Positions 1 through 25,444 of a stretch of DNA of 25,444 nucleotides are shown one piece after another (position 1 is the first letter of the stretch; each line of letters opens with the position of its first letter). Made by a program: the position numbers and the translations under genes. The notes beneath the pieces are model-generated. The model ran no database searches and was not told where the DNA came from. It saw only the letters and a program-made list of their open reading frames with translations. Source of the DNA: a virus; the IMG/VR virus record IMGVR_UViG_3300042868_003945, positions 1-25,444 of that record. One strand, 5' to 3'.

Positions 1-132
1 GTAACCGCAGGTAGTGCAGCAAGTGGAGCAGCGATGAATGAATTTAATGGTTATATCTTAACCTTTACAGGAATGGAGAAAGCATTAGCGAATGAAGTTC
101 AAGGAAGTATTGTAGCAGCATTATTGACTTAA
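1..132 (+). CDS. C-terminal end of a phage structural protein (partial)
   Basis: An open frame enters from the left edge in frame 1 and stops with TAA at 130-132, giving 43 residues of a longer protein. The stretch FNGYILTFTGMEKALANEV followed by a small, hydrophobic tail reminds me of the C-terminus of tail-tube or major structural proteins, but the fragment is too short for a family assignment. A strong terminator follows 27 nt downstream, so this is the last gene of its transcription unit. The virion-gene context (portal next) supports a structural role by inference only. Confidence 0.6.
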   Translation, partial: VTAGSAASGAAMNEFNGYILTFTGMEKALANEVQGSIVAALLT

Positions 133-158
133 AATTATTATTCATATTTTATAAAATT

Positions 159-190
159 AGCCACTCTTAAATAGGGGTGGCTTTTTTTTT
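159..190 (+). terminator. Rho-independent terminator after the partial structural gene
   Basis: Inverted repeat AGCCACTC (159-166) / GGGTGGCT (175-182), 8 pairs with one G-U, 8-nt loop, followed by a run of nine T. It separates the upstream structural gene from the portal operon. Confidence 0.85.
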
Positions 191-223
191 AGCAAAATTT
201 CAGACGAGTTATATATATAAGTA

Positions 224-658
224 GTGATAAGAATTACACAAGAGCAGGGTCAAAATATTTATGTGACTTTAACCGAGAATAAAATCGGAACAAGTCCATA
301 TTATTTACTTGAATGTACAAACCAAGTAACAAACGATATTTCATATTGTATTATATTTGATGACCAGAGTGAATATAAAGAAAGGTATAATGATTTTTTT
401 ATATGGTTAGACACTAATAATGCTAATAAAGGTTTAGATAAACATTTATATTTGCCATATAGTGGTTTTTATACTTACGTTATATATGAAACTGAACTAA
501 CAACAGAACAATATGATGATTTGAGTGATGCAAAAGAATTAGCAGGCACCACAATATATCAATTAGAAACTGGATTACTTTGGTATATTCCAACTGCTCA
601 AAATAACACAGAATATAATCCAGCCGATTCAACTACCTTTGTTTACACACCGCAATAA
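224..658 (+). CDS. Small structural-region protein, unknown function
   Basis: 144 residues. An in-frame TAA at 218-220 leaves GTG 224 as the first usable start, giving MIRITQEQG; no ATG is available near the conserved-looking N-terminus. The pattern (MIRIT...NIYVTLTEN near the N-terminus, a beta-rich middle, mention of Tyr/Pro at the C-terminus) is one I associate with a small protein frequently encoded beside the portal in Bacteroidota phages and usually left as hypothetical. It ends in TAATG, so the portal start is translationally coupled to it. A virion or assembly role is inferred from position only. Confidence 0.75.
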   Translation: MIRITQEQGQNIYVTLTENKIGTSPYYLLECTNQVTNDISYCIIFDDQSEYKERYNDFFIWLDTNNANKGLDKHLYLPYSGFYTYVIYETELTTEQYDDLSDAKELAGTTIYQLETGLLWYIPTAQNNTEYNPADSTTFVYTPQ

Positions 659-2664
659 TGACAGATAAAAAAGAATATAATCCGAGTGTAATGGTTCTTA
701 AATTTACGAATGATAAAGTACCGACATTTGTTGAGCCGAAGTCTTCGCAAAGATTAAAGTATGTAAAGTATGGAGAGAATAATAACTATCCTAATTTTTT
801 ACTAACTTTATTCAACCGAAGCGCAAAGCATAACGCAATACTAACAAGCAAGCAGCAATACATAACTGGTCAAGGTTGGATGTTTGATGAGTTAGGCATG
901 GAAGGCGAAGAAGTAGTTGCATTAAAAGCATTTATTGATACACCTAATCCTTACGAAACACTAAAAGACTTACTTAATAAAACAGACTTAGATTGTGAAA
1001 TATTTGGAGGTTGTTATTTAAAAGTTGTTAGCGACAAAAAAGGAGGTATTTCAGAAATTTATCACGTTAATTATTGCGATGTTCGAAGCACAGAAGATAA
1101 CAGCGAATTTTATATAAGTGATAAATGGTTAAATAGCGAAGGTGGCGAAAACACAAACATCAAAGAAGATGAATATAAGACCTTACCACCATTCGACCCA
1201 AGTTTAAAGAAGCTACCGAGTGAAAGTATATACTATTATAAATCGTATCGACCTAACATCAATACTTATACACTACCAGAATACATTGGTGCAATACCTG
1301 CAATTATTACTGATGCTGAAATAGCTAATTTTCATAGAGCCGAAATTCAAAATAGTTTCAAAGGTTCTAAAATGATTGTGTTTAAAAATGGTGTACCGAG
1401 TGATGAAGAAATGAAATCAACTGAACGCAAGTTAAAAGCTAAGTTCACACCAACTGACAACGCAGGCAGTATAGTAATTGATTTCGTAGATGACCCGAAT
1501 AGAGTACCTGAAATATTAGACTTAGCAGCGGGAGATTTTGATAAGAAGTACGAAGCATTAAACGATACAATTCAACAAGAAATATTCACTGGACATAAAA
1601 TTACATCTCCACTTTTATTTGGAATAAGAGAAAATGCAGGATTAGGAAATAATGCAAATGAATTAGTGAGTGCTTACAATCTATTCGCTAATACTTACGT
1701 TAATCCAAAACAAAGAGTACAAGAAGAAATATATAATCTATTCGCACCAGTTAAAGGCAAGCTAAAAATAAAAGCATTAGAACCAATCATGCCAAGTTTT
1801 AGCGAACAAACTTTAATGACCATTCTAACAAAGGATGAGATGCGTGAAATTATAGGTAGAAAACCATTAGATATTCAAACTAATGTTAATTCAACTATTA
1901 GCGATGCCTTAAATTCATTAAGTCCACTTGTTGCAAATAAGGTATTAGCTTCATTAAGTCAAGATGAGATTAGAGGTATAGTAAACAAGCCACCATTAGC
2001 AGCCGATGCAATACTACCAACAGATAGTCCTGCACAATTCTCAAAGTGTGAACACGATGAAATAGCAGATGATGATTTAGACTTTAGTATCTTTTCAAAA
2101 TATGGAGAGCCTATTGAGAATTTTGTAAGCATTAAGCATAAAAAATTTATGTTTAGTACGCAGCAATTTGCATTGACTAAACAAGATAATGGAGTGTTAG
2201 ATTTAGTGCAGAAAACACCTAATATAACCATTGAAGATTTAACAAAGATTTTAAAGACAGATAAGACTTCAATCATTGAAAGTTTAACAGCATTAGGGGA
2301 TGAGGGTTTGATTGATTTGGACAGCGAAGGCAAGATAAGTTTAACAAGGTCGGGCGCAAGAAAAGTAGTGCCAAGTTTTCAAGAACTTTATATCCGTTAT
2401 AGATACGTTTTAAGACCCGATGCGCCTGCATTAGTTAAAGGTGGAACAAGTAGACCTTTTTGTGAAGCAATGATGGCAAATCCACGTTATTTTTCAAAGG
2501 ATGATATAGATAAAATTGGTCAAGAATTAGGGGCGATTTATGGAATACCAAATTACGATGCTTTCAGACGGAGGGGTGGATGGTATCACGACCCTAAACA
2601 AGATGTAAACTTGCCTTTTTGTAGGCACGTATGGGAACAATCTTTAGTAAAGAAAATAAGATAA
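658..2664 (+). CDS. Phage portal protein with C-terminal winged-helix and MuF-like domains
   Basis: 668 residues, longer than a plain portal (about 400-500). Residues about 1-420 have the portal layout: an N-terminal segment with YGENNNYPNFLLTLFNRS and YITGQGW, a central region with the gene-product-ring type motif around ITSPLLFGIRENAGLG, and a C-terminal PILTKDEMREIIG-like helix. Residues about 505-570 look like a winged helix (TIEDLTKILKTDKTSIIESL, then LIDLDSEGKISLT). Residues about 575-668 contain RPFCEAMM...RRGGWYHDP...PFCRHVWEQ, the Cys/His pattern seen in MuF-like minor head domains of Bacteroidota phages. The portal forms the dodecameric DNA channel at the capsid vertex; the fused tail probably replaces a separate minor head protein. 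Start is the TAATG coupling at 656-660. Confidence 0.88.
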   Translation: MTDKKEYNPSVMVLKFTNDKVPTFVEPKSSQRLKYVKYGENNNYPNFLLTLFNRSAKHNAILTSKQQYITGQGWMFDELGMEGEEVVALKAFIDTPNPYETLKDLLNKTDLDCEIFGGCYLKVVSDKKGGISEIYHVNYCDVRSTEDNSEFYISDKWLNSEGGENTNIKEDEYKTLPPFDPSLKKLPSESIYYYKSYRPNINTYTLPEYIGAIPAIITDAEIANFHRAEIQNSFKGSKMIVFKNGVPSDEEMKSTERKLKAKFTPTDNAGSIVIDFVDDPNRVPEILDLAAGDFDKKYEALNDTIQQEIFTGHKITSPLLFGIRENAGLGNNANELVSAYNLFANTYVNPKQRVQEEIYNLFAPVKGKLKIKALEPIMPSFSEQTLMTILTKDEMREIIGRKPLDIQTNVNSTISDALNSLSPLVANKVLASLSQDEIRGIVNKPPLAADAILPTDSPAQFSKCEHDEIADDDLDFSIFSKYGEPIENFVSIKHKKFMFSTQQFALTKQDNGVLDLVQKTPNITIEDLTKILKTDKTSIIESLTALGDEGLIDLDSEGKISLTRSGARKVVPSFQELYIRYRYVLRPDAPALVKGGTSRPFCEAMMANPRYFSKDDIDKIGQELGAIYGIPNYDAFRRRGGWYHDPKQDVNLPFCRHVWEQSLVKKIR

Positions 2665-3260
2665 TGGCAAAAGCAATATTTTTAAGCGAAGCAACATTGA
2701 AACAAGAATCAATCTTGCAAGATAATGTAGATATGAAGGTAGTAACACCAACGATAATTGATGTGCAATCGTTTTATATTTTACCGATATTAGGAACAGC
2801 ATTGTATAATGATTTTGTGACAAAGATTATAGCAGGCACGTTAAGTAATTCGTATAAATTATTACTTGATACATACATCACACCTGCAATGATTTGGTAT
2901 GTACGTTATGAGTTACCATTGAATATTAATTATAAGTATTTCAACAAGGCGGTAGGGGTGCAGAATGCGGATAATATGCAGCCTGCAAGTATTGATGAAC
3001 TAACGATGGTAATGGATAGGGCAAAGAATAAAGCGGAGTGGTATGCTGAAAGATTAACCAAGTATTTATATGCGAACGATACTACTTATCCTTTGTTTTT
3101 GAATCAACCAAATTCAGATTTAGCGACCATCTACGCAAAGCAATCTAATTATACAAGTGGTATGCTATTAGATGATAATAGCTGTTGCATGGGTCAATAC
3201 AATTTTACAGATTTAGAAACAAGTCCAAGTGTAACTGGCAGAGGTTGCACATTCTGCTAA
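2664..3260 (+). CDS. Putative head-tail connector protein (DUF6712-like)
   Basis: 198 residues from ATG 2664, which overlaps the portal stop (TAATG); an upstream ATG at 2631 inside the portal gene is less likely. The protein is mainly helical with features such as IDVQSFYILPILGTALYNDF and a long run of helices, the pattern of the small protein that follows portal/MuF genes in Bacteroidota phages. By family knowledge and position it likely completes the head-tail interface. It ends with TAATG coupling to the next small frame. Confidence 0.7.
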   Translation: MAKAIFLSEATLKQESILQDNVDMKVVTPTIIDVQSFYILPILGTALYNDFVTKIIAGTLSNSYKLLLDTYITPAMIWYVRYELPLNINYKYFNKAVGVQNADNMQPASIDELTMVMDRAKNKAEWYAERLTKYLYANDTTYPLFLNQPNSDLATIYAKQSNYTSGMLLDDNSCCMGQYNFTDLETSPSVTGRGCTFC

Positions 3261-3394
3261 TGAACAAGGGAATAAATAAGACAAACATCGAGAAATTACA
3301 AGCATTTATAAAGCAACAAAATGAAGTTCATAACACTAAATCAAGTCCTAAACATAATAAAAACAATCTGCGCCAATCATCTACAAATAAATAG
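3260..3394 (+). CDS. Small basic hypothetical protein, 44 aa
   Basis: ATG 3260 overlaps the previous stop (TAATG), encoding a short Lys/Asn-rich peptide (MNKGINKTNIEKLQAFIKQQ...). Its 3' half overlaps the start of the following gene by 74 nt in another frame. The coupling argues for translation, the large overlap and low complexity argue against a structured product. It may serve mainly to carry ribosomes to the next gene. Confidence 0.4.
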   Translation: MNKGINKTNIEKLQAFIKQQNEVHNTKSSPKHNKNNLRQSSTNK

Positions 3395-3764
3395 TTTTGT
3401 TTTTGGTTCTATAACAGATATAAGCGCAAGTGAGCAGGAACAATACACTATGGTTTGGTGTGACATAAACGATAGCCAAATGAGTGAAAGAATGTTTACA
3501 ATGAATTTGTCATTATATGTTTTAGATATTCAACGAGCGGACAATAGCAATGAGATAGATGTGTTGAGCGATACGTTAAGCATAGGCCGTGATTTAATCG
3601 CAGAATTGAGCGACCCAATTTACCAAGATTATTTCAATGTGAGATACGATGTAAACTTTGGACAAGTTCGTGAGGGCTTTCCCGATGTAGTGAATGGATG
3701 GAAATTAGACATAGCACTTGACTTAATGGAATTAAACGACAGATGTCAAGTTCCAACAATTTAA
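3321..3764 (+). CDS. Putative tail completion/terminator-type protein
   Basis: 147 residues, start ATG 3321 (MKFITLNQVLNIIK). It has an N-terminal helix, a beta-rich centre (SLYVLDIQRADNSNEIDVLSDTL) and a C-terminus ending in LNDRCQVPTI, a closing motif I associate with small neck/tail proteins of Bacteroidota phages. Size and gene order (after portal and connector) fit a tail-completion or head-closure role. Assignment is by pattern and synteny, not by a signature residue. Confidence 0.6.
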   Translation: MKFITLNQVLNIIKTICANHLQINSFVFGSITDISASEQEQYTMVWCDINDSQMSERMFTMNLSLYVLDIQRADNSNEIDVLSDTLSIGRDLIAELSDPIYQDYFNVRYDVNFGQVREGFPDVVNGWKLDIALDLMELNDRCQVPTI

Positions 3765-3786
3765 ACAAAAATTTATATATAATATT

Positions 3787-4053
3787 ATGAGTACAGCATT
3801 AGAAAAGATTAGCGGAATGGGTGGGTTCTACGTGAACGCAGGAACATCCGCAAGAACAGGATTAGCAGTAGAGAGCATAGTTGTAATGACTGATTGCGTT
3901 TTTACAGCATTTGCCATCAATGGAGTTAATCAAATGACTTTAAAAAATTTAACAGGTGTTACGATTAAAGCAGGTACATACTTACCGAGTAATCCTAACT
4001 TTAATATTACTGCTTATACATTGTCAAGTGGTTCAGTAATCGAGTATAATTAA
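3787..4053 (+). CDS. Small beta-rich structural protein
   Basis: 88 residues. The C-terminal half has the repeated beta pattern FTAFAINGVNQMTLKN ... TIKAGTYL ... SSGSVIEYN, typical of short proteins found near tail or fibre genes of Bacteroidota phages. Together with the following gene, to which it is coupled by TAATG (4051-4055), it may form part of the virion surface or adsorption apparatus. It begins after a 22-nt AT-rich spacer with no visible SD. Confidence 0.6.
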   Translation: MSTALEKISGMGGFYVNAGTSARTGLAVESIVVMTDCVFTAFAINGVNQMTLKNLTGVTIKAGTYLPSNPNFNITAYTLSSGSVIEYN

Positions 4054-4901
4054 TGGCTAACTTTCCAACGATAGCAATAGGTTTACCATTTGTTAAGGCA
4101 GGCGGATTAGATGCCGATGCAGCATCGTTTATAGCACTTTCGGGTATTACTAATGCAACGCAAATAGCTGCAATAAATAACCTTTATAAAGACTTTAAAG
4201 GGCAAGGTGCAAATAATACAAGTTTTGATTTTTACACCCGATTAACAGCCTTTTGGTTATTTGTAGGGACAACAACTGCAAATATTAAATATAATGGAAA
4301 AACGCCAAGTGAAAGCAATACTTATAATTTAGCATTTAGTGGAACAGCACCAACTATCAATAGTAATGGTTGTAAATTTAATGGCACTAATGGATTTGCA
4401 GATACGTTTGTACCTCAAAATATCATATCAAATTCAGCCAATGGAATGTCTGTTTACTTTCGTGAAAATACAAAAAGAGATGAAGTTCAAATAGGCTACG
4501 TTAATCGTTCAACATTTGATGCAACTGAAATAGGAATGGCTTGGTCATTAACTAATAAGGCTTACATTGGCAATAAATGTGGACAACAATTTGGTGCAAA
4601 TACATATACTAATGTAAATGGCTTAATTCGATTGAATAGACATTCGGGAAGTGCTTATAGACTTTATAGAAATGGCTCACAAATAGAATTAATAACAGCA
4701 ACGGGTTTAACTGATAATAATACAAATACAATAGTTATTGGTGGTGAGAGATGGAGTGCAGGGAATGTCGTTGCAAATTATTCAGATAAGACATTTTGTT
4801 ATGCAGATATAATGCTATCAAATTCATTAAGCGTAGCAGAAGAATTAGTATATTATAATTGTATTCAAGCATTCCAAACCGCTTTAAGTCGTAACGTATA
4901 A
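4053..4901 (+). CDS. Putative virion surface protein with LamG/concanavalin-like domain
   Basis: 282 residues. An N-terminal region (about 1-45) with Ala/Asp-rich helices is followed by FYTRLTAFWLFVGTTTANIK and NSNGCKFNGTNGFADT, and then a long beta-sandwich-like part with SGSAYRLYRNGSQI and NTNTIVIGGE. These are the recurring elements of LamG/concanavalin-type carbohydrate-binding sandwiches in phage fibre and surface proteins. A receptor- or glycan-binding role is inferred. It overlaps both neighbours by TAATG, so it is translated as one operon with the small proteins around it. Confidence 0.6.
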   Translation: MANFPTIAIGLPFVKAGGLDADAASFIALSGITNATQIAAINNLYKDFKGQGANNTSFDFYTRLTAFWLFVGTTTANIKYNGKTPSESNTYNLAFSGTAPTINSNGCKFNGTNGFADTFVPQNIISNSANGMSVYFRENTKRDEVQIGYVNRSTFDATEIGMAWSLTNKAYIGNKCGQQFGANTYTNVNGLIRLNRHSGSAYRLYRNGSQIELITATGLTDNNTNTIVIGGERWSAGNVVANYSDKTFCYADIMLSNSLSVAEELVYYNCIQAFQTALSRNV

Positions 4902-5110
4902 TGAAAGTACATAAACTAACAGCAATGCAAAAGAATAAGTTAATAGGTATTGAGTATATACCTAATTGCACTTACAATCCAGTACAAGATGCAAATAATG
5001 TTTGGATAATTACTATTGAAGAAGTTGAACAAACAACAGATGAAAATTTTTTATGGGTAAAAGATTTACCACAGATAGAATACGTTAAACCAAAAAATAA
5101 TGCCTCATAG
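4901..5110 (+). CDS. Small hypothetical protein after surface protein
   Basis: 69 residues (MKVHKLTAMQKNKLIG...), start coupled to the previous stop by TAATG. It contains alternating hydrophobic and aromatic residues (NNVWIITIEEVEQT, NFLWVKDLPQIEYV) but no motif I recognise. It ends in TAG and its last 11 nt overlap the first lysis-region gene. Position suggests a minor virion or chaperone protein for the surface protein upstream. Confidence 0.6.
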   Translation: MKVHKLTAMQKNKLIGIEYIPNCTYNPVQDANNVWIITIEEVEQTTDENFLWVKDLPQIEYVKPKNNAS

Positions 5111-5294
5111 ATTCTTAGATATATTTGTTTCAGTATTGGGCTTCATAGCCTTGCTTGAAAAACATAATTTTTTGTTTGCTTCGATTGCCTCAATATGTAC
5201 AATCATTTATTGGATATTTCGTTTTTGTAATTGGATTATAAAAATGATTACCGATAAGTCAATAGATGACTTTGAAAAGGGGTTAAAGAAATGA
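5100..5294 (+). CDS. Small membrane protein, holin candidate 1
   Basis: 64 residues with two hydrophobic stretches (about residues 5-20 and 24-48) and a charged C-terminal end (DDFEKGLKK). Size, membrane character and placement three genes upstream of an endolysin fit a holin or holin accessory. It overlaps the preceding gene by 11 nt and the following one by 4 nt (ATGA). Confidence 0.6.
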   Translation: MPHRFLDIFVSVLGFIALLEKHNFLFASIASICTIIYWIFRFCNWIIKMITDKSIDDFEKGLKK

Positions 5295-5656
5295 TTGAAT
5301 TTGACTACATGATATTGGGTGTAATATTCGCTTTGATAAGTGGGTATTGCCGAGCATTATTTGAATGTATAATTTTATTTGATTCATTATATGAGAAACA
5401 TGGTTATTCGGAGTGGTGGAGTTATGCGAGATTTACACAAAATAAAATTGGATATTGGGAGAATACATTCCCGAATGATGGAGGACACCGAATCAAGATA
5501 ATAGAGTTCATTTTTGATGCCTTAGCTTGCGTGTGTTTGTCTTATTCTTATGATGAAATACTACATAGCTTTATAAGTACAATCCTTTGTGTAATGATAA
5601 CTTATTTTTTTATTAAGTCATTTGGATTTGAACAAACCTTTAAGGAATTGAGATGA
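5291..5656 (+). CDS. Membrane protein of the lysis block, unknown function
   Basis: 121 residues with an N-terminal hydrophobic segment (about 6-32), a polar middle rich in aromatics (GYSEWWSYARFTQNKIGYW, NDGGHRIKIIEF) and a hydrophobic C-terminal part (about 78-112). It is larger than typical holins. ATGA overlaps on both sides tie it to the two small membrane proteins. It could be an antiholin-like or superinfection-related protein; the sequence does not decide. Confidence 0.55.
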   Translation: MIEFDYMILGVIFALISGYCRALFECIILFDSLYEKHGYSEWWSYARFTQNKIGYWENTFPNDGGHRIKIIEFIFDALACVCLSYSYDEILHSFISTILCVMITYFFIKSFGFEQTFKELR

Positions 5657-5856
5657 AAAGATTATCACTTAGAAACTACTTTGAGCCAACACCTAAGAAT
5701 GTCAAAAGATGGTTATTAGCTATCAAGTCAATATTAGCGACCATCTCGGTTTCTGCTTATGTTAATGGTAATGAAAAGGTGGCATTTTGGATATTAGTCG
5801 GAGGTGCTTGTATTGATGAACTAACTAACTTAATAAGTAATGAAGATAGGACTTAA
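5653..5856 (+). CDS. Small membrane protein, holin candidate 2
   Basis: 67 residues: a basic amphipathic N-terminus (about 1-20, KRLSLRNYFEPTPKNVKRW), then two hydrophobic segments (about 21-37 and 43-60) and a short acidic tail. Small two-TM proteins directly before an endolysin are commonly holins, and this is the immediate upstream neighbour (17-nt overlap). It is the better holin candidate of the three membrane proteins. Confidence 0.6.
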   Translation: MKRLSLRNYFEPTPKNVKRWLLAIKSILATISVSAYVNGNEKVAFWILVGGACIDELTNLISNEDRT

Positions 5857-6268
5857 AGGACTTGGATTAATCAAAAAATATGAGGGATGCAAATTGACTG
5901 CCTACTTATGTCCTGCTGGATTAGTCACGATTGGTTATGGAAATACCTTTTATAAAAATGGTTCTAAAATAAAGTTAGGCGATAAGATTACACAGCAACA
6001 AGCAGAAGAATTATTAATGGATTTGCTTCCACAATACGAGGCGATAGTAAATAAAAATATTAAAATAGATTTAACCCAATATCAGTTTGATGCCTTAGTT
6101 TCATTTGCATGGAATTGCGGAAAGTCTGAAACCTTATTTAGATTAGTTAATAGTAAGTCTAAGGACCTTAAGCAATGGTGGGAAACACACTACACAACTG
6201 GTGGCGGTAAGGTATTACAAGGCTTAGTAAATCGCAGAAAAGCAGAGGCACAATTATTCCACTTATAA
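5840..6268 (+). CDS. GH24 endolysin (T4/lambdoid-type lysozyme, muramidase)
   Basis: 142 residues. The catalytic pattern E-x8-(D/C)-x5-T of GH24 lysozymes is seen exactly as E15, C24, T30 (KKYEGCKLTAY...CPAGLVTIGYGNT), followed by the helical lobe with YQFDALVSFAWNCG and a C-terminal GLVNRRKAEAQLF, the usual end of the family. Cys in place of Asp at the second position is a known variant in P21-type lysozymes. It cleaves the MurNAc-GlcNAc bond of peptidoglycan. There is no signal peptide, so export depends on a holin, consistent with the membrane proteins upstream. The next gene starts right at its stop (TAA|ATG). Confidence 0.93.
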   Translation: MKIGLKGLGLIKKYEGCKLTAYLCPAGLVTIGYGNTFYKNGSKIKLGDKITQQQAEELLMDLLPQYEAIVNKNIKIDLTQYQFDALVSFAWNCGKSETLFRLVNSKSKDLKQWWETHYTTGGGKVLQGLVNRRKAEAQLFHL

Positions 6269-7264
6269 ATGGCAGGTCAACCAAGTATTAAATCCGATAT
6301 TGCAAAGGAATATTTGTTAAAGTTCCCTAACACTGCGAATTTAACCTTAGCAAAAAAGATTTATGCTGAAAACAAAAGTGTTTACAAAAACATTGAGCAA
6401 GTTAGAAGTCACATAAGGGCTTTGAAAGGTGTTCATGGTGTTAAAGCAAGAAAAGAAAATCATCTTGAATTTCGCAAAGAATTTGAATTACTAAAAAAAG
6501 ATTTGCCAAAAGGAGAGAGCGAAAGAATACAACCGTACACACTACCAAAAGCAAGTAAAAAGATTTTAATAATAAGTGATTTGCACATCCCATACCATAA
6601 TGACGATGCAGTCTTTGCAGCATTAGAATATGGATTAGAGCAACAAGTAGATACTATCATAATCAATGGAGATTTAATTGATTTTGCGACCATCTCTCGA
6701 CATGAAAAGGATATGAGAAAAAGGTCGGTTAAATACGAAATGGACTGCACTCGTATATTCTTAAAAGGTTTGAGAGGTATGTTCCCAAAAGCGTTAATAG
6801 TATGGAGTTATGGCAACCATGATTTGCGATACGATAAGTACATAATGCAAAAAGCCCCGGAGATATTTGATATTGAATTAATACAACTGCATGAACTTTT
6901 AAAACTTCGAGATTTAAACATTATCAAAGTAGATTCAACTCAATACATCTATGCAGGCAAGTTGGCAATATTTCATGGTCACGAAACTGGATTAACTTCG
7001 GGAGGTGTAAATCCTGCAAGGTCATTGAGATTAAAGTTAAATAAAAGCGCAGTTACATCACACTTTCATCGTGAAACAAAAGACATGGGAAAGAACTTAG
7101 ATGAACACCCTTATTCATGCTACTCGATAGCTTGTTTATGCGATTTATTCCCGACCTATATGCCTATAAATATGTGGACACATGGCTTCGGATATTTAGA
7201 ATTAAGTCAAAATGGCGATTATAAATTTTATCAAAAATCAATTATTGAAGGAAAAATTTTTTAG
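6269..7264 (+). CDS. Calcineurin-like metallophosphoesterase with N-terminal helix-turn-helix
   Basis: 331 residues. The five metallophosphoesterase blocks are visible: SDLHIP (DxH), NGDLID (GDxxD), YGNHDLR (GNHD), FHGHE (GH) and SHFHRET (H-x-H). Residues about 1-65 look like a helix-turn-helix. The core is expected to hold a two-metal centre and hydrolyse phosphoesters (nucleotides, nucleic acids or proteins); the substrate cannot be read. It sits directly after the endolysin but has no known lysis role. It ends in TAG at 7262-7264, at an intergenic region with promoter and terminator signals. Confidence 0.88.
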   Translation: MAGQPSIKSDIAKEYLLKFPNTANLTLAKKIYAENKSVYKNIEQVRSHIRALKGVHGVKARKENHLEFRKEFELLKKDLPKGESERIQPYTLPKASKKILIISDLHIPYHNDDAVFAALEYGLEQQVDTIIINGDLIDFATISRHEKDMRKRSVKYEMDCTRIFLKGLRGMFPKALIVWSYGNHDLRYDKYIMQKAPEIFDIELIQLHELLKLRDLNIIKVDSTQYIYAGKLAIFHGHETGLTSGGVNPARSLRLKLNKSAVTSHFHRETKDMGKNLDEHPYSCYSIACLCDLFPTYMPINMWTHGFGYLELSQNGDYKFYQKSIIEGKIF

Positions 7265-7278
7265 TTTGTAAAAACAAG

Positions 7279-7286
7279 TATATTTG
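7279..7286 (+). promoter_or_regulatory. Candidate Bacteroidota -7 box (TATATTTG)
   Basis: TATATTTG fits TAnnTTTG. The expected -33 TTTG is replaced by a T-run near 7256-7260. A transcript starting near 7293 would end at the terminator at 7332-7358, i.e. a short RNA of about 65 nt. Confidence 0.4.
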
Positions 7287-7331
7287 CACCAGTAGTTTTT
7301 TGTAAGATTTCGTTTCATTAATTTGGTTAAG

Positions 7332-7358
7332 AGCCTCGAGTAAATCGGGGCTTTTTTT
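7332..7358 (+). terminator. Rho-independent terminator after the phosphoesterase gene
   Basis: AGCCTCGA (7332-7339) pairs with TCGGGGCT (7345-7352), 8 pairs with one U-G, loop of 5 nt, then seven T. It closes the late/lysis operon. Confidence 0.88.
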
Positions 7359-7360
7359 AT

Positions 7361-7368
7361 TACATTTG
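7361..7368 (+). promoter_or_regulatory. -7 box TACATTTG four bases before a start codon
   Basis: TACATTTG fits TAnnTTTG exactly and ends 4 nt before ATG 7373, so transcription would begin at or next to the start codon (leaderless mRNA). No good -33 TTG/TTTG is seen at 17-23 nt upstream, because the terminator lies there. Confidence 0.45.
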
Positions 7369-7372
7369 CTGC

Positions 7373-7807
7373 ATGAAAAAACTAATAACAATACTTTGCT
7401 TCACTTACTTATTATCGGGCTGCTTATACACAAAGAAACGAGCCTTAGAAAAGTTCTGCATAACTGATAGTATTCCTTATTCTGTTTTAGTTCACGATAC
7501 AATAGTTATAAAGGCAATCAAAGTAGATACATTCTTCAATTCAAGTATTGATTCATTTACGATTATCAAAGACCGATTAGAAATTCGTTATAAGAAAGTA
7601 GGCGAAAAGATATACATACAAGGCGAATGCAAATCAGATACTATATATAAGACAAAATTGGTCCAGGTGCAAGTGCCAACAAAGGTTAAGAAATTAGAAT
7701 GGTGGGAGACCTTATACATAAAAGCAAGAGATTGGTTTGCTGTGATTGGATTTTTAGCTATGTTCTTAGGATTATATCTCATTATGCCACATAAAAAGAG
7801 TGAGTAG
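7373..7807 (+). CDS. Lipoprotein with C-terminal TM; candidate unimolecular spanin
   Basis: 144 residues. N-terminus is a lipoprotein signal: KK, hydrophobic core, then LLSGC with the lipidated Cys at residue 17. The middle is periplasmic, with short Asp/Ile/Tyr-rich strands (VHDTIVIKAIKVDTF, GEKIYIQGECKSDT). A hydrophobic helix at about residues 121-137 (WFAVIGFLAMFLGLYLIM) is followed by the short basic tail PHKKSE. A lipid anchor at one end and a TM at the other is the layout of u-spanins such as T1 gp11, which link outer and inner membranes for the last lysis step. The position after the lysis block agrees. Such lipoproteins are common in Bacteroidota phages without assigned function, so this is an inference from topology. 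Confidence 0.7.
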   Translation: MKKLITILCFTYLLSGCLYTKKRALEKFCITDSIPYSVLVHDTIVIKAIKVDTFFNSSIDSFTIIKDRLEIRYKKVGEKIYIQGECKSDTIYKTKLVQVQVPTKVKKLEWWETLYIKARDWFAVIGFLAMFLGLYLIMPHKKSE

Positions 7808-7863
7808 TTCGGGATTTCCGAACATCTGAAGAGCCCTAAAAGTTACATTTTGGGGCTTTTTTT
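7807..7863 (+). terminator. Tandem hairpins and rho-independent terminator
   Basis: First hairpin GTTCGG (7807-7812)/CCGAAC (7818-7823), without a T-run, then a strong terminator: AGCCCTAAAA (7832-7841) pairs over 10 positions with TTTTGGGGCT (7848-7857), 6-nt loop, followed by a run of seven T. It isolates the lysis genes from the early region. Confidence 0.9.
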
Positions 7864-7926
7864 ACGTTTAGTCTAAAAAATAATAGCTTGATTTATAGCA
7901 AGTTATGATTTATTTTTAATGAATGT

Positions 7927-7957
7927 TTTGTATTGTCGTATAAACATACGACTTTTG
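7927..7957 (+). promoter_or_regulatory. Candidate early promoter with embedded palindromic operator
   Basis: TTTG at 7927-7930 and TTTG at 7954-7957 are 23 nt apart, the distance expected between the -33 TTTG and the TTTG of TAnnTTTG (the TA is missing here: GACT). Between them lies the perfect inverted repeat GTCGTATAAACATACGAC (7935-7952; 7-bp arms, 4-nt centre), well placed for a repressor. It is followed by the early gene at 7982. The stretch 7864-7926 holds only AT-rich sequence and a weak 4-bp hairpin. Confidence 0.5.
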
Positions 7958-7981
7958 AACTCAGATAAACGAAACAAAATT

Positions 7982-8176
7982 ATGAAAAGTACAACAACAA
8001 ACAAAAGAGGCTACACTTTCACAACTTACACATCAGCTAAGCCTTACAAAATAGCTGATAATGGTTTAAGATATTTTAAACAACTTATCACTTGGGATAA
8101 TAGCAGAATTGGTAGAGTTATTTATGATAAACCAGTTTTGATAGATGCAACAAACGCAACCTACCCACAAAAATGA
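7982..8176 (+). CDS. Small early protein, unknown function
   Basis: 64 residues from ATG 7982 (MKSTTTNKRGYTFTTYTS), preceded by the A-rich leader AAACAAAATT that is typical of Bacteroidota starts. An upstream in-frame ATG at 7919 would place the promoter palindrome inside the coding region and is rejected. The protein is basic and rich in Thr/Tyr with WDNSRIGRVIYDKPVLID near the C-terminus. First gene of the early operon; no motif recognised. Confidence 0.6.
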   Translation: MKSTTTNKRGYTFTTYTSAKPYKIADNGLRYFKQLITWDNSRIGRVIYDKPVLIDATNATYPQK

Positions 8177-8229
8177 AAAAAGTAAAATAATAATCAAAAG
8201 GGGAGCAGCATCCAACCAACTGCAAAATA

Positions 8230-8463
8230 ATGACAAGAACAGAAATGACAAAAGCAAACCGAGACCAATTAGCGACCGACTACAACTTACGAATAAAATT
8301 AAGTTTAGATTTAGGCTGCAATGAAAGAACAATTCAGAGGTGGGCAGTTAATAACTCACCTAAGTTGACAACTGATAGCTTCCTTAGCTACTTTAAAAAG
8401 CATACGAACTGGACAGAACCATTAACCAAAGAAATCAAAATCAAACAATTAATCGAACATTAA
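8230..8463 (+). CDS. Small helix-turn-helix DNA-binding protein
   Basis: 77 residues. RIKLSLDLGCNERTIQRWAVN (about residues 21-41) has the spacing of a helix-turn-helix with TIQRW in the recognition helix. It is of the kind that small Bacteroidota phage regulators use, near the start of the early operon, so it could act on the palindrome in the promoter at 7927-7957. Target binding is inferred. The 53 nt before it contain only an A-rich leader. Confidence 0.65.
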   Translation: MTRTEMTKANRDQLATDYNLRIKLSLDLGCNERTIQRWAVNNSPKLTTDSFLSYFKKHTNWTEPLTKEIKIKQLIEH

Positions 8464-8466
8464 CCA

Positions 8467-8694
8467 ATGGAAAAACTACTAAAAAAACTATTGTATGGTG
8501 AGGAAGCGAAACCCATCACCAACAAGTCAAGACCAAACACTATTCTATCACGTTACGAGCGTGTACAGCGACTGCGAAACATAGCAATAGATGATAACAC
8601 ATTCTGCAAAGTGTACCAAGCTAATAGGCTGCTTAAAGACCTTACAATTCAATTAAATCAAATTAACTCATACCAAATATTAAACTTAAACTAA
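8467..8694 (+). CDS. Hypothetical early protein
   Basis: 75 residues, strongly basic in the first half (MEKLLKKLLYG...NKSRPNTILSRYERVQRLRN). No known motif is visible. It lies 3 nt after the HTH gene and 1 nt before the next gene, so it belongs to the same operon. Confidence 0.6.
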   Translation: MEKLLKKLLYGEEAKPITNKSRPNTILSRYERVQRLRNIAIDDNTFCKVYQANRLLKDLTIQLNQINSYQILNLN

Positions 8695-8695
8695 A

Positions 8696-8899
8696 ATGAA
8701 AGTAACAAACCAAAACCACAAATTAGCATTTCAACCAAAAGAAATTACAATTCTTATTGAAACTGAAGAAGAATTTGAAACTATCTTAGCACTAACACTA
8801 TGTAATGTAAGTGTTCCTGATGCTGTTAAGAATTTCGCAAAAGAAGCAAATAAAACTATCATTGAAAATTTATTAGATTCAATTCACAAATCACTTTAA
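8696..8899 (+). CDS. Hypothetical early protein
   Basis: 67 residues (MKVTNQNHKLAFQPKEITIL). It has a beta-then-helix pattern, PKEITILIETEEEFETILAL followed by helical VPDAVKNFAKEANKTI, suggesting a compact alpha/beta fold. This form is seen in small phage early proteins but is not assigned. Confidence 0.6.
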   Translation: MKVTNQNHKLAFQPKEITILIETEEEFETILALTLCNVSVPDAVKNFAKEANKTIIENLLDSIHKSL

Positions 8900-8910
8900 T
8901 CAATAAAAAT

Positions 8911-9513
8911 ATGAACACACACCAAACTACAAAAGAATGTTTAATCCGCAACTTTCAAGAGCTATTAGACAGCGAAGAAACTTTTACAGCATTAAACTAT
9001 CGTTCACTATTTAATATTGCAACAGACATGATAATAGTGCTATATGAAGTTGAAACAGCACGCAAAATGTATTCAGATATTTACGCAAGTTTATTGAAGC
9101 ATTCACCCGACAAAATGGATTGGTTTATTCGTAAAATGTGGAAGCATAGCTTTGAGTTAAAACTTGACAAGTCAGATTTTGACAAGTTGTTAGCAGCGAT
9201 AAACATTAGCCGAAATTATGGTTTTAAAGTTGAGTATGCAGTAAGTACATTGCACGATACATTAAAACACATAATTGAGGTACAATACACGCCTAAGCAA
9301 TCTAATTTTGTATTCAATTCAATCCTTAATTATGACCAAGTATTAACCGCAGTTAGTGAATTTAAAGACACCGCATTAATTGACACTTGTAATTTTGGAG
9401 TACCTGAACATAAAGAGATACCAGTAATGTATGATTTGAACGACATGAGCCTTGAAGACATTTGCGAAGCATATTTTAACATGGGTGGTCAACCTTTAAT
9501 AATAGAACCATAA
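8911..9513 (+). CDS. Hypothetical early protein, 200 aa
   Basis: Mostly helical protein with many charged residues and a C-terminus ending in GGQPLIIEP. I do not recognise its family: no catalytic or metal-binding motif is seen. It overlaps the next gene by TAATG (9511-9515). It sits between small early genes and the recombination block. Confidence 0.65.
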   Translation: MNTHQTTKECLIRNFQELLDSEETFTALNYRSLFNIATDMIIVLYEVETARKMYSDIYASLLKHSPDKMDWFIRKMWKHSFELKLDKSDFDKLLAAINISRNYGFKVEYAVSTLHDTLKHIIEVQYTPKQSNFVFNSILNYDQVLTAVSEFKDTALIDTCNFGVPEHKEIPVMYDLNDMSLEDICEAYFNMGGQPLIIEP

Positions 9514-9776
9514 TGCCAAGAACAAGACACATCAAAACAATAGAGCAGACCTCAATAGGTGCTAATGGTTTCAGATTGCAATATCTATATGAAAAGAAAC
9601 TTTTTGAAGTATGCCACAGCCATCACAACGGCAGGGCTGATGTAATTGATAGAACACTTTTTATAAACGAAAAAGATGCGAGAAAGTACTTAGATAAAAT
9701 AATGGCAGAAACCCAAGAGAGAATAAACGAATTTAAAGTTAATCAATCATTCCCACTAATCACTAAAATAATATGA
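9513..9776 (+). CDS. Hypothetical protein, 87 aa
   Basis: Basic N-terminus (MPRTRHIKTIEQTS), then IGANGFRLQYLYEKKLFEVC and a central SHHNGRADVIDRTLF. Alternating strands suggest a small beta-rich fold with a C-terminal helix (DARKYLDKIMAETQERINEF). No motif assigned. It is coupled to both neighbours by overlaps. Confidence 0.6.
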   Translation: MPRTRHIKTIEQTSIGANGFRLQYLYEKKLFEVCHSHHNGRADVIDRTLFINEKDARKYLDKIMAETQERINEFKVNQSFPLITKII

Positions 9777-10006
9777 GAACCATAAGCGAACAATACAAGA
9801 CATTACAGCGAGAAAGGTTAAGACTTTTCGAATGCCAAAGAAACCACACCGCAGCATTGAATAGACGTTACTTGTACGAAACTGATGAGGCATACAAAGA
9901 ATGCACAGAGGCACTAAATGAGTGGGATAAACAAACCGAATTAGTCGCAAGATTGCAGATTGAATACACCAACCACATAAACACGAAAGGATTGATTTAT
10001 GAGTAG
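9773..10006 (+). CDS. Small coiled-coil-like hypothetical protein
   Basis: 77 residues, almost entirely helical and charged with heptad-like spacing (EQYKTLQRERLRLFECQRN, AYKECTEALNEWDKQTELV). Probably a short coiled coil. Start ATG 9773 overlaps the previous TGA. Confidence 0.58.
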   Translation: MRTISEQYKTLQRERLRLFECQRNHTAALNRRYLYETDEAYKECTEALNEWDKQTELVARLQIEYTNHINTKGLIYE

Positions 10007-10199
10007 AGAAAAACCAAGTCACAAGCGAATAGATTATAAGTCAGGGAAGACCGAATCTGTAGTTATGGAAAGAGACCTGCATAATGCCCAGTATCGAATC
10101 ATCTTGTATAAAAAGGGCGGTGTAGGAATAGTCCAGTATCGTTCATCAACAAAAGAGGCAACAGAATTATTTAACGAATTATTAAAAGAACTAAAATGA
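9999..10199 (+). CDS. Hypothetical protein, 66 aa
   Basis: Basic N-terminus (MSREKPSHKRIDYKSGKTE), then two or three predicted strands (NAQYRIILYKKGGVGIVQYRS) and a C-terminal helix. No motif recognised. ATG lies in ATGAGTAG, overlapping the previous stop. Confidence 0.58.
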   Translation: MSREKPSHKRIDYKSGKTESVVMERDLHNAQYRIILYKKGGVGIVQYRSSTKEATELFNELLKELK

Positions 10200-10690
10200 T
10201 TGAAACTACTTTTGATACTAAATTATATGGGACTTGCTGCAACTATGCTTATTATTGTTTAAAGAAACTAAACATAAAACAATATAAATCTCAAGATGTT
10301 GTCAATGAATTTTATTTTAATAATGATGTAAATAACGATAATTATAAAAATTTAATTTACTCAACTATTCGAGAATTATCATTAAAACCTCTTCCTAGAT
10401 ATGAAACTGAATTTACACCTAAAATAAATCATGTAAAAGAAACTTTAGCGCAATGTATAAAATGCAATGAAGTGAAACCTTTGGATATGTTTTATAAATT
10501 TAGATTAAATCCTTCCAAAAAATGCAAGCAATGTATATGTATTGAAAATAATCGTGATTATAAAATAAAATCATTTCACAGACTATTGAGAAAAAATAGC
10601 AATGAAATTGATAAACTCGATGAAATAATAAATTTGTGTAACCAAAAAAAACAAGAAATATTAAAAAATGAACTACCAATTACTCAATGA
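10196..10690 (+). CDS. Zinc-finger protein with sigma-region-2-like N-terminus
   Basis: 164 residues. The C-terminal half has CIKCNEVKPLDMFYKF...KKCKQCICIENNRDYK, a four-Cys treble-clef/zinc-ribbon pattern (CxxC...CxxC) commonly found in phage DNA-binding and HNH-associated proteins. The N-terminal part (AYYCLKKLNIKQYKSQDVVNEFYF) recalls the helical DxxNE pattern of sigma-factor region 2, but weakly. The gene looks AT-richer than its neighbours, with many AAA/AAT/TTA codons, suggesting a recent arrival. A DNA-binding role is likely; anything more specific is a guess. Confidence 0.6.
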   Translation: MIETTFDTKLYGTCCNYAYYCLKKLNIKQYKSQDVVNEFYFNNDVNNDNYKNLIYSTIRELSLKPLPRYETEFTPKINHVKETLAQCIKCNEVKPLDMFYKFRLNPSKKCKQCICIENNRDYKIKSFHRLLRKNSNEIDKLDEIINLCNQKKQEILKNELPITQ

Positions 10691-10898
10691 TTTAACGACA
10701 AATTTAAGGCAAATTTTAAATTTGATAAGGGATTACAAAGAACAGATTATATACTTGCAGGAGAAATGGGCAGAAACACAAGATACACATAGCAGTAGAT
10801 TATTTCTAACTCAAATCACAAACTGCGAAGCCCAAATTACACATAACGAAAAACAATACAAACAGACAATTAACCAAATTAATGAACTACTACAATGA
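10668..10898 (+). CDS. Small coiled-coil hypothetical protein
   Basis: 76 residues, helical and Gln-rich (LRQILNLIRDYKEQIIYLQE, CEAQITHNEKQYKQTINQIN). It overlaps the preceding gene by 23 nt and the following annealing-protein gene by 4 nt, so it may work with recombination. No family recognised. Confidence 0.55.
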   Translation: MNYQLLNDLTTNLRQILNLIRDYKEQIIYLQEKWAETQDTHSSRLFLTQITNCEAQITHNEKQYKQTINQINELLQ

Positions 10899-11437
10899 CA
10901 GACAAACAACAATTACCAACACTTAGCGACCTCACGCAAGATGTCGAACTAAGCTACAAGAATGATGCTTTCAACTTATTACTAAGTCAGCAACCGCCTG
11001 CAACATGGGTGAAGAAACATCCTTACATTCGAGATTACAACTACCTACCGATTGATAAGGTTGAACACTTGCTTAAGAAAATATTTAAGCAATACAAAAT
11101 CGAAATCACTAATCAGGGAACTGCCTTTAATGGTGTATGGGTAACGGTTAGAGTACACTATTTAAACCCTACTAACAATGAGTGGAACTTTCACGATGGA
11201 ATTGGCGCTTGCCAACTTCAAACAAAAAAAGATACATCACCTGCGGACTTAGCTAATATTAATAATGGTGCATTACAAATGGCTTATCCAATAGCTAAGA
11301 CCATAGCGATAAAAGATGCCTGCGATATGTTCGGAAACTTATTTGGGGCGAACTTAAACAGACGTGATACAATCGAATTTAAAGTAGATGCAGACACATT
11401 GAACTTCATTAAATCGAATAAGGAGAAAAATATATGA
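10895..11437 (+). CDS. Rad52/ERF-type single-strand annealing protein
   Basis: 180 residues. HPYIRDYNYLPIDKVEHLLKKIF followed by the beta-strand block (TAFNGVWVTVRVHYLNP..., GIGACQLQTKK) and then the helix GALQMAYPIAKTIAIKDACDMFGNLFGANLNRRD is the signature arrangement of Rad52-like phage annealing proteins (the A-x3-K-x-A-x-K-x-A-x3-FG helix). It anneals complementary single strands during phage recombination and replication. The gene is coupled to a YqaJ-type exonuclease immediately downstream, as in other two-component phage recombination systems. Confidence 0.82.
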   Translation: MTDKQQLPTLSDLTQDVELSYKNDAFNLLLSQQPPATWVKKHPYIRDYNYLPIDKVEHLLKKIFKQYKIEITNQGTAFNGVWVTVRVHYLNPTNNEWNFHDGIGACQLQTKKDTSPADLANINNGALQMAYPIAKTIAIKDACDMFGNLFGANLNRRDTIEFKVDADTLNFIKSNKEKNI

Positions 11438-12102
11438 TTAGCAGATTTATATTCGAAACAAAGGAGCAATGGAAGGAATACCGAAAAGGACTTTTCACAG
11501 CATCCAATATTAATAAATTAACCGCTAATGGTAAAAGCGAAACAGGACTTTCAGTTGGTGCAGTTAGTTACATTTTAGAAACCATCAATGATGAGGTAGG
11601 CGAACCAAAACCCGACATCTTCAATGCAGCGATTGAGTGGGGATTAGAGAATGAGAGCCAAGCGGTATTAAGATATGCAGAGGATAACGGATTAGATGTT
11701 AATGATAATGACTTTATCTATACATCGGTTGGTGGATTTGTGTTTTTCACTTACTTAGGAATATGCGGTGGCACTCCAGATGTAATCTTGAAAGATAAGA
11801 TAGTTGAAATTAAATGCCCGAACTCAGATACACACCTCTATAATAAGCTATTTGTAAACGCTGATAACATTCAAAAAGAATATCCGATGTATTATGACCA
11901 ATGCCAACTTAATATGTTTTTAACGCAAAGAAAAGAGGCAATTTTAATGAGTTACGACCCAAGAATAAAACAGCATGAGAATCAAGTTCATTATATTACT
12001 ATTCCTTATGACAATGGTAGGGTTGAATTATTAATGGATAAGATAAACACAGCTTCAAATTATCGTGATAAGTTATTAAAACAATTAACTAAACAGCCAT
12101 AG
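11434..12102 (+). CDS. YqaJ-like 5'-3' exonuclease (phage recombinase partner)
   Basis: 222 residues. Hallmarks of the YqaJ/lambda-exo branch of PD-(D/E)XK nucleases are visible: WKEYRKGLFTASNI (residues 13-26), AIEWGLENESQAVLRYAE (WG...E..A), GGTPDVIL followed by VEIKCP (catalytic D...ExK), and YYDQCQLNMFL (Q-x-Q). It should resect double-stranded ends to supply single strands to the annealing protein. ATGA overlap with that gene fixes the start. Confidence 0.88.
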   Translation: MISRFIFETKEQWKEYRKGLFTASNINKLTANGKSETGLSVGAVSYILETINDEVGEPKPDIFNAAIEWGLENESQAVLRYAEDNGLDVNDNDFIYTSVGGFVFFTYLGICGGTPDVILKDKIVEIKCPNSDTHLYNKLFVNADNIQKEYPMYYDQCQLNMFLTQRKEAILMSYDPRIKQHENQVHYITIPYDNGRVELLMDKINTASNYRDKLLKQLTKQP

Positions 12103-12118
12103 ACGGCAACAAATAAAC

Positions 12119-12328
12119 ATGAGTATTTTAATTTTAAAAAACAAATTTGATTTAACACCTGAAGGCAAGATTGTAGATTGTGCTAAAATAGGTGAGCATG
12201 GATATGCTGAAAACGTAGAACATGAAATGACTCTAACTAAACTAACTTCAGGCGATTATTTAATACATTGGTATGGAGAAGATGATACCGAAATGTCATT
12301 AGAAGAATATATCTCTAAAATGAAATAA
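12119..12328 (+). CDS. Hypothetical protein, 69 aa
   Basis: Acidic protein with short strands (MSILILKNKFDLTPEGKIVD, SGDYLIHWYGEDDTEMSLEE). It begins 17 nt after the exonuclease stop behind AACAAATAAAC, a usual A-rich leader, and ends in TAATG with the NinG gene. No family recognised. Confidence 0.6.
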   Translation: MSILILKNKFDLTPEGKIVDCAKIGEHGYAENVEHEMTLTKLTSGDYLIHWYGEDDTEMSLEEYISKMK

Positions 12329-12852
12329 TGGCTAAGTGCAAATTATGCAAAAAAGAATTTACTCAATTCAATAGTACAATTAGTGTCTGCGGATATCAAT
12401 GTGCTATTGAGTTGGGCAAGTTAAAGCCTGCTAAAGTCAATTATAAGAGGGTTAATTCGCAGCTAAAAAGTGAAGCAAAAGAGAAACTTGAAACGTATTC
12501 ACAAAAGGTAAATAAGGTCAAAGTAATATTCCAAAAATGGATAAGAGAAAGGGATAAGAATGAACCTTGCATATCATGTGGAACATTAACAGCAAACGAA
12601 TGGCACGCATCACATTTTAAGAAAGCAGAAACTTACAGTGGAGTTATATTCAATGAAATTAACGTCTGGAAATCCTGTAAAAAATGCAATGTTTTTTTGA
12701 ATGGCAACGAATTAAACTATCGTGAAAGACTTGTTAAAAAAATAGGACTTGACCAGGTTATCGCACTTGAAGAATTAGCGAATGAAACACGCACAAAGAA
12801 ATGGACAATCGAAGAATTACAATTAATTAAAACTAAATACAAAATAAAATGA
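12328..12852 (+). CDS. ninG: NinG/Rap-like recombination endonuclease
   Basis: 174 residues. Two zinc-binding Cys clusters are visible: near the N-terminus CKLCKKEF...CGYQC, and in the core CISCG...WHASHFKKAE...CKKCN. The second, with NEWHASH and LNGNELNYRERLVKKIG, matches the NinG (Rap) family of lambda, a structure-specific endonuclease acting on D-loops and Holliday-type junctions. It follows the annealing protein and exonuclease, completing a recombination block. Start is coupled (TAATG). Confidence 0.88.
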   Translation: MAKCKLCKKEFTQFNSTISVCGYQCAIELGKLKPAKVNYKRVNSQLKSEAKEKLETYSQKVNKVKVIFQKWIRERDKNEPCISCGTLTANEWHASHFKKAETYSGVIFNEINVWKSCKKCNVFLNGNELNYRERLVKKIGLDQVIALEELANETRTKKWTIEELQLIKTKYKIK

Positions 12853-13196
12853 AAACAATAACAATAGAATACAATGGATTACAGACCTCTATTAAATGGA
12901 CTGATGAAGTTACACCAATCGAAGCATTAGGTATGCTTAGATATCATGAAAAGAATGTCTTTGCAGGCTTATTAAATTACAACGAAGAAAAGAATCAGAA
13001 AAAAGAACATGAACAACAAGTCTACATAAAAGATATGGATTTATCTGTAAGAACTAAGAACTGCTTACTTGATAATAAAATCTACACCTTAAAAGACTTA
13101 GAGCAATTAAGTGATAGAGACCTTTTGAGAATCCGAAATTTCGGCAACAAATGTCTAAGTGAATTGCAATACATTTTAAAAAATACAAACCAATAA
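12849..13196 (+). CDS. Free-standing RNA polymerase alpha C-terminal-domain-like protein
   Basis: 115 residues. Residues 58-112 align with the alpha-CTD of bacterial RNA polymerase (MDLSVRTKNCLLDNKIYTL, LRIRNFGNKCLSEL). Mapping to E. coli alpha: R68 = R265, N71 = N268, C72 = C269, G99 = G296, K101 = K298 and E105 = E302, so nearly all residues used for UP-element DNA contact are present; S299 is replaced by C102. The N-terminal 50 residues are a short beta then helical region unrelated to alpha-NTD. By family knowledge this helix-hairpin-helix fold binds the DNA minor groove and activators; acting on host transcription is inferred. Confidence 0.8.
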   Translation: MKTITIEYNGLQTSIKWTDEVTPIEALGMLRYHEKNVFAGLLNYNEEKNQKKEHEQQVYIKDMDLSVRTKNCLLDNKIYTLKDLEQLSDRDLLRIRNFGNKCLSELQYILKNTNQ

Positions 13197-13200
13197 GATC

Positions 13201-13464
13201 ATGAAAAAACCAAAAACACAAACCGAAGCAATCATCTGCTACTTGATAGCAGGCAACAAAATCACATCCATTCAAGCAACACAAAAGCAATTTGGTTATT
13301 GCACTAAGTTACCGCAGCGAATTGCTGACATCATTGAACTGGGATTCTCAATCAAGAAAGAACGAGTTACTAAGTTGTCAATATTTGGCAATAGCTGCTC
13401 ATTTATTGAGTATTCTTTGGACTTCAAAAAGACATCTAAAAAGCTAATCAATAGTTACCAATGA
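13201..13464 (+). CDS. Small HTH protein (HTH_39-like)
   Basis: 87 residues. TQTEAIICYLIAGNKITSIQ, then ATQKQFGYCTKLPQRIADII and ELGFSIKKERV match the winged-helix pattern in which A..FG...L..RI..L...G is conserved (HTH_39-type phage proteins). Likely DNA-binding. It lies 4 nt after the alpha-CTD-like gene and overlaps the methyltransferase start by ATGA. Confidence 0.75.
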   Translation: MKKPKTQTEAIICYLIAGNKITSIQATQKQFGYCTKLPQRIADIIELGFSIKKERVTKLSIFGNSCSFIEYSLDFKKTSKKLINSYQ

Positions 13465-14075
13465 TAGTTATAACTAATGAGGATAATATGCTTTTAATGG
13501 CGCGTTATCCTGATAAGTATTTTGATTTGGCAATAGTTGACCCGCCTTATGGATTAGGTTCAAGTGTTGTAAATAGTGGAGGTCGTTTTGCAAGATATAA
13601 AAATGATAAAGGTAATTGGGATAATGAAACACCAACAAAACAATATTTTGAAGAACTATTCAGAGTTTCAAAAAATCAAATAATCTGGGGCGGTAATTAT
13701 TTTGATTTATTACCTACAAAGTGTTTTTTAATTTGGGATAAAAAGCAGCCTGAAAATGTTAGTTTTGCAAGTTGTGAATTTGCTTGGACTTCGTTCGATT
13801 CAGTAGCTAAAACATTTTATTATAGACCTCAAGGTCAAGAAAACAGATTTCATCCCACACAAAAACCAGTAGCTCTTTACAAATGGATTTTAGATAAGTA
13901 CGCCAAACAAGGCGATAAAATACTCGATACTCATTTAGGTTCAGGAAGTATTGCAATAGCGTGCCACGATTACGGATTTGATTTAACCGCTTGCGAATTA
14001 GACAAAGAGTATTTTGAAGCAGCAATGAAAAGGCTAAAAGACCACCAAAAACAATTAAAATTAATTATAAAATGA
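13461..14075 (+). CDS. DNA amino-methyltransferase, beta class (N6-adenine or N4-cytosine)
   Basis: 204 residues. Motif order is beta class: catalytic motif IV DPPYGLG near residue 27, then HPTQKPVALYKWIL, and AdoMet-binding motif I as DTHLGSGSIAIAC towards the C-terminus, followed by ACELDKEYFEAAMKRL. It transfers a methyl group to an exocyclic amino group of DNA. The DPPY form favours adenine but does not exclude cytosine. No restriction partner is seen, so protection of phage DNA from host restriction is the likeliest role. Confidence 0.88.
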   Translation: MIVITNEDNMLLMARYPDKYFDLAIVDPPYGLGSSVVNSGGRFARYKNDKGNWDNETPTKQYFEELFRVSKNQIIWGGNYFDLLPTKCFLIWDKKQPENVSFASCEFAWTSFDSVAKTFYYRPQGQENRFHPTQKPVALYKWILDKYAKQGDKILDTHLGSGSIAIACHDYGFDLTACELDKEYFEAAMKRLKDHQKQLKLIIK

Positions 14076-14161
14076 TAGTCAAGATAATTATAACAATCAC
14101 CGTATGGGAATTATTTGTGAAAAAGTATCTTCTAAAATTATTTCATTATTTCATTAAGTAG
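14072..14161 (+). CDS. 29-aa putative membrane peptide
   Basis: ATG 14072 overlaps the methyltransferase stop (ATGA) and the frame runs to TAG at 14159-14161. The peptide MIVKIIITITVWELFVKKYL... is hydrophobic at the N-terminus and basic at the C-terminus, consistent with a single membrane helix. Coupled start and clean end just before the next promoter argue that it is translated. Confidence 0.5.
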   Translation: MIVKIIITITVWELFVKKYLLKLFHYFIK

Positions 14162-14165
14162 ATTG

Positions 14166-14173
14166 TATATTTG
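14166..14173 (+). promoter_or_regulatory. Candidate promoter -7 box TATATTTG
   Basis: TATATTTG matches TAnnTTTG. TTTC at 14141-14144 lies 21 nt upstream as an imperfect -33 element. Transcription would start near 14180 and produce a leader of about 100 nt before the ATG at 14280. Confidence 0.6.
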
Positions 14174-14179
14174 CATTGT

Positions 14180-14275
14180 AGTTCGGTCTCACGTTATAGA
14201 ACTTAAACTTATTAAATAGCCTATTTATTTGACTTTGGATGTGAGACCCCAAATGATGATTTATAGGCTTTTTTA
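14180..14275 (+). ncRNA. Structured leader with two interleaved stems, attenuator-like
   Basis: GGTCTCAC (14185-14192) is complementary to GTGAGACC (14241-14248). AGCCTAT (14218-14224) is complementary to ATAGGCT (14263-14269), which runs directly into six T (14269-14274). The order is A-B-A'-B', so the stems form a pseudoknot or exclude each other; the B stem with T-run has the form of a terminator. A third small pairing TTTGG (14234-14238)/CCAAA (14249-14253) overlaps A'. This leader precedes the nuclease/replication operon. Alternatively the whole is a short stand-alone RNA. The rest of 14162-14279 has no other coding frame. Confidence 0.5.
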
Positions 14276-14279
14276 TTAT

Positions 14280-14825
14280 ATGAATTTTTTAGAAAAAGAT
14301 TTGGAACAAATCATTTACGAAGCAGACAAGGAATTGTTAGCTGAAAAGGGTCTTAGAGTTAATGGAAAATTATTAAGACAAGTTAGAATTGGTAACTATG
14401 GAATTGCAGACTTAGTCAGCATTGAAAGACCATATTATCATACTTATTTTAAAAATCATTGTAAAGGTACTATTACAATTTATGAGTTAAAAAAAGAAAA
14501 TATTTCAGTATCTGCATTTTTACAAGCAGTTGGTTATGTTAAAGGTATTATGCGATGGATGGAGCAACATCCTAAAAATATTGAAATTATCTCTACATCT
14601 AATTATGATATTAATATAGTTTTAATTGGTAAAAGCATAGATAAAAAGTCAGAGTTTCTTTACTTAGCAGATTTATTAAATACTGATAATTTAGGTGATA
14701 ATAGTCTTTTAGATAGTTTTAATTTGTCATTAGAAATGTTCATTTATGATTATGATTTTAATGGTATAAATTTTACTAAAATTGAAAATTATAAACTAAT
14801 GAATGAAGGGTTTAAATATGAGTAA
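14280..14825 (+). CDS. Predicted PD-(D/E)XK-type nuclease
   Basis: 181 residues from ATG 14280, after the leader; a TTG at 14229 in the same frame would put the leader stems inside coding sequence and is unlikely. GNYGIADLVSI (D44), then TITIYELKKENISVSAFLQAVGYVKGI (E69, K71, Q82, Y86) gives the D...ExK...Q-x3-Y order of PD-(D/E)XK enzymes such as NucS-type nucleases. A DNA-nicking or end-cutting activity is expected; the exact substrate is unknown. It overlaps the replisome organiser by 8 nt, suggesting a role in replication or in degrading competing DNA. Confidence 0.6.
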   Translation: MNFLEKDLEQIIYEADKELLAEKGLRVNGKLLRQVRIGNYGIADLVSIERPYYHTYFKNHCKGTITIYELKKENISVSAFLQAVGYVKGIMRWMEQHPKNIEIISTSNYDINIVLIGKSIDKKSEFLYLADLLNTDNLGDNSLLDSFNLSLEMFIYDYDFNGINFTKIENYKLMNEGFKYE

Positions 14826-15609
14826 ACTTAGAAGTATAAACACAATTATTTGGAGTGATACTTGGTTTGAAACATTATCAGTTGGGCAAAAATTACTATT
14901 CATTTATTTAATTACAAATGAAAAAACTAATATGCTTGGAGTGTATGAAGTTTCAACACGCAAAATCTCATTTGAAACTGGAATAAAAGAAACTGACATC
15001 GAAAAATATTTAATTGACTTTGAGAAATCAAACAAAATTAAGTATAGAGATAACCGTATTGTTATGTTAAATTTTCTAAAACATCAAAATTACAATTTTA
15101 ACATGATGAAATCTGCAATAGACCTTTATAATGATTTACCAATGTCCTTAAAGATTGAAAACATTGATAAGATTGAAAGGAATAAGGAAGGGTTTGAAAC
15201 CCTTTGCAAAGGGTTCGGAATGGTTCGGAAAGTAGAAGTAGAAGTAGAAGATGAAATAGAAGATGAAGATAAAAATGAAAGTGAATTAATTTTAACACAT
15301 CCACTTCAAGAATTTATTGCCACCACTTATAAGAATGTTTCAAAACTTTCATCCCAATTAACTTATGACGAATGCTTAAAACTATTAGCAAGTTATGATA
15401 GGAATAGAATAGCAGATATATTATTGCAGATGGAAAATAAAAAGGATTTGACTAAGAAATACACATCAGTATATTTAACCGCTTTAACATGGCTTAAAAA
15501 CGATTACAACAAAGGAAAAACCATCTCCAATCATCAACCGAGCAAAATGGAATCAATGGTTAATTCAGCTAAAGAGGCACTTAATATGATACACGATGAA
15601 AATACTTAA
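14818..15609 (+). CDS. Phage replisome organiser / replication initiator (DnaD/O-like)
   Basis: 263 residues from ATG 14818, overlapping the previous gene; an earlier in-frame ATG at 14803 adds five residues. Residues about 1-90 (SINTIIWSDTWFETLSVGQK, LFIYLITNEKTNMLGVYEVS) match the winged-helix N-terminal domain of phage replisome organisers. A linker of low complexity (VEVEVEDEIEDEDKNE, about 136-155) follows, then a helical C-terminal part with TYDECLKLLASYDRNRIADI, as in DnaD-like helicase-loading domains. It should bind the phage origin and recruit the host helicase. The DNA of the linker carries origin-like repeats. The next small frame starts within its last codons. Confidence 0.75.
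   Translation: MSKLRSINTIIWSDTWFETLSVGQKLLFIYLITNEKTNMLGVYEVSTRKISFETGIKETDIEKYLIDFEKSNKIKYRDNRIVMLNFLKHQNYNFNMMKSAIDLYNDLPMSLKIENIDKIERNKEGFETLCKGFGMVRKVEVEVEDEIEDEDKNESELILTHPLQEFIATTYKNVSKLSSQLTYDECLKLLASYDRNRIADILLQMENKKDLTKKYTSVYLTALTWLKNDYNKGKTISNHQPSKMESMVNSAKEALNMIHDENT
15190..15285. other. Candidate replication origin inside the replisome-organiser gene
   Basis: GGGTTTGAAACCC (15190-15202, inverted repeat), then the perfect 18-bp palindrome AACCCTTTGCAAAGGGTT (15198-15215), then GGTTCGGAA twice (15212-15220 and 15222-15230), followed by about 55 bp of almost pure A/G on the + strand (15227-15285). Repeats next to a strand-asymmetric purine tract inside the initiator gene is the design of the lambda origin within gene O. 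Confidence 0.5.
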
Positions 15610-15700
15610 CGGTTTGCAGATTGGCGTTCGTTGGGGATTTCCAGCACTAAAGCCGATAGATAGTACAAATTTTAATTTAAGCACAAATGATTATAGATAG
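15596..15700 (+). CDS. 34-aa hypothetical peptide
   Basis: ATG 15596 overlaps the end of the replisome-organiser gene and the frame closes with TAG at 15698-15700, overlapping the next start by 14 nt. The peptide MKILNGLQIGVRWGFPALKP... has no recognised motif. Coupling is its only support; the alternative is that 15610-15686 is a non-coding spacer. Confidence 0.35.
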   Translation: MKILNGLQIGVRWGFPALKPIDSTNFNLSTNDYR

Positions 15701-16403
15701 CACAAAAGACCCCAATGACGCAAAACCGATGTTACAGGCAGTACGGGTTTTAAACCTATATGCTTGTTTAGGAGGTAATCGTTACAAATGGGATGAAGTG
15801 GCAAATATTGAAGTAACAGCAGTTGAATTGGATGAAGAACTTGCAAAGTTATATCAAGAGAGATTTCCAAACGATAAAGTGATTATAGCTGATGCACACG
15901 AATATTTATTAGAACACTTTAAAGAGTTTGATTTCATCTGGAGTTCGCCACCTTGTCCGAGCCATAGCAAAATTAGAATAACTCAAAAAACAAGAGAAAA
16001 CTTTAAGTTTATTTATCCCGATATGAAACTTTATGAAGAAGTAATTTTCTTAGATAATTTCTTTGATGGTAAATATGTAGTTGAAAACGTAACTCCTTAC
16101 TATGAGCCATTAATACCAGCTAAAAAACGAGGTAGGCATTTATATTGGACAAACTTCAATTTACCTAATAATATAAATGAACGAAAGTTAGATGGGATTT
16201 TGTGTGCAATGGATAATGAAATTGAAACGCTATGTAATTTTCACGATTACGATTTCAGAAAATACAAAGGCGAACAAAGGCTTGATAAGGTGGCGAGAAA
16301 CCTTGTTGACTACGAAGCTGGAAAAACAATATTTGCAACAGCTATGGGCGTAATACTAAAATCTAATGTTAAACAAAATTCTCTTTTCGGAGATGAATGG
16401 TAG
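15687..16403 (+). CDS. C5-cytosine DNA methyltransferase (Dcm-like), with altered motifs
   Basis: 238 residues, shorter than usual C5 enzymes (about 300-400). Motif I is LNLYACLGGNR, where the usual phage form is LYAGIGGNR. Motif IV is SSPPCPSHSK with the catalytic Cys kept but Gln changed to Pro. Motif VI is VVENV, and GRHLYWTNF stands for motif VIII. The C-terminal target-recognition part is small. It would methylate cytosine C5, protecting phage DNA. The two changed motifs leave some doubt about activity. ATG 15687 is used; no promoter is seen, so it belongs to the operon begun at 14166. Confidence 0.8.
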   Translation: MIIDSTKDPNDAKPMLQAVRVLNLYACLGGNRYKWDEVANIEVTAVELDEELAKLYQERFPNDKVIIADAHEYLLEHFKEFDFIWSSPPCPSHSKIRITQKTRENFKFIYPDMKLYEEVIFLDNFFDGKYVVENVTPYYEPLIPAKKRGRHLYWTNFNLPNNINERKLDGILCAMDNEIETLCNFHDYDFRKYKGEQRLDKVARNLVDYEAGKTIFATAMGVILKSNVKQNSLFGDEW

Positions 16404-16407
16404 TATT

Positions 16408-16544
16408 GCCTGTAACGTTCCCACGCTTTGCGCTGTTGCTGATTGCGTGAGGATTATCTGTCAACCAAAAATAAAATAAATATGCGTAGAATAAACATAA
16501 AATTAAGAGGTTACCAGCAATGGCGCAAGACGTGTGTTAGCACC
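16408..16544. repeat. attC-like imperfect hairpin element 1
   Basis: Outer boxes GCCTGTAACG (16408-16417) and TGTTAGCACC (16535-16544) flank 19-nt arms (16423-16441 and 16515-16533) that pair with one true mismatch and a few G-U pairs; the loop is 73 nt, AT-rich, and contains an ATG after AATAAAATAAAT. TAAC/GTTA ends, long imperfect arms and a total of about 137 nt resemble integron attC recombination sites. It fills the space between the C5-methyltransferase and the minus-strand gene. Confidence 0.55.
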
Positions 16545-17091
16545 TGTTGTTTTTTTGTCAATGCGAAGTGGTATCATTTTGTCCCGCTAATAATGTGTCC
16601 TTACCAATGGTTATTATATTTTGCTTGGTCAACTCCGATACAACTTGTGTTAAGCTGTCTATGGTCATTTCTTTTTGTTTCAACTCTGTTTTTTTTGTAT
16701 CTGTATTATAAAATTGATAAATGTTTAATGAAACAGAAAAAACAAAACCAATGATTAATATTATTTTGTCAACGATTTCAAGTTTTGTCTTAGTGCGTTC
16801 TAATGTTTTGTCTGATCGTGTAATTGATTGTTCATGCTTATGCTTGTCAACTGCATTATTATATTCTTTCAGTTTATTTATACCTAAGTCTGTAAGTTTG
16901 TTTTCGTTGTCAATAAAGCGATTATTATGTAACGATTGGAAAACTTTTAAAAAGTCGTCCCAAGAAAGCATTGATTCTATTTTTTTATGCATGTCTTGGT
17001 ATGATAATTTTGTATTTTCTTTGTCACTAAGTAGTGCCAAAACTATGGATGTTTTATCGTCAATCATGTCGTCTTATACAATAGGTGCTAA
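16537..17091. mobile_element. Candidate integron-type gene cassette
   Basis: TTAGCACCTGTTGT (16537-16550) and ACAATAGGTGCTAA (17078-17091) form a 14-bp inverted repeat with one mismatch around a single minus-strand gene. In integron cassettes, the first bases of the integrated cassette are complementary to the 5' box of its own attC, which is what is seen: TTAGCACC and GGTGCTAA. Each repeat is also the outer box of one of two attC-like hairpins. The strict GTTRRRY core is not matched, and no integron integrase is in the window. Confidence 0.5.
16558..17067 (-). CDS. Membrane-anchored winged-helix protein, cassette cargo
   Basis: 169 residues, the only gene read from the minus strand. Residues about 1-70 look like a winged helix: TSIVLALLSDKENTKLSYQD followed by SWDDFLKVFQSLHNNRFIDN and KLTDLGINKLKEY. 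A basic linker follows (about 71-93), then a hydrophobic helix (about 97-118, VDKIILIIGFVFSVSLNIYQFY) and a C-terminal coiled-coil-like part. The stop is 8 nt from one repeat arm and the start 10 nt from the other, so the gene fills the cassette. Its function is unknown; host-defence, toxin or regulatory roles are all possible. Confidence 0.7.
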   Translation of the reverse strand: MIDDKTSIVLALLSDKENTKLSYQDMHKKIESMLSWDDFLKVFQSLHNNRFIDNENKLTDLGINKLKEYNNAVDKHKHEQSITRSDKTLERTKTKLEIVDKIILIIGFVFSVSLNIYQFYNTDTKKTELKQKEMTIDSLTQVVSELTKQNIITIGKDTLLAGQNDTTSH

Positions 17092-17218
17092 CGTTTTGCA
17101 GCTACCTGAAGGGCGGTTGCACGTAAATTTAAATCGTAAAAATAAAATATGAAAATGAAAAATAAATTGTCAAAGCGAAACGAGAAGCCCGCCTTTGGGG
17201 TAGGTGCTGTTATAGTGC
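17086..17218. repeat. attC-like imperfect hairpin element 2
   Basis: TGCTAACG (17086-17093) and TGTTATAGTGC (17208-17218) enclose 19-nt arms at 17098-17116 and 17189-17207 with 17 of 19 pairs (two are G-U, two mismatches) and a 72-nt loop. The layout matches element 1 almost exactly: box, 5-6 nt, arm, AT-rich loop with AAAAATAAAATA...ATG, arm, TGTTA. Confidence 0.55.
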
Positions 17219-17397
17219 GTTTTTGTTCCTCTGTTACAATCTGGGATTTTCGATGGAAATTATTTATCATTTTTTGTTGGATAGTTTGGATATTGTTTGT
17301 TTTTTTAGGTTGCTTATTTGTTTATGCAACTGTGAAGAATCCCAACATAATTCAAGATTTGTATTGTTGTCCATGTAATAATCATTATAGCAGTTAA
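17149..17397 (+). CDS. Possible small membrane protein starting inside the hairpin loop
   Basis: 82 residues (MKMKNKLSKRNEKPAFGVGA...). The first 30 residues are the translation of the hairpin arm and outer box; a hydrophobic helix follows (about 42-64, LFIIFCWIVWILFVFLGCLF), then a Cys-containing tail. The ATG has the A-rich leader AAAAATAAAAT usual for Bacteroidota. Either it is a cassette gene whose start codon is supplied by the recombination site, or a chance frame in low-complexity DNA. Confidence 0.35.
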   Translation: MKMKNKLSKRNEKPAFGVGAVIVRFCSSVTIWDFRWKLFIIFCWIVWILFVFLGCLFVYATVKNPNIIQDLYCCPCNNHYSS

Positions 17398-17545
17398 AAT
17401 TCCTAATGGCTTTACAACTATATCTACATAATCAGAAATTGTCTGAGCGAAAATTTGTCTCCTGTAATGGCGGTGCTGTGTCAAATGTAAAAGGTGTTTT
17501 TGGCTACCTTGTTAAGTGTCAATAGTTAAATTAATTATAAATAAA
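17398..17545. other. Non-coding AT-rich stretch after the island
   Basis: 148 nt without a convincing frame, tRNA or terminator. It ends in the A-rich leader ATTATAAATAAA before ATG 17546. It may be the remaining right flank of the inserted island. Confidence 0.4.
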
Positions 17546-17695
17546 ATGAATCCAAAATTAGAATTTAAATTAGAAGTGTCAGGCTTGGAAGAAATAAAAA
17601 CGCAAGCCGAAAAAATCAAAAACTTGTCTAATGAATTATTGTTAGCAATTGAAGAAATAAATAAAATGGAGGTGTCAATTAAGACAACATTTTAA
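17546..17695 (+). CDS. Small phage protein, 49 aa, amphipathic helix
   Basis: MNPKLEFKLEVSGLEEIKTQ...followed by a helical stretch ending in MEVSIKTTF. The pattern strand, GLEEIK, long helix, final strand is seen in small proteins of many phages (for example of Firmicutes). Good A-rich leader; the next gene begins 1 nt after its stop. Confidence 0.65.
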   Translation: MNPKLEFKLEVSGLEEIKTQAEKIKNLSNELLLAIEEINKMEVSIKTTF

Positions 17696-17696
17696 A

Positions 17697-18407
17697 ATGA
17701 AAACAAACGACAACCACTATTTAACTGCATTAAACTCTAAACTAATAGTTGATATGCAGCAACAAGAATTAAAAGACCGAGTAATAAAAGTACTTGCAAA
17801 GACCTATATCGACTGCGGAAAGGTAATCGAATCAAAAGAGCTAATGAGCCTATCCAATGGAGTGATAAATGAAATTAAGCGATACTTTATTAATTTAAAA
17901 ATTGATGAATTAGACTTATGTTTCCAAAATGGTGTAAGAAAAGTTTATGGCGAATACTTCGGTTTAAACATCGTAACCTTTCACCAATGGATTAAGTCAT
18001 TCATGGCTGAAGAAAAACGCTTAGAAGCTATTAAAATACGCAGCACACCAAGAATTGAACCTATTAAGGAATACACCGAAGAAGATAAACTAAGAATTAG
18101 AGATGAATTTATGTCTTATGCAAAATCAACTTACCTTAAAACTGGTCATTTTGGATTATATGAACCAAGCATTGGCGATATTTATAAGATTTTAGTTGAT
18201 ACGAATGAGGTAAGTAATATCGAGTTTAACGCTAATATGCAGGAGGCTTATGATTATGTATTAGAAGACTTAGAATATCAGTCTAAAACAAATGATTTAT
18301 TATTGCGCAGAAAATTAATAGCAAAGATTGAAACTCTAACAATGGAATCAAAAGAAGTAATTAACATGGCAAAACAAATAACAATAGAAGACTTATGGAA
18401 TCAATAA
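17697..18407 (+). CDS. Hypothetical phage protein, 236 aa
   Basis: Helical protein with CGKVIESKELMSLSNGVINE, then YGEYFGLNIVTFHQWIKSFM and a conserved-looking basic C-terminal region ending in MAKQITIEDLWNQ. I recall proteins with the (Y)GEYxGLNxxTFxxWI motif in Bacteroidota phages near replication genes, without function. The segment around FGLNIVTFHQWI may be HTH-like. It starts 1 nt after the preceding stop and overlaps the next small gene. Confidence 0.65.
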   Translation: MKTNDNHYLTALNSKLIVDMQQQELKDRVIKVLAKTYIDCGKVIESKELMSLSNGVINEIKRYFINLKIDELDLCFQNGVRKVYGEYFGLNIVTFHQWIKSFMAEEKRLEAIKIRSTPRIEPIKEYTEEDKLRIRDEFMSYAKSTYLKTGHFGLYEPSIGDIYKILVDTNEVSNIEFNANMQEAYDYVLEDLEYQSKTNDLLLRRKLIAKIETLTMESKEVINMAKQITIEDLWNQ

Positions 18408-18556
18408 AACAAACAGCAGTAGAATGGTTATACGAGCAAATGACTTCAACTTGGTTTGACAAAACAAGTGGGCAGCATATACTTGAACAAGCAAAAAAAA
18501 TGGAGAAAGAGCAATTAATACAAGTTTGGATAAAAGCAGGAGAATATTTAATATGA
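18395..18556 (+). CDS. Small conserved-type phage protein, 53 aa
   Basis: MESIKQTAVEWLYEQMTSTW...HILEQAKKMEKEQLIQVWIKAG. The AVEWL...AK.MEKEQ pattern is one I know from short proteins of Bacteroidota phages. Start overlaps the previous gene by 13 nt; the stop overlaps the next start as ATGA. Confidence 0.7.
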   Translation: MESIKQTAVEWLYEQMTSTWFDKTSGQHILEQAKKMEKEQLIQVWIKAGEYLI

Positions 18557-18825
18557 CAATAAAAGAAATAATAAACCGCAACTATGCAGCCCAATTAAAG
18601 CGAGGTAAAGTCACAAAAAAAATAGACTTTTATGATTGGATAATCGACATTCGAGATGAAGTAAACGAACTATGGAATAGTTATCCTAAGCACTATTCAA
18701 CTTTTGATGAAAAGGAATTAGCCGACATCATTCTTGTATGCTTGTCAATGTCTAAGCACTATAAAATAGATATCGTGAAAGCACTTGAAGAAAAGACATT
18801 ATTTAACGAAACAAGAAAGGATTAA
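18553..18825 (+). CDS. MazG-like NTP pyrophosphohydrolase
   Basis: 90 residues from ATG 18553 (ATGA overlap); a TTG at 18526 in frame is less likely. EVNELWNSYPKHY provides the ExxE pair, EKELADIILVCLSMS the ExxxD metal-binding helix, and KALEEKTLFNETR the closing KxxxNxxR pattern of all-alpha MazG-like enzymes. They hydrolyse (d)NTPs to monophosphates, and in phages may counter alarmone or nucleotide-based host responses. Small single-domain form. Confidence 0.75.
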   Translation: MTIKEIINRNYAAQLKRGKVTKKIDFYDWIIDIRDEVNELWNSYPKHYSTFDEKELADIILVCLSMSKHYKIDIVKALEEKTLFNETRKD

Positions 18826-18827
18826 AT

Positions 18828-18854
18828 ATGACACCAAAAGATTTGTATTATTAG
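18828..18854 (+). pseudogene. 5' stub of a gene split by a homing endonuclease insertion
   Basis: ATG 18828 gives only MTPKDLYY before TAG. Up to CCAAAAGA (18834-18841) it is the natural start of the gene now found at 19401: joining it at the second CCAAAAGA (19410-19417) yields MTPKEKAEELVNS, the usual start of that phage protein type. It marks the insertion point. Confidence 0.7.
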
Positions 18855-18873
18855 GATAAATGTATTATAATTG
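18842..18873 (+). promoter_or_regulatory. Promoter of the HNH endonuclease gene
   Basis: TTTG (18842-18845), 20 nt, then TATAATTG (18866-18873), one mismatch from TAnnTTTG. It ends 4 nt before ATG 18878, so the mRNA would be leaderless or nearly so. It lies within the inserted segment. Confidence 0.5.
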
Positions 18874-19409
18874 TATTATGAAAGCAATAAAAAAATATCC
18901 AAATTATTTTGTAACTAAAGAAGGTTTAGTATTTAGTTCTAAAACAAACAAATTTTTAAAATTTAGTTATGACCAAAAAGGTTATCAAAGAGTAGGTTTA
19001 TATGTAGGAAACAATAAAACTAAAACTTTAAAAGTACATAGACTTGTAGCTGAAACATTTATAGATAACATTGAAAATAAAAAAGATGTTAATCATATAG
19101 ATGGTATAAAATCAAATAATAATATTTCTAATTTAGAATGGTGTACAAGAAGCGAAAATATGAAACACGCTTTTAGAATTGGATTAAACAAAATTTCAGA
19201 TAAACAAAAAAATAGATTTATTGCAATGACAAAGTCACAAATAGGAGTTAATAATCCTGCTGCAAGAAAATTAATAAATACTGAAACAAGAGAAATATTT
19301 GATACAATAAAAGAAGTTCTGCCTTTGGTTAATTTAAAAAGAACAACTTTTCAAGCTATGTTAAATGGTCAAAACCCAAACAAAACAAAATTTAAGTATT
19401 ATGAGCAGT
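18842..19409 (+). mobile_element. Inserted homing endonuclease segment
   Basis: About 576 nt between two copies of CCAAAAGA (18834-18841 and 19410-19417). It carries a promoter, the HNH gene and, at its right end, an ATG (19401) that gives the interrupted gene a new start. Confidence 0.65.
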
Positions 19410-19447
19410 CCAAAAGAAAAAGCAGAAGAGTTAGTAAATTCATATAG
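18878..19447 (+). CDS. HNH homing endonuclease (NUMOD4-HNH-NUMOD1 type)
   Basis: 189 residues from ATG 18878 (an ATG at 18860 would add six). Residues about 5-45 (YPNYFVTKEGLVFSSKTNKF) are a NUMOD4-like module, residues about 51-98 the HNH core (KVHRLVAETFI, VNHIDGIKSNNNISNLEW), and residues about 130-165 a NUMOD1-like DNA-binding module (TREIFDTIKEVL). It cuts DNA lacking the insertion and spreads the segment by repair. The C-terminal 13 residues or so are read out of frame from the target gene at 19410-19447. Confidence 0.88.
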   Translation: MKAIKKYPNYFVTKEGLVFSSKTNKFLKFSYDQKGYQRVGLYVGNNKTKTLKVHRLVAETFIDNIENKKDVNHIDGIKSNNNISNLEWCTRSENMKHAFRIGLNKISDKQKNRFIAMTKSQIGVNNPAARKLINTETREIFDTIKEVLPLVNLKRTTFQAMLNGQNPNKTKFKYYEQSKRKSRRVSKFI

Positions 19448-19658
19448 AATTATTCTAATGAATGAAGATACTGAATGTGGTAATGAAATTTTATGCACTT
19501 CAATAGCCAAACAATGTGCATTAATAGCAGTTGATGAGATATTAAACATAGAACATCCTCAAATTATAATATATACTGAAATTATAAAAAATTCAATAAG
19601 AGATTATTTTCAAGATGAATATTGGGATGAAGTAAAAAAAGAAATTCAAAAATTATAA
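19401..19658 (+). CDS. Small phage protein with start replaced by the HNH insertion
   Basis: 85 residues (MSSPKEKAEELVNSYRIILM...). The KEKAEELVN start and later CTSIAKQCALIAVDEILN are typical of a small protein of unknown function frequent in Bacteroidota phages. Original start was probably MTPKEKAEEL at 18828. ATG 19401 comes from the inserted segment and overlaps the HNH gene by 47 nt. It should still produce a nearly complete protein. Confidence 0.72.
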   Translation: MSSPKEKAEELVNSYRIILMNEDTECGNEILCTSIAKQCALIAVDEILNIEHPQIIIYTEIIKNSIRDYFQDEYWDEVKKEIQKL

Positions 19659-19659
19659 C

Positions 19660-19667
19660 TAACTTTG
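19660..19667 (+). promoter_or_regulatory. -7 box TAACTTTG before a tiny leader frame
   Basis: TAACTTTG matches TAnnTTTG exactly and ends 5 nt before ATG 19673, another leaderless-type arrangement. No clear -33 element is present. Confidence 0.4.
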
Positions 19668-19672
19668 CATCA

Positions 19673-19720
19673 ATGGAAAGAGAAGATGAGATATTTGCAT
19701 TACTAAATCCTGATGAATGA
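19673..19720 (+). CDS. 15-aa leader peptide upstream of the sigma-like gene
   Basis: MEREDEIFALLNPDE, from ATG 19673 to TGA 19718-19720. The stop overlaps the start of the sigma-like gene (ATGA), so translation of the peptide would feed ribosomes into that gene. The very acidic composition is unlike the neighbours. Confidence 0.45.
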   Translation: MEREDEIFALLNPDE

Positions 19721-20178
19721 AACCTGATAGGCTGCATTTGGTTGATGTAATAGTTAGCGACAAGTCATTTAAAGAAATGTGCTACAAGATAAATACACAC
19801 TACGCTGAAGACATCTACCAAGAAACTATCTGTGAAATTCTAACCATATCAGATGAACGACTGCCCGAACTTAACTATCTAAAATTTTGGTTTTACCGAG
19901 TTGCCTTCAACGTAATGTCGAGAAATGGAAAGTTAGGTAAAATAGTTCTAAGGGAGTTAATTGAATTTGACATCTACACACCAAGTGAGTTAAACAAAGA
20001 AATAATGACAAAGGAAGCCGAGCAGTTTATGCTTTCCTTAAATGAATTTGAGAATAGAATCATACTTTTATATAATCAGTTTGGAGACATGAAAAAAGTC
20101 CAACGATTAACTGGTATTAGCTATTCAGCACTTCGAGCAGTCAAAGAAAAAATTAAACAAAAAGCGAAACAAATATGA
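19717..20178 (+). CDS. Phage sigma-70-like factor
   Basis: 153 residues. HYAEDIYQETICEILTISDE and LKFWFYRVAFNVMSR resemble sigma region 2 (DxxQE... and the FWFYRVAxN helix). SLNEFENRIILLYNQFGDMK followed by VQRLTGISYSALRAVKEKIK is a region 4 helix-turn-helix. It is short and ECF-like. By family knowledge such proteins direct host RNA polymerase to phage (often late) promoters. The alpha-CTD-like protein at 12849 may act in the same process. Its stop overlaps the glycosyltransferase start. Confidence 0.72.
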   Translation: MKPDRLHLVDVIVSDKSFKEMCYKINTHYAEDIYQETICEILTISDERLPELNYLKFWFYRVAFNVMSRNGKLGKIVLRELIEFDIYTPSELNKEIMTKEAEQFMLSLNEFENRIILLYNQFGDMKKVQRLTGISYSALRAVKEKIKQKAKQI

Positions 20179-21257
20179 TTAAACTACTAATAGTTATACC
20201 AAGTTACCCAAAGATAAGCGGAGTTGATTATCATAGGTTGTGGATGCCACATAACGTGATGTCAGACCTTTTCAAAGATGAAATAGAGATAAGCCTAATA
20301 AATGAAGTTGACAGCGCAACAGATGAGTTCTTAAAGGACTTTGATTTAGTTGTGATGAATAGATTTGCCTCGAAGACAAACGAACCGCAGGCACTCATTG
20401 ATAAACTAAAAAGAGTTGGACTACCTTATGTAATTGACTTGGATGATGATTATATATTGCCAAAAAATCATATCTTATACCATGTTGCAAAGGATGGCAA
20501 CCATACCGAGCAGATTAGTTTGGCAGTAAAAAACGCAACCGCCTGCACCACTACACACGAATTATTGGCAAATACACTCACTAAGGAATTAGGGCAAAAG
20601 AATATTTATATAGTACCAAATGGAATTTATCCAGAGGGACATTTTGAATTAAGAGAACCGCAGAATAATGGTAAGTTAAACTTCGGTTGGAGTGGGTCAA
20701 TCACACACTTAGAAGATGTAATTTTGATGCACGATGGATTGTATTCACTCTACACCGCAGATGATTACACCGATAAGTTTAGAGTTGTATATGGTGGATT
20801 TGCAACGCAGTCTGAAACAAGTCAAGCTATACTTAGTGTATTGAGCGCAAGAGGCAAGGCAAGTGAATCTCAATTTGGAATCTTCAAAGAAACTGGAGTT
20901 AAAGAATATGGAAACTTTTATGACCTTATTAATGTTTCACTCATACCGCTTCGAAATAATAGATTCAATAATAACAAGTCAAACCTTAAATTATTGGAAT
21001 CGGGTTTCAAAATGAAAGCAGTAATATGCAGCGATGTATATCCTTATTCACCCGATCTTAAACATAATGTAAATTGCCTAAAAGTTAAACATAAAAACGA
21101 TTGGTACAAACACATGACTAAGCTAATAGACAATCCGAATCTTGTCGAAGATTTAAGGGCGCAATTATATATTGATGTTCAACGCTACCACATGACTAAT
21201 GTAGCAACAGAACGCTTTGAAGCATACAAAGAAATATTGAATAACAACAATAAATAG
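20175..21257 (+). CDS. GT-B glycosyltransferase (GT4-like)
   Basis: 360 residues. The N-terminal half has IPSYPKISGVDYHRLWMP and VVMNRF; the centre YVIDLDDDY and VPNGIYP; the C-terminal half LNFGWSGSITHLED and NNNKSNLKLLESGFKMKAVI, the E-containing nucleotide-sugar site of GT4-type enzymes. It should add a sugar to a phage or host acceptor, possibly DNA, virion protein or cell-surface glycan. The stop is TAG; the frame continues for 20 more codons through 12-bp repeats before TAA at 21318-21320. Confidence 0.82.
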   Translation: MIKLLIVIPSYPKISGVDYHRLWMPHNVMSDLFKDEIEISLINEVDSATDEFLKDFDLVVMNRFASKTNEPQALIDKLKRVGLPYVIDLDDDYILPKNHILYHVAKDGNHTEQISLAVKNATACTTTHELLANTLTKELGQKNIYIVPNGIYPEGHFELREPQNNGKLNFGWSGSITHLEDVILMHDGLYSLYTADDYTDKFRVVYGGFATQSETSQAILSVLSARGKASESQFGIFKETGVKEYGNFYDLINVSLIPLRNNRFNNNKSNLKLLESGFKMKAVICSDVYPYSPDLKHNVNCLKVKHKNDWYKHMTKLIDNPNLVEDLRAQLYIDVQRYHMTNVATERFEAYKEILNNNNK

Positions 21258-21355
21258 AACATTGACTACAACATTGAGTACAACATTGAGTACAACACCT
21301 TAAATAAGATTAATAAATAAGATATATAAATAAAGTATTAAATAAGATTAATAAA
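21258..21355. repeat. 12-bp tandem repeats and 18-bp direct repeat in an AT-rich tract
   Basis: AACATTGACTAC once and AACATTGAGTAC twice (21258-21293), then TTAAATAAGATTAATAAA twice (21300-21317 and 21338-21355, 38 nt apart). The rest up to ATG 21364 is almost only A and T. Iterons beside an AT-rich tract suggest a replication origin or a regulatory site; repeat units of 12 keep the frame after the preceding TAG. Confidence 0.75.
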
Positions 21356-21363
21356 GAATATAC

Positions 21364-21609
21364 ATGATAGCACTTTTAGGATTACCATTCTTATGGATTA
21401 GTTTCTTCACCGCAGGTAGTTTGCCAAGTTGGTTAGACTTCAAACCATTTAACTGCATTGTGTGCCTTTCTTTTTGGAGTACATTATTTGGTGTACTATT
21501 ATTTATATTTGTACCGATAACGCAACCTTTCCTTATTGCATTAGGTTATGGAGGCTTTGCAAGTTACTTAGCTATTTTGATGAAAAGACTTTTAATTAAA
21601 TTATACTAA
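21364..21609 (+). CDS. Small membrane protein, 81 aa
   Basis: Two or three hydrophobic segments (about residues 2-18, 35-52 and 55-70) and a short basic end (MKRLLIKLY). The loop FNCIVCLSFWS carries a CxxC pair. Common in Bacteroidota phages next to the terminase region, function unknown. Next gene starts directly after its stop. Confidence 0.65.
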   Translation: MIALLGLPFLWISFFTAGSLPSWLDFKPFNCIVCLSFWSTLFGVLLFIFVPITQPFLIALGYGGFASYLAILMKRLLIKLY

Positions 21610-21903
21610 ATGAAAACCTTTGACGAAATTTACAGCGAGATAATTTTTAAAGATGAAACCATTCGTTATTCATTGCGTGAACTCCTTCACGTTTTTCAAA
21701 CTGAAAATAGTTGGATTGGACAAACAAGTCAACTGCTTCAACTTAAAGAATTTCAACATGAATTAACAGGAATAAGACCAGGCGGATGTAGTGGATGTAA
21801 TATTGAAGTGTTGATGAATATGATTAGGTGGGTTAATAAATATGAATCAGATAAGGCAGTACAAGAAACTAAAAAGATAGGAAGACCAAAACGCAATGGA
21901 TAA
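21610..21903 (+). CDS. Hypothetical protein with GGCSGCN motif
   Basis: 97 residues: helical N-terminus (FDEIYSEIIFKDETIRYSLR), a segment GIRPGGCSGCNIEVLMNMIR with a Cys pair, and a basic tail (KKIGRPKRNG) like an AT-hook core (GRPKR). The tail suggests nucleic-acid binding; not enough for a family. It overlaps the next gene by 8 nt. Confidence 0.6.
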   Translation: MKTFDEIYSEIIFKDETIRYSLRELLHVFQTENSWIGQTSQLLQLKEFQHELTGIRPGGCSGCNIEVLMNMIRWVNKYESDKAVQETKKIGRPKRNG

Positions 21904-22564
21904 AATAGTATATTCACATAGTGGCGGACATGGTGATATGATTTATTCCTTAGCTGTTTGCAAAAGGATAGGACCAGGTTATTATAAAACTAATTTTGAT
22001 GATGTGTATTATCAAAACATCAAACCATTGCTTGAGGAACAACCGTACATTTTAGAAGTATTACCTAAGTCTTCACTCGAACCAATCACACATAATCTTG
22101 ATGATTTTCGCAATATGCAAGGACTTGGCGAAGTATCACTACTTAAAAACCATTTGAAAGCATTTAATTTGAGTGAAGATAATTGGAATGATAATTGGCT
22201 AACCATAACACCTAAGAGATTAATAGAGGGCGAATATGCACTTGTAAACGTAACACCACGTTACCCTGCAATAGGTTTTGATTGGCAGGCTGAAATAGAC
22301 TACCTTAAATCAAAGTACAAACAAGTATTTTATGTAGGGTACGAAGAGGATATGACAGGACCATTTAATTCATTGGAATACTTTAGAACAAAGGACGCCT
22401 TAGAACTTGCACAATTAATAAATGAAGCAGAGGTTATAAGTTGTAATCAATCATTTGCTTTAACCATTGCACAAGGATTAGGCAAACCTTATAGATTAAT
22501 GGTTGCAGATAACCACACTAATTGCATACACAACACACCAAACGAAACACTTTTAAACAGATGA
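21896..22564 (+). CDS. Glycosyltransferase-like protein (GT9/heptosyltransferase fold)
   Basis: 222 residues. N-terminal SHSGGHGDMIYSLAVCKRI fits the G-x-GD start of ADP-heptose-type GT-B enzymes, and the C-terminal ALELAQLINEAEVISCNQSF followed by ALTIAQGLGKPYRLMV corresponds to their donor-binding end. The protein is shorter than typical GT9 members (about 320-350). Its neighbours, a GT4-like enzyme and a SAM methyltransferase, suggest a shared glycan-modification role. Confidence 0.65.
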   Translation: MDKIVYSHSGGHGDMIYSLAVCKRIGPGYYKTNFDDVYYQNIKPLLEEQPYILEVLPKSSLEPITHNLDDFRNMQGLGEVSLLKNHLKAFNLSEDNWNDNWLTITPKRLIEGEYALVNVTPRYPAIGFDWQAEIDYLKSKYKQVFYVGYEEDMTGPFNSLEYFRTKDALELAQLINEAEVISCNQSFALTIAQGLGKPYRLMVADNHTNCIHNTPNETLLNR

Positions 22565-23202
22565 ATATAAACGGATTTGAATATAAAATAAATGAACAAG
22601 GGGTGCTTCAACAAGTCAATCCGAATGTTATAACTTACGATTCAGAATATGTAGAATCACGATATGGTGCAATCATTGAACTTCGCAAACAAATGAGTAT
22701 GCTAAGATATGGTTATATGGTAGGCAGCATCGGTAAACCAACTAAGATACTTGAAATTGGATATGGTGCAGGAGACTTCATTCAATTATGTGCAGAGCAG
22801 GACATAAAATGTTTTGGCAATGACATTACAGGAATACCCACACCGCCAAAAGTAACCGCAACCGATAACATATATGAGCAAGTTGATGTTGTTTGTATGT
22901 TTGATGTATTGGAACACTTTGAAGATATAAATTTCATCAAAGACCTTAACACCAAGTATGTTTATGTTTCAGTTCCAAATTGCTCACAGACAACTAATAT
23001 TGAATATCTAAGTAACGACTATATACACCTAAGACCAAATGAACACCTACACCACTTCAATAAGTCTTCACTAATAGAACACTTCAAGTTAAATGGATAT
23101 AAACTAATAACTATGTCAAACTGCGAAGACACAATAAGGAAAAGACCAAATACACCAATGAATATTTTATCTGCTATATTTGCAAAAGAAAATTTAAGCT
23201 AA
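22561..23202 (+). CDS. SAM-dependent methyltransferase (class I, Methyltransf_23-like)
   Basis: 213 residues from ATG 22561, coupled to the previous gene (ATGA). Motif I is ILEIGYGAGDFIQLC (about residues 62-76); then GNDITGI, and VVCMFDVLEHFEDINF as the post-I/IV block, followed by YVSVPNC and HLHHFNKSSLIEHFKLNGY. The family methylates small molecules or sugars; no DNA-methylase motif is present. A sugar or protein acceptor is suggested by the two glycosyltransferase genes upstream. Confidence 0.8.
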   Translation: MNINGFEYKINEQGVLQQVNPNVITYDSEYVESRYGAIIELRKQMSMLRYGYMVGSIGKPTKILEIGYGAGDFIQLCAEQDIKCFGNDITGIPTPPKVTATDNIYEQVDVVCMFDVLEHFEDINFIKDLNTKYVYVSVPNCSQTTNIEYLSNDYIHLRPNEHLHHFNKSSLIEHFKLNGYKLITMSNCEDTIRKRPNTPMNILSAIFAKENLS

Positions 23203-23606
23203 TGGGAAAACATAAATACATTGAAACACCCGAAAAGATGTGGGAATACTTTGAAGCATATCGCCAAAAAGTAAAAAGCAATCCTATTTTAGTTCAAGAC
23301 TTTGTAGGCAAGGATGGGGATGAGGTAAACAGAAAGAAAGAAAGACCATTGACATTAGAAGGTTTTGAACTCTATTGTTACGATAACGACATTATAAGCG
23401 ATTTAAGCCACTATTTTGCAAATTTAGATAATAGGTACAGCGATTATATAGCTATCTGTTCGCGCATAAGGAAAACTATCAAGGATGACCAAATACAAGG
23501 AGGTATGGCAGGAATTTACAATCCATCAATAACACAGCGTTTAAATGGATTGACAGATAAGAGTGAAGTAAGGCATATTGAGCAACCGCTATTCCCCGAT
23601 AATTAA
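23202..23606 (+). CDS. terS: Terminase small subunit
   Basis: 134 residues. TPEKMWEYFEAYRQKVKSNP, RPLTLEGFELYCYDN, NLDNRYSDYIAICSRIRKTI and GGMAGIYNPSITQRLNGLTD is the layout of Bacteroidota phage small terminase subunits, with a helical DNA-recognition part and the AGIYNPSI motif towards the end. It recognises packaging sites on phage DNA. TAATG joins it to the previous gene. The 92-nt spacer after it (23607-23698) is unusual for this compact genome and contains no gene. Confidence 0.8.
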   Translation: MGKHKYIETPEKMWEYFEAYRQKVKSNPILVQDFVGKDGDEVNRKKERPLTLEGFELYCYDNDIISDLSHYFANLDNRYSDYIAICSRIRKTIKDDQIQGGMAGIYNPSITQRLNGLTDKSEVRHIEQPLFPDN

Positions 23607-23698
23607 AACCTTTTTATTGGGCTACCTTGCAAAACATACTACTTTGATTTCATTGAGTAAAATGCGATTTGTCCATAGGTAAAACAAACTAAAAATAA

Positions 23699-24913
23699 AT
23701 GTTCAAACGTACCACCGCTATAAATAGATTATTGAAGTTGACCGCCCGAAAGAAAATCATTCAGGGTGGGACTTCCTAACATCCCCTTATGAGTAATTGT
23801 AAGGGGGACTAATCAGCAGGCAAAACATTTGGAATCTTACCCATCCTAATTGATAGGGCAAGCAAAACACCGCACTTAGAAATTAGTGTAGTTTCAGAAA
23901 CCATCCCTCATCTTCGCAGGGGTGCAATGAAAGACTTTCTAAAAATCATGGAATGGACAGGTCGTTATTCAGATTTGAATTGGAATCGCTCACTACTTAC
24001 CTATCGTTTTGCAAATGGTTCTTACATCGAGTTCTTTTCAGCCGAAATGGAAAGCAAGTTAAGAGGTGCAAGAAGAAACATCTTATACATCAATGAAGCG
24101 AACAACATCACTTTTGAAAGCTATCACCAATTAGCAGTCCGAACAAGTGGAGAGATATGGTTAGACTTTAACCCAACCAATGAATTTTGGGCGCATACCG
24201 AGTTAATGAATGATGAAGACACCGAACACATCATTCTAACCTACAAAGACAACGAAGCACTACCCGAAACAATTATACACGATATTGAAGCTGCCGAGTT
24301 AAAAGCTAAGACATCAACATATTGGGCTAATTGGTGGCAAGTATATGGATTAGGGCAAGTAGGCAGCCTGCAAGATGTTATTTTCGACCAATGGAAGCAG
24401 ATTGACACGATACCGGAAAGAGCCGAACTTGTCGGGCATGGAATGGACTTTGGTTTCACAAACGACCCGAGCACACTTGTAGCGATTTACAAGTATGAAG
24501 GCAAACTAATCATTGATGAATTACTCTACCGAACCAATATGACAAATAATGACTTAGGTAACTTTCTAAAGTCAATCCAATTTGGGCGAAAGGAATTGAT
24601 TTGTGATAGTGCAGAACCTAAATCAATAGAAGAGTTAAGGCTGCAAGGATTTAATGTGCGACCTGCGGTTAAAGGTGCAGATTCAATCAAGATAGGAATT
24701 GACATCTTGAAGCGATACGAAATACAAGTAACTAAGAACTCAACTAATTTAATCAAAGAATTGAGGGGATATACATGGGAAAAGGATAATGAAGGCAAAC
24801 TTACAGGCAAACCAATAGACAGTCTAAATCATTGCGTTGACCCTATGAGATATGTAGCACTCTTAAAATTAAATAACCGACCGAGCGGAAAATATTCAAC
24901 AATTTCAATCTAA
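23699..24913 (+). CDS. terL: Terminase large subunit, frame interrupted in the Walker A motif
   Basis: Two blocks in one frame: 23699-23776 (MFKRTTAINRLLK...IIQGGTS) and 23816-24913, beginning AGKTFGILPIL. Joined, they give about 391 residues with GGTSAGKT (Walker A), VVSETIPHLRRGAMKD, LYINEANN (Walker B region), LDFNPTNEFWAH (C-motif) and the RNase H-like nuclease domain (MDFGFTNDPS, ICDSAEPKS, LNHCVDPMRY). All terminase parts are present. The two blocks are separated by a 39-nt insert (23777-23815) with TAA at each end. Packaging ATPase and headful/cos cutting are expected only if the insert is bypassed or removed. Initiation at ATG 23927 would lack the P-loop. Confidence 0.85.
23777..23815 (+). 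other. 39-nt stop-flanked hairpin insert in terL (candidate bypass element)
   Basis: Reads TAA, ten sense codons, TAA, TCA in the terL frame. TAA (23777-23779) follows Ser TCC (23774-23776) and TAA (23810-23812) precedes Ser TCA (23813-23815). CCCCTTA (23783-23789) pairs with TAAGGGG (23800-23806), 10-nt loop. TAAGGGGG (23800-23807) is complementary to the anti-SD (one G-U), 5 nt before TCA. Confidence 0.75.
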
Positions 24914-24930
24914 ACTTATATTTATAAATA

Positions 24931-25444
24931 ATGATAGGCAATTACAACCAACTTACGATTAAGCAGTTTTTAAAAATCAAACTAATTAGCGAACTCGAAC
25001 AAGACCCTTTGCATAGAAAGGTTTTAATTCTTAGTGAAATTAGCGGAGTATCAGTTGATGAAATCGAAAGTATGCCAATAGGCGAAATGATTGAGGCACT
25101 AAAAGGACTTGACAAAATAGAAAACCTGCAAGCGGATGAAAAGATTAAATTAAAATTCAAAGTAGGTGGCAGGAAGTTTATTGTTAAGTGGAAAGAACAA
25201 GAATTAACAAGTGAACAATTTATCGATGTTAGTCATTTTTGCAAAGAGCCTGAAAAGATATTGAGCAACATACATAATATACTTGCTTCAGTTTGTGTAG
25301 AAAGGAATTGGTATGGCAAAGAATTAGGCTATAAAGGCGATAAGCACAAAGAGGTTGCAGACTTGTTTTATAATGAGATGAAAATATCAACTGCATATCC
25401 TATCATGCTTTTTTTTTGCAAATACTACGAGGCATTGCAGCAAA
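24931..25444 (+). CDS. Partial phage protein after terL, possibly tail/assembly related
   Basis: Starts at ATG 24931 (MIGNYNQLTIKQFLKIKLIS) after a 17-nt A/T-rich spacer and runs off the window without a stop (171 codons). It has an N-terminal LTIKQFLKI segment, a strand GGRKFIVKWKEQELTSEQFI and a helical C-terminal part with NMKISTAYPIMLFFCKYYEAL. I recognise the shape from Bacteroidota phages, in which it follows terL, without function; a chaperone or assembly role is possible. Confidence 0.65.
   Translation, partial: MIGNYNQLTIKQFLKIKLISELEQDPLHRKVLILSEISGVSVDEIESMPIGEMIEALKGLDKIENLQADEKIKLKFKVGGRKFIVKWKEQELTSEQFIDVSHFCKEPEKILSNIHNILASVCVERNWYGKELGYKGDKHKEVADLFYNEMKISTAYPIMLFFCKYYEALQQ

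Follow-up and report, generated by a model that had tools for sequence, protein, structure and literature searches.

How can a phage make its large terminase subunit, TerL, when the reading frame of terL is broken by a stop codon within the Walker A motif? This question is raised by the IMG/VR virus record IMGVR_UViG_3300042868_003945, which is 25,444 nt long and is referred to here, over its whole length, as the window. Programmed ribosome bypassing has been firmly established for a single phage gene, T4 gene 60, and for yeast mitochondria. Wider counterparts have long been presumed, and the known occurrences have stayed few (PMC5009743).

The interruption of terL

The window has the gene content of a phage, with terS, terL, portal, NinG, YqaJ and methyltransferase genes (Pfam, PHROG). 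The features at and next to the interruption are as follows.

23202..23606, + strand: terS, small terminase subunit (Pfam GP3_package, PHROG 606), directly 5' of terL
23699..23776, + strand: terL ORF1, MFKRTTAINRLLKLTARKKIIQGGTS, 26 codons, the N-terminal part of TerL including the first half of Walker A (direct reading)
23777..23812, + strand: 36-nt non-coding gap, TAACAT, hairpin and GACTAA (direct reading), with homologous gaps elsewhere in class 1
23783..23806, + strand: hairpin CCCCUUAUGA-GUAA-UUGUAAGGGG, 10 bp, with a GNRA tetraloop and tandem U.G/G.U pairs
23801..23807, + strand: AAGGGGG, the G-rich 3' strand of the stem (direct reading), Shine–Dalgarno (SD)-like with putative anti-SD complementarity, 5 nt upstream of the landing codon
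23813..24913, + strand: terL ORF2, from the predicted landing codon TCA through AGKTF to the stop (Pfam Terminase_3 and Terminase_3C, PHROG terminase large subunit), with dN/dS of 0.03-0.11 in comparisons that allowed an estimate of dS

ORF1 starts with ATG at 23699-23701 and ends with TCC, the predicted take-off codon, at 23774-23776, and TAA follows at 23777-23779. ORF2 begins with TCA at 23813-23815, contains 366 sense codons, ends with TAA at 24911-24913 and covers the remaining ATPase and the nuclease domains. It resumes as TCA GCA GGC AAA ACA (SAGKT). An earlier reading of this DNA, made from the sequence only (the sequence-only reading), had described this break between TCC and TCA and a TAA at each end of the gap, and direct reading of the window bears out both. 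The length of 39 nt given there is correct if the landing codon is counted, but the gap proper is 36 nt (23777-23812). It consists of TAACAT-CCCCTTATGAGTAATTGTAAGGGG-GACTAA and contains stops in all three frames. The hairpin, previously given as 7 bp, in fact has 10 bp and a GUAA (GNRA) tetraloop, and begins 6 nt past the take-off codon. When the gap was folded alone, the hairpin had a free energy of -13.7 kcal/mol (z -2.84). When the insert was folded with long flanks, the z-score was not significant and no 5' stem-loop of the T4 type was evident. The hairpin is not followed by a T-run and was rejected as a terminator. The position of TAAGGGGG 5 nt before TCA was also given correctly, but its role as an SD element is uncertain, because the G-run doubles as the stem's 3' strand and is separated from the landing codon by approximately 1 to 8 nt, depending on the insert class (described below).

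The TerL of the window matches Terminase_3/Terminase_3C and phrog_2, and Walker A is present only when the gap is skipped. The nearest named TerL relatives are from Flavobacterium phages (55 % identity), and related terL genes were also found in Flavobacterium, Bacteroidetes and Chitinophagaceae MAGs. A comparison of the window DNA with INPHARED phages gave no similarity match; at the protein level the INPHARED matches were <60 % identical, and the best 60 full-length matches were all single pieces. Rfam gave no match in the window, and a group I or group II intron core was not found in the gap, which is only 36 nt.

Insert classes at the Walker A loop

A search for the insert in other phages, a check proposed in the sequence-only reading, found the exact 24-nt hairpin in 14 other viral contigs from other metagenomes, each time at the same place in terL; the same hairpin was not present in the genome contigs collection. 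Together with L094-L097 and L119, which were added through relaxed searches and homologue retrieval, this insert, designated class 1, was recovered from at least 19 further IMG/VR contigs and always from terL. Class 1 members have diverged (dS approximately 2 between the window and L096), their gaps are 36 or 37 nt, and L119 lands on TCG. As the exact hairpin recurs in other metagenomes and diverged forms exist, chance and misassembly are ruled out, and with them the assembly error that the sequence-only reading had named as a possible refutation, the insert being present in many contigs of independent origin.

In an alignment of the class 1 stem from seven sequences, 70 of 70 cells were paired. 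In one pair A-U is replaced by G-C, in two others a single partner is changed, and the loop of L094 is GAAA instead of GUAA, which keeps the GNRA form. The covariation among these seven aligned sequences thus appears modest in number but without exception. In L095 and L127, AAA replaces the TAA after the take-off codon; the frame then has no stop across the gap and ends up out of register with terL. A gapped pattern, TTCCTAA...CTAATCAGCAGG, also matched outside terL (L098-L108), but these were chance matches, nearly all of them in one repeated unrelated coding region.

Five more insert classes were found at the same Walker A loop by retrieving terL relatives. The six classes occupy three neighbouring sites of the one loop, in at least 60 contigs, and are listed here as upstream codons / insert / downstream codons, except for class 1.

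Class 1: TCC > TCA (TCG in L119), gap 36/37 nt, tetraloop GUAA/GAAA
Class 2: GCA GGG / CGTTAACCCCCTTTGGCAACGGAGGGGGTGAATT / GGA AAG, tetraloop GCAA
Class 3: GCT GGA / TGTTGACCCCCACTGGGCAACTGGTGGGGGAAC / GGA AAA, tetraloop GCAA
Class 4: GCT GGA / TACTTGCCCCCGCTTTAACGAGCGGGGGA / GGA AAA, tetraloop UAAC
Class 5: GCA GGT / GTTTAGCCCCTCTGAGAAATTGGAGGGGCACAATAA / GGC AAA, tetraloop GAAA
Class 6: TCC GCT / (C/T)TATAGTCCCTCTTTATTAAATTAAAGGGGGACAAAAATA / GTA GGA AAA, hexaloop, take-off codon assigned by geometry

After partial dereplication, and as lower bounds because the best 80 loci were taken per search, there were at least 26 distinct sequences in class 3, at least 15 in class 1, at least three each in classes 4 and 6, at least one each in classes 2 and 5, and at least 186 that are uninterrupted. 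The insert was found in at least six contigs for class 2 and at least three for class 5. The split of terL is a real, conserved and recurrent interruption of an essential motif.

All classes have a C-rich/G-rich stem of 9-11 bp that starts 5-6 nt past the take-off codon. Five have a tetraloop, which is of the GNRA type in four and UAAC in one. Only in class 1 (L095 excepted) does the gap open with a stop codon; in classes 2, 3, 5 and 6 the stop is the second gap codon, and class 4 has none near the take-off codon. The gaps are 29, 33, 34, 36 or 37 nt, and approximately 44 nt in class 6. These lengths span all three relative phases, yet the resumed frame is always that of terL, and hence the halves can be joined neither by readthrough of a stop nor by a single fixed frameshift. 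Take-off and landing codons are synonymous in five of the six classes (UCC>UCA/UCG, GGG>GGA, GGA>GGA twice and GGU>GGC); in class 6 they are not (GCU to GUA). The third-base difference that the sequence-only reading had pointed out as unlike T4 applies to class 1, while classes 3 and 4 have identical GGA/GGA codons like T4. In three class 4 loci (L199, L200 and L208), GGGGGAGGAAAAACA contains two adjacent in-frame GGA landing codons, and the product could be GGTSAGKT or GGTSAGGKT. Nine uninterrupted terL genes (L272, L273, L275-L277, L279, L282, L284 and L288) have GSSSAGKT in place of GGTSAGKT.

Across 1.92 Mb of retrieved phage DNA, searched on both strands, the hairpin type with a 4-nt loop matched only terL P-loops. 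Among the matches listed for generic UGRGNAAYUG hairpins elsewhere, no other split gene was recognised by eye. They were rejected as bypass sites, being intergenic, terminator-like before T-rich DNA or in ordinary coding sequence. Many viral contigs (L325-L422) contain hairpins with a CUGG-GNAA-CUGG core and C/G-rich stems, mostly before T-rich DNA like intrinsic terminators. As this core is common to the terL hairpins and the terminator-like ones, the bypass hairpins may have been derived from terminator hairpins.

Routes to a continuous TerL

Any explanation has to account for a TerL that is maintained by selection. For the codons downstream of the insert, dN/dS was approximately 0.02-0.13 where dS could be estimated, and it was 0.03 for class 1 terL pairs with dS >1. 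The upstream 25 codons are also constrained in diverged insert-bearing pairs, and both halves of terL are thus under strong purifying selection. Six of the eight records tested contain one terL match, and in the other two, both class 2, the second match corresponds to ORF1 of that split gene; an intact second copy was not found in any of the eight. The P-loop of Sf6 gp2, GGRGSGKS, for which there is a solved structure, aligns to GGTSAGKT without a gap, and alignment of close terL relatives, as the sequence-only reading had advised, showed that uninterrupted ones have a P-loop of this same length. The statement that reading both Ser codons gives one residue too many is hence upheld, and by the residue count only one of the two flanking codons can be read.

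The ribosome bypass put forward in the sequence-only reading is the best supported of its options, given the hairpin, the synonymous landing in five of six classes, the product length, the frames and the link to an endonuclease. We regard the insert, with considerable confidence, as a translational bypass element for which programmed ribosome bypassing is the best reading. Ribosomes would translate terL as far as Ser UCC and stall there, their A site occupied by a stop codon and a strong GNRA hairpin facing their mRNA entry side. The peptidyl-tRNA would then release UCC and, once the ribosome had slid across the 36 nt of the gap, re-pair at the in-frame synonymous UCA just past the hairpin. 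Decoding would resume at GCA, giving a continuous TerL with the canonical GGTSAGKT Walker A. The other five classes would take the same route with Gly or Ala tRNAs. We infer the hop, the tRNA involved and the endonuclease target considered below from the sequences. Because the landing codon would pair with the peptidyl-tRNA and remain undecoded, the product would have the length given by a single residue at this point.

Such a hop would also explain the synonymous landing in five of six classes and the restriction of the Gly classes to one isoacceptor group; both codons of each pair (GGG/GGA, GGA/GGA and GGU/GGC) presumably fall to one isoacceptor by tRNA wobble. In a Flavobacterium MAG that contains a related terL, tRNA-Ser GGA, UGA and GCU are all present. 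As UCC and UCA are normally read by separate tRNAs in the likely host phylum, landing in class 1 would need a third-position mismatch or cross-reading, and imperfect matches between take-off and landing codons have been described for mitochondrial bypassing (PMC5009743). The candidate signals are the stop codon, the strong hairpin and a nascent chain with a net charge of +4 to +8. This charge was found in 25 residues of TerL (+7 in ORF1 of the window, which is strongly basic). However, insert-less relatives have the same charge and it was rejected as a special signal; the basic chain shared with insert-less TerL may instead be why this spot tolerates inserts.

The main rival is excision at the RNA level, in which the hairpin segment of 29-44 nt would be cut from the mRNA and the ends joined, either as a minimal intron or by a nuclease and ligase. 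This would explain the frame-independent gap lengths and the purifying selection equally well, and the fact that endonuclease-associated mobile inserts are often introns also counts for it. However, we know of no self-splicing RNA this small, the Rfam search of the window was negative, and no splice-site sequence is common to the six classes. Excision also gives no reason for the duplication of a codon with a choice of isoacceptor (GGG/GGA, GGU/GGC) or for synonymy (UCC/UCA), and it would make the stops beside the take-off codon unneeded. We therefore consider it improbable.

Still less probability attaches to the remaining explanations. If TerL were produced in two parts, or through re-initiation downstream of the stop, the stop codon and the G-run that precede ORF2 would fit, but the break falls inside Walker A, there is no start codon at the resumption point, and the nearest ATG in the window is 114 nt past the landing codon. 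The first 36 codons of ORF2, which are 5' of any downstream ATG in the window, are constrained like the others, and the ATG in the hairpin of the window is not conserved, being GTG or ACA in L094-L097 and L119; this explanation is very unlikely. Slightly less credible again is a switch at the DNA level (phase variation), with precise excision in part of the population and TerL expressed only from the excised genomes. In classes 3 and 4 the gap lies between short direct codon repeats, which is in keeping with it, but none of 229 insert-less loci matches the sequence expected from precise, scarless excision, several synonymous codons being different around the site. The least probable explanation is a recent disabling insertion, raised in the sequence-only reading, which would leave terL dead or the phages defective. 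The stops do break an essential motif, but the insert recurs in many contigs from distant lineages, there is one terL per record tested and the stems have compensatory changes. Disablement is refuted by the selection on both halves, which in insert-bearing class 1 sequences extends to pairs at dS >1.

The putative programmed bypassing in terL can be compared with the known systems. In T4 gene 60, a stall at GGA-UAG, a stem-loop in the A site and contacts in the tunnel lead to sliding driven by EF-G, and processivity is constant, approximately 0.99 per nt, for gaps of up to 56 nt (PMC11194080). Gaps of 29-37 nt are therefore well within range. As in the 50-nt bypass of T4, the terL frame is split with one or more stops and a gap hairpin, both halves are conserved, the codons are GGA>GGA in classes 3 and 4 and synonymous in three more, the nascent chain is basic, an SD-like G-run precedes the landing codon, and there is an association with a homing endonuclease, for which cleavage is presumed here (PMC5009743, PMC11194080). 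Unlike T4 gene 60, the terL inserts are in Walker A, have gaps of 29-37 nt (approximately 44 nt in class 6) and form six classes. Their GNRA hairpin starts 5-6 nt past the take-off codon, whereas that of T4 is in the A site, the third base is often not the same in the take-off and the landing codon, and a 5' stem-loop was not detected. Because the position of the hairpin and the placement of the stop differ, and the hop is predicted, the terL insert was not filed as a T4 gene 60 element.

The byp elements of Magnusiomyces capitatus mitochondria are likewise many short mobile inserts skipped in translation with imperfect codon matches tolerated (PMC5009743). However, byp are at dispersed sites in many genes of fungal mitochondria, whereas the terL inserts affect one loop of one gene in bacterial phages and have a conserved strong hairpin. 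Another phage terminase with a proposed bypass (cited in PMC5009743) is tied to a UUA codon and host regulation and not to a P-loop hairpin insert. A 29-nt hop has also been reported in the adhesin gene of Prevotella loescheii, with a Bacteroidota host and a similar gap length (PMC5009743). Unlike terL, this is a cellular gene, and the hop has been little followed up.

Mobility and HNH endonucleases

On a protein tree of 140 rows, 18 changes are required to account for the inserts, and well-supported branches force no fewer than 10 of them (quick method). As judged from this tree, the elements are gained and lost often. Pairs with and without an insert that are approximately 90-97 % identical downstream differ by the insert and a short recoded tract. 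For example, L016 and L020 are near-identical for approximately 170 nt upstream of the site and identity resumes right after the insert, but the eight codons before it are all synonymous and different (AAA ATC ATT CAG GGT GGG ACT TCC versus AAG ATT ATA CAA GGC GGA ACA AGT). Comparable short recoded tracts were found in classes 3, 4 and 6. They resemble the result of short-tract co-conversion with other phages as donors.

Of 48 distinct insert-bearing loci, 12 (in classes 1, 2, 3 and 5) have an HNH gene abutting terL, compared to 2 of 169 insert-less loci; in the insert-bearing loci this gene ends approximately 96-116 nt before the P-loop. For any HNH match in the upstream 900 nt, the numbers are 13 of 48 and 4 of 169 (P = 9e-7, which is approximate as the loci are related). 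In the two insert-less loci with such a neighbour, L253 and L257, the HNH gene is more distant, ending approximately 217 nt upstream of the P-loop, and these are candidates for an endonuclease without a bypass element. The window contains one such gene.

18860..19447, + strand: HNH_3 homing-type endonuclease gene (Pfam HNH_3, E 7e-14)

It sits between unrelated phage genes, and its homologues abut terL in other insert-bearing phages. As it is 4.3 kb from terL, its role in the window is uncertain.

The T4 gene 60 bypass has been linked to a neighbouring homing endonuclease (PMC5009743), and the arrangement predicted for terL matches and multiplies this pairing. The spread of the elements probably took place together with an HNH homing-type endonuclease that would cut the uninterrupted P-loop sequence, or as a defence against it, in the manner of the T4 gene 60 segment and its neighbouring endonuclease. 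These would quite probably be mobile elements that are tolerated through programmed ribosome bypassing, this being the best reading. It is also fairly probable that they constitute a family of mobile translational bypass elements not described before, with at least six classes and a common GNRA-type hairpin, that repeatedly invades the terL Walker A in Bacteroidota-type phages with HNH endonucleases. If this is true, efficient bypassing is not a T4 curiosity but a recurrent, transferable device that uses several tRNAs, and it is tied to homing endonucleases a second time. Six natural classes with varied codons, hairpins and gaps in one gene would provide a comparative set for the minimal bypass signal (stop, hairpin position, codon match and nascent chain). 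As terL is a phage marker gene, split copies have probably been annotated as truncated.

Prophage terL genes were also looked for in 395 sampled genomes from the host class, and none of the intact P-loops recovered there has an insert. Two further loci had no readable P-loop, and one had a TAG after an intact loop. In this last prophage (L497), the loop is GGARSSKT with the in-frame TAG shortly after it, possibly reflecting a decayed gene or a sequencing error.
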